IMG/VR virus record: IMGVR_UViG_3300012931_000006
Span: 1 to 47,739 of that record
Origin: a virus
Length of the DNA: 47,739 nt
Direction: 5' to 3' (one strand)
The notes below the pieces were generated by a model. That model searched no databases, was not told the DNA's origin, and worked only from the letters and a program-made list of their open reading frames with translations. Shown one piece after another: positions 1 through 47,739 of the stretch; within the stretch, counting starts at the first letter, position 1, and each line of letters starts with the position of its first letter. A program made the translations under genes and the position numbers.

Positions 1-123
1 CGTCGCTGCTGGTATGCTGAATGCGAGCTTACAGAAGCTCTATCAGCAGCTCCATAGCGTCGCCCAGAAGCAGACAGGAGCTGCGACGAGCAAAGCGACG
101 CACCCCCCACAAGCAGCCGGGGA
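1..123. repeat. Terminal repeat, left copy (circular overlap)
   Basis: These 123 bases are identical to 47617-47739. The repeat lies inside the coding region of the scaffold gene, and joining the two ends restores one continuous reading frame. A true packaged terminal repeat would normally lie between genes. I therefore read this as the overlap left when a circular or circularly permuted genome was assembled. The unique genome length is 47,616 bases. Confidence 0.95.
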
Positions 124-253
124 AGGCCGGTCTAGTGCTCCGACGACCATCGCAGCGTCTACGCACCGGGCCACGACGAGTCAGACGCCTGACGACGACG
201 ACATGTCGGAAAGCGCTCTGCTCAAGGCAGCAATCGCGGCGGTGCCCGACTGA
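2..253 (+). CDS. Scaffold protein, C-terminal part (continues from 46916)
   Basis: This is the 3' end of the gene that begins at 46916 and runs off the right edge. Position 14 corresponds to 47630, which is in the frame of the ATG at 46916, so the joined gene is about 954 bases and encodes 317 residues. The tail shown here is rich in Ala, Ser, Thr and Gln, then has an Asp run and ends in a short Ala-rich helix. Phage scaffolds often have such an end, used to bind the coat protein during assembly. The Met codon at 14 is an internal residue and not a start. The gene sits between portal and coat genes, the usual place for a scaffold. Confidence 0.85.
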   Translation, partial: VAAGMLNASLQKLYQQLHSVAQKQTGAATSKATHPPQAAGEGRSSAPTTIAASTHRATTSQTPDDDDMSESALLKAAIAAVPD

Positions 254-255
254 CC

Positions 256-298
256 CTAGCCTAGGAAGCTAGCGCGGAGCCCGCCGAAGCGAGGCTCC
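256..298 (+). promoter_or_regulatory. Two consecutive hairpins before the capsid gene
   Basis: The 46 bases between scaffold and coat genes can form two stems. CTAGC at 256-260 pairs with GCTAG at 268-272. GGAGCC at 276-281 pairs with GGCTCC at 293-298. The second stem covers the only Shine-Dalgarno-like sequence (GAGG, 291-294), which ends five bases before the capsid ATG at 300. There is no T tract, so this is not an ordinary terminator. It may tune capsid translation or mark an RNA processing site; that role is inference. Confidence 0.45.
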
Positions 299-299
299 C

Positions 300-1544
300 A
301 TGGCTGCTTCCGTATCCGATTATGACAGCGTTCTAGTCCGGCTCTACCCGGCCAAGGCTCTTGTCAAGCTCGCTGAGATCTCCGACCCGATGCTCGGGGT
401 GATCGAGATGCGCAGCGACTTCACCGGCTCTGAGCGCAGAGTCGTGATCAACTCTGGCAACAACCAATCGGTCGGCGTGACGTTTGCGAGCGTGCAGGCG
501 ATCGCGCACTCCGACAAGTACAACCACTTCGACGTCACGCGCGGCAAGTTCTACGGATTTGCGCAGTACGAGCGCGAGCTGTTCGAGGCGTTGCAGGGCA
601 ACGGCGTAGCCCCGAACGCCAAGGCAAATTTCGTCTCGGGCCTCAAGGCCGAGACGGACGGCGTCATGACGACGCTCCAGAACGAGCTCGGGCGACAGAT
701 CCACTCTCACCACGGCGGCGCGATCTGCCGGCTCACGTCATCCACTGCATTGACGACCGCGCTGGTCGTGACCGACGCGAAGCAGCTCCTTCATATCAAG
801 AAGGGCATGCGCCTAGAGTTCGCGAGCACTGACGGGCGCTCCGGCTCGGTACGCTCGGGATATGTGACGGTCGACTACGTCGACTTCTCGACCGCAACGA
901 TCTACCTGACTTCGAGCGCTACTGCGGCTGTTACCGGCATCGCAGTGAGCGATTACGTGTTCCGCGCGTACACGTTCGGCGTGTGCATGTACGGGTGGGA
1001 CGACTGGATCGGCACTGCTCCGACCACCGGCGACAGCCACTTTGGGGTCGATCGAACTGGTAACCCTGACGTGTTGTCGGGCCTGCGCATCACGGCGAGT
1101 GCAGCGACAATCGAGGACTCTCTGCAGGACTGTATTGCGACCGCGAGCTGGCGTGGGGCCGATACGCTTACGCACGGCTTCGTGCATCCGGAGAAGTGGC
1201 GCGAGCTGGCGAAGGAGTTCGGGACCCGCGCGCGTCGGGACGACCCAGTCAAGTCCAAGCGTGCTGGCGTCGGGTACTCCGCGCTCTACGTGCTCGGGCA
1301 GAAAGGACAGGAGATCCCGATCCTCGCCAGCCCGAACGTCCCGACGACCAAGTGCCGGCTCATCGACGCAAGCGACTGGACGCTCGACACCCTTGGTGGA
1401 GCCCCGAGGCTCATCACGGACACGAACGGCAAGATCCTTCGGACGCGCGACGCCGCCGACTCAATCGAGGCGCGCGCTGGCTGGCTTGGGCAGCTGCACT
1501 GCCGGTGCCCGAACCATCAGGTCGACCTGACCTTGCCGAGCTGA
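300..1544 (+). CDS. Major capsid protein
   Basis: The 414-residue product is the expected length for a podophage coat protein of the HK97 fold. It follows the scaffold gene directly and precedes the head-tail connector genes. The N-terminal segment (ISDPMLGVIEMRSDFTGSE) followed by a KFYGFAQYERELFEAL helix resembles the N-terminal arm and spine helix of capsid proteins in BPP-1/BcepC6B-like podophages, as I recall that family. About residues 140-220 form a beta-rich insertion. The ATG at 300 follows a weak Shine-Dalgarno that is partly paired in a hairpin. The assignment rests mainly on gene order and size. Confidence 0.82.
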   Translation: MAASVSDYDSVLVRLYPAKALVKLAEISDPMLGVIEMRSDFTGSERRVVINSGNNQSVGVTFASVQAIAHSDKYNHFDVTRGKFYGFAQYERELFEALQGNGVAPNAKANFVSGLKAETDGVMTTLQNELGRQIHSHHGGAICRLTSSTALTTALVVTDAKQLLHIKKGMRLEFASTDGRSGSVRSGYVTVDYVDFSTATIYLTSSATAAVTGIAVSDYVFRAYTFGVCMYGWDDWIGTAPTTGDSHFGVDRTGNPDVLSGLRITASAATIEDSLQDCIATASWRGADTLTHGFVHPEKWRELAKEFGTRARRDDPVKSKRAGVGYSALYVLGQKGQEIPILASPNVPTTKCRLIDASDWTLDTLGGAPRLITDTNGKILRTRDAADSIEARAGWLGQLHCRCPNHQVDLTLPS

Positions 1545-1552
1545 GGTGAATC

Positions 1553-1909
1553 ATGAAGGCATCGCTACATGAAGCGCAGTCACTCCGCGGCGACGCCGTG
1601 TTCGCCGCGGCAGAAATCACCGTCGCGTCTGGCGCCGTGTCGACCGTGTATTCGGACGACAACTGGATCGCCAGCGCGTCCAAAACTGCAACAGGAACCA
1701 TCACGTGTGTCCTACGAGACGCTTGGGTTGGTGCAGTGGTTGACGTGAGCCTGTTGCAGGGCACGCCCACCGATCAGATCGTGAGCGTGATCAGCAAGGC
1801 CGTGGCGAGCAAGTCGATCGTCATCGGGACGTGGGACATCTCCGCCGCAGGTCTGGCCGACATCAGCGGCTCGATCCAGGTCATCGCCCGGCTGCGGACA
1901 AGGAGCTGA
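1553..1909 (+). CDS. Small structural protein after capsid (unknown)
   Basis: This 118-residue, mostly beta-strand protein starts 8 bases after the capsid stop, and GAGGTGA precedes its ATG. It is rich in Ala, Ser, Thr and Val and has no membrane segment or Cys motif. Genes in this position in podophages and siphophages often encode head decoration or stabilisation proteins. I see no specific family signature, so that role comes only from context. Confidence 0.7.
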   Translation: MKASLHEAQSLRGDAVFAAAEITVASGAVSTVYSDDNWIASASKTATGTITCVLRDAWVGAVVDVSLLQGTPTDQIVSVISKAVASKSIVIGTWDISAAGLADISGSIQVIARLRTRS

Positions 1910-1911
1910 CC

Positions 1912-2148
1912 ATGGACTTGACCGTATTGTTGGGGAAGAAGATGCCGCACGGAAAGCCGGGCAAGCCTGAGCCAGACGAGGAAGGTCCGGATCGGCTCAT
2001 CGCTGCGTCACGCGCCCTGTTGGACGCCATCGCCGATGACGACGAGCAAGGCGTCGCAGACGCTCTGCGTACAGCCTTCGCGCTGTGCGCCAACGAGGAA
2101 GACGCGGAGCCCGAGAAGGGCGCCAGCTCGATCTACGACGAGGAGTAG
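1912..2148 (+). CDS. Small acidic protein in head module
   Basis: This protein has 78 residues with a Lys/Pro-rich N-terminus (GKKMPHGKPGKPEPDEEG), a helix, and an acidic C-terminal tail. The ATG at 1912 is two bases after the previous stop and is preceded by AAGGAG, a strong ribosome binding site. No known domain is visible. Its position between coat and connector genes suggests a minor head or assembly protein. Confidence 0.65.
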   Translation: MDLTVLLGKKMPHGKPGKPEPDEEGPDRLIAASRALLDAIADDDEQGVADALRTAFALCANEEDAEPEKGASSIYDEE

Positions 2149-2151
2149 GCC

Positions 2152-2829
2152 ATGTCCCGCACGGTGACGCTCGCAGACCTAGTGAGTCGCACGCTTACCC
2201 GTGCGGGGCTCCCTGCCTACACCCAGAAGATCGACACCACCACAGGCGGCTGGCTGGAGGCTGAGATCAACCAGTCGGCCACCGGTCTCTACGACAAGAT
2301 CTTGCTCGCGTGGGGGGAGGACTACTTCGGTACATCAAACGCGCTCACCACAGGGATCGGGAAGTGGAACAACAACGCCCCGAGCGACTTTTATCGGATC
2401 TTGGGGCTCGACTGGGTGCAGAGTTCCGGCGCGTTGGTGACACTGCAACCTCTGGATTGGAGCAAGCGGGCCGAGTACACGAACCAAACCTGGAGCGCCC
2501 GCACCCCCGTCTACCACTTGCAACGGGACATCATCTATTGGTACCCGACGCCGACTAGTGTCGAGTCTGTCACGCTCAACTATGTCCCGACGCTGGCCAC
2601 GCTGGACGGGTCCACAGACCTCGAGGGTATCAACGGGTGGGATGAGTTTGTGGTGCTTGATGCTGCCATCAAGTGCCGAGAGTCTTGCCGGATGGACACG
2701 ACAACACTGATGGCGGACCGCGACAGGGCAGAGGCTCGCATCATCGCCATGGCACCACGCCGGGACATCCGTGCGACGGCCAAGGTGTCGCGACGACGAA
2801 GCCGAGCGTGGGCTGTGAGGTACCTATGA
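2152..2829 (+). CDS. Head-tail adaptor / tail tubular protein A-like
   Basis: The 225-residue protein begins TLADLVSRTLTRAGL and contains a central beta domain with WYPTPTSVESVTLNYVP. A C-terminal helix (GWDEFVVLDAAIKCRE) leads into a basic tail. This arrangement is typical of gp11-like adaptor proteins of podophages that bind under the portal ring. It is followed by the large gp12-like tail protein, as in T7-type tail modules. The start follows the upstream stop by three bases. Confidence 0.65.
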   Translation: MSRTVTLADLVSRTLTRAGLPAYTQKIDTTTGGWLEAEINQSATGLYDKILLAWGEDYFGTSNALTTGIGKWNNNAPSDFYRILGLDWVQSSGALVTLQPLDWSKRAEYTNQTWSARTPVYHLQRDIIYWYPTPTSVESVTLNYVPTLATLDGSTDLEGINGWDEFVVLDAAIKCRESCRMDTTTLMADRDRAEARIIAMAPRRDIRATAKVSRRRSRAWAVRYL

Positions 2830-3128
2830 GTCGACGTGTACCGCTGATACCCAGGCAGGTTGGCGTTGCTGGAATCGCAACGTCCGAGCTCGAGCACAGC
2901 GCCAACAAGTCGGAGCGGGCTGCAACAGCCGACGGTGCGTGGGTGCTTGGCGTGTCGCTGACTGCGGCGACACCAAAACAGATCGAGCACAAGCGCGGGA
3001 GAACCCCGAAGTCGTATTGCGTGTGCCGGGTCCGCGGGGCGGCAACGATCACGGAAGTCAGCATGACTGAGACCCACATTCAGCTGCTCGCAACCGCCGA
3101 CTGCACGGTCGACCTACTGGTGTTCTGA
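2826..3128 (+). CDS. Small tail or connector protein (unknown)
   Basis: This is a 100-residue beta-rich protein whose ATG overlaps the previous stop as ATGA (2826-2829). Its own stop shares one base with the ATG of the next gene. Strict coupling between gp11-like and gp12-like tail genes points to a virion or tail assembly role. It has three Cys residues but no paired zinc motif, and no membrane helix. I do not recognise the family. Confidence 0.65.
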   Translation: MSRRVPLIPRQVGVAGIATSELEHSANKSERAATADGAWVLGVSLTAATPKQIEHKRGRTPKSYCVCRVRGAATITEVSMTETHIQLLATADCTVDLLVF

Positions 3129-6100
3129 TGCCGATTGACTACCAGGTAGCGCAGATCCCGTTGACTGGCGGGCTGGCGCAGCACGTAGCGCCCGCGCTCG
3201 TCCAGTCAGGGAAGCTGCATACCGCGACGAACGCAGTCATCCGAAAGCAGGGGTCGGTGGAGATGCGGCCGGGGACAGTAGCGCTCGGCAACGCCTTCCT
3301 GACAGACATCCCGCTCGAAAACACCCGGCGCATATTCGCGAACGCCGACGAGACGGTTGTGGTGACGAGAGACCGGTTGTGCACCTACGCGGAGTTGGCG
3401 GACAAGTGGCAGGACGTGGACAACTGCTATGAAGCGGTAATCAAGGAGCGCATTCGGGGGGAGCGAGGGACCGCTCAAGTCGCAGAGGATGGCGTGGTGT
3501 GCGACTCCGTGTATTGCGACGGGATCTATGCTGTCGCGTGGCGAGAGGATCAGGACTCCCTTACCACAACCGAGACGATCCACATCCGGTTCATGGACGC
3601 GGCAACGAAGGCTAAGCTGTTCGAGTGCTCATGGACTAGCGGTCACTATCGTGTTCGGTTGTGTGCGATTGGCACGCGGATATACGCCTTCTACTGGTCC
3701 ACGACAGCTGGCGTTTTGTTGTGCAACGTGTGGAGCATCACGTCGCTGACATCGTATGGGACAGTCGCGGTTGGACCGATTGGGGACTCGACGTCTGGGT
3801 TCGCGTTTGACGCTACCGTAGCCGGTTCGTCGTTGCTGGTGGTCTATGGGTACAGCAGCTCGGCGGTCCCGGACTCGTTTCGAATCGCAAAGTGGAACGC
3901 AGCGTTGACGACAGTCGCGTACGTGCAATCCACAATCGTTGCGGATAATAGTTACAGCAGCCTTGCGATAGCCGGATCAGACAACGGGCGGATCTTCGTT
4001 GCGAGTTTTTTCGATTACGCTGGCGACGGGTCGCTCGTCTGGTCCTCGTTCAGCTGGTCGCTGGTGCACCTGTTAGACGAGGCGATCCCAATCTCCACGA
4101 CCGTCTACGGGTGCTACCCGAAGAGGCTTGGGATCTGTGTCGATCCAGATCTCCCCGATGAGCGCGGCCTGCTCACGTACGACGTCTATCACATCGCGTC
4201 GGTGACGCTGACAGAGACTGCGTACACCGTTTGGCATTGGTTCACGGACGCTGGGGTTGCTGACTTTGACGGCGGTGGCGTCTGTTATCACGCCGGCCTG
4301 TCGAGCAAGCCAGTCATCCACGATTCGAAGGGATACGTGTGTGCCCATTACCACACAAAGTGGGGGCAAGCCGAAGTCGCGTCTGGCTCTCGCACGTATC
4401 TGGTCAACGATGAGTTCGTGTACTTGCTTGAGCTTCGCTCGGACACGCCGGTGAGCATTGATGAAAAGCGGACTGGGCCGTATGGAGTGCCAGCTCGCGT
4501 CGTCACCCGAATCGCTACGTGGCGCGCTGGGTGGCCGGGCTCGGAGTTTGCTCATGTGCCGAACCTCCAGCTTGTCGAGACTGATACCTACTGTGTCAGC
4601 GTCCCGATGAAATCGGACACGGTGAACGGGCTCGACGAGGGCTTCGATTTGTATCGGTTGGAGTTCGACAACCGGCCCCACCAAAGCTTGTGTTGTTCTT
4701 CGATCCAGGGTGAGCCTTTGTTGGCGGGCGGCGTGCCAGCCTGTTACGACGGGGTTCGTTGCTACGAGCTCGGGTTCCACTACCCCCCTGTGATCGAAGC
4801 GATCACCTTGAATAACGCTGGTGGGCAGTCCGGGGATGGGACCTATTCGGTTGTGGCCGTCTACGAATGGCTCGACGCGCGTGGGGTGTTCCACCAGTCG
4901 ATGCCGTCAAACCCTATGTCGGTCACGATCTCAGCCGGAACGGACACGGCGGTAATCGTCGTCACCTACGCTATGCTGTCGCTCACCGAGCGCTGCGACA
5001 CAGCCAACGCGGTGTCCCCTGTGCAGGTGTCGATCTACAGGACGGTTGCGGACGGCGAGATCTACTACCTGGACCGGACGTTCCCCAACGAGCCTACCGA
5101 TCCGAACCAGACATCTTACCTCACCAGCATCAAGGACGACGACCTCGAGACGCACACAAAGTTGTACACGACGGGTGGCGTGCTAGAGCATGTGCAGCCG
5201 CCAGCGTGTAAGCACATCATCCAGCACAACAACCGGCTGTGGATGATCAGCTCGGACGACCCCGAATTCTTGTGGGCGAGCAAGCTCAATCGCGGCGCTG
5301 GTGGAATGCCTGGGTTCGCGCTTGATCTAATCGTCAGGACAGATACGGACGGGCCTTGCACGGCGCTGGCGTCGCTTGACGCCACGCTGATCATTTTCAA
5401 GGAGCGCTCAATTTTTGCGTTGGCCGGTGAGGGACCTAACGACCTTGGCGCCGACAGCGACATGGGCGCACCACGAAAAATCAGCGTTGCCGTCGGATGC
5501 GTCGACGCGCGCACGGTCGCCAGCATCCCGGCAGGCGTGGTGTTCCGAGCGCACGACGGCATTTACCTGTTAGGTCGTGACCTCGGGGTGTCTCGCATTT
5601 CGGATGCGGTCGAGGACTACCTCACCGAGACCGACACTGTCACGTCGGCTGTACAGGTGGATCAAGACTCGCTGGTACTGTTCACGGTTGAACGGACGTC
5701 GGACTCGTCAATCCTGGCTTACCATTACGCGATCGGTGAGTGGACGGTGTGGTGGATCCCAGCGACAGACGAGGACGGGTCGGTGGCGAGCCCTGGTGCA
5801 GCAGTGTGCAAACGAGACGAGCTGTACCGATACCATCTGTTGAGGGATGATGGGTACACGGTCCATCTGGACTATTCTACCGGAGTCGACTCTAACGGGC
5901 TGTACTACGGCTACACAGTGTCGTCCCCGTGGATCTCGATGGCTGGCATACAGGGGTATGAGCGCGTGCAGTTCGTGGGAGTCCAGGGGACATACGTGTC
6001 ACCTCACACGCTGACGGTGTCTCTGTACAGCGACCACGACGATTCGGATGTGCACGTCACCACGTATTCGCTGGACGTGTCGCAGATCGAATCGCTCCGG

Positions 6101-6298
6101 CAAAACCTGGTGGAAGCCATCCAGTGTCATGTGGTCAATCAGGACTGCCGGGCAATCCGCGTGCAAATTGCGGTGCAGCCGATAGGCGACCCGATGACAC
6201 CTGTCGGCGTTGGGCGCGGGGTGCGTCTCGAGTCTTTGGCTCTAGAGGTAGGCGGGGAACGCGGGATGTTCCGACTACCGGAGATTGCGAGGTTCTGA
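3128..6298 (+). CDS. Large tail tube / tail stabilisation protein (gp12-like)
   Basis: The 1056-residue product is long, beta-rich and without transmembrane segments. The N-terminal part lists feature-like beta repeats. The C-terminal third (SIFALAGEGPND, then RTVASIPAGVVFRAHDGIYL, then ISDAVEDYL) resembles the propeller-like tail proteins that form the podophage tail tube or stabilise it after portal closure. It follows the adaptor gene and precedes ejection-protein genes, the T7/P22-like order. Its ATG shares one base with the upstream TGA. Length and context support the call; the exact subfamily is not visible. Confidence 0.68.
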   Translation: MPIDYQVAQIPLTGGLAQHVAPALVQSGKLHTATNAVIRKQGSVEMRPGTVALGNAFLTDIPLENTRRIFANADETVVVTRDRLCTYAELADKWQDVDNCYEAVIKERIRGERGTAQVAEDGVVCDSVYCDGIYAVAWREDQDSLTTTETIHIRFMDAATKAKLFECSWTSGHYRVRLCAIGTRIYAFYWSTTAGVLLCNVWSITSLTSYGTVAVGPIGDSTSGFAFDATVAGSSLLVVYGYSSSAVPDSFRIAKWNAALTTVAYVQSTIVADNSYSSLAIAGSDNGRIFVASFFDYAGDGSLVWSSFSWSLVHLLDEAIPISTTVYGCYPKRLGICVDPDLPDERGLLTYDVYHIASVTLTETAYTVWHWFTDAGVADFDGGGVCYHAGLSSKPVIHDSKGYVCAHYHTKWGQAEVASGSRTYLVNDEFVYLLELRSDTPVSIDEKRTGPYGVPARVVTRIATWRAGWPGSEFAHVPNLQLVETDTYCVSVPMKSDTVNGLDEGFDLYRLEFDNRPHQSLCCSSIQGEPLLAGGVPACYDGVRCYELGFHYPPVIEAITLNNAGGQSGDGTYSVVAVYEWLDARGVFHQSMPSNPMSVTISAGTDTAVIVVTYAMLSLTERCDTANAVSPVQVSIYRTVADGEIYYLDRTFPNEPTDPNQTSYLTSIKDDDLETHTKLYTTGGVLEHVQPPACKHIIQHNNRLWMISSDDPEFLWASKLNRGAGGMPGFALDLIVRTDTDGPCTALASLDATLIIFKERSIFALAGEGPNDLGADSDMGAPRKISVAVGCVDARTVASIPAGVVFRAHDGIYLLGRDLGVSRISDAVEDYLTETDTVTSAVQVDQDSLVLFTVERTSDSSILAYHYAIGEWTVWWIPATDEDGSVASPGAAVCKRDELYRYHLLRDDGYTVHLDYSTGVDSNGLYYGYTVSSPWISMAGIQGYERVQFVGVQGTYVSPHTLTVSLYSDHDDSDVHVTTYSLDVSQIESLRQNLVEAIQCHVVNQDCRAIRVQIAVQPIGDPMTPVGVGRGVRLESLALEVGGERGMFRLPEIARF

Positions 6299-7113
6299 TG
6301 GGGTTGCTTGGCGATTTCCAGGACTGGTGGTCAGGCGGCGGGTCGTCCACGCCAACATACGATTGGTCGCAGACAGACAAAGCTAGAGACGCAGCTACGG
6401 CGTCGACAGCAGACGAGCAATACGCGATGCAGCTCCAAAAGGACCGCATCGAGGGGAAGGCCCCAAGCATCGCCGAGAACCAGCTCAAGCAGGCAACGCA
6501 GCAGAACATCTCCCAGCAGTCGTCTGCGGCCGCGAGCGCCGGAGGTGGAGCGTTTGGAGAATCTAGCGCCAACCGGACGGCCATGGCGAACTCCGCACAA
6601 GCTCAGCAGCAGTCTGCAGGACAGGCGGCTACGTTGCGAGCCCAAGAGCAGGCACAAGCGGAAGCCGCATACGCTGAGCAAGCGAACGCGATGCGCTCGC
6701 AGGCGCAGGCGCAGCAGCAACTCGAGCAGAGTCAACAGCTCGGGGTTGGGGACCAGTACGCAAGTTCACAAGAGGCGTACAAGGGCCGCAAGAACGGTTC
6801 TGGCGCGGCGATGGTTGGGACTGCTGCAAGCCTCATGGCGATGATGTCCGACCGGCGTGCGAAGACGGACGTCAAGCGCATGTCCGACAACGACATCGAG
6901 CAGTTCCTTGAGGACTCCACGGCGTACTGGTACCACTACAAAAACGACCCAAGCACGCAGCATGCAGGCGTAATGGCTCAGGACATGCCGCACGATGTCG
7001 TCCGAGAGGACCAGGATGGCATGAAGCGCATCGACTTGGATTCGGCCTACACGATGGCGCTCGGCGCGCTTGGGAACCTGAACGACCGGTTGCAGCGGTT
7101 GGAGAGGAAGTGA
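6298..7113 (+). CDS. Tail/ejection protein with C-terminal S74 chaperone domain
   Basis: This is a 271-residue protein. Residues 1-60 are variable, about 60-175 are extremely rich in Ala, Gln and Ser and predicted helical, and the last ~90 residues form an intramolecular chaperone (peptidase S74) domain. That domain starts at MSDRRAKTDVKRM and contains TAYWYHYK and HAGVMAQDMP. It ends in a coiled-coil helix. In known families this domain trimerises spike or fibre proteins and may cleave itself off using a Ser-Lys pair; both residues occur in SDRRAK. Here the domain is attached to a helical Q/A-rich protein instead of a beta-helix fibre, which is unusual. The start ATG shares a base with the upstream TGA. 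Confidence 0.75.
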   Translation: MGLLGDFQDWWSGGGSSTPTYDWSQTDKARDAATASTADEQYAMQLQKDRIEGKAPSIAENQLKQATQQNISQQSSAAASAGGGAFGESSANRTAMANSAQAQQQSAGQAATLRAQEQAQAEAAYAEQANAMRSQAQAQQQLEQSQQLGVGDQYASSQEAYKGRKNGSGAAMVGTAASLMAMMSDRRAKTDVKRMSDNDIEQFLEDSTAYWYHYKNDPSTQHAGVMAQDMPHDVVREDQDGMKRIDLDSAYTMALGALGNLNDRLQRLERK

Positions 7114-8909
7114 GGATGGAATCGCAAGACGAGAAAGACGCTGCGGCCTATGAAGCGCTGAGAGCCCGTGTGGCGCCTACTGTGCCAGCCGACGCCGCGC
7201 CACCGGATGTGACCACGACACCAGCGCAAGACGCTGCGGCCTATGAAGCGCTGAGAGCCCGCATCGGGGTCGCAGGCGCGGCAGCCAACCCGTTCGGAAC
7301 GCCCCCACCGGAACACTCCCCACTACCTCAGAACACTATTGTGTTGCCAGGCGGGTCCGCGCCGAGGGCGCCGACAGACCCAGCGCATGTCCCAAACATC
7401 CAGTTTGCTCCAGGCTCGCCTGGCAGGTTGATCCCTGGGCACGAAGAGCAGCGTGGCCGGACAGTCCAGACAGAGCAAGGGACGCCAGTGCCAGAGGAGG
7501 CGGTGGCGGCGCAGAGTGAGGCGGAAGGCTACCGCATGTCGTCCGCTGGATACGGCATTGCGGCAGGAGAGGAGCAGGCTCGGGCGCAGCGGCAAGCGGC
7601 GATCGCACAGCAGGAGTTGAACAGGCAGACGCTTGAGCGCCAGCAGTTGGCAGCGGAGGAAAAGGACCGGACACTGAAGGCGTACGAGCAGAAGGCCGCT
7701 GAGCTTGCGCCAGACCCGAAGAAGACATGGGACAGCCTCGACACATTCACACAAATTCGGTTTGGGATCGCTGGGATCTTGGGAGATCTTGCGGAGACAA
7801 AGACCGGAAAAAACCGCGCCCGCGAGCTCATCAATCAGCAGCTCTCAAACGATCTTGCATCGCAGCAGGCGAAGTACGACGCAAACGCGAAGAGCATGGG
7901 ATGGGCGCGCAAGGCGTTTGACGATAGAGACTCCGCGCTTGCCGCCACTCAGGCGGCCAAGCTCAAGGCCATCGAATTGGAGGTGACCAAGCAAATCGCG
8001 GGCACCAAGTCGATGGAGGCGCGGCAGCGCGGGATGGATCTGATGGCCGATATCGCACAACAGCGTGCGCAGGTCTTGGACACAGCAGCGCAGCGCAAGG
8101 CCGACAAGGTTGTGGAGTCCACGTCATACGCGCAGGTTGCGCCACAAATTGTCGGTGGGTCCGGCCCAAGAGCAATACCGAGCACGGTCAAGGCAGCGTC
8201 AGAGTCGTACTTGGCGCGCGGGGGGGACCCTGCCAAGCTGCCCGAGTACCTCAAGATGCAGGGCGTTGACAAGCAGACAGTCGGTACTGTCATGATGGGC
8301 CTCAGTACGCCAACAGGTGCGTACGAGGCGCGGCAGAAGGCTGATGACCGCGCAGCGGCATCTGCGGTGAAGGAAGCCCCGTCTCCGGCCACCTATGTGC
8401 GTGAGGCGAATGGCTTTGCGACCAGCGTGGAGGACGCTAAGGCGATCAAGACTGCGGCCATCGTGAGAGCTCGCTACAACAGCGTCCTGGACCAGATCGA
8501 GAACCTGCACAAGAACGCATCTGTCCTCAGCGCTCTGCCTGGGGCGGATAGGCGTGTCAAGGCAGACTACGACCGGCTTCGCGCTGAGGCGACTGGCATC
8601 GTGACGGAATTCCAGAACACCGGTGCGGCCACCACCGTAGAAGAAATGCAGCGCAAGGTTGACCCTCTGATACCAACCGATCCCACCAACCTGTGGTCGC
8701 AAATTGCCACAGATGGCTATCGTGCAACGGTCGATAACGCGAGGAAGGCGGTGGATAACACTTACCAGTCCCAAGTCCAGTCGCGTGGCGTCATGCCGGG
8801 TCGGTTGGAGTTCCGCAACGGGAATGTTGTGCCTGTGCTTGAGGGCACGATCGAACAGCCTGGGGACAAGGCCGCTGCCGCCCAAGACTTCAAGCCGGCA
8901 GGAGAATAG
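7110..8909 (+). CDS. Internal virion / DNA ejection protein, 599 aa
   Basis: The GTG at 7110 overlaps the upstream stop as GTGA; an ATG at 7116 is the alternative start. The product is rich in Ala, Gln, Lys and Glu and largely helical, with long coiled-coil segments at about residues 150-350. It has no membrane helix. The N-terminus contains a duplicated DAAAYEALRAR peptide separated by a Pro/Thr-rich linker. Together with the next gene it has the size, composition and position of podophage ejection proteins that leave the head with the DNA. This is inference from architecture. Confidence 0.6.
   Translation: MRMESQDEKDAAAYEALRARVAPTVPADAAPPDVTTTPAQDAAAYEALRARIGVAGAAANPFGTPPPEHSPLPQNTIVLPGGSAPRAPTDPAHVPNIQFAPGSPGRLIPGHEEQRGRTVQTEQGTPVPEEAVAAQSEAEGYRMSSAGYGIAAGEEQARAQRQAAIAQQELNRQTLERQQLAAEEKDRTLKAYEQKAAELAPDPKKTWDSLDTFTQIRFGIAGILGDLAETKTGKNRARELINQQLSNDLASQQAKYDANAKSMGWARKAFDDRDSALAATQAAKLKAIELEVTKQIAGTKSMEARQRGMDLMADIAQQRAQVLDTAAQRKADKVVESTSYAQVAPQIVGGSGPRAIPSTVKAASESYLARGGDPAKLPEYLKMQGVDKQTVGTVMMGLSTPTGAYEARQKADDRAAASAVKEAPSPATYVREANGFATSVEDAKAIKTAAIVRARYNSVLDQIENLHKNASVLSALPGADRRVKADYDRLRAEATGIVTEFQNTGAATTVEEMQRKVDPLIPTDPTNLWSQIATDGYRATVDNARKAVDNTYQSQVQSRGVMPGRLEFRNGNVVPVLEGTIEQPGDKAAAAQDFKPAGE
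7135..7261 (+). repeat. 34-bp exact direct repeat in ejection-protein gene
   Basis: The same 34 bases occur at 7135-7168 and 7228-7261, 93 bases apart and in frame, and encode the AAAYEALRAR peptide twice. Identity at the silent positions shows a recent duplication or active conversion. The 93-base unit is a multiple of three, so copy number could change without breaking the frame. Confidence 0.9.
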
Positions 8910-8911
8910 CC

Positions 8912-11911
8912 GTGGTTACCACAGTCGTCAAAGCCCCAGACGGACAGGAGGTCACTCGGACATCGGCGGAGATCCCGCCTGAGGAACTGGCACAACTATA
9001 CCTGGCCGGCGCGACTGGGATCGACGAGGGCACACGCATACCTGTTCAGAGCTCGGTTGGGGCAGTCGGGACTGTGTCGCTGTCCGGGCTGCGGAATGCC
9101 TTGAGGAGTGGGTACAAGCTCTCCAACAGTGGGCAACTGGCGGAAGCAGAGCGTGCTGCCACGTATGGCACTGCTGGGCAGCAGGCCATAACCGCCGCTG
9201 AGGGTGCTGCTGACACCCTGACGCTTGGGCTGTATCGGCCGGTTGCAGCTGAGGCGGCGGGGCTCATGGCTGGGGATAATAGCCTGTCAGCGAGGGTCGC
9301 TGCCATGCGCGCCATGGAGGCGAGAGAGGAAATAAACCCAGGCGCTGCGATAGGCGGGGCAGTCGCCGGGGCTGTATTGCCTGAGATCCTTACACTTGGT
9401 GGTGCTACGGCTCTCGAGGGGGCATCGATAGGTGGCCGAATAGCTAGGACGGCCACGGCATTGCCCAGAATGGCGGCAGAAGGCGGACGAGCCGCCGAGG
9501 TCGCTGTCGCAGAACTTGTGGGGGCCGGAAAGACAGCCTCGCCCATCGGCAAGGTGATGTCTAGGCTCATATCGGGGGCAGCAGGAGGGGCAGCAGAGGC
9601 GCTCCCGTATGCAGTCGGGCATGGTTATGCGGAAGCCTACGCGAACCCAGAGGCCAGCGCAGAGCGTATCCTAGCCGGGATCGGGCTCGAGACGTTGGCA
9701 GGTGGCGTCGCTGGTGGCATATTCGGCGGCGGTAGCGCTGCACTGGCGGAAGCGAAGCCGCTGACCAGCAAAGCCGCAGGCACCATCCAAAACATGATCG
9801 ACAGGCTCCGCCCGGCAGATGTCGAGGCGGCGGCTGCTCGTATGTTCGATGGACACGTGGCGAATGGCCTAGGCGACAAGGCCGTCGACTTGGCCGCCAC
9901 ACTGAGCACTGGCGACAGGGGGGCGATTCGATCGCTGGCGACTGGCGACGGGGAAGGCCTTCTGTCCGCTGAGGCTCGTCGACGCCGCGCTGTAGCTGTC
10001 TACGACTCGAAAGAGATCCGGGACAAGGCTGTAGACCAAATGCGCGCGCACCTCGACACCCTTATGGACGTGACGGACGCTGTCACCGATGAGGCTAGGG
10101 GGACGCTGAAGACTGAGCAGATTCGGAAGCTCGTGGCAGACGCCGATCACGTCGGGGCTATGCAGACAGCCAAACAGTCAATCAATGAGCTCGGCGGGAC
10201 GATTGAGCAAATGCTGGCTAAGCCGGATTCGTTTGGCGAGGTTAAGAGGATGAACGACATCCTTGCGGCTACTCGTCACGCACAGTCTAGGATTGAGCAG
10301 GCGGAGGTGAAGTTCGGGGAGGCCTACAAAGCGGGTGGCCTGCTTGACTCCGGGATGCAAGAAGCGACGTCAGCGGCGTTCTCGACACTGGACGATCTCA
10401 AACGCCAGATCGGCAGAGCCAGAAATCTTCGTGGTGCGCAAATGCCGTCAGGCCGAGACGGGGCAACGCTTGGCGAGCTCGAGAACATCTATGAGGGCTT
10501 CAGAACCCGCCTTGAGGACACCGGGACGTGGGGGAAAGCTGCGACTGCGCAGAAGGAGATCAACTCGAAGTGGACCGAGATGCTTGGCATCCAGCGCCAA
10601 TTCCGAGACGCACTCACGACGAACGTCGGCCGAAGTTCCACCAACCCGTGGGCAGACTCATTTCGATCCGATCCGGAGAGGATCGCGAAGTACCTGGACG
10701 GCATCACCAACCCCGAGAAGGACTTGGTGCATGGTTTCGTCAAGCGATACACGGACGCCAGCGCGGAGTTGGTCCAGAAGATATCCGACAACTACGAGCT
10801 CCCGGAGCACCTGACAGGCGTTGGAGGCAAAGCCAGGGAGGCAGTAGACGGGCTACACGGGGTCACAAAAGAGGTCGAGGGAGCGCTCGTGCTGAAGAAC
10901 CAGCTCAAGCAGCTCATAGAGGACACAAGCGGGACCAACGGGCTTGGCGGCGCTGCCGTGATGGGCATGCTCGGAGCGGCGATTGGAGGCGGGCTTGGAG
11001 ACGACTTGTCGACGCCTGTCGGGATAGCTGGTGCGGCCGCAGGTCTGCTCATGTCTCCTGGCCGAGGCATCCGGCAGCTAGCCGCGTTGGAACGAGTCAT
11101 GGGCAACGCGGCTCGTAAGCTTGATGGGCGAGTCGCCAGACATGTGCGGAGCCTGGGGTCTGGCAAGGCTGGCAAGGCGCTACAGACAGCCCGCGAGGCG
11201 GCGTACCGATTGCCCCCCGCGCTCCGTAGCGCTGGCACTGCCATCGCTAGCACATCGCGAGGTGTGGCAACGGTAGGAAGTGTACAGGAGGCTAACCGGC
11301 TCTACACGAAGACACGCGACGACATCTCCGAAGCTACCTCGGACCCGGTGGCGTGGCGACAAGGTGTCGACCGCTCGTTGGCACCGTTGGCTGAGGTGTC
11401 GCCGGCCGTGGTGAAGGCTGCTGGGGATAAGGCTGCAGCCGCGCTCAAGTTCCTTGCGACGAAGCTGCCGACGTCGGCCCCGCCTGATCCGCTGACTCCC
11501 CAGCTGCGTGAAGTGAAGCCACCGGATTATGAGCTGGTGCGGTTTGCTCGATACGTCAAGGCGGTCCAGGACCCGAGTGTTCTTGTCGATGAGCTTGAGC
11601 GAGGGTCTCTGAGTCTAGAGACTGTGGAGGCTGTCAAGTCTGTCTACCCAGAGACATACGAGCAGGTCCGGCAGACGATCCTGAACGAGCTTTCGAAGGC
11701 TAAGCACCCGCTCCCGTATCAGGAGCGCACCAGGCTTGAGATCCTGCTCGGGATTCCAGCAAGCGGGAGTGACCCGCAACTCTGGCAGAGGCTTCAAGTG
11801 CCGCCGCCGGAGGATCCCAAGCGTCCCACGGCACGGCGCGGTGGGGGCGGGTCGGCGCTCAAGGCAGTCGCGAGCACCTACCAAACGACGTTGAACAAAC
11901 TCGAGGTCTAA
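8912..11911 (+). CDS. Large internal virion / DNA ejection protein, 999 aa
   Basis: This starts with GTG at 8912 after the ribosome binding site AGGAGA. The protein is Ala/Gly-rich. It has hydrophobic Gly/Ala segments at about residues 145-190 and 220-280 and a further Gly-rich hydrophobic hairpin near 680-715 (GAAVMGMLGAAIGGGLGDD). Long amphipathic helices lie between them. Such large proteins with latent membrane-inserting segments are typical of ejection proteins that form the conduit across the cell envelope. No lytic transglycosylase motif is apparent. Position after the tail genes supports the assignment. Confidence 0.6.
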   Translation: MVTTVVKAPDGQEVTRTSAEIPPEELAQLYLAGATGIDEGTRIPVQSSVGAVGTVSLSGLRNALRSGYKLSNSGQLAEAERAATYGTAGQQAITAAEGAADTLTLGLYRPVAAEAAGLMAGDNSLSARVAAMRAMEAREEINPGAAIGGAVAGAVLPEILTLGGATALEGASIGGRIARTATALPRMAAEGGRAAEVAVAELVGAGKTASPIGKVMSRLISGAAGGAAEALPYAVGHGYAEAYANPEASAERILAGIGLETLAGGVAGGIFGGGSAALAEAKPLTSKAAGTIQNMIDRLRPADVEAAAARMFDGHVANGLGDKAVDLAATLSTGDRGAIRSLATGDGEGLLSAEARRRRAVAVYDSKEIRDKAVDQMRAHLDTLMDVTDAVTDEARGTLKTEQIRKLVADADHVGAMQTAKQSINELGGTIEQMLAKPDSFGEVKRMNDILAATRHAQSRIEQAEVKFGEAYKAGGLLDSGMQEATSAAFSTLDDLKRQIGRARNLRGAQMPSGRDGATLGELENIYEGFRTRLEDTGTWGKAATAQKEINSKWTEMLGIQRQFRDALTTNVGRSSTNPWADSFRSDPERIAKYLDGITNPEKDLVHGFVKRYTDASAELVQKISDNYELPEHLTGVGGKAREAVDGLHGVTKEVEGALVLKNQLKQLIEDTSGTNGLGGAAVMGMLGAAIGGGLGDDLSTPVGIAGAAAGLLMSPGRGIRQLAALERVMGNAARKLDGRVARHVRSLGSGKAGKALQTAREAAYRLPPALRSAGTAIASTSRGVATVGSVQEANRLYTKTRDDISEATSDPVAWRQGVDRSLAPLAEVSPAVVKAAGDKAAAALKFLATKLPTSAPPDPLTPQLREVKPPDYELVRFARYVKAVQDPSVLVDELERGSLSLETVEAVKSVYPETYEQVRQTILNELSKAKHPLPYQERTRLEILLGIPASGSDPQLWQRLQVPPPEDPKRPTARRGGGGSALKAVASTYQTTLNKLEV

Positions 11912-11912
11912 T

Positions 11913-12167
11913 ATGTGGGCACAAATGCACGGGGCGCGAAAAACACCTACCGCCACTGGCGCGATCGTCGCCAGTGATACCACCGTCTATGACCCCCCGC
12001 TGCGCGTGGTTTGGGCCATTGGCGCCGGGAACCTGGTGGTACAGCTTGCCAGCGACCTGACCAACGTCGTGACAATCCCGGTGTTGGCTAACGAGCGTGT
12101 GACAGAATTCGAGATCCGAAAGGTGATGGCAGCCACGACGGCATCCGGCATCTACGGTGCCGCATGA
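11913..12167 (+). CDS. Small beta-rich virion protein (spike-base-like)
   Basis: This 84-residue protein has the pattern (LRVVWAIGAGNLVVQLA, TIPVLANERVTEFEIRKVMA, then a short IYGA end) seen in a common family of small phage proteins. One member is annotated as spike-base protein in gene transfer agents, as I recall it. It lies immediately before the receptor-binding protein and overlaps it by ATGA, which fits a base for a spike. The family match is from memory and moderate. Confidence 0.55.
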   Translation: MWAQMHGARKTPTATGAIVASDTTVYDPPLRVVWAIGAGNLVVQLASDLTNVVTIPVLANERVTEFEIRKVMAATTASGIYGAA

Positions 12168-13639
12168 GTCTCGGTCTTGGGCTCGGGCTATGCGGGCGCC
12201 GCGCGGTGAGCACAGCCTCAGCCCCGACGGTGGCGATCACCTCCCCGTCGGCTGGTGCGGCGTTCGTGCGGTATGCCGGAGGCGACACGGTGACCGTGTC
12301 AGGCACGTACACGGGCGCGACGTCGGTGACCGTCTCGGCAGTAGTAGACGGTGTCCTAGTTTCGTGGGGCGCCGCCGTGTTGTCGGCTGGGTCGCTGGCG
12401 CTGGCGCGCACGGTGACAGCGGCGGACATCTGTGGCCCTACGGGTAGCGTGGTGTTGTACGCCACCGCCGTTGGGCCGGGTGGCACCACTACGAGTCCCA
12501 CTGTCACGGTGCGCATCACGGACCCGCTTTCCAGGCTCGGAGGGTGGATAGACGATCCTGACTCTGGTATCGGTAGACCTACACAATTCCCTCTGACAAA
12601 TGGGGATTTCGAAAGCGGCACCACTGGATGGACAGCCGTGAATTGTACGCTCACCACGACAGCGGGGGCTCGCACTGGCGGGGCGGGGTCTTTGCTCGGG
12701 CTATTGACACCGAGCGGGACCAACCACTATGTGCACCAGTCCCCTGGGCTGACGGTCACGCTACGTCTGCGCATACGCGTGTGGGAGATGGCCGCTGTCG
12801 GCACGACACACACCACAGGCACGACGGTCACGTACAACACTTACGATTCGATCGCGGCGACAGGGGCGTGGATTTCGCGAGATTTCTATAAGAACGTCAG
12901 TGCTGGGTCCACGTCGATTGCGTTTGGGGCCACGTCTGCGACGATTCCTGTGTACCTCGACGACCTCACCGAAGAGTACGTCGCGCTATCCACGTGGACT
13001 CCTGCCACGCTATCGACCGCATGGGCGTCCCACTACTGGACGCAATCCATCACATCCCGCATGCCGTGGGACACCGAGACCCTTATCAGCGGGCACAACG
13101 CAATCTCGCACAACGGTACCTCGCATCGCCTGTACGGGTCGCTATCGGCTGCGTCGTATGCGCCCCTGCACAGCGCTACCGGGTGCTACCTAGTGCGTGC
13201 GCTGACAACAGGCTCGGGCACGACAGGCGTTGGGACGGTGCTCGACTCGCACAACAATTCGGCGTCCACCGCGGGGATTTCGCTGAGTTACGACCGTGTA
13301 AACGCCCTTGCGGAGTTCAAGAAATCGAACGCTTCTGGGACGCTGCTCGTGGACATCACGGCCGCGTGCGCTCGGAGCGCGACGCATGTCATTGAGGCGT
13401 GGTCGTCGGAATCCGCAGGATCATCGATCGCGGTGGACGGAGGGACGGCTACAACGGCGGCCGCGTACTCGGGCAGTTCGTCCGCGTCTCCCTCGGGTCT
13501 GTGCCTAGGCAGCACGACTGGCGCGGCGAACTTTTTTGCCACGCAGATGGGCAAAGGTTGGACGCTACTCGGCGTGCCCACGGCGAGCGAGCGCGCGGCG
13601 ATTGTATCGTCGCTCAAATCATGGGCAGGAGTATCCTGA
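12164..13639 (+). CDS. Receptor-binding tail spike/fibre protein
   Basis: The 491-residue product is very rich in Gly, Ser, Thr and Ala and almost entirely beta. Residues about 20-125 look like an Ig-like domain (PTVAITSPSAGAAF). A carbohydrate-binding-type motif, NGDFESGTTGWTAVNC, begins near residue 146. The C-terminal part resembles a concanavalin/LamG sandwich, ending in LGVPTASERAAIVSSLKSW. Sugar-binding modules at this place in the genome suggest host surface attachment. The ATG overlaps the previous stop (ATGA). I see no hydrolase residues. Confidence 0.65.
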   Translation: MSLGLGLGLCGRRAVSTASAPTVAITSPSAGAAFVRYAGGDTVTVSGTYTGATSVTVSAVVDGVLVSWGAAVLSAGSLALARTVTAADICGPTGSVVLYATAVGPGGTTTSPTVTVRITDPLSRLGGWIDDPDSGIGRPTQFPLTNGDFESGTTGWTAVNCTLTTTAGARTGGAGSLLGLLTPSGTNHYVHQSPGLTVTLRLRIRVWEMAAVGTTHTTGTTVTYNTYDSIAATGAWISRDFYKNVSAGSTSIAFGATSATIPVYLDDLTEEYVALSTWTPATLSTAWASHYWTQSITSRMPWDTETLISGHNAISHNGTSHRLYGSLSAASYAPLHSATGCYLVRALTTGSGTTGVGTVLDSHNNSASTAGISLSYDRVNALAEFKKSNASGTLLVDITAACARSATHVIEAWSSESAGSSIAVDGGTATTAAAYSGSSSASPSGLCLGSTTGAANFFATQMGKGWTLLGVPTASERAAIVSSLKSWAGVS

Positions 13640-14010
13640 TGGCAATCACTGGTGCTTTGGCGGATTTGCAGGCTCTCGAGCTCTACGTGGACCGGTACTT
13701 CCGACTGCCGTCCCCGGCGTCGAGGGCGTGGCCAGGCTACACGACGTGCCAAAACTATTGCCAAGACTGCGACTCGGCAGGACACCCGACGATCGTGCTT
13801 GGGCCAGAAACGCGGTTCTTGTGCCCGACGTGTGGCCGCACAGCGGACGAGTACACATGCGCCTGTCTGCATGTGTGGGAGGTCGAAAACGGCACATTCG
13901 ACGAAAACGAGTTCACGGTCGCGATCATCGACGCAGCCATCGCGGTGGCCGCTGCGGACCGCACCGACTTCCAGGCAGCGATGGCGCGGCTTAGCTACGA
14001 GGGCGTGTAA
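13639..14010 (+). CDS. Cys-rich zinc-finger-like protein, 123 aa
   Basis: Residues 35-80 contain CQNYCQDC, then CPTCGRT, then CAC, enough Cys to bind one or two zinc ions. The N-terminus is helical with a conserved-looking PSPASRAWPGY segment and the C-terminus is acidic and helical. The ATG shares a base with the spike stop; an ATG at 13621 is possible but lacks a better ribosome binding site. Its position between spike and holin-like genes suggests a minor virion or assembly protein, but no family is recognised. Confidence 0.6.
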   Translation: MAITGALADLQALELYVDRYFRLPSPASRAWPGYTTCQNYCQDCDSAGHPTIVLGPETRFLCPTCGRTADEYTCACLHVWEVENGTFDENEFTVAIIDAAIAVAAADRTDFQAAMARLSYEGV

Positions 14011-14312
14011 TGCAATACATCATCGATCATCAGGCTTTGATTCTCGCGATCGCGTCGCTTGTCTTGACCGGCGCGGTCAACGTCGCGACCCGGCTCAAGA
14101 CGCCCGAGGAGTGGATCGCGCTGGCGGACTCGTACCCGCGCACGCACGCGCTGCTGACGCTCCTGCGAGCGGTCGGTATCGACCCCGTGCTCGCATGGCG
14201 CTCCGCGCAAGCGCTGGTGGCGGGGCGCGCGGTCGCGTCGCAGTCGGTGCTTCCCGCGGCAGAGCAGCCGATCGCCCGCGTCATCGTGTCCAAGAACGCG
14301 GAGAAGCCGTGA
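14010..14312 (+). CDS. Small membrane protein, possible holin
   Basis: A 100-residue protein with one N-terminal transmembrane segment (about residues 8-27, ALILAIASLVLTGAVNVA). An amphipathic segment follows (LADSYPRTHALLTLLRAVGIDP) that recurs in small proteins of lysis regions of Gram-negative phages. It opens the lysis cassette and is joined at both ends by overlapping start/stop codons. One membrane span plus a basic tail would fit a class III holin or an associated factor; this is a tentative role. Confidence 0.55.
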   Translation: MQYIIDHQALILAIASLVLTGAVNVATRLKTPEEWIALADSYPRTHALLTLLRAVGIDPVLAWRSAQALVAGRAVASQSVLPAAEQPIARVIVSKNAEKP

Positions 14313-14803
14313 GCGCAGGAGGCAACGGCACATCGGTCTCGGCAGGGGCGTGCGCTCGCCACGACGCGGAGATGGACCAGCTCGCGGACGACGTGCGCAC
14401 CTACACGCGGCACTACCACGAGCTGGACGAGCGTGTGGACAGGCACGACCGGGACTTCGGCGCGATCACGACTGAGCTCGCGGCGATACAGCGCGCGGTG
14501 GGCACAGTGGTCGACTCGGTCACTGCGATGCACGAGGAGATCCGCCGGCTCGTGCGCCCGAGGATGCCGTCGATCGCCGACGAGTTCGGCGAGACCACCA
14601 AGACCAACCTACGGGTAGGCGACACGGACGCACTTGCGCATCAGCTCGCAGATGCGAGAGTCGAGATCGCCGCTCTCAAGGCTGACCAGTCCGCGCGCAG
14701 GTCTGAGCGCGTGCAACGGGTCGACGCCTGGCGCGTGTGGGTGCCGGTGCTCGTGGGCGTCTTGGGCGCGGTCTCAGCCGTGCTCAGTCAGGTCTTGCGG
14801 TGA
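14309..14803 (+). CDS. Coiled-coil protein with C-terminal membrane anchor (holin or spanin candidate)
   Basis: The GTG at 14309 overlaps the previous stop as GTGA. The product has 164 residues: a His/Asp/Arg-rich coiled coil (about 18-75), a second helical region, and one C-terminal membrane helix (VWVPVLVGVLGAVSAVLSQV, near 142-162). The order coiled coil then terminal anchor is like XhlA-type or tail-anchored lysis proteins. Function in membrane disruption is likely from context; holin and spanin roles cannot be separated by sight. Confidence 0.55.
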   Translation: MSAGGNGTSVSAGACARHDAEMDQLADDVRTYTRHYHELDERVDRHDRDFGAITTELAAIQRAVGTVVDSVTAMHEEIRRLVRPRMPSIADEFGETTKTNLRVGDTDALAHQLADARVEIAALKADQSARRSERVQRVDAWRVWVPVLVGVLGAVSAVLSQVLR

Positions 14804-14928
14804 CACCGAGCGGTGGTTATGGGGATGGGGATCGACCCGCGCCCGAGCAGCGAGCCATGGGCCTGACTGGAGACGGTCGGACCTATGGCCCGCGGCTGCG
14901 GAGAGACATCGAGGAGTCATCGGAATGA
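14800..14928 (+). CDS. 42-residue hydrophilic miniprotein
   Basis: The GTG at 14800 overlaps the preceding stop as GTGA and the TGA overlaps the next ATG as ATGA. These double overlaps are the main evidence that it is translated. The peptide is Gly/Asp/Arg-rich, with PSGGYGDGDRPAPEQ at the start and an acidic end, and has no hydrophobic segment. No function can be proposed. Confidence 0.45.
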   Translation: MTPSGGYGDGDRPAPEQRAMGLTGDGRTYGPRLRRDIEESSE

Positions 14929-15272
14929 TGGAATCTAAGTGGTTCTGCGTCGGGTCGATAGCGCAAGCGCTCGAGCTGTTCCCAGACATGCCGGACCTCC
15001 TGCGCTCATGCCGGGAGATGTTCGGCGAGGGTTGTCCAAGCCTCGTGGTCTGCCTGTGCACAGCGGATGGACACGAGCGCCATCCGCTGAAATGGACGCT
15101 GAACGCCGCAGAGAATCGGATCTGCTCGCCGTCGTGCGAGGTCTGTCCGACGGCGCACGTCGTCGAGAAGCGGGTCCGAGCACTGATGAGCGGGAGGATG
15201 ACCGGGAGGGAGTTCGAGGCGGAGATGAACACCGACAAGGCCCAGCTGTCAGCGCTGGGGAAGGGAAAGTAA
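14925..15272 (+). CDS. Cys-containing protein, 115 aa (unknown)
   Basis: This begins at ATG 14925 in an ATGATG overlap with the previous stop. It has seven Cys residues, among them CLC and CSPSCEVCPT, suggesting a metal site or disulfides. The N-terminus reads WFCVGSIAQALELFPDMPDLL. The tail is Lys-rich. It lies within the lysis region but has no signal peptide. Family not recognised. Confidence 0.55.
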   Translation: MMESKWFCVGSIAQALELFPDMPDLLRSCREMFGEGCPSLVVCLCTADGHERHPLKWTLNAAENRICSPSCEVCPTAHVVEKRVRALMSGRMTGREFEAEMNTDKAQLSALGKGK

Positions 15273-15273
15273 C

Positions 15274-15489
15274 ATGAACAAGCCCAGTATCGGCCGGATT
15301 GTCCACTGCGTTGACGGGACATCACACCACCTTCCTGCGATCGTGACCAACATCTGGACTGAGTCCATCGATGCCTATGTCTTCGGCGATCCTGCATTTG
15401 ACTATCCGAAATTTGTTTGCGGGGTGCCGTACTCGGATCTGCCGGAACCGGGCACCTGGCACTGGCCTGAGCGGGAGGTGTCACCATGA
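15274..15489 (+). CDS. Small protein, 71 aa (unknown)
   Basis: The ATG at 15274 is one base after the previous stop, with GGGGAAGGG upstream. The sequence IGRIVHCVDGTSHHLPAIVTNIW and a Pro/Trp-rich end (PEPGTWHWPE) look like a small beta-barrel of the type seen in many short phage proteins of unknown role. It ends in an ATGA overlap with the lipoprotein gene. Confidence 0.6.
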   Translation: MNKPSIGRIVHCVDGTSHHLPAIVTNIWTESIDAYVFGDPAFDYPKFVCGVPYSDLPEPGTWHWPEREVSP

Positions 15490-15890
15490 TCCGCCGAGCC
15501 ACGCTCCTGAGTTTCTGTGCACTGGCCGTCTCGCTGGGGCTCATCCCGACTGTGTCCGGGTGCTCGCTGCTTCAGTCCGGGTGCACTGCCGCTGCGCCGA
15601 CACTCGCGGCCGCAGACGTTTACCTGACCGACGCGAAGGTGTGGGTCGAAAAGGCTGCGGCTGTGGCAACGACCGACGAACAGCGCGAGATCGTGACCGA
15701 GGCCCGGACCGCGCTGGACCTCGCCGACAAGGCGATCACGGCGGCCCGTGGGTCTTGCGAGGCTGTCGAGATCAAGAGTGTGTTCGCGGCCTTCGTCGCG
15801 ATCTGGCCGCTCGTGTCTCCGCTGCTCGCAACCACCGGAAGCGCGGTCGGCACCGTGCACGGTCCGCTCGTGATGGAGGTGGCACGATGA
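15486..15890 (+). CDS. Lipoprotein in lysis cassette (possible outer-membrane spanin partner)
   Basis: A 134-residue protein with a basic N-terminus, a hydrophobic core and a lipobox-like sequence ending TVSGC at Cys26, so it is likely cleaved and lipidated. The residue after Cys is Ser, which favours outer-membrane sorting. A helical mid-region is followed by a second hydrophobic stretch near residues 100-125 (FAAFVAIWPLVSPLL). Lipoproteins in Gram-negative phage lysis cassettes are usually o-spanins, though this one is larger and more hydrophobic than usual. It is coupled by ATGA to both neighbours. Confidence 0.6.
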   Translation: MIRRATLLSFCALAVSLGLIPTVSGCSLLQSGCTAAAPTLAAADVYLTDAKVWVEKAAAVATTDEQREIVTEARTALDLADKAITAARGSCEAVEIKSVFAAFVAIWPLVSPLLATTGSAVGTVHGPLVMEVAR

Positions 15891-16663
15891 ACTACGGGTT
15901 CGGTCTCAAGCGAACGTCCCCGCACGAGCTGGACATGCGCACCATGTACTCCGCGCCGGCGATCTCGCCCCCCGAGGAGTACCTAGCGAACCTGCACCTT
16001 CCGATGCGTGGGGTCAATCAGGGGCCCACCAGCACCTGCGTCGCCCAAGCGATCCGGCAGGGTGTCTACGCGACATCGAAGCTCTACGGGCTCGGGCCTG
16101 TGATCATGAGCGCGCTTGGGCTGTACTACTGCGCACGGTCGAAAGGCTTCGGTACGCGGATTACCGACGACGGTTGCTACCCGTGCGACGCGGCGCAGGT
16201 GCTGCGCGAGGTAGGCTGCACCCCTGATGCAGCGTGGCCGTTCGACGCGCGTCGCGTCAACGACGAGCCTCCGTTCGAAGCCTACATCTCCGCGCCCAAC
16301 CGGCGGTGGTTTTGGCTCGAACGCATCACGGCGACGGGCGAAGCTCGATCGCACGCTCTTCGATGCGCGATCGCTTCTGGGCGCATGGTCGTCAAGGGTA
16401 TGGCGCTCGACGATCGCGTCTTCGACTGGGCATCTGAAGGCGATCGACCGTACTCGCGCGTGGGCCAGATCATCGGCTACCACGCCGAAATCGTGCCCGC
16501 GTACCGTCGTGCAGGACCTGTATCCGTGTCGTCGTGGGGGATGCCCGATCGCATCGATGCGTGGAATTACATCGAGGGAGCCGACGACGTGACCGATCTG
16601 TGGATCGTGCGAGTCGACGAGTCGGCGCTCAAGGCGCTGGCCGAGAAGGGGGTGCAGTCATGA
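15887..16663 (+). CDS. Papain-like (C1A) cysteine peptidase
   Basis: The 258-residue product carries the papain layout. The oxyanion Gln45 and nucleophile Cys51 sit in NQGPTSTCVAQAI with the standard spacing of six. A candidate His199 lies in GYHAEIVPAY, and an SSWG motif follows at 215-218. In papain the equivalent motif is NSWG, so the catalytic-triad Asn is Ser here. There is no signal peptide or propeptide. It sits among holin, lipoprotein and lysozyme genes. A role in cleaving envelope or peptidoglycan-linked peptides is inferred. It starts at ATG 15887 in an ATGA overlap. Confidence 0.7.
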   Translation: MNYGFGLKRTSPHELDMRTMYSAPAISPPEEYLANLHLPMRGVNQGPTSTCVAQAIRQGVYATSKLYGLGPVIMSALGLYYCARSKGFGTRITDDGCYPCDAAQVLREVGCTPDAAWPFDARRVNDEPPFEAYISAPNRRWFWLERITATGEARSHALRCAIASGRMVVKGMALDDRVFDWASEGDRPYSRVGQIIGYHAEIVPAYRRAGPVSVSSWGMPDRIDAWNYIEGADDVTDLWIVRVDESALKALAEKGVQS

Positions 16664-16806
16664 GCGAGGTAGGCTGTGAGGCGCAGGTGCTCAGGTGGCT
16701 ATTTTGGGCGCGAGTGCGCGAGGTCTCGGCGCAGGTGAGGCACTGGTCTGCCGATCGCCGAGCCCACGCGATGCCCGCCATCAGGCCGGAAAGGGTGCCG
16801 TCATGA
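16660..16806 (+). CDS. 48-residue miniprotein
   Basis: Both ends overlap neighbours as ATGA, supporting translation. The peptide is basic, with an amphipathic Trp-containing helix (VLRWLFWARVREVSAQVRHW) that could lie on a membrane surface. It might be an accessory lysis peptide, but nothing specific shows that. Confidence 0.45.
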   Translation: MSEVGCEAQVLRWLFWARVREVSAQVRHWSADRRAHAMPAIRPERVPS

Positions 16807-17189
16807 CCCCCGACGAGGCTGTAGCTCAGCTCCAAGCTCGCGCGCGTCGTCGCAAGGAGCGCCTCGTGGAGAAGGTGGTGGTCGTCGTGTTCATCCTTGT
16901 CGCGCTGGCCGTTGCACGACTTCTGACCGGATGCACCCCCGCGACCACCGAGACGCAGCACGCCACGGTCAGCGCGCCTACTGAGACCGCGGTGGAAGCG
17001 TGCGCGCCCTCGTGCGCGGTGCTCGCGGTGCATGGGTGCGAGCCCGACGGCTGTGTCGATAGCTGCCGGCGACTCGCGGTGCTGGGCTACGTGTGGCCCA
17101 CCAGCGCCAGCGGGCCGCTGTGCATTCGTCGCGCAACCACGCTCGCGGGCGTGCGGGCGTGCAACGTGCGGTGCGAGGGGGGACGATGA
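16803..17189 (+). CDS. Membrane-anchored Cys-rich protein with lipobox-like motif
   Basis: A 128-residue protein with a charged N-terminus (residues 1-24), a membrane segment (about 25-43, VVVVVFILVALAVARLL) and LLTGC at 40-44, which resembles a lipobox. The remainder has nine further Cys residues and is Thr/Ala-rich, suggesting an oxidised periplasmic domain. It could be an i-spanin-like or unusual lipoprotein partner of the 15486 product. ATGA overlaps occur at both ends. Confidence 0.55.
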   Translation: MTPDEAVAQLQARARRRKERLVEKVVVVVFILVALAVARLLTGCTPATTETQHATVSAPTETAVEACAPSCAVLAVHGCEPDGCVDSCRRLAVLGYVWPTSASGPLCIRRATTLAGVRACNVRCEGGR

Positions 17190-17317
17190 GCCTCGCGTGT
17201 CTCGTCGGTACCGCGATCGCAGCACTAGCGCGGCTCGTACCACTGCCCCCAGAGCGACACGGCCGGCTGCGCGCGCTGATGCGTGTGCTGCGGAATCTCG
17301 ACAAGGACAGGCCATGA
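17186..17317 (+). CDS. 43-residue hydrophobic/basic peptide
   Basis: It starts MSLACLVGTAIAALARLVPL, a short hydrophobic helix, and ends in an Arg-rich amphipathic segment. ATGA overlaps at both ends mark it as a translated member of the lysis operon. The shape is that of a tiny membrane-active or antiholin-like peptide; this is a guess. Confidence 0.45.
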   Translation: MSLACLVGTAIAALARLVPLPPERHGRLRALMRVLRNLDKDRP

Positions 17318-17469
17318 GGCCCCGCCATGACGGAGACGAGCAAGACGTCTTCAGCAAGCGCTGGCGCCGACTGCTCGCGTGCTGCTCGCGTGCGGGCTAC
17401 TGCGCGCGAGTCAAGCGCCGGTGCCGCCGACGCGAGCGACGCGATGGCAGACGGGAGTGCAAGCCATGA
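17314..17469 (+). CDS. 51-residue Arg/Cys-rich peptide
   Basis: The frame is chosen because its ATG overlaps the previous stop and its TGA overlaps the lysozyme ATG, both as ATGA. The peptide is extremely basic with a CCSRAGYC cluster. An alternative ATG at 17327 in another frame gives an 89-residue peptide without matching overlaps. Function unknown. Confidence 0.4.
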   Translation: MRPRHDGDEQDVFSKRWRRLLACCSRAGYCARVKRRCRRRERRDGRRECKP

Positions 17470-18050
17470 TCATCGACGTGTCCCATCACCAAGGCGTGAT
17501 CGATTGGGCTACCGCTGCGCCTCATGTCGAGCTCGCCATAATCCGCGCTTCCGTGGCCGCGCATGCCGACGACAAAGCGGAGCGCAACTGGACTGAGGCG
17601 CGCAAGCACGGCGTCACGTGCGGGCTCTACCACTACTACCAGCACGGTGTGCCGCTGCGAGACCAGCTCCATGCGTGTTCGGAAGCGATCCATCCCGGGG
17701 CGCTGTACGAGGCAGAGTGTGTAGTACTCGACGTCGAGTACGCGGGCCCCGACGAGCCCTACCCGAATCTACTCGACGCCAGCGACTTCGACCCCGTGCT
17801 AGAGTGGCTCTTCGTGATGGCGCATTGGCACGGCAAGATGCCGTGGGTCTACACGTCGAAATACAGCTGGCCCTTCGTTGAGGCATCGGAGATCGGTAGC
17901 TACCCGCTGTGGGTCGCCGACTACTCGCGCGAGACGCCGCGACTGCCGCTGCAGTGGAGCCGCTGCGCGCTCCACCAGTACTCGTCCACCGAGCGATGTC
18001 CGGGCGTCCCGACGCTCGTCGACGCGAACAGGAGACCTGCAAAATGCTGA
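17466..18050 (+). CDS. GH25 lysozyme (endolysin)
   Basis: The 194-residue protein is a complete glycoside hydrolase family 25 (Chalaropsis-type muramidase) domain. It begins IIDVSHHQG with Asp4, has AIIRAS, GLYHYY, the catalytic VVLDVEYAG (Asp89, Glu91), PWVYTS, LWVADYS, and ends with a VDANR motif. The family cuts the MurNAc-GlcNAc beta-1,4 bond in peptidoglycan. No signal peptide or binding domain is present, so it would need the holin for export. Its ATG overlaps the upstream TGA and its stop lies within the start of the next gene. Confidence 0.9.
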   Translation: MIIDVSHHQGVIDWATAAPHVELAIIRASVAAHADDKAERNWTEARKHGVTCGLYHYYQHGVPLRDQLHACSEAIHPGALYEAECVVLDVEYAGPDEPYPNLLDASDFDPVLEWLFVMAHWHGKMPWVYTSKYSWPFVEASEIGSYPLWVADYSRETPRLPLQWSRCALHQYSSTERCPGVPTLVDANRRPAKC

Positions 18051-18589
18051 GCACAGTCAGAGACGCGATGGTCCGTGAGGCGCTGAGCGTCGTGGGGTTC
18101 CACGGCGGCGATCACACGCGCGCCGACTTCGATACGCTGTTGGGACCGCCGGGTCACTGGCCGCTCGACAAGCCCTACGGCAAGGGCGGGCTGAGCACGT
18201 GCGCGATGGTTGCGCTGGGCGTCTTGCGCCGACTCAAGCCGGACTGCCCCGCGATCCTCGACGGCTACGCTTGCGGGTCTGGACTCGATGAGGCTCTCAC
18301 GTGGGCTCGATCGATCGGTGCTGTGCGCCATCCGAGCGGGTGTGACCTGCCGCTCCCCGGTGATATCGTCCAGCTCACTGGGCCGATGCACGCGCTCATC
18401 TGCGTCGACTGGGAGGGGAGCACGATGACGTCGGTGGACGGTGGGCAGACTCACCCGCGTGACGGGCTGCAGTGCGTGGCGATGGTTCGGCGGCCGTGGA
18501 TATGCGAGGCGAAAGGTGCGCGTCTTGGGACTCGCGCGGTCGATTGCTGGATTGACCTCGACGCGCTCAAGTGGCGCTCGGGGGCGTGA
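18044..18589 (+). CDS. CHAP/NlpC-P60-like peptidase
   Basis: A 181-residue protein with a candidate catalytic Cys53 in GGLSTCAMVALGVL and His116 in GPMHALICVDW, followed by SVDGGQTHPRDG. That layout is typical of phage-borne CHAP or NlpC/P60 amidases and endopeptidases that cut peptide stems. It starts at ATG 18044 with GGAGA upstream, overlapping the lysozyme gene by seven bases. The two enzymes would attack glycan and peptide parts of the same wall. The Cys and His assignments are by pattern only. Confidence 0.65.
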   Translation: MLSTVRDAMVREALSVVGFHGGDHTRADFDTLLGPPGHWPLDKPYGKGGLSTCAMVALGVLRRLKPDCPAILDGYACGSGLDEALTWARSIGAVRHPSGCDLPLPGDIVQLTGPMHALICVDWEGSTMTSVDGGQTHPRDGLQCVAMVRRPWICEAKGARLGTRAVDCWIDLDALKWRSGA

Positions 18590-18599
18590 GGAGACGGCT

Positions 18600-18776
18600 A
18601 TGGAGGAGTGTGCGTCGGTGGACGGTGGGCTCCGTCACGAACAGCCCGTCAACGAAGAGTACGTCACCACGTGGTTTGATCTCGATTCTGCCGGTCTATC
18701 TGCCGGCCTAGGTGAGCGTGTAGCTCCCATCAGGCCCGACCCAACCTCGGCGCACCACATCGTCCGAGCCAACTAG
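18600..18776 (+). CDS. 58-residue acidic protein at the end of the late operon
   Basis: The ATG at 18600 follows GAGGAG. The short acidic protein has no hydrophobic segment. Its last 69 bases overlap the 3' end of the convergent gene at 18708, which makes it less certain than the neighbours. No family recognised. Confidence 0.4.
   Translation: MEECASVDGGLRHEQPVNEEYVTTWFDLDSAGLSAGLGERVAPIRPDPTSAHHIVRAN
18690..18707. terminator. Possible hairpin between convergent operons
   Basis: GCCGG at 18690-18694 can pair with CCGGC at 18703-18707, right where the late rightward operon meets the leftward accessory operon. It directly follows the stop of the leftward gene. There is no T tract on either side, so it is at best a weak or factor-assisted terminator. 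Confidence 0.25.
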
Positions 18777-19196
18777 CTCAGCGTAGCACCCCCGAGTGGT
18801 GCAAAACGCGCGCGCCTCGGGTACGGTCACCGATCCACCCTGCGGCACCAGCGCCGCAGACCCTAGCAGCACCCCCGATTCCGCGACAAACGTCGCGGTG
18901 TAGCGCTCGGTCCAATCCAGCGCTCGGAGCGCGCTGCGCTGGCGCGCGCGGAGCTCGGAGGCCGCCGAGTCTCGCTCCCCTGCGCGTGAGTGCCCGTCTA
19001 GGTACAGCCGCTCACACTCAGGGCAGACATCCACCAGATCGCGCGGCGGATCCTGCCAGGGCGCGCCCTCAGCGCTCCCGCATGTGGGGAGGCCGGTGTG
19101 CGCGATCCACCAGTCCCCTTGGGCGGGGCCGGCTCGGTACGAGATTATTTCACCGCACAGGGCGCGGCAGATGGTGCGGTCGACAATGTGATTCAC
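18708..19196 (-). CDS. Zinc-finger-like accessory protein, 162 aa
   Basis: The GTG at 19196 overlaps the upstream stop as GTGA and follows GAGGAGG. The product has Cys residues near the N-terminus (TICRALCGE), a PTCG, then a CPECERLY pair with a following His, so a zinc site is likely. A second Cys pair occurs in FCTTRGC. The middle is helical and the C-terminus beta-rich. It is the last gene of the leftward accessory operon that starts at 21158. Not a known structural or replication family. Confidence 0.6.
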   Translation of the reverse strand: MNHIVDRTICRALCGEIISYRAGPAQGDWWIAHTGLPTCGSAEGAPWQDPPRDLVDVCPECERLYLDGHSRAGERDSAASELRARQRSALRALDWTERYTATFVAESGVLLGSAALVPQGGSVTVPEARAFCTTRGCYAELVGSDDVVRRGWVGPDGSYTLT

Positions 19197-20170
19197 GACC
19201 CCACCTCCTCGTCCTCCACCAGACCAGGCTCGGTCAGGACGTGCTGGCCAAGGTCGCCGAACCAGGGGTGAGTCACGCGCACATCCACCGCACACCTGTA
19301 CTCGGTGTGCGGCTCCGCGCAGACGTCGACCTGCAGGAAGCGCCGCGGGATCTCGACCCGCACGTCAGGCAGCAGTGCGGCGGCCGTGATCGCCGGGATC
19401 GCGGCGTCCAGCGCGTCGCGAATCTCGTAGGCGGTCTCGCTGGCGACACTCTCGCGCTCGACTGCGGGGCCGTACGTCTCGACGATCGAGCCACCGATAG
19501 AGCCGACCGCGTCGAGGATCACGCCCTCGATGGCGGTGCACAAAAACCGCTTGGTCGCGGCGAAGGCATCGACGCCTTCAGCGGCGCCTCTGCGGATGTT
19601 CTCGGGCAGCCGCTCCTCGCCGGCTGCCCACGCGGTCACTGCCGCGTGGCGTGCCGCGCGCTGCGCGGCTTCGGTGGCCTTGCGCTCCGCGGCTGCCTGC
19701 TCAGCCGCCTGCTGTGCGGCTCGCTTCGCCTCCCACTCCGCTACGAGCGGAGGCAGGACGCGAGCCTCGACGTCGGCTAGCCGCGCCTCAATTCGCGGGT
19801 CGCTGTCGTCAGCGTGGTCCGGGACGCCCGCACACGGCGCGAGCCTGAGGTAGGCCCGCGACACGATCCACGCCTCATCCGGCCTCGCCAGCGCGCGCTG
19901 GGTGCGCGCCTCCACCTCAGCCTCGAAGGCCGCCGCAGTGGCGGCTTCCGCGGCTCGCGCGGCCTTGATGGCGGCTGCGACCGTCTCGTCGGACGCCGCG
20001 GCTGCGAGCTCGAACCGCTGATCGGCGCGGTTTGCGAGCCACACGCGATCCTCATCGTCCAGCAGCGGATAGACTCCGGCTGCGGGCCACTCGCCAGCGC
20101 CTGCCTGGGGCGCGGCCTGACGGATGGCGGTGGACACTGGGAGGGCGATCTTAATCGTTACTTGTTCCAT
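19193..20170 (-). CDS. Ala-rich coiled-coil accessory protein, 325 aa
   Basis: The ATG at 20170 follows CAGGAG. Residues about 55-160 are an Ala/Glu/Arg-rich coiled coil. The C-terminal domain (VEIPRRFLQVDVCAEPHTEY, then VDVRVTHPWFGDLG) resembles parts of the small proteins at 22134 and 22538, suggesting paralogy within this accessory block. A degenerate member of the AGATG-loop hairpins lies just upstream of its ribosome binding site. An in-frame ATG in that loop (20191) would add seven residues. Role unknown. Confidence 0.6.
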   Translation of the reverse strand: MEQVTIKIALPVSTAIRQAAPQAGAGEWPAAGVYPLLDDEDRVWLANRADQRFELAAAASDETVAAAIKAARAAEAATAAAFEAEVEARTQRALARPDEAWIVSRAYLRLAPCAGVPDHADDSDPRIEARLADVEARVLPPLVAEWEAKRAAQQAAEQAAAERKATEAAQRAARHAAVTAWAAGEERLPENIRRGAAEGVDAFAATKRFLCTAIEGVILDAVGSIGGSIVETYGPAVERESVASETAYEIRDALDAAIPAITAAALLPDVRVEIPRRFLQVDVCAEPHTEYRCAVDVRVTHPWFGDLGQHVLTEPGLVEDEEVGS

Positions 20171-20526
20171 GACAATCTCCTGCGCGGGCATCTCCCGTCG
20201 GCTGCGAGGGGTGCCCAGTAGACGCGGGGGTGGGAGGGGGTGGGGGTGGGGATGGAAGCGTCCCCCGACTCCTGCGAGTCCGCGGACGGCCACCCGACTT
20301 CGCACGCCTCCCCGTCCGAGCACGGGGAGGTAGGGCGTACAAGTGCAGCCTCGTAGGCATAGGCGCGAGCGCCCTGCGCGCCCTGTGCCACGGCTTTCGC
20401 GGGCATATGTTCGCGCGCCGCGCGATACGCAGCCTCCGCAGCGTCGGCGGCCGCGAGCGCCTCCGCGCGGTGCGCGGGGCAGGGGGTAGTGTGAGTGCAA
20501 TGCGTGGTCGTGGTGGCGGTCTTCAT
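20158..20526 (-). CDS. Accessory protein, 122 aa (unknown)
   Basis: It starts at ATG 20526 after GAGGAGAAAG, and an in-frame ATG at 20550 lies in the loop of a hairpin. The N-terminus is Thr/His/Cys-rich (MKTATTTTHCTHTTPC), followed by an Ala-rich helix and a Pro/Ser-rich tail. Its stop overlaps the next gene by 13 bases. Two tandem hairpins and an 18-codon upstream reading frame precede it, so its translation looks regulated. No family recognised. Confidence 0.55.
   Translation of the reverse strand: MKTATTTTHCTHTTPCPAHRAEALAAADAAEAAYRAAREHMPAKAVAQGAQGARAYAYEAALVRPTSPCSDGEACEVGWPSADSQESGDASIPTPTPSHPRVYWAPLAADGRCPRRRLSWNK
20185..20197 (-). promoter_or_regulatory. AGATG-loop hairpin 5 (short form)
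   Basis: On the minus strand CGGG pairs with CCCG around the loop AGATG. It lies immediately upstream of the ribosome binding site of the gene starting at 20170. The stem is only four pairs, so this is the weakest of the five copies. Confidence 0.5.
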
Positions 20527-20579
20527 GATCTTTCTCCTCTTGCTGGCCATCTGCCAGCGTTAGTCAGTCGAGGAGCCAT
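20523..20579 (-). CDS. 18-codon leader peptide through the twin hairpins
   Basis: On the minus strand an ATG in the loop of hairpin 2, with GAGGAG in its 5' stem as a possible Shine-Dalgarno, opens an 18-codon frame. It crosses hairpin 1 and ends in a TGA that overlaps the ATG of the gene at 20526 as ATGA. Translating it would melt hairpin 1 and allow restart at 20526. It could equally be a by-product of the hairpin repeat, so confidence is modest. Confidence 0.35.
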   Translation of the reverse strand: MAPRLTNAGRWPARGERS

Positions 20580-20588
20580 CTGCTCCTC
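20542..20588 (-). promoter_or_regulatory. Tandem AGATG-loop hairpins 1 and 2
   Basis: On the coding (minus) strand, GCTGGC and GCCAGC close hairpin 1 (20542-20558) and GAGGAGC and GCTCCTC close hairpin 2 (20570-20588). Both have the identical loop AGATG and are separated by 11 bases. They lie directly upstream of the ribosome binding site of the 20526 gene. Stem sequences differ while pairing is perfect, which is covariation expected of a functional RNA structure. Confidence 0.7.
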
Positions 20589-20599
20589 TGACACCTCGA

Positions 20600-20627
20600 C
20601 CCCGCGCGGACCTGAGCCGGTGCGGGG
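20600..20627 (-). terminator. GC-rich hairpin in the accessory operon
   Basis: CCCCGC at 20600-20605 pairs with GCGGGG at 20622-20627 downstream of the gene ending at 20646. It has no T tract. It may protect or attenuate the mRNA between the 21158 and 20526 genes. Confidence 0.3.
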
Positions 20628-20645
20628 CGAAGGGGGCGGGCTGGG

Positions 20646-21158
20646 CTAGAGCGGGCGGACGGCCCACCCGTCGCCCGTGCGACGCCACTCGGACAGTGGC
20701 TCACCGCGGAGGGTGACCCTCACCCACCCATGGATCAGGTCGGCCTGATCCATGGCGTCTGCGAGAGCCGACCAGCGGACGCGCGAATGGCGCGCGTCCT
20801 CGCTGGTCATAACCTCGACGCGGGTCTCGAGCGGGGCGGGCTCGTGCCCGCAGGCTGGACACTGGGAGTGGCTCTCCCAGTCGTACACCTGCCCGCATCG
20901 CGGGCAGGGGCACTCGCCGCAAGTCTCGGCGAGGCGGATGTCCGACACACTGACGGTGGTGGCCGCCCACAGGACCTCCCCCGACTCATAGGAGTCGGGG
21001 TCGTCGGGCTCGCCCGTCCGCACGGGGGCGGACTCGAGACCAGCGGCGACCAGCGCGACCTTGGCGGCCGCGATCTCTGAGTCGGTGTCGGTGGGGTAGC
21101 TGTCTACCTGCTCGATACGGCCTTCGGAGTCGGTGCGGCTGATGGTGATAAAGCTCAT
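20646..21158 (-). CDS. Zinc-ribbon accessory protein, 170 aa
   Basis: It starts at ATG 21158 after AGGAGAA; an in-frame ATG at 21179 lies in the loop of hairpin 3. Residues about 80-115 form a zinc ribbon (CGECPCPRCGQVYDWESH, then CPACGHEP). The N-terminal part is acidic. It is the first gene of the leftward accessory operon and is preceded by two AGATG-loop hairpins and a palindromic operator with a promoter. Function unknown; a regulator or nucleic-acid-binding protein is plausible. Confidence 0.6.
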   Translation of the reverse strand: MSFITISRTDSEGRIEQVDSYPTDTDSEIAAAKVALVAAGLESAPVRTGEPDDPDSYESGEVLWAATTVSVSDIRLAETCGECPCPRCGQVYDWESHSQCPACGHEPAPLETRVEVMTSEDARHSRVRWSALADAMDQADLIHGWVRVTLRGEPLSEWRRTGDGWAVRPL

Positions 21159-21170
21159 CTGATTTCTCCT

Positions 21171-21215
21171 GGGGGCCATCTGCCCCCGTCCAGTGTCTGT
21201 GAGCCATCTGCTCAC
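21171..21215 (-). promoter_or_regulatory. Tandem AGATG-loop hairpins 3 and 4
   Basis: On the minus strand, hairpin 3 (21171-21187) has the stem GGGGGC/GCCCCC and hairpin 4 (21199-21215) the stem GTGAGC/GCTCAC. Both have the loop AGATG, and the gap between them is 11 bases, as for hairpins 1 and 2. Hairpin 3 touches the ribosome binding site of the 21158 gene. The same twin architecture at two separate leaders argues for one regulator acting on both mRNAs. Confidence 0.7.
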
Positions 21216-21252
21216 GACCTAAGTCAATGCATCCGCTGGGCCAAGATGTCCT

Positions 21253-21274
21253 AGCGGAAAACCCGCTGTTTTTA
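21253..21274 (+). terminator. Rho-independent terminator (rightward)
   Basis: AGCGG at 21253-21257 pairs with CCGCT at 21263-21267 across a loop of AAAAC, followed by GTTTTTA. It would stop rightward transcripts that pass antisense through the accessory operon, before they reach the 21285-21388 control region. Confidence 0.5.
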
Positions 21275-21284
21275 GCACATGCGC

Positions 21285-21312
21285 CTTATGCCCACTAACG
21301 CCCACATGACAA
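21285..21312 (-). promoter_or_regulatory. Leftward promoter of the accessory operon
   Basis: On the minus strand TTGTCA (21312-21307) and CATAAG (21290-21285) are spaced 16 bases apart, a fair sigma-70-type promoter upstream of the gene at 21158. The -35 box lies inside a palindrome, which would make it repressible. Confidence 0.4.
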
Positions 21313-21388
21313 TTTTTGTCATTGCGAATCGTGGTCTGGCAAGGATTCGTCGAAAACATGCGGGAAAACGCTAGGACAATTTTTGTCA
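21307..21388. promoter_or_regulatory. Two palindromic operators GACAATTTTTGTCA
   Basis: The palindrome occurs at 21307-21321 and 21374-21388, centres 67 bases apart, in an AT-rich island between the accessory operon and the HTH gene at 21410. The word GCTAGGAC is found three times here (21248-21255 inverted, 21370-21377, 21409-21416). This pattern indicates a dimeric DNA-binding regulator, most simply the adjacent Fis-like protein, though a host repressor is possible. Confidence 0.6.
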
Positions 21389-21409
21389 GCACAAAGCCCA
21401 AGATTGTCG

Positions 21410-21631
21410 CTAGGACAAGCGCGACATCCATCTATTGAGCGTGCGGATTGGGATTCCGAGCGCGGCGGCTGCGTGGGTACGATTACCGCCAGCAGCCTCG
21501 ATGGCTGCGCGGATCTCCGCCACAGCCGCCTCGTGGTCTGCTGGCCTAGGACTGCGCAGGAGCCTGCCTAGGCGGTGGGTCGCGGCGCAGGTCACACCTC
21601 TCTCGCCGACCTCTCGATACACGCGTGCCAT
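21410..21631 (-). CDS. Fis/NtrC-type HTH regulator, 73-79 aa
   Basis: The C-terminal 35 residues (EIRAAIEAAGGNRTHAAAAL, then GIPIRTLNRWMSRL) match the helix-turn-helix of Fis and of NtrC-family C-termini. The N-terminal part is short and Arg-rich with no receiver or ATPase domain, so this is a stand-alone DNA-binding protein. The start is uncertain: ATG 21631 has a badly spaced ribosome site, and GTG 21649 is an alternative. It lies beside two palindromic operators and probably controls the accessory operon or itself. Confidence 0.6.
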   Translation of the reverse strand: MARVYREVGERGVTCAATHRLGRLLRSPRPADHEAAVAEIRAAIEAAGGNRTHAAAALGIPIRTLNRWMSRLS

Positions 21632-21697
21632 ACCCTCGTGCGCGTGCACCGGGCGTGCCCACTGTCAGACGTCGCCATGCCAGGACGTCTGGGAGAC

Positions 21698-22129
21698 ATG
21701 ATCCAGACCTCCAAGGCCCTCGAAGCCGCCGCCGATCTCACCACATCGGCGGCCCTCCGCCGCAGGATCGCGATCGTCCTGCAGTCCCCCACGGCTCGCG
21801 CCCGTCTGTGTTCGCAGGCGGAGACCCGGGGGCAGATGGCGTGCGAGGCGATGGAAGAGCTCGTCGCGGCGCTGCCCAACGTCTCGACCGAAGCCCTGCT
21901 CTCGGCCATGCTGCTGCGAGACGACGTTGCCGCGTGCGCACGCGCTCTCCAGATCTATCTGATCGCCTGCCTCCGCGCGGGGACAGAGCCAGATCCGATC
22001 GCGGTCTCCGCCATCGAGCAGCTACGCCTCGACAGCGCGCACTTCGACGCCGCCGTCCCGAGGCTGCGCGCGGCTGCTCCCGATGCCGCCGTCCCCCGCG
22101 ACGCATGGTGGTGGTGGGACGAGCTGTGA
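21698..22129 (+). CDS. Helical protein, 143 aa (unknown)
   Basis: This rightward gene lies between leftward ones. The ATG at 21698 follows GGGAG; ATG 21677 in frame is an alternative. The protein is all helical, Ala/Arg/Leu-rich, and ends with a Trp run (AWWWWDEL). It is divergent from the HTH gene, sharing the 66-base gap between them. No family recognised; possibly an accessory or lysogenic gene. Confidence 0.5.
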   Translation: MIQTSKALEAAADLTTSAALRRRIAIVLQSPTARARLCSQAETRGQMACEAMEELVAALPNVSTEALLSAMLLRDDVAACARALQIYLIACLRAGTEPDPIAVSAIEQLRLDSAHFDAAVPRLRAAAPDAAVPRDAWWWWDEL

Positions 22130-22133
22130 GTGG

Positions 22134-22538
22134 TCACCGCTCCACCCATGCCCACGCGAGACAGCGCTCGAAGTCGCCCAGCCAGTGCAGACTGTCATGC
22201 CCTACCAGCGCAGCCGACGGCTCCACTCGCACGAGGCACGCAGGCGCCCACACGTCTGCGCCAGGCTGCACGTGCATCAGCTCGCACAGCGCGCGCAGGC
22301 CCGCGACGTCCACTGCGCAGCCGAACGTGACCAGTGGCGCTGACCCAACGAACACCGTCGCCAGCAGCACACGCCCGGCAGTCGTCACGCGGCACGTGTG
22401 TTCGTCGACGCCTGGGACGTCGTAGGTGCCGCACGCGAGCATGGGACGCAGCGCGCGAATGACGTCGTCGCCGACCTCGCTGCGTGGGCTGCGGCGGATG
22501 TCTCCGGTCTCGAGGGTGTAGTGGCAGAGAGCGCGCAT
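22134..22538 (-). CDS. Accessory protein, 134 aa (unknown)
   Basis: The ATG at 22538 shares a base with the upstream TGA. The central region (MLACGTYDVPGVDEHTCRV, then VTFGCAVDVAGLRALCEL) is beta-rich with five Cys. The CxVDV segment resembles that in the C-terminal domain of the 19193 product, suggesting common origin. It is convergent with the 21698 gene, four bases apart. Confidence 0.55.
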   Translation of the reverse strand: MRALCHYTLETGDIRRSPRSEVGDDVIRALRPMLACGTYDVPGVDEHTCRVTTAGRVLLATVFVGSAPLVTFGCAVDVAGLRALCELMHVQPGADVWAPACLVRVEPSAALVGHDSLHWLGDFERCLAWAWVER

Positions 22539-22759
22539 CACTCCCTCCACGCCCAGTCTGTCGCGGGGATGACGAGTTCGATCAGACAACCGAGGTCTGG
22601 GTGAGTCACGTGCACGCGCAGCTCACCGCTGCGCAGCACCTCCGCGTCTTCGTCCGGGATGTCGATCCCGGCTGGCAGGAGCTGAGCAGCCGTGCGCGCC
22701 GCTTGGTGCCAGGCTTCGACTGCTGCCGGGGTGAGTAGGACGCTGTCAAGGGTGGACAT
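22538..22759 (-). CDS. Accessory protein, 73 aa (unknown)
   Basis: It starts at ATG 22759 and stops in a TGATG overlap with the next gene. The end, ELRVHVTHPDLGCLIELVIP, resembles DVRVTHPWFGDLGQHVL in the 19193 product. It is the first gene of a two-gene leftward unit beside attP. Its short size and acidic middle give no functional hint. Confidence 0.55.
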   Translation of the reverse strand: MSTLDSVLLTPAAVEAWHQAARTAAQLLPAGIDIPDEDAEVLRSGELRVHVTHPDLGCLIELVIPATDWAWRE

Positions 22760-22868
22760 GCGAGGGGTGATGGTAGCACGCGGTTCGTGTGCCCGTGGTG
22801 TGCCTTGACCGTGCGTCCATCGAGGTGACTGGACGGACACGGACGCCTAGCAACGAACCTCCAACCTA

Positions 22869-22897
22869 TTGACAACACGCGCTTTGTGCGATAATTT
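22869..22897 (+). promoter_or_regulatory. Promoter pointing across attP
   Basis: TTGACA at 22869-22874 is a perfect -35 box. TAATTT (22892-22897) at a 17-base spacing, or GATAAT (22890-22895) at 15, serves as -10. It faces rightward over the attP core and antisense to int. After integration it would sit at one prophage end and read out into host DNA. Confidence 0.5.
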
Positions 22898-22921
22898 CCG
22901 AGCTATGCGCGCGCCTTGGCC

Positions 22922-22945
22922 TTGGTTCGATTCCCGGCGCCTCCA
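22922..22945 (+). other. Putative attP core (3' end of a tRNA gene)
   Basis: The sequence matches the T-loop (TTCGATT, 22926-22932), 3' T-stem (CCCGG), acceptor strand (CGCCTCC) and discriminator A of a tRNA, while the 5' half of the tRNA is missing. It lies 30 bases beyond the 3' end of int. Tyrosine integrases commonly recombine phage and host at such tRNA 3' ends, so that insertion restores the tRNA. The matching host tRNA should begin GGAGGCG. Exact crossover limits cannot be seen. Confidence 0.75.
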
Positions 22946-22974
22946 CTAGTCTGCCTCGACGAAAACCTCGATCC

Positions 22975-24081
22975 TCACTCGCCAGACGTCCCATGTGCCC
23001 TGTGTGTGCCTTGGCCGTGTCCGTCGAGCAGACGGACCGCGTCACGTCGGACGTCCGGCGAGAGGTGCGCGTAGCGCATCGTCATCTCGATGGTCGCGTG
23101 CCCCAGGAGCTCCTGGATCGCCTTGAGCGGGACACCGCGCATCGCCAGGTGCGAGGCGAACGTGTGCCGGAGCACGTGCCAGCCCACGCGACGCAGGCCA
23201 GCGCGCTTACATGCGTTCCACAGCGGCCACTTGCAATCGCCCTTCGTCAGTGGCTTGCCGTCGGCGGCGCAGAACACGAGCTCGCCCCTCAGGTGGCGAT
23301 GCGACTTCAGTGCGGCGAGCGCCTCGTCAGACAGCGGTACCTCGCGCTTCTTGCCGCTCTTGGGCGTGCCAACGACTCCCCGCACGATCGACTGGCGCAC
23401 CATGAGGCGTCCGGACACCAGGTCGATGTCCTCCCACCGCAACCCCAGCAGCTCCCCCTGACGCAACCCGCACCGCAGAGCGATCGTGATCATCACCTGC
23501 CACTGCGAGTCGACCGCCGCCAATAGCCGGCGAGCCTCGTCGAAGTCGAGGAAGTCGAACTCTGGCTCGGGCGCCTTGAGCCATTTCACGTGTGGCACGG
23601 ATGCCAACTTTCCCCATTCTGCGGCCACCACCAGGATCCGCCGCAGGATTGTGAGGTAGTTGTTGACCGTCTTCTTCGCCAGCTTCTCGTCGAGTTTGGT
23701 CTTTTTGAAGGCCTCGATCTGCTCCATCCGAATCGCGTCGAGCCGGAGGTGCCCAAATTCGGGGAGCAAGTGGTTGTCGAGCACGCCTTGTTTTGTGCTC
23801 ACCTCTGACGGTTTGTTGTTCGCCGGGGCGTAGGTTGCCATAAACGACTTGGCGAAGTCGCGGAATAGCGGCACCTCCGCAGGCGGCGCAGGCTTGGGGC
23901 CCGCGAGCATTTCCGCCTTCAGGTCTTGCTCGTACTGCTCCGCGGCGCGGCGGTTCTGGATGGGCGCTACCCTCCGGACCCGTTCGACACAGCCGTTGGG
24001 GAGCTCCACCTTGAAGTCCACCATGAGGTGGTCTTGGATCTTGCCGGCGGCGTCACGCCACCTTCGCCGTCGTACTGCCAT
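22975..24081 (-). CDS. int: Tyrosine recombinase (integrase)
   Basis: The 368-residue protein has the full layout. It has a basic N-terminal arm-binding region (1-65) and a SAM-like core-binding domain (about 70-165). The catalytic domain carries Arg207 (CGLRQGE), His302 and Arg305 (HVLRHTFASHL), His328 (LLGHATIEMT) and nucleophile Tyr337 (MRYAHLSP). It catalyses attP x attB exchange. The ATG at 24081 lies inside the 3' end of the xis-like gene, and attP lies just past its stop. It is the last gene of the leftward early operon from PL. Confidence 0.95.
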   Translation of the reverse strand: MAVRRRRWRDAAGKIQDHLMVDFKVELPNGCVERVRRVAPIQNRRAAEQYEQDLKAEMLAGPKPAPPAEVPLFRDFAKSFMATYAPANNKPSEVSTKQGVLDNHLLPEFGHLRLDAIRMEQIEAFKKTKLDEKLAKKTVNNYLTILRRILVVAAEWGKLASVPHVKWLKAPEPEFDFLDFDEARRLLAAVDSQWQVMITIALRCGLRQGELLGLRWEDIDLVSGRLMVRQSIVRGVVGTPKSGKKREVPLSDEALAALKSHRHLRGELVFCAADGKPLTKGDCKWPLWNACKRAGLRRVGWHVLRHTFASHLAMRGVPLKAIQELLGHATIEMTMRYAHLSPDVRRDAVRLLDGHGQGTHRAHGTSGE

Positions 24082-24280
24082 GTCGTCTCCTTCGCGTGTC
24101 GCCTTGTGCCAGCCAATCTAGCACCGTCTGCCGGTGGATGCGGATCGAGCCCCCGACTCGTCTCGCCCCCGGGATGTCGCCTTGAGCGATCAGCGCATAG
24201 ACGGTCTTGCGCTTGATTCGGAGCAGATCCGCCAGTTCGTCGGCCGTCATGATGGGTTTATCCACGGCTGTCTCACTCAT
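24053..24280 (-). CDS. xis: Excisionase-like HTH protein
   Basis: A 75-residue protein with the MerR/excisionase-type winged helix: MTADELADLLRIKRKTVYAL, then GDIPGARRVGGSIRIHR and LDWLAQGD. Such proteins bend attachment-site DNA and direct excision. It precedes and overlaps int by 29 bases, the common xis-int order. The start at 24280 overlaps the previous stop as ATGA. It might instead act only as a regulator of int. Confidence 0.8.
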   Translation of the reverse strand: MSETAVDKPIMTADELADLLRIKRKTVYALIAQGDIPGARRVGGSIRIHRQTVLDWLAQGDTRRRRHGSTTAKVA

Positions 24281-24474
24281 CCTCTCACCGCCTTCCTCCG
24301 TACCCGGACGAGCACGCAGTGGCGATCCCACTGGGTGGTCGCGTCCCTCACGTTGCGAGCGCGTTCTCGGGTCTCGAAGCGCGTAGAGAAGAACCGGTTG
24401 TTGGACCATCCCGCGTTCGAGTGGTACATGCCGCTGTCGTCCTTGAGCACCCAGTATTCGGTGGGACGGGTCAT
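24277..24474 (-). CDS. 65-residue basic protein (unknown)
   Basis: This starts at ATG 24474 in an ATGA overlap and ends in an ATGA overlap with xis. It opens with TEYWVLKDDSGMYHSN and is Arg-rich at the end. The beta-hairpin-like start and basic tail suggest a small nucleic-acid-associated protein, without a recognised family. Confidence 0.6.
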   Translation of the reverse strand: MTRPTEYWVLKDDSGMYHSNAGWSNNRFFSTRFETRERARNVRDATTQWDRHCVLVRVRRKAVRG

Positions 24475-24692
24475 GCCTTCCTCCGTCTGTGCTCGCTCGC
24501 AGCCGGGCACGTCGAGAAATGCGATACGTACCGGCGTCCAAGCGCGTTCATGTCGGGCGAGACGTACCGCGCCGTCTGCCCGTCGAGTTCGATGTTCCCG
24601 ACCTGTGAGGGCTCGGGGTCCAGCGGGATCGCCTTGCCCTTGGCCGTCTTCGCCCACAGGATCGGGGCTCCGCAGCTACGACAGCGGGTCAT
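24471..24692 (-). CDS. Zinc-binding miniprotein, 73 aa
   Basis: It starts MTRCRSCGAPILWAKTAKGK, a CxxC motif followed by Ile-Trp, as found in many small phage proteins in early regions. A second pair of ligands could be His and Cys in YVSHFSTCPAASEH. ATGA overlaps occur at both ends. The fold class is a zinc ribbon; role unknown. Confidence 0.65.
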   Translation of the reverse strand: MTRCRSCGAPILWAKTAKGKAIPLDPEPSQVGNIELDGQTARYVSPDMNALGRRYVSHFSTCPAASEHRRRKA

Positions 24693-25090
24693 GGCTTGGC
24701 CTCCGCGCACCGAACGCACGCGGTAGGGCCTCCCGCTACCAGGCACCCGCACCCACGGCACACCCGGATGGTGCCGAACGGCGGCGCGAAGGCGGTATCG
24801 ACCCCTGATCTACACCAGTGTCCACGCTCTGCGGCAATCGCCTTGTCACTCATCTTTTCGGCTAGCTCGCCCGTTTCCCGCACATGGGCCCGCAGCTCAA
24901 TGATGGTGGTCTGCGCGGCAGCAAGCTCGGCTCGCGCCTCCCGAAGCCTGACAAGCAACTCTTTGACTGTGGCCGGTTCGCCGCACCGGTCGGGACTGCC
25001 ATCGGCGTTCTCGTATGCCAGTTCGCCATAGGCGATCAGGTGCGTCTCCTCTGGCTCCCCGCACACGTCGCAGAATCTGGGCTCGGTCAT
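24689..25090 (-). CDS. Zinc-finger protein with helical middle, 133 aa
   Basis: The N-terminal CDVCGEPEETH and the C-terminal CRGCGCLV and CVRC motifs give two Cys clusters. Between them is a coiled-coil helix (LREARAELAAAQTTIIELRA). The ATG at 25090 overlaps the previous stop. Probably a small nucleic-acid-binding or adaptor protein of the early operon; no named family. Confidence 0.6.
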   Translation of the reverse strand: MTEPRFCDVCGEPEETHLIAYGELAYENADGSPDRCGEPATVKELLVRLREARAELAAAQTTIIELRAHVRETGELAEKMSDKAIAAERGHWCRSGVDTAFAPPFGTIRVCRGCGCLVAGGPTACVRCAEAKP

Positions 25091-25275
25091 GGCGTCTCCT
25101 TCAAGCGCAGCGGCGTCCAGACCTCGCAGTCGTACTCGGCGAGCGCCGCTTGCAGCTCGGCCACAAGCGCGCGCGCATCACGCACTGACAGCATCTTCAC
25201 GCGAGCGTCTCCGAACACGTCGACAGCAATCGGGTTCTCAGGCTCACTCGGCCGGTAGGTGACGCGGGGGGTCAT
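25087..25275 (-). CDS. 62-residue protein (unknown)
   Basis: A small mixed alpha/beta protein (VTYRPSEPENPIAVDVFGDA, then ALVAELQAALAEYDCEVW). It ends in KETP because the ribosome site of the next gene (AAGGAGACGCCATGA) is embedded in its last codons. ATGA overlaps occur at both ends. No family recognised. Confidence 0.6.
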   Translation of the reverse strand: MTPRVTYRPSEPENPIAVDVFGDARVKMLSVRDARALVAELQAALAEYDCEVWTPLRLKETP

Positions 25276-25736
25276 GGCTGCCCCCTAGGTCCCGGCCAAA
25301 CCTCGTCCAGCGCCCTAGTCGCGCACGCCTCGATCTTCGGGATATCATCCGCGCCAAACGATCGCCGGGGATACCCGACATCGTCGTCGTAGTCGGTCCC
25401 GTGGTGAGCTCTCCAGTCCGCGATCACGCGCAGGGCCCGCCACATCACGTCACGTTCTGCGGCCAGTTCTTGCGCGGTCGTCGGCTTGCCGGGCTGGATC
25501 GACCTCCCATCCAGCTCGGCCATCGCCTCGGCGAGGGCGAGGTATGCCGGGGCCTTGCTCGGCGGCTCCACGGCTAGATACGCTCTGGCGGCTGCTATCA
25601 CGCGATTACTCGCAGCTAGCCTGCGCTTTTTGCCCTCGTTCGATCGCCGGGGCTGGTCCCGCGACGTGCACGGGAGGCACCTCGACTGCCGAATCGGGAC
25701 GAGCGCTGCGCAGTCTTTGCACTTGTGCAGGTTCAT
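25272..25736 (-). CDS. Zinc-finger plus helical domain protein, 154 aa
   Basis: The start (CKDCAALVPIRQSRCLPC) is a four-Cys zinc knuckle, followed by a basic stretch and a helical region to about residue 110. The end is Asp/Tyr-rich (HHGTDYDDDVGYPRRSF). ATGA overlaps occur at both ends. Function not recognised; early expression with recombination genes suggests host takeover or DNA metabolism. Confidence 0.55.
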   Translation of the reverse strand: MNLHKCKDCAALVPIRQSRCLPCTSRDQPRRSNEGKKRRLAASNRVIAAARAYLAVEPPSKAPAYLALAEAMAELDGRSIQPGKPTTAQELAAERDVMWRALRVIADWRAHHGTDYDDDVGYPRRSFGADDIPKIEACATRALDEVWPGPRGQP

Positions 25737-25984
25737 GGCGTCTCCTTGGCGCTCGGCGGCCAGTCCACAAGCAAGGCGTCCACAACTCTCTGCGGCACAC
25801 AGGCCTTGTGGAAAAACACGTTGCCCCGACCGGGGCAGATCCCGACAAATCCTTCGTCATCTAGGATTGCCTGTCGGCAGGCAAAACACTTGGTGGTCAG
25901 CCCGTACTGGTGACGGACCTTGGCCGACACCGTGATCAGCTTCCGGACGTCCAGCTCAAGGACCGTGGTCCACGAGACTTTCAT
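25733..25984 (-). CDS. PARP-finger-like zinc miniprotein, 83 aa
   Basis: The core CFACRQAILDDEGFVGIC, followed by FFHKACV, has the C-x2-C and H-x2-C layout of small treble-clef or LIM-like fingers. It starts at ATG 25984 (MKVSWTTVLEL), overlapping the previous stop, and ends in KETP through the embedded ribosome site. Specific function unknown. Confidence 0.6.
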   Translation of the reverse strand: MKVSWTTVLELDVRKLITVSAKVRHQYGLTTKCFACRQAILDDEGFVGICPGRGNVFFHKACVPQRVVDALLVDWPPSAKETP

Positions 25985-26625
25985 GGCGTCTCCTTGGCCA
26001 GCGCTTCGTCCGCTCGCGCCATCGCCTCCTTGAGGGTCGGCGCTTCGCCCATCCTTTCGGGCGTCCACCAGATCCAGCTAGGCCTCGGCTCGGTCGCGTA
26101 GGTGATTGCCGCCGCTGGCGGCTCCTCATCGTCATCCAGCATCATTTCGCACAGCAGCGTCGCCGTCTGCTGCTGATCCACATCCGGGCCTCCGTATTCC
26201 CACTCCCCCTCGACGTATTCGATCGGGAGCGGGGGCCGGCCTAGGCAGCACCTCGGCGGGTCTAGGTCGATATGCTCGACAGCCCAAGCCACGACGGCCG
26301 CCCCGCCCAGTCCGATAGCGGTGTTCAGCGCTTCCGCCGAGCCGGGCCGCAGGCTAGCCTGTCCCTCGTAGACCTGCTCCCCATGGCGCTCGTCTACGAG
26401 CGTAATAATGGCGTCAGCAGTCAGACGGCCGTCTTCGGCCAGCTCTTCCACATCGTCCTCATCGAATAGATCGTCCACCGAGCGGTCGCGCAGCGCGCCG
26501 ACCTTCAGCGCGTGGAGGCGGCCATCCATAGCCGCCTCCGGCACCGCTCGTCCAATGAGATCCCAGACGTCGTCCGACTCGTCCTGGAGCGTGCCTCCGT
26601 CGTAGTACCAGCCGTAACGTGTCAT
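25981..26625 (-). CDS. Highly acidic protein, 214 aa
   Basis: The ATG at 26625 is preceded by GAGGAGGAAG and lies 10 bases after the SSB stop, so I prefer it to the ATG at 26652. The protein is rich in Asp and Glu (DDLFDEDDVEELAEDG; MMLDDDEEPPAA) with aromatic residues at both ends (YGWYYDGG; WIWWTPERM). Strong acidity is a feature of DNA-mimic inhibitors, but also of many unrelated proteins. It is coupled to downstream zinc miniproteins. Confidence 0.55.
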   Translation of the reverse strand: MTRYGWYYDGGTLQDESDDVWDLIGRAVPEAAMDGRLHALKVGALRDRSVDDLFDEDDVEELAEDGRLTADAIITLVDERHGEQVYEGQASLRPGSAEALNTAIGLGGAAVVAWAVEHIDLDPPRCCLGRPPLPIEYVEGEWEYGGPDVDQQQTATLLCEMMLDDDEEPPAAAITYATEPRPSWIWWTPERMGEAPTLKEAMARADEALAKETP

Positions 26626-26635
26626 TGCTTCCTCC

Positions 26636-27079
26636 TCAAAACGGAATGTCATCGTCGCTGAACCCGGGCGCGTCCGCTGGAGCGGGCTCTTCCGGCGCCT
26701 GTCGCTGAGCGGGGGCGGAGACGGGTGGAGCCTGCCTAGACGAGCCTCCTCCTCCGACCACGATTACCTTGCTCGCGTTGATCTCGGTCCGATACCGCTT
26801 GTTGCCGTCGCGGTCCTCGTAGCTACTCGTGTGCAGCTCGCCCTCGACGTAGACAGAGTGGCCCTTGGCGAGGAACTTGTTCAGCCCCTCCGCCTGCCGG
26901 CCCCACACCGTCACGCTGTGCCACTCGGTGCGCTCCTGCCACTCGCTACTCTTGTCCATGTAGCGCGTGGTCGTGGCGACCCGCAGCTTCAGGATCGATG
27001 TCCCGCCCCGGGTGACCTTGAGCTCCGGGTCGGCCCCAAGGTTGCCCAGGAGGGTCACGCGGTTGATGCCTTCTTTCAT
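26636..27079 (-). CDS. ssb: Single-stranded DNA-binding protein
   Basis: A 147-residue protein with an OB-fold: INRVTLLGNLGADPELKVT, then EWHSVTVWGRQAEGL and GHSVYVEGELHTSSYED. A Gly/Pro/Ala linker follows, and the canonical acidic tip DDDIPF that recruits host repair proteins. It binds ssDNA as a tetramer in this family. It lies next to the Sak4-like ATPase and RecE-like nuclease genes, a normal phage recombination cluster. The start overlaps the ATPase stop (ATGA). Confidence 0.95.
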   Translation of the reverse strand: MKEGINRVTLLGNLGADPELKVTRGGTSILKLRVATTTRYMDKSSEWQERTEWHSVTVWGRQAEGLNKFLAKGHSVYVEGELHTSSYEDRDGNKRYRTEINASKVIVVGGGGSSRQAPPVSAPAQRQAPEEPAPADAPGFSDDDIPF

Positions 27080-28095
27080 CCGTTCGCCCCTGGCTCGTCC
27101 TGAGTCTGCTCGGGCTCTGGCTCTGGCTCTGGCTCGGGCTCTGGCTCGAGCGCCGCGGCGGCTGCGTCAATTCGCTCCTTGGCCTGGTCGGCTGCAGCCT
27201 TGAGCACGGACTTCGCCGCTTTGTCGAGCGACGACCACGCTGCGCGGCGTTGCTCGTCCAGCGATCGCAGCGTGGCCGCGTCGGTGCACACTGCGTAGGA
27301 CGCTGCGAGCTCGACGACATCGGCGACGGGAGTAGCCTGGGTTCCGGCGGCCCATTTCGCCAGCGCCTCTCCGGTCGACTCGTCGAGCTGTCGTGACGAC
27401 AGGAGCTCCGCGAACTGCTTGGGGCGCTTCATCGTGGCCTTCTCCCCCTCGTAGTCCGATGCCCAAACCGGGACTCCTCCGATGCCGCCTGGCAACAGAA
27501 GGACGTTCGCCGTCATCTCGTAGACGAACTCCTCGCCAGCAATCGGCATCACGCCACGCGGCTCTGGGGGCTTGCCAGGAACGATCTTGAGCTTGTCCTT
27601 CGCGCGAAAGCAGAACACGAAGTGACAAGGCGTCTGCAGGATGGTGTTGATCATGCGGCGTCGATCCGCCTTCGGTCTCGCCCAAGCCGTCATCTGCACC
27701 TTCTCCCGGCTGGTCTTCCACTGAGCGGCCAGCCGGGACGTCTCCGTCTCGTGCTGCTCGAGCATCCCGCCTGGTCCCTCGTGCTCGTGGCTCATGCTGT
27801 CCACCACGATGATCTTGGCGCCCTTCGCCACACAGTGCTCGACCGCCGACAGGTAGTCCAGCGATCCGAACGGGGCACCGAATGCGACGTGTCGGAATTT
27901 GAAGGCGTCCGCGTAGTGCAGTGATCGACGGCTCTCCGTGTCGATGACGAAGATGTCGCCGCCTGACACTCGCTGGATCCCGGTCGCCAGCCGCAGGGCG
28001 GAATAGGTCTTGCCCGTACCGCTCGGTCCAATCAGCCCCAACATCAGTGGCACGGATTCCCTCGTTGCTGGCCTGTCTTCAAATGCTCTGCTCAT
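27076..28095 (-). CDS. Sak4/RecA-like ATPase (phage recombinase)
   Basis: The 339-residue protein has Walker A at residues 23-30 (GPSGTGKT), a Walker B-like strand AKIIVVDSMSHE, and a later CHFVFCFRAKDKLK strand. This is the AAA_24/Sak4 class of short RecA-like ATPases found beside phage SSBs, which promote annealing or strand exchange. The tail holds six Glu-Pro repeats (27110-27150) and an acidic end. The start at 28095 is fixed by ATGA overlap with the nuclease stop; an upstream ATG at 28125 is less likely. Confidence 0.8.
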   Translation of the reverse strand: MSRAFEDRPATRESVPLMLGLIGPSGTGKTYSALRLATGIQRVSGGDIFVIDTESRRSLHYADAFKFRHVAFGAPFGSLDYLSAVEHCVAKGAKIIVVDSMSHEHEGPGGMLEQHETETSRLAAQWKTSREKVQMTAWARPKADRRRMINTILQTPCHFVFCFRAKDKLKIVPGKPPEPRGVMPIAGEEFVYEMTANVLLLPGGIGGVPVWASDYEGEKATMKRPKQFAELLSSRQLDESTGEALAKWAAGTQATPVADVVELAASYAVCTDAATLRSLDEQRRAAWSSLDKAAKSVLKAAADQAKERIDAAAAALEPEPEPEPEPEPEQTQDEPGANG

Positions 28096-28919
28096 GCTGC
28101 ACTCTCCTCTCGTTCGATGTCCCACGGCTTGGCGCTGACGACGAGTTCCCCCTCCTCGTATTCAGGCCACTGATCGGAATCCAAGCATCGCCGCCACAAC
28201 CGGCACGCGCGTTCCCACTTCATGCCGCCGAGTCTCCGCAGGCTTGCGTCGGTCCTGACGACCGTGACGCAGTACGGCGGCTCGGGCTCCGCGAAAATGA
28301 ACCGGAACTGGACTCTGCCCTCGAGCTCCGGGCGTAGGGCCGCGAGCGCCTCGGTGTAGACCGCCTCCTGGACGTCGTACCCGTAGGCGATAATGTGCTT
28401 CCGGATGGTCTCGGGGTCCGCGCTGTTGGTGATCTTGAGATCGAAGACCTTCGCCTCAAGAACATGGTCCAGCGCTGCACGGCAAGCGACCGGGCCGTGG
28501 TGCCACTTGATCTTGACCTCCGACGTACCGTCCAGCAGGATGCCGCGGCGAGCCAGCTTCTCGCGGATCTTGCTCGCCCCGATCTGCGCATCCTGGTACT
28601 CGGCGATCAGTATCGGTGTCTTGCCCTGCTCCACCGCGTCCGCCTTCGCCTGCTGCGCGGCCTTCGTCTTGTAGTCCGCCGCGTCTACGACGACGATGGC
28701 GCCGCTGGTCTCGCCCAGCACGAAGCTGTGGAACAACGTCCCGGTGCCCATTGCTCGGGTGGCCTTGCGCCGTTTACCCCCGAGCTTGGGGTGCTCCAGC
28801 CAAGCGTGGAACGGCGACCGGGACAGGAGAGTATGGGCACACGTCGCAGACAGGCTGGGCGTATCGCACGGGTCCTCGTGGTACTGCTGGTCAGTGACGG
28901 CGAGCAGTTCGGCGTTCAC
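28092..28919 (-). CDS. RecE-like PD-(D/E)XK exonuclease
   Basis: The GTG at 28919 overlaps the upstream stop as GTGA and gives 275 residues. The sequence LSATCAHTLLSRSPFHAWL, then GTLFHSFVLGE, then RAALDHVLEAKVFDLKIT follows the layout of RecE/exodeoxyribonuclease VIII-like nucleases of the DUF3799 type. A helical gate comes first, then a conserved His, then Asp and the D-x-K strand. Such enzymes resect dsDNA to create ssDNA for the annealing ATPase and SSB encoded next to it. Confidence 0.75.
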   Translation of the reverse strand: MNAELLAVTDQQYHEDPCDTPSLSATCAHTLLSRSPFHAWLEHPKLGGKRRKATRAMGTGTLFHSFVLGETSGAIVVVDAADYKTKAAQQAKADAVEQGKTPILIAEYQDAQIGASKIREKLARRGILLDGTSEVKIKWHHGPVACRAALDHVLEAKVFDLKITNSADPETIRKHIIAYGYDVQEAVYTEALAALRPELEGRVQFRFIFAEPEPPYCVTVVRTDASLRRLGGMKWERACRLWRRCLDSDQWPEYEEGELVVSAKPWDIEREESAA

Positions 28920-29794
28920 GGCTCCCACCTTTCCAGGCGCCAGCAAGCCGATTCCAAGTTGTCCACCAGCACCTGCAGCGCCTCTCGCGCGCCCTCGTCC
29001 GTCACCCCCGGCACTGGCACCGATCGCAGCGCGCTCGCGTACGCCGCCAGCTTCTCGCGGTCGGGTCGGCACGCCTCGAGTCGGCGAGCAAGCTCAGCCT
29101 TGCGCTCCTGCTCGCGCACGGCAGCCTCTTCGGCTTCACGCACAGCGGCTAGGCGCCGCCGTTCGGCCTGTTCGGCCGCTGCTAACCGGACACGCTCGCG
29201 CTCTGCTGCGTCCTCGGCCTCACGGCGCTGTTGCTCCGCGTCATCCCGGATCTTGCGGGCGGCGGCGGCGGCGGCGTCCAGCTCGGCTTTCACCTTCAGC
29301 TGGGCCGCTTCGAGCACCTTGCGCTCGGCCTCGAGCTCCTCACGGATCGCCGCCTGGCGCGCCTCTTCGGCTGCGATGGCCGCCTCCTTGACCTGGAGCT
29401 CGAGCTCTATCTGCGCGCGGAGTTCCGCTTCGCGCGCGTCCTTCTCCGCCTTGTCCTTCGCCGCCTTCTCGGCGGCGCGAGCGTCATCGACCGCCTGCTT
29501 CTTGGCCTTCAGCGGGTCCTCGATGGACGCGATCTGGCTGGTGAGCGTCTTCGCGGCCGCGTCCACCCTGCGCCCCCATTCGAGCGCGTCGGCCTTGAGC
29601 TCGACTCGGCGGGCCTCGATTGCAACGCGCATCCCACGGCACTCACCGATTGCGCCGCGGACTAGCTCGTAGCCGGGCTTCGTGCTCGCGTCCAAGCCGG
29701 CGTACATCGCCTGCTTTTGGGCTATTTGCGCCTCCGTCACGGCGAACTGGGCCGTGATCGGGGCGTCCTGCTGAGTGACAATCGCTTGGGTCAT
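28916..29794 (-). CDS. Long coiled-coil protein of the recombination module
   Basis: The 292-residue protein is one nearly continuous Ala/Glu/Arg/Lys coiled coil (about 85-245), with short globular ends (TKPGYELVRGAIGECRGMRV; LVDNLESACWRLERWE). Proteins of this shape are often found next to RecE/Sak4 genes in phages and are annotated DUF1351-like or as SMC-like. A structural role for nuclease or recombinase assembly is likely but unproven. ATGA overlap at its start, GTGA at its end. Confidence 0.65.
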   Translation of the reverse strand: MTQAIVTQQDAPITAQFAVTEAQIAQKQAMYAGLDASTKPGYELVRGAIGECRGMRVAIEARRVELKADALEWGRRVDAAAKTLTSQIASIEDPLKAKKQAVDDARAAEKAAKDKAEKDAREAELRAQIELELQVKEAAIAAEEARQAAIREELEAERKVLEAAQLKVKAELDAAAAAARKIRDDAEQQRREAEDAAERERVRLAAAEQAERRRLAAVREAEEAAVREQERKAELARRLEACRPDREKLAAYASALRSVPVPGVTDEGAREALQVLVDNLESACWRLERWEP

Positions 29795-29910
29795 CGTTCC
29801 TCCTCATCCATCGCTCGCAGCTCGGCCCTCTCCCAGAGAGCCTCTTCGCGAGCCTCAAGTTCCTCGTCCGTCGGCGGGTCTTCCGGCGGGTCTTCGCGGA
29901 CGTCAGGCAC
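29791..29910 (-). CDS. 39-residue acidic miniprotein
   Basis: The GTG at 29910 opens a frame of 39 codons whose stop overlaps the next ATG (ATGA). It overlaps the preceding frame by eight bases. The peptide is acidic (PDVREDPPEDPPTDEELEAR) and helical at the end. Coding is inferred from tight packing and the GAGGAG ribosome site it contains for the next gene. Confidence 0.45.
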   Translation of the reverse strand: MPDVREDPPEDPPTDEELEAREEALWERAELRAMDEEER

Positions 29911-30025
29911 GGCTGCGACCCATCACGCGCTCACGAGTGGCGCGGTCTCCGACTACGAGCAGGAGAGCGCGCATCAGGTGCACCGCTCGCCAACCTTGGG
30001 ACAGGGCGATGGCTACGTCGGTCAC
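29903..30025 (-). CDS. 40-residue miniprotein
   Basis: The GTG at 30025 overlaps the stop of the preceding gene as GTGA. The peptide is amphipathic and hydrophobic in its centre (VHLMRALLLVVGD), with Arg at the end. It is one of a run of very short coupled genes behind the acrIII-1-like gene. No function assigned. Confidence 0.45.
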   Translation of the reverse strand: MTDVAIALSQGWRAVHLMRALLLVVGDRATRERVMGRSRA

Positions 30026-30177
30026 CACGCACCCGCCTTGACGAGCTCGCGGGCGCGGTCGAGCACATCCAGCCACTCGAGGGCCTCCGCGGCTTCGGCG
30101 TCGTCAGCGACCGTCGAGGCTACCTCGAGTCGGAGTAGCTCGCGCGTCTCTACGAGCTCAAGCAGGTGCGTGGTCAC
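30022..30177 (-). CDS. 51-residue helical miniprotein
   Basis: The GTG at 30177 overlaps the previous stop as GTGA, and its own stop overlaps the next GTG. The peptide (TTHLLELVETRELLRLEVAS onward) is acidic and fully helical, like an oligomerisation module. Unknown role. Confidence 0.5.
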   Translation of the reverse strand: MTTHLLELVETRELLRLEVASTVADDAEAAEALEWLDVLDRARELVKAGAW

Positions 30178-30227
30178 TGGGCACCTGCCTCGAGGGCGAC
30201 GTCGAACTGCTCCATCGTGAGGCTCAC
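30174..30227 (-). CDS. 17-codon microORF coupled at both ends
   Basis: A GTG at 30227 overlaps the upstream stop (GTGA), and 17 codons later the TGA overlaps the next GTG (GTGA). It fills the whole gap between its neighbours, so ribosomes could move through the operon without a break. It may be a translational relay more than a functional peptide. Confidence 0.4.
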   Translation of the reverse strand: MSLTMEQFDVALEAGAQ

Positions 30228-30532
30228 GCTGCCACCTCCGCCGCGTCACGAAGCGCGGCAAGCAGCGAGTGGACGGCCGTGTCGGCACCCGTCGCCGGGT
30301 TGCCGGTGATGGCGACGGTCCCGCGACCGCCTGCCGCTGTGGCTACGATCGCGCCCCGGCCGCAGCGGGCCAGGATGATCGTGTCCAGCTCCAGGTGCTG
30401 GGCGGCTGCCCACACCTCGTCGAGCACGTTTGGCGTGGGGTCGAGCAGGTCGTCGAGCTCGGCTTGCGCCGACTCGACCGCTCGCGTCGCACGCGCGAGG
30501 TGCTCGCTGGCCTGTTGGAGGGTGGATCTCAT
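30224..30532 (-). CDS. Helical protein, 102 aa (unknown)
   Basis: It starts at ATG 30532, overlapping the acrIII-1-like stop as ATGA. The N-terminal half is a coiled coil (ASEHLARATRAVESAQAELD). The second half has a Gly-rich loop (ATAAGGRGTVAITGNP) and a terminal helix. It is the second gene read from PL. Being adjacent to an anti-CRISPR-like gene makes it a candidate inhibitor or regulator, with no family match to support that. Confidence 0.5.
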   Translation of the reverse strand: MRSTLQQASEHLARATRAVESAQAELDDLLDPTPNVLDEVWAAAQHLELDTIILARCGRGAIVATAAGGRGTVAITGNPATGADTAVHSLLAALRDAAEVAA

Positions 30533-30855
30533 GCCACCCTCCTCAAGACGTGCAGGGTGTAGCCGACGGCGGCGAGCTCTGCCTCGGTCAGGACGCGACC
30601 CTCTTCGAGACGGCGGGCCAGGACGAGGACGATCGCCGACTCGCCGCTGGCGAGACGGCACCTCTCGCGGGTGACCGGCACCGGCTGGCCAAGGAGAGTC
30701 CCGAGGGCCTGCGCGGTGCCCTCGTGCCCGATGAATGACTCGAGGGTCGCGCCCTCGATGAACTCGCGCGCCTCCCGTGGGGAGATGGGATCGGAGAACG
30801 TGAATGTGCCCGGGTTCGGGCAGATGGGGCTGTTCAATAGGGAAACTCGGGGCAT
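30529..30855 (-). CDS. acrIII-1: AcrIII-1-like ring nuclease (DUF1874), putative type III anti-CRISPR
   Basis: The 108-residue protein matches the DUF1874/STIV-B116 family layout. It has an N-terminal strand with Asn8 (VSLLNSP), FTFSDPISPREAREFI, the conserved IGHEGTAQALGTLLG with His44, Arg residues at 63 and 65, and RRLEEGRVLT with Arg82 and Glu85. In the characterised SIRV1 gp29 enzyme the catalytic residues are His47, Arg85 and Glu88; the spacing here fits. That family degrades cyclic tetra-adenylate, the second messenger of type III CRISPR defence. It is the first gene after PL, with AAGGAGG upstream, so it would be made immediately after infection. A cellular Crn2-like housekeeping role is the alternative. 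Confidence 0.82.
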   Translation of the reverse strand: MPRVSLLNSPICPNPGTFTFSDPISPREAREFIEGATLESFIGHEGTAQALGTLLGQPVPVTRERCRLASGESAIVLVLARRLEEGRVLTEAELAAVGYTLHVLRRVA

Positions 30856-30903
30856 TGGGGGTCCTCCTTGTCGGCTCGGTGACTCAACCGGGCGACAGGG
30901 ACC

Positions 30904-30932
30904 AATATCTGGCACTTGCCAACATCTGTCAA
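30904..30932 (-). promoter_or_regulatory. PL, leftward early promoter
   Basis: On the minus strand TTGACA (30932-30927) and GATATT (30909-30904) are 17 bases apart. The start would fall near 30897, about 40 bases before the acrIII-1-like ATG. Both boxes overlap the two operator half-sites at 30909-30939, so the promoter should be repressible. Confidence 0.6.
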
Positions 30933-31146
30933 GTGCCAGCGATATGCCCGATGTCGATTTGTGGGATGGTGTGCGCGGCTTGTCCGGGCATCCGGATGGA
31001 GCTACCCTGGCACAGTGGACCAAGAGCAGATCGAGGGCGAAGCGATACGGCTCATGAAATGCCTGGATGTGAGTACGCCGGTGTCCCCGCTTGCCGTCGC
31101 GCAAGATGACAGTGGCCCCGGGGGTTTGTTAAGTATCTGGCACTTG
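30906..31146. promoter_or_regulatory. Operators with TATCTGGCACTTG
   Basis: The 13-base word TATCTGGCACTTG occurs at 30906-30918 and 31134-31146. An inverted copy of CTGGCACTTG lies at 30930-30939, forming a 10-base inverted repeat with 30909-30918. One pair covers PL and the other copy overlaps the -35 of PR. This is the pattern of immunity operators bound by one repressor at both promoters. Confidence 0.7.
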
Positions 31147-31212
31147 ACAAATCTTGGCAGCCGACAGTATGTTGCGCAGCGTGAGCGCATCTACCGAAAT
31201 TCATGGGCCTAG
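31015..31212 (+). pseudogene. Possible ImmA/IrrE-like N-terminal remnant
   Basis: A frame opening at GTG 31015 reads QEQIEGEAIRLMKCLDVSTP and later GSRQYVAQRERIYRNSW, and stops before any HExxH motif. The beginning resembles N-terminal parts of ImmA/IrrE metalloproteases that lie beside phage repressors. It overlaps PR and an operator, so if it was once a gene it is now a relic. The resemblance is weak, and chance is a real alternative. Confidence 0.22.
31144..31173 (+). promoter_or_regulatory. PR, rightward early promoter
   Basis: TTGACA (31144-31149) and TATGTT (31168-31173) are separated by 18 bases. Transcription would begin near 31180, right at the GTG at 31181, so the regulator mRNA could be leaderless, as lambda cI mRNA is from PRM. 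An operator word overlaps the -35 box. Confidence 0.6.
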
Positions 31213-31432
31213 CCTTCTTCGCCAGAGGCTAGCGAGTTCTGGCACATCACAGAGGTCGCTCGAAAAGCGGCTCGGAGTATCGGGCGGGATCGTGTCACGG
31301 TGGCTTGCCGGGGAGCGCACGCCCAACCTCGACTCCGCCCTGATGCTCGAAGACATGCTCGGTATCCCGGTGCGGGTCTGGAGCACAGTGGACGAGAGGC
31401 CCGAGCCGTCCCCCACCGGCACGGAGGAGTAG
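31181..31432 (+). CDS. XRE-family HTH regulator (Cro/CI-like)
   Basis: The helix-turn-helix covers LLRQRLASSGTSQRSLEKRL, then GVSGGIVSRWLAGERTP, followed by ALMLEDMLGIPVRVW, the standard XRE pattern. There is no peptidase or oligomerisation domain beyond a short tail, so it is Cro-sized (83 residues from GTG 31181; ATG 31169 or TTG 31154 are upstream alternatives, both inside the promoter). It is the first gene from PR and is followed directly by the BRO gene. It most likely binds the TATCTGGCACTTG operators. Confidence 0.75.
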   Translation: MSASTEIHGPSLLRQRLASSGTSQRSLEKRLGVSGGIVSRWLAGERTPNLDSALMLEDMLGIPVRVWSTVDERPEPSPTGTEE

Positions 31433-32266
31433 ATGAAGATCGTTAAGTTCGATTTCAAGGGCGTCGACGTCCGTGTTGTCGAGGAAGACGGGAGCGAGCC
31501 GATGTGGCTCGCCAAAGACGTGTGCTCCACGCTCGGTTTGGAGAACGTCACCGAAGCGCTTCGTTCGATTGACGCGGACGAAAAACGCCGAATCACGCTG
31601 CTGGAGCCCGACCTGTCTAATCCTGAGTCCGGTGGAATTCCGCGCACTTACGTCACCGTCACCGAGGCTGGCGTCTACACCCTGATCCTCAAGTCCACCA
31701 AGCCTCAGGCCAAAGAGTTCCGGAGATGGGTGACTCATGAGGTCTTGCCGCGCATCCGAGAGCACGGCGCCTACTGGCAGGATGGAGACGAGGCTCGGGT
31801 CCGCGATGTTCTTGATAGGATTCTCTTGCACAAGGATAGCCGGGCACGGTGGGAGTTGCTGTGGCGACAGGAGGTCGTCAAGGCCATCGCTCCACTGTAT
31901 GGTCGGCCAAGGGCAGAGGGCCGATTCCCTCTGTGGATGGCGAGTATCATCCACAAGCTCTACGACGGTTTGTTCGGAGAGGACACGATGGCCGAAGCCC
32001 GCCACCGCAGGGGAGCGCACACGGGCAAGGGCAACTTGCTCACCCAATACCTGACGGATGACGCGAAAGAATATCTTCGCAATCACATCGACGCCGTCCG
32101 CGCTCTTGCTCTGACGTCCAGGGGTCCGGAAGACTTCTGGGACAAGGTCGCAACCGTGTTCGGCAAGTCGATGTTTCAGCCGTCGCTGCTCAACGGGTGC
32201 ACGTCGTGTGGCGCGTCTGCCATGCCTGGGCAGAAGTTCTGCTCGGAGTGTGGGGCGAAGCTTTAG
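31433..32266 (+). CDS. BRO-N domain antirepressor with C-terminal zinc ribbon
   Basis: Residues 1-110 form a BRO-N domain (VDVRVVEEDGSEPMWLAKDV, then LGLENVTEALRSID, TYVTVTEAGVYTLILKSTKP, EFRRWVTHEVLPRIREHGAY). The middle (about 150-245) is helical and basic. The C-terminus is a zinc ribbon, CTSCGASAMPGQKFCSECGA. BRO-N proteins act as antirepressors or DNA-binding regulators in prophages. The ATG at 31433 touches the stop of the HTH gene, so the two are co-expressed from PR. The zinc ribbon is an uncommon addition. Confidence 0.85.
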   Translation: MKIVKFDFKGVDVRVVEEDGSEPMWLAKDVCSTLGLENVTEALRSIDADEKRRITLLEPDLSNPESGGIPRTYVTVTEAGVYTLILKSTKPQAKEFRRWVTHEVLPRIREHGAYWQDGDEARVRDVLDRILLHKDSRARWELLWRQEVVKAIAPLYGRPRAEGRFPLWMASIIHKLYDGLFGEDTMAEARHRRGAHTGKGNLLTQYLTDDAKEYLRNHIDAVRALALTSRGPEDFWDKVATVFGKSMFQPSLLNGCTSCGASAMPGQKFCSECGAKL

Positions 32267-32280
32267 CCACAAAAACCGAA

Positions 32281-32303
32281 GGCCCTGGAAGCGACCCAGG
32301 GCC
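32281..32303. terminator. Strong hairpin after the BRO gene
   Basis: GGCCCTGG (32281-32288) pairs perfectly with CCAGGGCC (32296-32303). On the plus strand no T tract follows, and the ribosome site of the next gene starts shortly after, so it is likely an attenuator or mRNA-stabilising element. On the minus strand it is followed within five bases by a T5 run, so it could also stop antisense transcription toward PR. Confidence 0.45.
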
Positions 32304-32326
32304 CTGAGAAGGAGGAACCAGACACC

Positions 32327-32527
32327 ATGCAACATAACACATCCCAACCGACAAGCAAGGCCCTCTCGTGGGTCGAGCACATCAGTTGTGCGGCCGATAT
32401 TGCTCAGGCCGCACACGACCACGGATATCAGTCCGACTACGAGGCCGGTCGCGCATCTGTCCACGACTCTCCCCCCGACTCCACGATAGGGCCCCGCCCG
32501 GCCGCGTCAAGTGGGGAGTTGCGATGA
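32327..32527 (+). CDS. 66-residue protein (unknown)
   Basis: The ATG at 32327 follows AAGGAGGAACC. The sequence has a helical core (WVEHISCAADIAQAAHDHGY) and a Pro/Ser-rich tail. The stop overlaps the next ATG as ATGA. No family recognised. Confidence 0.55.
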   Translation: MQHNTSQPTSKALSWVEHISCAADIAQAAHDHGYQSDYEAGRASVHDSPPDSTIGPRPAASSGELR

Positions 32528-32709
32528 TTCAAGACCCGATGACCGAGGCAGTGAAGCGATTCCACGCGGAGCACCCGAGCGTAGGGACCACGACCGCATT
32601 CTTGCTCGGCTACACCGCCGCGCTACGAGACATGGCGAAAGCCTCCGACCGGTGCGGCGGGATCAAGGTCATCGAGGTGACGCGGCCGAGCTCCGAGGTG
32701 ACGCCATGA
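32524..32709 (+). CDS. 61-residue helical protein (unknown)
   Basis: It starts in an ATGA overlap at 32524 and ends in one at 32706-32709. Most of it is an amphipathic helix with VGTTTAFLLGYTAALRDMAK, which resembles small phage proteins of unknown role in early regions. Its end, EVTP, comes from the ribosome site of the next gene. Confidence 0.55.
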   Translation: MIQDPMTEAVKRFHAEHPSVGTTTAFLLGYTAALRDMAKASDRCGGIKVIEVTRPSSEVTP

Positions 32710-32888
32710 GCACGACCGTCGTCGTGACCTACCAGGGCCGCGTCGTGGGGCTGCACGAGTCTCACAGCGCGCTACTGACCGCGGTCCGTCGTGGGCGCGT
32801 CCGGTACCAGCCGGGCGCCGAGGTCTGGATGCAGGCAACAAGCAAAATGCTCAGCCGATTTGTCGGCCGAGTTAAGAAGGAGAAGTGA
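32706..32888 (+). CDS. 60-residue basic protein (unknown)
   Basis: A small beta-rich N-terminus (TTVVVTYQGRVVGLHES) and a Lys/Arg-rich end. The ATG overlaps the previous stop. It could bind nucleic acid, but no motif proves that. Confidence 0.5.
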   Translation: MSTTVVVTYQGRVVGLHESHSALLTAVRRGRVRYQPGAEVWMQATSKMLSRFVGRVKKEK

Positions 32889-32891
32889 CCG

Positions 32892-33101
32892 ATGACGCTC
32901 GAACAGGACATCCTCCGCAACCTCCGCATCGCTCCGCACACGGCTCCTCAGCTGGCGGCGTGGCTCGAAGTCGACCGGCACAAGGTGCTGGCAGCGTGCA
33001 AGCGGCTCGTGCGGGACGGCGTGCTCCTAGACTGCCCCAACGCCTACAAACCAGGGGGCGGGCGACGGCCGATCTTGTTCCTGATTAGGGAGGGAGAATG
33101 A
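32892..33101 (+). CDS. Winged-helix DNA-binding protein, 69 aa
   Basis: The pattern EQDILRNLRIAPHTAPQLAA, then WLEVDRHKVLAACKRLVRDG and a Gly-rich wing (YKPGGGRRPILFLI) is a MarR/ArsR-like winged helix reduced to its core. It overlaps the next gene by ATGA. The two adjacent genes encode similar folds and may regulate early expression or bind the origin. Confidence 0.65.
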   Translation: MTLEQDILRNLRIAPHTAPQLAAWLEVDRHKVLAACKRLVRDGVLLDCPNAYKPGGGRRPILFLIREGE

Positions 33102-33325
33102 ACAAAAGCTGGATAGACAGCGGCGTATTGGCCGATCGCGTGCTGCGGCAACTCGACCGCAAGCCGTGGCAGTCAGTTTTCGAGATCGAACGGGTGCTGC
33201 AGGTGGGCGAGCACCGTGTGCGCCAGGCTCTCGCAGGGCTCGGCCGGCGCGTCAAACACAAGCCCGATCCCGTGCACAACAACGGCGGTCGGCCGGCCCA
33301 ACTGTGGGCGAGGAGAGGATCATGA
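33098..33325 (+). CDS. Winged-helix protein, 75 aa
   Basis: ADRVLRQLDRKPWQSVFEIE, then VGEHRVRQALAGLGRRVKHK and NNGGRPAQLWARR give helix-turn-helix and wing in the same order as the 32892 product. It probably arose by duplication of that fold. ATGA overlaps occur at both ends. Confidence 0.65.
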   Translation: MNKSWIDSGVLADRVLRQLDRKPWQSVFEIERVLQVGEHRVRQALAGLGRRVKHKPDPVHNNGGRPAQLWARRGS

Positions 33326-33699
33326 GTAACAGAGGATCGTGGGATTTTGGCGTGATATTCGGCTTCGTCGGCGACGGCGAGTTCCGGGTCGAAGTCAACG
33401 ACGAGTTGCAAAAGACCGTCGAAGCGCTGGCAGAGCGCGCCAAGGCTGGCGCCAAGAAAGTCAGCGGCACCCTGGCGATCCGGCTGAAGATCACCGCCGA
33501 CAAGAATGGCTCCCTCATCGAGTTCGAGCCCGATGTCGAGTCCAAGGTGCCTCGCAAGACGCGCGAGACGACCCCGCTTTTCATCGGCCGCGACGGGCTG
33601 ACCGTCGAGAACCCGCGGCAACAGTCGCTCCCGCTCCGAGAGGTCGGCGGAGCACGCGAAGTCCGAGAAACAGAAGCTTTCACCGCAGTCAAGGAGTAG
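33322..33699 (+). CDS. 125-residue protein upstream of the DUF2303 gene
   Basis: This starts at ATG 33322 (ATGA overlap). A mixed alpha/beta protein with ELQKTVEALAERAKAGAKKV and a Lys/Glu-rich second half. Its gene is paired with the DUF2303 gene three bases downstream, an arrangement common in prophages (compare the yfdP-yfdQ neighbourhood of E. coli). Function unknown. Confidence 0.55.
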   Translation: MSNRGSWDFGVIFGFVGDGEFRVEVNDELQKTVEALAERAKAGAKKVSGTLAIRLKITADKNGSLIEFEPDVESKVPRKTRETTPLFIGRDGLTVENPRQQSLPLREVGGAREVRETEAFTAVKE

Positions 33700-33702
33700 A
33701 GC

Positions 33703-34572
33703 ATGGAGAACATCAGCGATACGCAGGCCATCATCAGCGCCATCGACCAGTCGCCCCGGCTCGTCGTCCAGCAGGTAGGCGATCTGACCTACGGCGTCTA
33801 CCCAGCGAGCTGCAAGACGATCGACATCCAAGCCGAGATCGACAAGCGTATGCCCGCTCCGGCGCGCCATCAGGGGGCCATCGCGGTCGATACGCTCTCC
33901 GCGTTCGTGGCGCTCGTCGGCCGGTACGCGCACAGCGGCAGCGTCATCTACGTGCATGACGACTGCGCTCCCCGAATGGTCGCCGTCATCAACGACCACG
34001 ACCACGAGGGCGCCGGCTGGCGAGACTTCCGCATCACGTACACGCCCGCGCTGTCCCCCGAGTGGGTCGCGTGGAGCAAGCGCGACGGCTCGCAGATGTC
34101 TCAGGCCGACTTTGCTGGGCACCTCGAGGACCGGTGCCTGGACATCATCAGCCCAGTGTCGGTCGGCCCAAAGACCAAGGACGTCATCGAGCAGCTCGGT
34201 GTGCGAGCCGCGACTCCTGCCGAGCTGCAAGGGCTCGCTCGTGGCTTGCATATCAAGATGGATGTGCAGGTCAAGGAGACCCGGTGCCTGTCGTCCGGCG
34301 AGACCCAGATCTTCTACGGCGAGGAGCACAAGGACAGCGACGGCAAGCCGCTCTCGGTGCCCAACGCTTTCGTCATCGCGATCCCGGTCTTCGTCGGCGG
34401 CGTCGGATACTCGCAGGTGGTGCGCCTCCGGTACAAGGCAAGTAGCGGCCGCATCGCGTGGTCCTACTCGATCGTGTCGCCCGATGCCGCACGTCGTGAC
34501 GCGGTGCTCGGGATGGTCGCGGCCCTCCAAGAGACGCTGCCAGGCGTGCTGACTGTTGAGGGGACGCCGTGA
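33703..34572 (+). CDS. DUF2303 (YfdQ-like) protein
   Basis: The 289-residue product has the DUF2303 pattern. It starts with an N-terminal QQVGDLTYGVYPASCKTIDI, then TLSAFVALVGRYAHSGSVIY and MVAVINDHDHEGAGWRDFRI, then PEWVAWSKRDG, DFAGHLEDR, and a beta-rich C-terminal half. The family is common in early regions of temperate phages and has no established activity. It lies between winged-helix genes and the methyltransferase gene. Confidence 0.75.
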   Translation: MENISDTQAIISAIDQSPRLVVQQVGDLTYGVYPASCKTIDIQAEIDKRMPAPARHQGAIAVDTLSAFVALVGRYAHSGSVIYVHDDCAPRMVAVINDHDHEGAGWRDFRITYTPALSPEWVAWSKRDGSQMSQADFAGHLEDRCLDIISPVSVGPKTKDVIEQLGVRAATPAELQGLARGLHIKMDVQVKETRCLSSGETQIFYGEEHKDSDGKPLSVPNAFVIAIPVFVGGVGYSQVVRLRYKASSGRIAWSYSIVSPDAARRDAVLGMVAALQETLPGVLTVEGTP

Positions 34573-34850
34573 GCCCCAAGGAAGACCCTACCGCAAGTGA
34601 GCTACTTTGGGGCATCAGAGCAGACTGCGAGTTCCTTAGCAACGCTGCGTTGTATGGCACAATCCAAGAGGATCCACTGTGGCACGATCTGTCGGCAGCG
34701 CGCAACGTGCTCCGGCGAGCGCGGGCGTTCGTCGAGCTGCGGCTTGCCCGGGCTGCGCTGGCGTCCGCTACGGATCGCGTGTCCCGGGTGCCTTGCGACC
34801 ACTGCCAGCGCTCATGCGACGAGTGCCCCAAGGACGACCGTAGCCCATGA
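34569..34850 (+). CDS. 93-residue Cys-ended protein (unknown)
   Basis: ATGA overlaps at both ends. The body is helical (LLWGIRADCEFLSNAALYG; ARAFVELRLARAALASATD) and the end holds CDHCQRSCDECP, a likely zinc knuckle. It may be an adaptor for the methyltransferase that follows, but that is only context. Confidence 0.5.
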   Translation: MSPKEDPTASELLWGIRADCEFLSNAALYGTIQEDPLWHDLSAARNVLRRARAFVELRLARAALASATDRVSRVPCDHCQRSCDECPKDDRSP

Positions 34851-35716
34851 TCTATCAGGTGTTCACTGGTCGATGGCAGGATCATCTCGCGGACATCCCC
34901 GAGCATGTCGACCATTTGATCACCGATCCTCCGTACTCGGCGCACACCCACAGCAAGTCGAGGGCCGGAGCTCGCAAGACGCCGCTCCACGGCGGCAACG
35001 GGCATGTGGCCCGATGCGCAATCTCGCGCGAGGTCGAATTCGGCTTCGACCCGATTACTCAGGACGGGCGCGAAGCCGTAGGCGATCTGTGCTCGGGCCG
35101 TGTGTGTCGGTGGTCTCTCGTCTTCTGCGACGTCGAGTCGACGGCGCTATGGATCGGTGCGCTCACGTCCGCTGGGCGTACCGACTACTGCCGGACATGC
35201 GCTTGGGTCAAGCTCGGCGCTACCCCTCAGTTCACGGGCGATCGGCCTGGGGTCGGCTTCGAGGCGATCGTCGCCTGCCATCGGGTCGGCCGCAAGCGCT
35301 GGAACGGCGGCGGCAAGGCTGGCGTCTATCACGAGCTCACGTGCATTGAGCGAGGCGGGCAACGGCACGCGAACAACCGTCGATGCCACCCGACGCAGAA
35401 GCCTCTGTCGCTGATGCTCGCCCTCGTGGCCGACTTCACGTCGCCGGGCGACCTGGTGCTCGATCTGTACGCGGGTAGCGGCACGACTGGCGTTGCGTGC
35501 GCGAGGCTCGGACGGCAGTTCATCGGCTTCGAGCAGAAGCCCGAATGGGCCGAGATGGCTCGGGAGCGGATTGCGGCCGAACTCGCCAGCAGCACGCCAG
35601 AGGCCGCGAAAGCTGGGCAAATGCCCATGTTCTCACCCCCAGCCACGTCAAGGCTGGTGGAGAGCGGCGCTGGCGATAATGCCGGCGTCGATGAAAGGAG
35701 GCCGCCACAAGCCTAA
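34847..35716 (+). CDS. DNA (adenine-N6 or cytosine-N4) methyltransferase
   Basis: The 289-residue enzyme has DPPY at 27-30 (catalytic motif IV) and, much later, the SAM-binding motif LDLYAGSGTTG at 206-215. HPTQKP precedes it at 181-186. Motif IV before motif I is the beta-class order. No restriction endonuclease lies beside it, so it is a solitary methylase that probably masks phage DNA or marks origin and regulatory sites. The target sequence cannot be told. The last ~40 residues are an extra Ala/Ser/Pro-rich tail. Confidence 0.85.
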   Translation: MIYQVFTGRWQDHLADIPEHVDHLITDPPYSAHTHSKSRAGARKTPLHGGNGHVARCAISREVEFGFDPITQDGREAVGDLCSGRVCRWSLVFCDVESTALWIGALTSAGRTDYCRTCAWVKLGATPQFTGDRPGVGFEAIVACHRVGRKRWNGGGKAGVYHELTCIERGGQRHANNRRCHPTQKPLSLMLALVADFTSPGDLVLDLYAGSGTTGVACARLGRQFIGFEQKPEWAEMARERIAAELASSTPEAAKAGQMPMFSPPATSRLVESGAGDNAGVDERRPPQA

Positions 35717-35758
35717 CGCACGCTGCCGCCATCCTTGGGAGAGGCATGGGCAGCAGCA

Positions 35759-35849
35759 GGCACCGCGTGGAGCCGTGTGTGTTCGACCACGTTTACGAGC
35801 GTGTGTGGACGCCAGATCTAGCGCTCGGGTTCGACTCCCGAGGGTGCCA
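35759..35849 (+). other. tRNA-like remnant (T-arm plus acceptor)
   Basis: TCGGG, TTCGACT and CCCGA (35825-35841) form a perfect five-pair T-arm with a seven-base loop. GGTGCC after it pairs with GGCACC at 35759-35764, with A as the discriminator. The 91-base length would suit a class II tRNA, but no proper D-arm or anticodon arm can be drawn. It fills the only sizeable gap in the rightward early operon. It could be a decayed tRNA, an old attachment site, or chance. Confidence 0.35.
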
Positions 35850-35871
35850 CCGGTCGACACTGGAGGAATGA

Positions 35872-36693
35872 ATGACAAATCAGATCGTCAAGTTCGAGTT
35901 CAACTCAAAGGGTGTCCGCGGCGATGACGAGCGCAAGATGCTTTGTCTCACCGACATGTGGCGCGCGGACGGGGCAGACCCGAGCCGTGCCCCGGCTCAG
36001 TGGTGTCGAAAGGAGGGAAAGGCGTATCTTCGATTTCTTCGAGCAATACCCGAAGTGACTGGTGGGCACATCGGGATTTACTCGGAGAAAGGCGGGAAAG
36101 ACCATGGTGGCTCGACATGGGCCATCCCGAAGGTTGCGCTCGCCTACGGCATGTACCTGTCGACGGCATTCCAGGATCACTGTCTGAGCATCATCCTCGC
36201 CGTCTACAGCGATGGAGGCTACGTGCTGCCGGGACGAGAGCGCGAGTTCCTGTCTCGGCTCGACACCCTGAGCGCCATCGTGGCCCAGTACGATGCCCAG
36301 AACCTGGCGCTGATCGAACGCATCAGCAAGCTCGACACCCCCAACGGCCTGGTCCGACCCGACCAGGCGAAGATGATCCGATCGGCGATCAACGCCATCT
36401 CGGTCGACGAAAACCAGGACGAGACGTTATCGCTCCTGGTCGCATACCGGCTCGTCGACAATCGCCTTCGTCATCGACTGTCGCCCCCGTTCACGACCGA
36501 TACTGGTGGGAAGTGGGGCAATCTCCCGCTGGCCCGATTCGGGGAGGTGATGTCGGAGCTCGCTCGCATGCACGACGAAGTGCGCGCGAAGGCTCGCAGC
36601 ATCGCTAAGCACGCTGCCAAGAAGGCGGCCACGCGACAAGGCACGATCGACTTCGACTCAGCCAAGCGCCGCCGGCACGAGGCAAAGCCATGA
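35872..36693 (+). CDS. KilA-N domain protein
   Basis: The 273-residue protein begins with the KilA-N pattern: FEFNSKGVRGDDERKMLCLT, then DMWRADGADPSRAPAQWCR, YLRFLRAIPEV, and GGSTWAIPKVALAYGMYLST (the A-x-x-Y motif). The C-terminal half is helical and basic and ends in a Lys/Arg-rich tail. KilA-N proteins are DNA-binding regulators related to antirepressors. With the BRO protein this gives two related regulators in one operon. GGAGG precedes the ATG. Confidence 0.8.
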   Translation: MTNQIVKFEFNSKGVRGDDERKMLCLTDMWRADGADPSRAPAQWCRKEGKAYLRFLRAIPEVTGGHIGIYSEKGGKDHGGSTWAIPKVALAYGMYLSTAFQDHCLSIILAVYSDGGYVLPGREREFLSRLDTLSAIVAQYDAQNLALIERISKLDTPNGLVRPDQAKMIRSAINAISVDENQDETLSLLVAYRLVDNRLRHRLSPPFTTDTGGKWGNLPLARFGEVMSELARMHDEVRAKARSIAKHAAKKAATRQGTIDFDSAKRRRHEAKP

Positions 36694-37070
36694 GTTTCAT
36701 CTACCTCGCATCCCCGTACACACACCCGAAACCTAGCGTGATGGGCGACCGAGCTTGGCTAGCCGGGCGCGCGGCGCGCAATATCGGCGCTGCCGGCATC
36801 CCCGTTTACTCCCCGATCGTGCACTGGCACGACATCGGATCGACGTTTCCTAGAGACTGGGAGTTCTGGGCCGAGCTCGATCTCCCGCTACTCCGAGCCT
36901 CCCGGCTCGTGGTTGTGCTGATGCTCCAGGGTTGGGAGGAATCTCGTGGCGTCCAGGCCGAGATCGCCGAAGCTCGGACACACGGCATCCCGGTTCAAAC
37001 GCTCACATGGGGCGAACTCGGGCGGCTCGCCGCGGTCGATCTGCGGGCGCTCCTGGGGTGCGAGCCATGA
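36690..37070 (+). CDS. DUF1937 protein (deoxyribosyltransferase-like fold)
   Basis: YLASPYTHP, then GIPVYSPIVHWHDIG, DWEFWAELDLPLLRASRLVV and GWEESRGVQAEIAEARTHGI form the complete DUF1937 signature. The fold is related to nucleoside 2-deoxyribosyltransferases and suggests nucleotide binding or metabolism. A role in nucleotide-pool or defence-signal handling is conceivable but not shown. ATGA overlaps occur at both ends. Confidence 0.8.
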   Translation: MSFIYLASPYTHPKPSVMGDRAWLAGRAARNIGAAGIPVYSPIVHWHDIGSTFPRDWEFWAELDLPLLRASRLVVVLMLQGWEESRGVQAEIAEARTHGIPVQTLTWGELGRLAAVDLRALLGCEP

Positions 37071-37249
37071 CCCCCACCTACACCGGCCCGACCGTGCTCT
37101 ACGACGCCGACGGCCACCCGAGGCTCATCCTCGCGTATGGCTCATGGCGTCGACGGACCAAGGACGCTCGTGGCCTACCCGAGCTCGACCCAGTCGAAGA
37201 CCAGGCGGCGGCTTGGCGCGAGGCTCGGGAGATGGAGGCCAAGCCGTGA
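37067..37249 (+). CDS. 60-residue protein (unknown)
   Basis: This starts ATG 37067 (ATGA overlap) and ends in a GTGA overlap with the helicase gene. The sequence TYTGPTVLYDADGHPRLILAY has a short beta-hairpin followed by an acidic helix. No family recognised. Confidence 0.5.
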   Translation: MTPTYTGPTVLYDADGHPRLILAYGSWRRRTKDARGLPELDPVEDQAAAWREAREMEAKP

Positions 37250-38685
37250 CCCTAGCGCTACGCGACTACCAGTCCAGGACCGTGGACGCGCTGCGCTCGC
37301 TGTGCTCCCGGGGCAAGCGACGGGTGCTCACGGTGGCGATGACAGGCTCGGGCAAGACCGTCATCTTCACGCGCGGCGTCCTGGCTCCAGCGCTCTCCCG
37401 TGGCCGTCGTGGGCTCGTGCTCGTGCACCGCAAGGAGTTGCTCGAGCAGACGGCCGACAAGCTCACGGCGTGCGGGGTGCCAGCGGTCAGCATCATCCGC
37501 GCGGACGACCCACGGTACGACCCCGAGTGCCCCGTGCATGTGGCGATGATCGAAACCCTGCTCGCGCGTGGGCTGTGGCCGGGCGCTGACGTCGTTGTGG
37601 CCGACGAGTGTCACCACTACACGGGCAACTCGTGGGCGGCGTTCCGAGACCACTACCAGTCGGCCATCGTCCTCGGCTTCACCGCCACTCCTGCTACCGC
37701 CTCAGGTGGCGTCCTCGAGGGATGGGACGCGCTCGTTGTGGCGACCACTTACCGGCAGCTCATCGCCGCTGGTCACCTGGTTCCGCTCGAAGTTTTTGTC
37801 CCCACGGGCCTCAAGAAGCGCATGCGCGGCGCCATCGCGATGGATCCAGCCGACGCCTACACCACCTACAGCCGCGGACGACCCGGCATCATCTTCGCTG
37901 CCTCCGTCGCTGAGGCTGACGCTTGCGCCGCTGAACTCTGTGTGCGCGGCGTGCGTGCCGTGTCTGTTGTCGGCGAGCGGCCGGGGGAGCGCGACGCGGG
38001 CATCGCCGCCTTCCGCGCGGGCTCGGTCGATGTGCTGACCAGCGTCGGGTGTCTCACCGAGGGCTTCGACGCGCCTCGCGCCAAGGTTGCAGTCGTCGCT
38101 CGCGGGTGCGTCAACGTCGCGACACTGATCCAGATCGCTGGCCGCGTGCTGCGCCCCGACGGGAGTGACCGCGCGACTCTCGTCGACTGCGCCGGAGCGA
38201 CCATCGAGCACGGTCACCCGTGTGCAGACCGTGAGTACTCGATTGCCCCAGGCTCCACGCCCATCAGCGCGCACTCGATGCTGCGCGCGTTGTGGCAGTG
38301 CGGCTCTTGCGGATGGATCGGCACCCAGCGTCCCAGCGGACCGTGCCCGTTCTGCGGCGCTGACGTCCCCGCTCGTCCCGGGCTCGAGCTCAAGCCCCGC
38401 GCGTTCGCTCGCATGGTTGCGTGGACCTGCCACGAGTGCGGGCAAGAGCACTACTGCACTCCGCTCACGTGCTCTCAGTGCGGCGCGGAGACACCTCGGC
38501 TCGCTCGCGCCGGCCGCGACACGGACGAGCAGCGCGTCGAGTACCTAGCCGGTCAGCTCGCGATGTGCGCCGCCAAAGGCTGGAACCCGTTCGCCGCGCG
38601 GCACCGGTACGCCGCAAAATACGGTTCCGCTCCCTCACAGGCCGAGTGGTCAGCCGCTCGTGCTCAGGTGACCCATGCCCCGTGA
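37246..38685 (+). CDS. SF2 DEAD/DEAH-type helicase with zinc ribbons
   Basis: The GTG at 37246 gives 479 residues. Motif I is MTGSGKT (residues 32-38), motif II DECH at 120-123, and motif III GFTATP. The second RecA lobe has LTSVGCLTEGFDAP and the arginine-finger motif QIAGRVLRP. The C-terminal 130 residues carry two zinc ribbons (CGSCGWIG and CPFCGA; CHECGQEHY and CSQCGAE). Phage helicases of this type pair with a VRR-NUC nuclease, which is the next gene and overlaps it by 11 bases. Likely roles are replication or recombination fork processing. Confidence 0.88.
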   Translation: MTLALRDYQSRTVDALRSLCSRGKRRVLTVAMTGSGKTVIFTRGVLAPALSRGRRGLVLVHRKELLEQTADKLTACGVPAVSIIRADDPRYDPECPVHVAMIETLLARGLWPGADVVVADECHHYTGNSWAAFRDHYQSAIVLGFTATPATASGGVLEGWDALVVATTYRQLIAAGHLVPLEVFVPTGLKKRMRGAIAMDPADAYTTYSRGRPGIIFAASVAEADACAAELCVRGVRAVSVVGERPGERDAGIAAFRAGSVDVLTSVGCLTEGFDAPRAKVAVVARGCVNVATLIQIAGRVLRPDGSDRATLVDCAGATIEHGHPCADREYSIAPGSTPISAHSMLRALWQCGSCGWIGTQRPSGPCPFCGADVPARPGLELKPRAFARMVAWTCHECGQEHYCTPLTCSQCGAETPRLARAGRDTDEQRVEYLAGQLAMCAAKGWNPFAARHRYAAKYGSAPSQAEWSAARAQVTHAP

Positions 38686-39037
38686 TACCCCCGAGAACCG
38701 AGCCACACAGCGCGTGCTCCTCGCCACAGCGGCCGAAGTCTGCTGGTTTCGCAACAACCAGGGCGTGGCGGATTTCAACCCGGTGTGCCCCCACTGCGGC
38801 ACGCGCCGGGACCCGCGACGAGGCGAGTCGAAGGTGGTCTACGGCGTCGGCGGCAAGGGCGGCGCGGACTATCTCGGCATCGTGCGCAAGACCGGCCGGT
38901 TTATCGCCGCCGAGCTCAAGTCAGCCGACGGCCGGGCGACCCCCGAACAGCTCGCGTTCCTCGACATGTGCCGTCGCGCCGGAGCTCTCGCGGTGCTCGC
39001 TCGCGTGCCTGAGGACGTGTTGGAGGTGATTCGGTGA
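38675..39037 (+). CDS. VRR-NUC nuclease
   Basis: A 120-residue minimal VRR-NUC (PD-(D/E)XK) domain. GGADYLGIV carries the catalytic Asp, AAELKSADGRATPEQLAFL holds the E-x-K and conserved Gln, and GALAVLARVPEDVLEVI is the end of the fold. A CPHCGTRRDP pair lies near residue 40. Stand-alone VRR-NUC proteins of phages are structure-specific nucleases, often resolving branched DNA beside an SF2 helicase, as here. Confidence 0.88.
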   Translation: MPRDTPENRATQRVLLATAAEVCWFRNNQGVADFNPVCPHCGTRRDPRRGESKVVYGVGGKGGADYLGIVRKTGRFIAAELKSADGRATPEQLAFLDMCRRAGALAVLARVPEDVLEVIR

Positions 39038-41205
39038 TGCCAGCCCCGATCGTTCAGCATCCTGCCATGCTTCCCTACGCGATCGCCTATGCTCGTCGAG
39101 GCTGGCCGGTGTTCCCGCTGCACACTCCGACGACAAACGGCGGGTGCTCATGCGGCAAGCCGTGCGGCAACCCCGGCAAGCACCCTCGTACCAAGCGCGG
39201 CTTCAAGGACGCGACGACAGACGAGGAGACGATTCGGAACTGGTGGAAGCAGTGGCCCGACGCGAACATCGGGATCGCTATGGGCGAGCTGTCCAAGCTC
39301 CTAGCCGTCGACGTGGACCCCAAGAACGGCGGGGCCGGCACCTGGCAACGGCTCGTCATGGATCATGACTTGCCCACGCTCACCGTCACCGTCGATACCG
39401 GCTCGGGCGGCTGGCACTACTACTACCTACGCCCCACAGACAGAGGCGTCTGCCGCTCTCGCGCCAACGCCGTCAAGCCTGGCATCGACACGCGCTGCGA
39501 CGGCGGCTACGTCGTCGCGCCTCCCAGTCTACACGTCTCCGGCAAGCGCTACGCCTTCCGGCCTGAGTGCGACCCTGGCCAGACTGACGTGCAGCCGTGC
39601 CCCGACTGGATGCTCGACCTACTTTATCCGCAGCCCACGGTCGCCGCTGTCTCGAAGCCGAAGCCACAAGCACCTGCCTCTGCGGGTGACGGGTGGCTCC
39701 TTGCGGCATTCAAGGCGGCAGGGTGGGTACGACGAGAGCTAGGCCCCGATCGAAGCGCCGTTGTGTGCCCCTGGGAGGCGGAGCACAGCCACGCCGCTGG
39801 CGACCAAGACTCGTCCACGGTCGTATTCCGGCCTACCGCTGGCAAGACACTCGGCTGGTTCCACTGCTCTCACGCTCACTGCTCAAGCCGAGGCCTAGCT
39901 GACGTGCGCGCCGCGCTCCCACCAACAGCCGTGGCCGCCGCTGACGCTGCATATCCTCGCCACGATGCTGACGGCGTCGTGGCCGATGACCCTGCACCCA
40001 ACGCCGATTGGCAGGCCGAACTCCAGCGCAAGCCGTCCGGGGAGCTACTACCCCTCATCTCCAACGCCGTCAGCATCCTGACTCACGACGACCAGTGGCG
40101 AGGCGTGCTCGCCCACGACGCCTTCGCCTCGCGCAGCGTCTTTCTCAAGCCGCCACCCTGGTATGCCGAGGATGCGCCCGCTGCCGACATGGAACACACC
40201 ACGATCGACGACGACGACGACGCGCGCCTCGTCGCGTGGCTCGAGCGTCGGTACGCGCTGAGGGTAGCACGAGACACGGCTCACACAGCCATCGAACTCG
40301 TCTGTCAGCGCAACGCCTTCCATCCGGTCCGTGAGTACCTGACCAAGTGCCGCGACAAGTGGGACGGCAAGATCCGGCTACCGACGCTGGCCCAAGTCTA
40401 CTTGAGCGCGCCCACCGAAGCCCACTACCTCACGGCCCCGCTGAGGTGGTTCATCTGCGCCGTCCGACGCATCTTCGAGCCCGGGTGTCAGGCCGACTCC
40501 ATCCTCGTGCTCGAAGGGCTGCAAGGGATCGGCAAGTCCAAGGCTCTACGGATCCTGTTCTCCGACCCGTGGTTCGCGGATGACATCGGCGACCCATCCT
40601 CGAAGGATGCCGCCGAGGGGTTGCGCGGAAAGTGGTGTATCGAGATCGGTGAGCTTCGCTGGCGCAAGTCGGACGAGGACACCCGCAAGGCGTTCATCTC
40701 ACGCCGGGTCGACCACTACCGCCCCGCGTACGGTCGACGGGCTGTGGACATCCCCCGCCAGAACGTCCTCGCCGCGACCACCAACGAGCACGACTGGCAG
40801 ACGGACGTCACCGGGGCACGTCGGTACTGGGCCGTGAGGTGCGTAGCCATCCGTCATGAGTGGCTCGCCCGAGACCGAGACCAGTTGTGGGGAGAGGCCA
40901 TGGTCCGGTTCGAGGCCGGGGAACAGTCGTGGCTCCTCGACGAGGAGGTCCCCGCCCAGGTCGACGCGCTAGCCGAACGTCGCGAGGTCGACCCGTGGGA
41001 GACGCGGATCATGGCCTGGGTGGACCAGCGATCCAAGGCCACAGTGCCCGAAATCCTTACCGTGTGCCTCGAAATCGAACCGGCTAGGCAGGGCCAGGGA
41101 GAGGCCAGGCGGGTAGCCCGGGTGCTGCGCGCGAACGGGTGGGAGCAGACGAAGCGACTCGGTAGCCGTGGGTCTCGGGTGCTCATCTGGGAGTGCTCCC
41201 AATGA
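39034..41205 (+). CDS. Primase-polymerase / VapE-type helicase fusion
   Basis: The 723-residue protein has an N-terminal prim-pol domain with AIAYARRGWPVFPLH, a Cys/His knot, GIAMGELSKLLAVDVDPKNG (Asp93 and Asp95) and DTGSGGWHYYYL. A CHC2-like Cys/His segment follows at about 245-285. The C-terminal VapE/VirE ATPase has Walker A GLQGIGKS (495-502) and Walker B WCIEIGEL. This is a self-contained initiator that primes and unwinds, as in several phages and phage satellites. No separate DNA polymerase is seen, so elongation likely uses the host enzyme. It starts GTG 39034 or ATG 39037. Confidence 0.88.
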   Translation: MMPAPIVQHPAMLPYAIAYARRGWPVFPLHTPTTNGGCSCGKPCGNPGKHPRTKRGFKDATTDEETIRNWWKQWPDANIGIAMGELSKLLAVDVDPKNGGAGTWQRLVMDHDLPTLTVTVDTGSGGWHYYYLRPTDRGVCRSRANAVKPGIDTRCDGGYVVAPPSLHVSGKRYAFRPECDPGQTDVQPCPDWMLDLLYPQPTVAAVSKPKPQAPASAGDGWLLAAFKAAGWVRRELGPDRSAVVCPWEAEHSHAAGDQDSSTVVFRPTAGKTLGWFHCSHAHCSSRGLADVRAALPPTAVAAADAAYPRHDADGVVADDPAPNADWQAELQRKPSGELLPLISNAVSILTHDDQWRGVLAHDAFASRSVFLKPPPWYAEDAPAADMEHTTIDDDDDARLVAWLERRYALRVARDTAHTAIELVCQRNAFHPVREYLTKCRDKWDGKIRLPTLAQVYLSAPTEAHYLTAPLRWFICAVRRIFEPGCQADSILVLEGLQGIGKSKALRILFSDPWFADDIGDPSSKDAAEGLRGKWCIEIGELRWRKSDEDTRKAFISRRVDHYRPAYGRRAVDIPRQNVLAATTNEHDWQTDVTGARRYWAVRCVAIRHEWLARDRDQLWGEAMVRFEAGEQSWLLDEEVPAQVDALAERREVDPWETRIMAWVDQRSKATVPEILTVCLEIEPARQGQGEARRVARVLRANGWEQTKRLGSRGSRVLIWECSQ

Positions 41206-41432
41206 CTCACTGGCACATCACTGACGCGGTTTTTGCGGTTTTTCTCGAGAGAAACCGGGTTGTGTCACCGTGTCTGCGGTGTCCGTGGCTTTCGCTTAAG
41301 ACCTCCCAGTCACTGATATTTAATGGCCCCTCTAGAGACTATATCAATGACTCACTGACACAGGGGGTAAGTGGTGGATTCCACAGCGGAATTGGTGTCA
41401 CTGAGCATCAAAGACACATGGTGACACGATGA
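41202..41432 (+). CDS. 76-residue ORF over the origin-like region
   Basis: The ATG at 41202 overlaps the VapE stop (ATGA) and its stop overlaps the next ATG (ATGA), which favours a real gene. Its base composition is less GC-rich than its neighbours and its codons are unusual. The peptide has no recognisable domain and covers a run of TCACTG repeats. It could be a cis-acting region that remains open by chance. Confidence 0.35.
   Translation: MTHWHITDAVFAVFLERNRVVSPCLRCPWLSLKTSQSLIFNGPSRDYINDSLTQGVSGGFHSGIGVTEHQRHMVTR
41207..41403. repeat. Five TCACTG repeats, candidate replication origin
   Basis: TCACTG occurs at 41207, 41218, 41310, 41352 and 41398, four of them as TCACTGA, all on one strand. 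Between them lies the most AT-rich stretch of the neighbourhood (TATTTAAT near 41318, TATATCAAT near 41342). Iterons plus an AT-rich element directly downstream of a prim-pol/VapE gene is the layout of origins in related replicons. This is inference. Confidence 0.4.
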
Positions 41433-41683
41433 CGCGCCTACGTACGCCAACGCCAGCCACGGAGCGCCTGCGCGGTCCGCAAGCCTTCCCCGTGCAGCCC
41501 CCTCGCCGGCCTGGGATGCCGGACGAGCTGCCGCACATCTCGGCTCTCGCTGGCGTGTTCACGTGCTGCTGCGGGTCTACCGTGCCGGCTACGCCTTGCC
41601 CGTGGGACTGGCTTGAGGCGCATCGGGGGTGCGGATCAAAATGGGCGGTGGGGCTGGATTACGGCGAGTTATTGCGTGGTTAG
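41429..41683 (+). CDS. 84-residue Cys-containing protein (unknown)
   Basis: It begins at ATG 41429 (ATGA) and ends by a four-base convergent overlap with the lipoprotein gene. The sequence has a Pro-rich first half and GVFTCCCGSTVPATPCPWDW, then AHRGCG, a possible metal site. It is the last gene of the rightward early operon. No family recognised. Confidence 0.5.
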   Translation: MTRLRTPTPATERLRGPQAFPVQPPRRPGMPDELPHISALAGVFTCCCGSTVPATPCPWDWLEAHRGCGSKWAVGLDYGELLRG

Positions 41684-42273
41684 GGTGCGGATCGGGAGGT
41701 GCAGTGGGTAGTGCTGCCGTGCGTGGTGCAGTCGATGCTGGTGCCCTGTTTGGACTTTGCTAGGTCGAGCAGCACGTCCCGTAGTCCGTCAAGCGCTCTC
41801 TGCCTGGAAGCCGCCGCCTCCGCGTCTTGCTGGCGCTCAGCCGAGGCTACCTGCCCGAGGGCCAAGGCCTCCTGCGCATCGACGGCGGAGTTGTGTGAGC
41901 GCAGCCATAGACGCTCGAAGGCTGAGTTGTCGGCGCACTTACGCGGGTACGTGTCGCAGTATCGGGAGACGTCTGCCAGGTCCGCGTTCGGGTACCTCGC
42001 GGACAACCGTTCGATCCACGCCCTGACCAGGCGAGTCTCACAGGCGTCGTCAGCCTCGCCACCGCATATCTCGGAGATGAACTGGGTGACGAAGGCGTTG
42101 CCCCAGAACTCTGGGGCAATAAGGCCACAGTCTGCCCCAGGTGGCGTGAAGATGTTGCACTCCTCGTAGACAGCAGACCTATCGGCTTGCGAAGTGATTT
42201 CGGAGCGCTGGGCGTCGTATTGCGTCGACGCGCAGCCAGCAGACATCAGCACGATGGCAAGGGCGAACCGCAT
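41680..42273 (-). CDS. Host-like lipoprotein (moron)
   Basis: The 197-residue protein has a signal sequence and a lipobox-like MSAGC with Cys14 (the -3 residue is Ser, which is atypical). Ala follows Cys14, which suits outer-membrane sorting. The mature part is helical and has several Cys (ECNIFTPPGADCGLIAPEFW; EICGGEADDACE; YCDTYPRKCAD). It is transcribed opposite to the early and late operons on both sides and has its own promoter. Such genes usually alter the lysogen's surface, for example to exclude other phages. The start at 42273 follows GGAGG. Confidence 0.7.
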   Translation of the reverse strand: MRFALAIVLMSAGCASTQYDAQRSEITSQADRSAVYEECNIFTPPGADCGLIAPEFWGNAFVTQFISEICGGEADDACETRLVRAWIERLSARYPNADLADVSRYCDTYPRKCADNSAFERLWLRSHNSAVDAQEALALGQVASAERQQDAEAAASRQRALDGLRDVLLDLAKSKQGTSIDCTTHGSTTHCTSRSAP

Positions 42274-42291
42274 GTGAGTCCTCCGCGACTC

Positions 42292-42320
42292 AGTGTACCC
42301 ATGTCCGGACAGCGTGGCAA
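42292..42320 (-). promoter_or_regulatory. Promoter of the lipoprotein gene
   Basis: On the minus strand TTGCCA (42320-42315) and TACACT (42297-42292) are spaced by 17 bases, a good sigma-70 match. The start would lie about 12 bases before the ATG at 42273, leaving room for GGAGG. No phage operator word is seen, so it should be active in a lysogen. Confidence 0.55.
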
Positions 42321-42332
42321 CTGGGCAGGCGT

Positions 42333-42438
42333 TGGCACACTTGGCACAATCTGCGCCGCTGGTATTTGTGCTTGTGCCTTGCCAACGTGGCACATCTGTG
42401 GCACATTGATGGCACAGTGACCGCGCCTGGCTGTGCCA
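42333..42438. repeat. TGGCACA iterons before the terminase genes
   Basis: TGGCACA occurs at 42333, 42342, 42388, 42399 and 42410, and inverted at 42432. The last three direct copies are 11 bases apart, one helical turn. Repeats at the start of the small terminase gene resemble pac or cosB sites bound by small terminase oligomers. They could also be late-promoter operators. Confidence 0.55.
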
Positions 42439-42893
42439 TCTGCTCTCGGGCAGACGTCGAACGGATAAACGCCGACATCACAGATCCGTCTTTGTCGTGG
42501 CGGGATCTCGAGAAAAGGTACGGAATTCCCCAGTCGTCTATCCGCAGGCACAGCAAGCACTTCGTGGCCGTAGAGCGCGGCCGTCCCGCCGCAAGCGCAG
42601 CCATCCCGGCGCAGGTAGCGGAGGTCGTCGACTCTCCTACGCTTGATATGTTGCTTGGCAAGATACAGCAGCTCGAGGCAGACGCTCGGCGCATAGCCTC
42701 GACGGCGGAGGCTGCTGGCAGGTTGGAGACAGCTATCAAGGCGATAGCCCAGTTGGTCCGAATCATCGAGATGACCGGTCGGATCTTGGGGGTGCTCGAG
42801 GAGCGGAACCGGGTCACCGTCAACGTGGTCAACGCCACGGTTGCCAAGATGACAGACGCGGAGCTGGCGAAGGCTCTGGAGGCTCATGGTTGA
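42417..42893 (+). CDS. terS: Terminase small subunit
   Basis: The 158-residue product (from GTG 42417; TTG 42366 and GTG 42387 are possible) has an N-terminal helix-turn-helix, CAICSRADVERINADITDP, then SLSWRDLEKRYGIPQSSIRR. A long oligomerising helix follows (MLLGKIQQLEADARRIASTA), then a C-terminal segment that would contact the large subunit. It binds the packaging site; the TGGCACA iterons lie at its 5' end. It overlaps the large subunit gene by eight bases. No start has a good ribosome site. Confidence 0.75.
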   Translation: MTAPGCAICSRADVERINADITDPSLSWRDLEKRYGIPQSSIRRHSKHFVAVERGRPAASAAIPAQVAEVVDSPTLDMLLGKIQQLEADARRIASTAEAAGRLETAIKAIAQLVRIIEMTGRILGVLEERNRVTVNVVNATVAKMTDAELAKALEAHG

Positions 42894-44286
42894 CATCGCC
42901 TCCGTCCGAGCCGAAGCCTCGCGCCGAGTGGCAGCGCGGGCAAGGCTGCGCCCACTGATGGAGGCGCTGCACCCAAAGCAGCGCACGTTTGTCGCAGATC
43001 CTGCCCGTCGTAAGGCCGGCCTGTGTACCCGACGTGCGGGCAAGTCTCATGGGGTAGCCGTGTGGTTACTCGAGGGCGCGGCGCTCAGCCTGCCCGAGAC
43101 GCTGAGCCCGTACATAGCCACGACGCGAGGCCACGCGCGTCGGATCCTATGGGCGACTCTTCGGCAATTGAACGCGCAGTGGCAGCTCGGGCTGGACTTC
43201 CACGAGTCCGATCTGACCGTCGACTGGCCAGGTGGAGGTAGGGTATGGGTGACCGGATGCCCCGACACCTCGCACGCAGAGGTGTATCGTGGCCCCGCGT
43301 ACAGACGAGTCGCGATCGATGAGGCAGGGTCGTTCCCCGCCTACATCCGCACACTTGTCAGCGATATCCTAGACCCAGCGCTGATGGACTGGGATGGGGA
43401 GCTGGCCTTGATTGGATCGCCTGGAATCTCGCCAGACGGTCTGTTCTACGACGCGACGGCGGCGTCCGACACGTCGTGGTCAGTGCACACGTGGAGCGTG
43501 CTAGACAACCCGTACGTGCGGGAGCCGGCCGCGTATTTGGAGCGCGTGCTGCGAGACAACAAGTGGTCGGCCGACCACCCGACGTACGTGCGGGAGTACC
43601 TGGGCAGGTGGGTCGAAGACAGCTCGATGCGTGTGTACCACATACCCCACAACGCGCTCGCGTTCGACGTGCCACGGACTGACGGGTGGCATTATGTCTT
43701 GAGCATCGACATTGGGTCGAGCGAATACCACCCAACAACAGCATTCTCGCTGCTGGCATATCACCCACGGGAACTCGCCGCCTACGTGGTCCGCTCATGG
43801 TGTGAGGCCGGGATGACTCCAAGCAGCATCGCCGAGCGCATCAAGGAGATCATGTCGGCTTACTCCATCGAGTCGATCGTTATGGATCCTGGTGGGCTAG
43901 GTGGCGCGTACGTGAAGGAGATGAACGAGAGGCATGCCTTGCCAGTGGAGCCCGCAGAGAAGGCGAGCAAGCGGGCCTATCAGGAGATGCTCAATGGGGA
44001 CTTGAAGACAGGCCGGCTGAAACTCATCGAGAGAGACACTGCTGGACTGCGAGAGGAGGCCAAGGTTCTCGCCTGGAAGACGCCAGCCAAGCTCGAGGAG
44101 GGCGAGCAGCCAAACCACGAGTGTGACGCGATGCTGTACGGGTGGAGACGCTGCCGGCAATACCTGAGCGTGGCTCCAGTAGAGAAGGACCCGTCGCGCT
44201 GCGAGGAGGAGGACAGGATCGTGCAAGAGATGGTCAGAGCCGAGAGAGCAAAACACCAACGGCACAGCTACGCGAGGCGGCGATGA
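42886..44286 (+). CDS. terL: Terminase large subunit
   Basis: The 466-residue motor has the adenine/Q-like HPKQRTFVADP, Walker A-like CTRRAGKSHG (47-56), Walker B VAIDEAGSF, and coupling motif ALIGSPGIS. The C-terminal RNase H-like nuclease has acidic residues in LSIDIGSSEYHP, ESIVMDPGGLG and NHECDAMLYGW. It cuts concatemers and pumps DNA into the prohead through the portal encoded downstream. Length and motif order are normal. A nuclease/ATPase of this class fits headful or cohesive-end packaging. Confidence 0.93.
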   Translation: MVDIASVRAEASRRVAARARLRPLMEALHPKQRTFVADPARRKAGLCTRRAGKSHGVAVWLLEGAALSLPETLSPYIATTRGHARRILWATLRQLNAQWQLGLDFHESDLTVDWPGGGRVWVTGCPDTSHAEVYRGPAYRRVAIDEAGSFPAYIRTLVSDILDPALMDWDGELALIGSPGISPDGLFYDATAASDTSWSVHTWSVLDNPYVREPAAYLERVLRDNKWSADHPTYVREYLGRWVEDSSMRVYHIPHNALAFDVPRTDGWHYVLSIDIGSSEYHPTTAFSLLAYHPRELAAYVVRSWCEAGMTPSSIAERIKEIMSAYSIESIVMDPGGLGGAYVKEMNERHALPVEPAEKASKRAYQEMLNGDLKTGRLKLIERDTAGLREEAKVLAWKTPAKLEEGEQPNHECDAMLYGWRRCRQYLSVAPVEKDPSRCEEEDRIVQEMVRAERAKHQRHSYARRR

Positions 44287-44675
44287 GCGAGTCTGTCACG
44301 GTCCGAGACGCGACTGCGGACGACATGCCGTGCATTTTGTCGTCATGGCTGCGGTCGCTGCGGCACGGCGACAAGCGGTTATCGCGGGTCAAGCCTAGCT
44401 TGTACTTCCCAGCACAGCGAGACCGGATCGCGTCGATGCTGGAAGACGGTTCGAAGCTGGTGGTGGCGTCTTTCGCGGACAATCCAGACCTGATACTGGG
44501 ATGGGCGTGCGGCCGCACTGGTCGACTGGACTACGTCTATACGAAGCAGGCGTATCGAAATGTCGGTATCGCGCGACTGTTGGTCGAGGATTTGTGCGGG
44601 CATGGCCCGCTTCGGTACACGCAACTGATGGACCGCGTGCACGCGCCCGCGGGATGGGAGTACGAGCCAAGATGA
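44283..44675 (+). CDS. GNAT-like acetyltransferase protein
   Basis: The 130-residue protein has VTVRDATADDMPCILSSWLR, a central VVASFADNPDLILGWACG strand pair and YVYTKQAYRNVGIARLLVED. The last segment is the acetyl-CoA-binding R/Q-x-x-G-x-A-like pattern of GNAT folds. The end is shortened compared with full GNAT enzymes. Similar proteins recur between terminase and portal genes of podophages; their substrate is unknown. ATGA overlaps occur at both ends. Confidence 0.6.
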   Translation: MSESVTVRDATADDMPCILSSWLRSLRHGDKRLSRVKPSLYFPAQRDRIASMLEDGSKLVVASFADNPDLILGWACGRTGRLDYVYTKQAYRNVGIARLLVEDLCGHGPLRYTQLMDRVHAPAGWEYEPR

Positions 44676-44878
44676 AGCTCAGGCAAGTGACGTTCATTGC
44701 TACTCTGCAACAGCGAGCGCCGAGCGGCGGCGGGCTGCAGAGCAATCTGAAAGACACGGAGTATGAACTCCGGTTGGCCGACGGTTATGTGTTCGCGACC
44801 AAGGACGGTGTTACGTTTGGCTACTCGCCGAGCGTAGTGGCGTCCGTGGTGGTAGCAGAAGAGAAGGTGCGTCGATGA
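44672..44878 (+). CDS. 68-residue beta-rich protein (unknown)
   Basis: This starts ATG 44672 (ATGA). KLRQVTFIATLQQRAPSG, then YELRLADGYVFATKDGVTFG looks like a small beta-barrel. Its place between terminase and portal suggests a minor head role. No family recognised. Confidence 0.5.
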   Translation: MKLRQVTFIATLQQRAPSGGGLQSNLKDTEYELRLADGYVFATKDGVTFGYSPSVVASVVVAEEKVRR

Positions 44879-45078
44879 TGGGCCCCGTCCAGATTCGGGA
44901 ATTGGCGGTGGTCATGCGAGAGCTTGGCGTGACGCACGTGTCTACACCTGAATGGTCAATACACCTTGGCCCACCTACAGATCCGGTATCGGTAGACGCG
45001 GATCGGAAGCCTGTTGTACGAGACAACGACGAGCGTCGGAAGTTCGGGCATGTGTCTGGTTTCCGAGGGCCACGCTGA
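44875..45078 (+). CDS. 67-residue protein (unknown)
   Basis: The ATG at 44875 overlaps the previous stop and its TGA shares a base with the portal ATG. PVQIRELAVVMRELGVTHVS is a helix followed by a strand (WSIHLGPP), with a charged tail. It resembles small proteins of phage head modules but no function is known. Confidence 0.5.
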   Translation: MMGPVQIRELAVVMRELGVTHVSTPEWSIHLGPPTDPVSVDADRKPVVRDNDERRKFGHVSGFRGPR

Positions 45079-46919
45079 TGGCGCGCCTTACTGAAGCGAC
45101 CCGCACGAAGCGCGAAAACCACTGGTGGCGCGAGTCTAAGGCCGACGTCCACTCTTCGGTGCACGAGGCGATGTCTGCGTTGCGCGACCAGCACCAGGCA
45201 AGAAAGACACACATCGAGGAATGCCTCAAATACTACGGCGTCAACGTCAATCGGGAGTTCGTCGGAAACGACCTGTGCATCATCACCGACGCAATCGACT
45301 CGATACCAGGTGGCGGGTTGCCGCTTCCGATAAACGTAATTGCCATGGTAGCCGACGCATTCATAGCGAAGGTGTGCCGCTCGCAGCTCAAGGTCATGCA
45401 TGTTCCAGTTGGCGTGGGGCTGTCGAACGCCAAGCGACAGGCGGAGGAGCGGACTCGGTTCACCGACGGGATCTGGTACGAAACACAGTTCCGGGAGGAG
45501 GCGATCCAAGCTGCGTTCGACGCGACCGTGTGCTCGATGGGCCAGATCAAAGTGTCGCCAGTCCACGGCAAGATCGAACATGAAGTGGTACATCCAGAGG
45601 AGCTATGGTGGGACGAGCAGGACGCGAAGTACGGCAAGCCTCGCACGCTAGCGCAGCGCCGGGCAGTCGATCGAGACTGCTTGTCGGCGCTGTACCCATC
45701 CAAGAGCCGAGACATTGACGAGGCGGGGTCTAGCACTGAGGACGACGGATACCAGCGCACGTCCGATCAGGTGCTGGTCACAGAAGCATGGCACCTGCCG
45801 AGCGCTCCAAGCGCGGACGATGGCAGGCATATCATCTGCGTTGACACGTGCACGCTTCTGGACGAGCCATGCGATGCCTTCCCGTTCGCGTTCCTGCGGT
45901 GGCAGCCGCCCGCGCGTGGGTTCTGGCAGACCGGTCTGGTTGACGATCTGGTCGGTATTCAGATCGCGATCAACGACCTGATCATCTTCGTTCTTGAATC
46001 GATCGGGTTGATGTCGAGCTCGAAGATCCTGGTCAACAACGCGAGTGGTGTGAACGACTCGGACTTCACCGACGAGATCGGCAAGGTCATTCGGTACAAT
46101 GGCGCGGTTCCGCCTCAGTACATGATCCCAAACATCGTGGTCCCTGGGGAGGTCTACCAGCAGATTGAGCTGATGCAGCAGCGTGCGTTTGCGCGTGCTG
46201 GTCTGTCGCAGATGTCTGCTGCTTCCCAGACTCCAGCCGGGCTCGACGCTTCTGGGCGAGCGATCCGCGTGCGGTCAGACGTCGACACGGCTCGCCATGT
46301 GCTAGCCGGCCGCGCATGGGAGCGCTTTCACGTCAGCACATCGGAGCTGGACTTGCAGGCTGGAGCGCGCTTGTTTGAGGAGAACCCGGACTTCTCCACC
46401 GTGCACGTCGGGCGCAAGTACGGATCTTTCGTAGCGCAGAGCGTGGCGTTCAAGGACGTAGCGCCGAGCGACACCAAGTTCGTTATTCGTCCGTACCCGG
46501 CCGCTCTGCTACCAGAGGATCCGGCGGGGAAGCTCGCCACGCTGGCAGAAATGGAAGATCGTGGGTACATCACGCCAGAGCAGTCGATCGACATGCTCGA
46601 CGCTCCAGAGCTTGAGACGACGATCGCACTCAAGTCGGCTGGACTCCGGGTAATCGACATGGCGATCGACAGCATCCTGAACGACGGCGCATACCTGGCA
46701 CCTGAGCGATATTGGCCGCTCGCAATGTGCATCGACAGAGCACAGGCGCGGTACTGCCTCGCCGAGCAAGACCTAGACGTCAACGACGAACGGCTTGCGC
46801 TGTTGCGAGCATTTATCGACGAAGCGTTTGCGCTTGTGAAGGCGATCCAAGCGGAGAACGCCCCAGCACCGGCCCCTGGTCCAGCGCCCGTCCCAACGCA
46901 ACAAGGAGCTCCAGCATGA
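45078..46919 (+). CDS. Portal protein
   Basis: The 613-residue protein starts at ATG 45078 (TGATG overlap). Its layout is that of podophage portals: an N-terminal helical wing (CLKYYGVNVNREFVG), a beta domain with WDEQDAKYGKP, the WQPPARGFWQTGLVDDLVGI segment, long crown/stem helices (QQIELMQQRAFARAGLSQM) and a C-terminal region rich in Ala/Pro. It forms the dodecameric ring where DNA enters the head. It sits between terminase and scaffold genes as expected. Confidence 0.88.
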   Translation: MARLTEATRTKRENHWWRESKADVHSSVHEAMSALRDQHQARKTHIEECLKYYGVNVNREFVGNDLCIITDAIDSIPGGGLPLPINVIAMVADAFIAKVCRSQLKVMHVPVGVGLSNAKRQAEERTRFTDGIWYETQFREEAIQAAFDATVCSMGQIKVSPVHGKIEHEVVHPEELWWDEQDAKYGKPRTLAQRRAVDRDCLSALYPSKSRDIDEAGSSTEDDGYQRTSDQVLVTEAWHLPSAPSADDGRHIICVDTCTLLDEPCDAFPFAFLRWQPPARGFWQTGLVDDLVGIQIAINDLIIFVLESIGLMSSSKILVNNASGVNDSDFTDEIGKVIRYNGAVPPQYMIPNIVVPGEVYQQIELMQQRAFARAGLSQMSAASQTPAGLDASGRAIRVRSDVDTARHVLAGRAWERFHVSTSELDLQAGARLFEENPDFSTVHVGRKYGSFVAQSVAFKDVAPSDTKFVIRPYPAALLPEDPAGKLATLAEMEDRGYITPEQSIDMLDAPELETTIALKSAGLRVIDMAIDSILNDGAYLAPERYWPLAMCIDRAQARYCLAEQDLDVNDERLALLRAFIDEAFALVKAIQAENAPAPAPGPAPVPTQQGAPA

Positions 46920-47739
46920 GCGACAACGATGAGATCATTTTTGGAGATGAAGCCACCAACGCCGCGTTAGCGCAGATGGATTCGATCGCGTCTGAGACGG
47001 CGGCACCATCCAAGGCTGAGCCGGCGAAGACCGAGCCAGCGACGGAGCCTAACCCGCCTGCCCCAGCGCCCGCGACTCCACCCGCCGCTGCCCCTGAGCC
47101 AGACAAGGCGTCTGCTCGGCAGGAGCGCCGTGAGGTGCTGGCGAAGTTGCACAACGTCGCGAAGGCAGAGGCCGCGATCCGAAAGCAGCAGCGAGCTCTC
47201 GCTGAGCAGGAGGCGCAGGTCAAGGCTGAGCGCGCGAAGCTCGACGAGTTGAACGGGTTCCGAAAGACCGACCCGATCGAGTTCATGCGTCGCGCCGGGC
47301 TCGACCCCGACAAGCTCACAGACGATATCGTGGCGGGGAAGGCGAAGCCTCCGGACCCGTTGCAGGCCAAGCTCGCCGAACTCGAGGGCAAGCTTGCAGA
47401 ACAGACCAAGGCCGCGGATGAGAGACAGGCCCGGGAACGTACAGACAGAGTGCAGCGCAACCTAGCGGCAGACCGCGAGCAATTGGTCGGGTTTGTCGTA
47501 GAGCACGCCGATGCATTCCCATTCGCTGCGGCGCTTGACCATGGGGAGCTCGGGCAGTCGATCCAAGCCATGCGCCGAGACCACTACCTAGAGCACCGGT
47601 CCGTGCTTGACGCGGGCGTCGCTGCTGGTATGCTGAATGCGAGCTTACAGAAGCTCTATCAGCAGCTCCATAGCGTCGCCCAGAAGCAGACAGGAGCTGC
47701 GACGAGCAAAGCGACGCACCCCCCACAAGCAGCCGGGGA
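46916..47739 (+). CDS. Scaffold protein, N-terminal part (continues at 2)
   Basis: The ATG at 46916 overlaps the portal stop (ATGA) and the frame stays open to the right edge, then joins 2-253. Residues 1-65 are acidic then Pro/Ala-rich (NPPAPAPATPPAAAPEPDKA). A charged coiled coil follows (about 70-115), then FRKTDPIEFMRRAGLDPDKL, a second helical region and a segment containing VEHADAFPFAAALDH. Helical, highly charged proteins in this position are head scaffolds. The total is 317 residues. Confidence 0.85.
   Translation, partial: MSDNDEIIFGDEATNAALAQMDSIASETAAPSKAEPAKTEPATEPNPPAPAPATPPAAAPEPDKASARQERREVLAKLHNVAKAEAAIRKQQRALAEQEAQVKAERAKLDELNGFRKTDPIEFMRRAGLDPDKLTDDIVAGKAKPPDPLQAKLAELEGKLAEQTKAADERQARERTDRVQRNLAADREQLVGFVVEHADAFPFAAALDHGELGQSIQAMRRDHYLEHRSVLDAGVAAGMLNASLQKLYQQLHSVAQKQTGAATSKATHPPQAAG
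47617..47739. repeat. Terminal repeat, right copy (circular overlap)
   Basis: Identical to 1-123. It ends inside the scaffold gene and proves that the window is a closed circle or a permuted genome, not a fragment. Confidence 0.95.

Follow-up and report, generated by a model that had tools for sequence, protein, structure and literature searches.

Introduction

The coat-protein operators of the RNA phages MS2, Qbeta, and PP7 are hairpins positioned at the ribosome-binding site. They are bound by protein dimers that repress translation, and the sequence of their stems is largely free. Small RNA hairpins also form in early phage transcripts, as in the lambda nut site, whose boxB has a pentaloop, and in the paired stem-loops of the HK022 put sites. 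The operator of gp43 of phages T4 and RB69 is a hairpin of 16–18 nt, located 5' of the ribosome-binding site, with 10 identical bases at the top and a lower stem that varies (PMC3014915). This autogenous operator of the DNA polymerase has a UAAC loop, is conserved between phages, and consists of a single hairpin for each gene, roughly 40 nt before the start codon. Cluster K mycobacteriophages contain repeats at translation starts, the SAS and ESAS, of which the ESAS include 17-bp inverted repeats (PMC3203893). The SAS is a conserved 13-bp sequence, GGGATAGGAGCCC, which includes the Shine-Dalgarno (SD) sequence, and the arms of the ESAS are conserved in sequence. Later work found putative promoters within the ESAS (PMC11373665).

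Here, we describe four hairpins with an invariant AGATG loop in the leaders of two phage genes. The gp43 operator is their nearest precedent, as there, too, the apex is constant, the lower stem varies, and a ribosome-binding site follows. In contrast to that operator, the hairpins described here have an AGATG loop, are arranged as two per leader in two leaders of one genome, and precede genes without a family match, none of which encodes a DNA polymerase. Like the SAS and ESAS, they are a repeated element tied to the translation starts of several phage genes; however, the leaders lack a sequence resembling GGGATAGGAGCCC, and their arms vary while the apex alone is fixed. The operators of MS2, Qbeta, and PP7 differ in having other loops and a single hairpin with the start codon region, and in belonging to RNA phages, and the bulged A is missing here. 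The hairpins of the nut and put sites work at the level of transcription; their loops differ from the one described here, and they have no link to ribosome-binding sites. The four hairpins share two properties of phage translational operators: they directly adjoin ribosome-binding sites, and their stems covary, in this case within one genome.

Genome of the phage and its probable host

The window, which is the whole stretch of DNA analyzed here, corresponds to the full IMG/VR record IMGVR_UViG_3300012931_000006, with a length of 47,739 bases and a GC content of 64.3%. It carries a 123-bp terminal direct repeat (1–123 and 47617–47739), and on this basis the 47.7-kb record is most likely a complete phage genome. 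The genome is probably circular or circularly permuted, with a length of 47,616 bp. The phage is temperate and carries an integrase gene (22975–24081) together with an excisionase-like gene. The integrase is 44–63% identical to genes found nearly all in Myxococcota, with those of Polyangium among the closest, and therefore the host is likely to be a myxobacterium. A comparison with 50,697 phage records gave no match for the capsid-like (300–1544) or the portal-like (45000–46919) protein and only a remote one, with 25% identity, for the terminase (42886–44286). As judged by these comparisons, the phage lineage is very isolated.

Structure of the hairpin leaders

A small gene of the Fis-type HTH family (21410–21649) is followed downstream by genes A, B, and C, all encoded on the minus strand. 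The leader of gene A contains the distal hairpin 1 (21199–21215, minus strand; GTGAGC-AGATG-GCTCAC) and the proximal hairpin 2 (21171–21187, minus strand; GGGGGC-AGATG-GCCCCC), both with a 6-bp stem and a predicted pairing probability of 0.99. The leader of gene B contains the distal hairpin 3 (20570–20588, minus strand; GAGGAGC-AGATG-GCTCCTC), with a 7-bp stem and a pairing probability of 0.98, and the proximal hairpin 4 (20542–20558, minus strand; GCTGGC-AGATG-GCCAGC), with a 6-bp stem and a pairing probability of 0.96. The four hairpins are located on the coding strand of genes A and B, all within 0.7 kb. Their stems are perfect, and the GC-AGATG-GC apex is invariant in all four.

The two hairpins of each pair are separated by a gap of 11 nt (AGACACTGGAC and GACTGACTAAC). 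The SD sequence AGGAG of gene A (21166–21170, minus strand) is positioned 7 nt before the ATG at 21158, and that of gene B (20534–20538, minus strand) 7 nt before the ATG at 20526. Between the end of the proximal hairpin and AGGAG there are 0 nt in the leader of gene A and 3 nt in that of gene B. The tandem arrangement with an equal gap and the contact of each hairpin set with the ribosome-binding site had been noted in the first-pass annotation, and we confirm both. The two leaders are predicted to fold better than shuffled sequences, with z-scores of -2.8 and -2.6. In the predicted folds, the SD sequence and the start codon are partly open when the hairpins are formed.

The leader of gene B has additional features. 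The AUG of hairpin 3 opens an 18-codon frame (20525–20581, minus strand) with GAGGAG just 5' of it, and this frame ends in a TGA that shares bases with the start codon of gene B (ATGA). The frame may encode a leader peptide that is coupled to gene B. In addition, CTCCTC, the 3' arm of hairpin 3, could pair with the SD sequence of gene B. Elsewhere in the genome, a small hairpin with a different loop, GCCCA-ACTG-TGGGC (approximately 33297–33311, plus strand), is located directly 5' of an SD sequence, with a gene start near 33325.

The first-pass annotation had assigned five perfectly paired AGATG stems to the family and placed them before three genes. The coordinates, stems, and loops of all five are correct; however, we retain four hairpins, in front of genes A and B. 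The remaining one (20185–20197, minus strand; CGGG-AGATG-CCCG) has a 4-bp stem and is located inside gene B, before gene C. About 0.5 AGATG hairpins with 4-bp stems are expected by chance in the window. The closing pair of this hairpin is G-C, as opposed to C-G in the other four, 133 of 200 shuffled sequences fold at least as well, and its pairing probability in a longer context is 0.00. Only the AGATG loop and the position 3 nt before an SD sequence speak in its favor. With its chance-level stem, different closing pair, predicted lack of folding, and location within gene B, it was not accepted as a member of the family, and a third leader, that of gene C, is doubtful.

Chance expectation and covariation of the stems

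The AGATG sequence itself is not enriched, with 88 sites on both strands compared to 82 expected. At the GC content of the genome, two random bases pair with a probability of about 0.27, and on this basis approximately 0.03 AGATG-enclosing stems of at least 6 bp are expected in the window, whereas four are present. We also counted families of distinct stems of at least 6 bp that share a common 9-nt apex. In 150 dinucleotide shuffles, such families reached at most two members, compared to four in this genome, and a survey of 331 other loci comprising 3.26 Mb yielded none with three or more.

All 24 stem cells pair across the four copies (100%), and every pair is Watson-Crick, with no G-U. The four stem pairs that vary have all changed on both sides (4 of 4). 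The resulting covariation score was not reached by any of 500 shuffles, and the signal is lost when the stem partners are slid relative to each other. The four hairpins are far beyond chance, with the covariation drawn from four copies within a single genome. A 33-nt block is common to leaders A and B at 73% identity, and the hairpin copies may be duplicates of each other. The covarying stems and the fixed loop at ribosome-binding sites support selection on the shape of the hairpin. Selection on RNA shape had been suggested before for all five stems; the covariation supports it for the four hairpins, whereas the fifth hairpin and a third gene are not supported.

Downstream genes and probable control region

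Gene A (20646–21158, minus strand) encodes an orphan protein of 170 residues with a zinc-ribbon-like cysteine pattern; its matches to HypA and to ribosomal protein L37e fall below the threshold. Genes B (20158–20526, minus strand; 122 residues) and C (19193–20170) also encode orphans. None of the three has a family match above the threshold. Genes A and C have no homolog in IMG/VR or in the phage records, and gene C has none in 290 genomes of the class. The structures predicted for the products of genes A and C have a mean pLDDT of 55–57. We found no candidate binder protein with a recognized RNA-binding domain.

Two operator-like palindromes, TGACAATTTTTGTCA at 21307–21321 and GGACAATTTTTGTCA at 21374–21388, are located upstream of leader A. 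The gap 5' of this leader thereby contains one perfect copy of the TGACAATTTTTGTCA palindrome and one with one mismatch. A weaker copy with three mismatches (31145–31159) is positioned between the leftward operon and a rightward Bro-N gene. These palindromes are likely to be operators of a phage repressor, and the segment 21307–21388 is a probable control region of the hairpin-carrying transcript.

Search for related leaders

The whole window has no match in Rfam 15 at the gathering score. With lax settings, the only match is Mu-gpT-DE, with 14.8 bits (gathering score 49), near the fifth hairpin. A search of IMG/VR with the exact tandem pattern yielded no leader among the matches listed; these are coding Gln-Met-Ala repeats or are unpaired. 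The stems of one IMG/VR locus (L198) do pair, but are part of a coding GADGA repeat. A pattern of a single core followed by an SD sequence and ATG gave no convincing leader in IMG/VR among the matches listed.

The first-pass annotation had proposed that a covariance model be used to look for the hairpins in related phages. A tandem model scores 54–63 bits in the window, compared to 26–29.5 bits for the best matches in 21 records and in Myxococcota genomes (two samples, of 290 and 379), none of which is a relative with the motif. In the best matches elsewhere, the apex is not conserved or just one hairpin is formed. A match in Archangium (L180/L153) was rejected, as it lies within ordinary host sequence next to a tRNA.

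We also searched with other proteins of the phage. No relatives of the terminase or of the portal protein were detected in IMG/VR, and none of the portal or capsid protein in the phage records. Relatives of the integrase (10 viral and 47 bacterial loci) have no comparable hairpins; the redundant loci L132 and L172 contain one isolated 5-bp hairpin each. The motif is absent from the searched contigs of two remote prophages, whose terminases are 30–35% identical to that of the phage. The hairpin element is uncommon; its motif appears to be new, and would belong to a kind of system, the phage RNA operator, that is already known.

Discussion

The arms of the hairpins vary yet stay complementary, and the hairpins are located on the coding strand against SD sequences; therefore, an RNA stem is the best reading of the sites. 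We lean, with modest confidence, towards paired RNA operators through which an RNA-binding protein that reads the loop controls translation initiation. This corresponds to the protein-binding translational operator proposed in the first-pass annotation, which, as far as sequence can tell, is partly supported and provides the best account of the leaders. In the leftward transcript, each hairpin pair would fold just 5' of the SD sequence. A protein encoded by the phage or by the host would recognize the C-AGAUG-G apex, and the rest of the stem would need only to pair. The binder is perhaps dimeric, since the hairpins are paired at a fixed spacing. Bound to the proximal hairpin, 0–3 nt from the SD sequence, it would block the entry of the 30S subunit, so that genes A and B would be repressed together. 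Repression is the favored outcome, given the direct contact of the proximal stem with the SD sequence. The binder may originate from the operon itself, for which the zinc-ribbon-like product of gene A is a lead rather than evidence.

The hairpins alone leave the SD sequence at least partly open, which makes activation possible. They might aid expression by keeping the SD region unstructured, by protecting the mRNA, or by binding an activator; in its purely structural form, this role would be protein-free. The position of the stems immediately 5' of the SD sequences and the partial opening of the SD sequence and start codon while the hairpins are formed are compatible with such a role. However, an invariant AGATG loop would be unnecessary for a purely structural function, and AGAUG is, to our knowledge, not among the extra-stable loops such as UNCG and GNRA. 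Overall, we consider an aid to expression unlikely.

It is also conceivable that the sites act as DNA, with the 9-bp core GCAGATGGC inside a palindrome either serving as the target of a DNA-binding protein or forming part of promoters, as proposed for the ESAS. The exclusive use of Watson-Crick pairs and the possible origin of the copies by duplication would fit such a role, and the separate operator-like palindromes point to DNA control nearby. The arms, however, differ among the copies, so that they provide no common DNA recognition sequence, and no sigma-70-like site was found in the hairpin leaders by a scan that covers that promoter type only. The history of the ESAS, inverted repeats before start codons in which putative promoters were subsequently found (PMC11373665), calls for caution, but we regard a role as DNA as quite improbable here.

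The AUG in the loop might itself be used, either as a start codon that yields N-terminally extended products or as a standby or decoy initiation site. In all three cases (3 of 3), the downstream start is read in the same frame as the loop AUG, which lies 7, 8, and 7 codons upstream of it in genes A (21179/21158), B (20550/20526), and C (20191/20170). Such agreement has a chance of 1/27, and the cases are not fully independent. The loop AUGs lack an SD sequence at a normal distance, whereas strong SD sequences are located 6–7 nt before the downstream ATGs, and we regard the use of the loop AUG as very improbable.

Small paired hairpins in a phage leader are reminiscent of transcription antitermination at the nut sites of lambda or the put sites of HK022, in which hairpins of early RNA modify RNA polymerase. 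This reading is still less credible, as inspection by eye revealed no boxA-like sequence in the leaders, the second pair is intergenic and lies against an SD sequence, and we recognized no downstream terminators that would need such sites. We give almost no credence to functionless hairpins that arose by chance or by duplication with palindrome-correcting mutation: the shared 33-nt block suggests that the copies may be duplicates, and template switching can make arms match, but this would not explain why the loop is invariant when the stems have diverged, why the gap is constant, or why SD sequences are adjacent, and the family is larger than in all controls.

Three further candidates were rejected. 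A CsrA/RsmA binding site needs GGA in the hairpin loop, and all copies have AGATG. The hairpins are absent from the intrinsic terminator scan and are followed by an SD sequence, not by a T run. A CAUCU sequence in leader A (21244–21248) that could pair with the loop has no counterpart in leader B.

Returning to the protein-bound RNA operator, we speculate, tentatively and with more doubt than for the operator itself, that the tandem AGAUG-pentaloop hairpins, with a start codon in the loop, represent a new class of RNA operators from phages of Myxococcota, recognized by a new RNA-binding protein. This protein is possibly the zinc-ribbon-like product of gene A, which would then control both gene A itself and the gene that follows. 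If the operator reading is right, the leaders would constitute a compact RNA-protein switch in a little-studied group of phages, with a recognized apex that is short and well defined. They would also be a clear example of covariation that is readable inside a single genome when relatives are absent.
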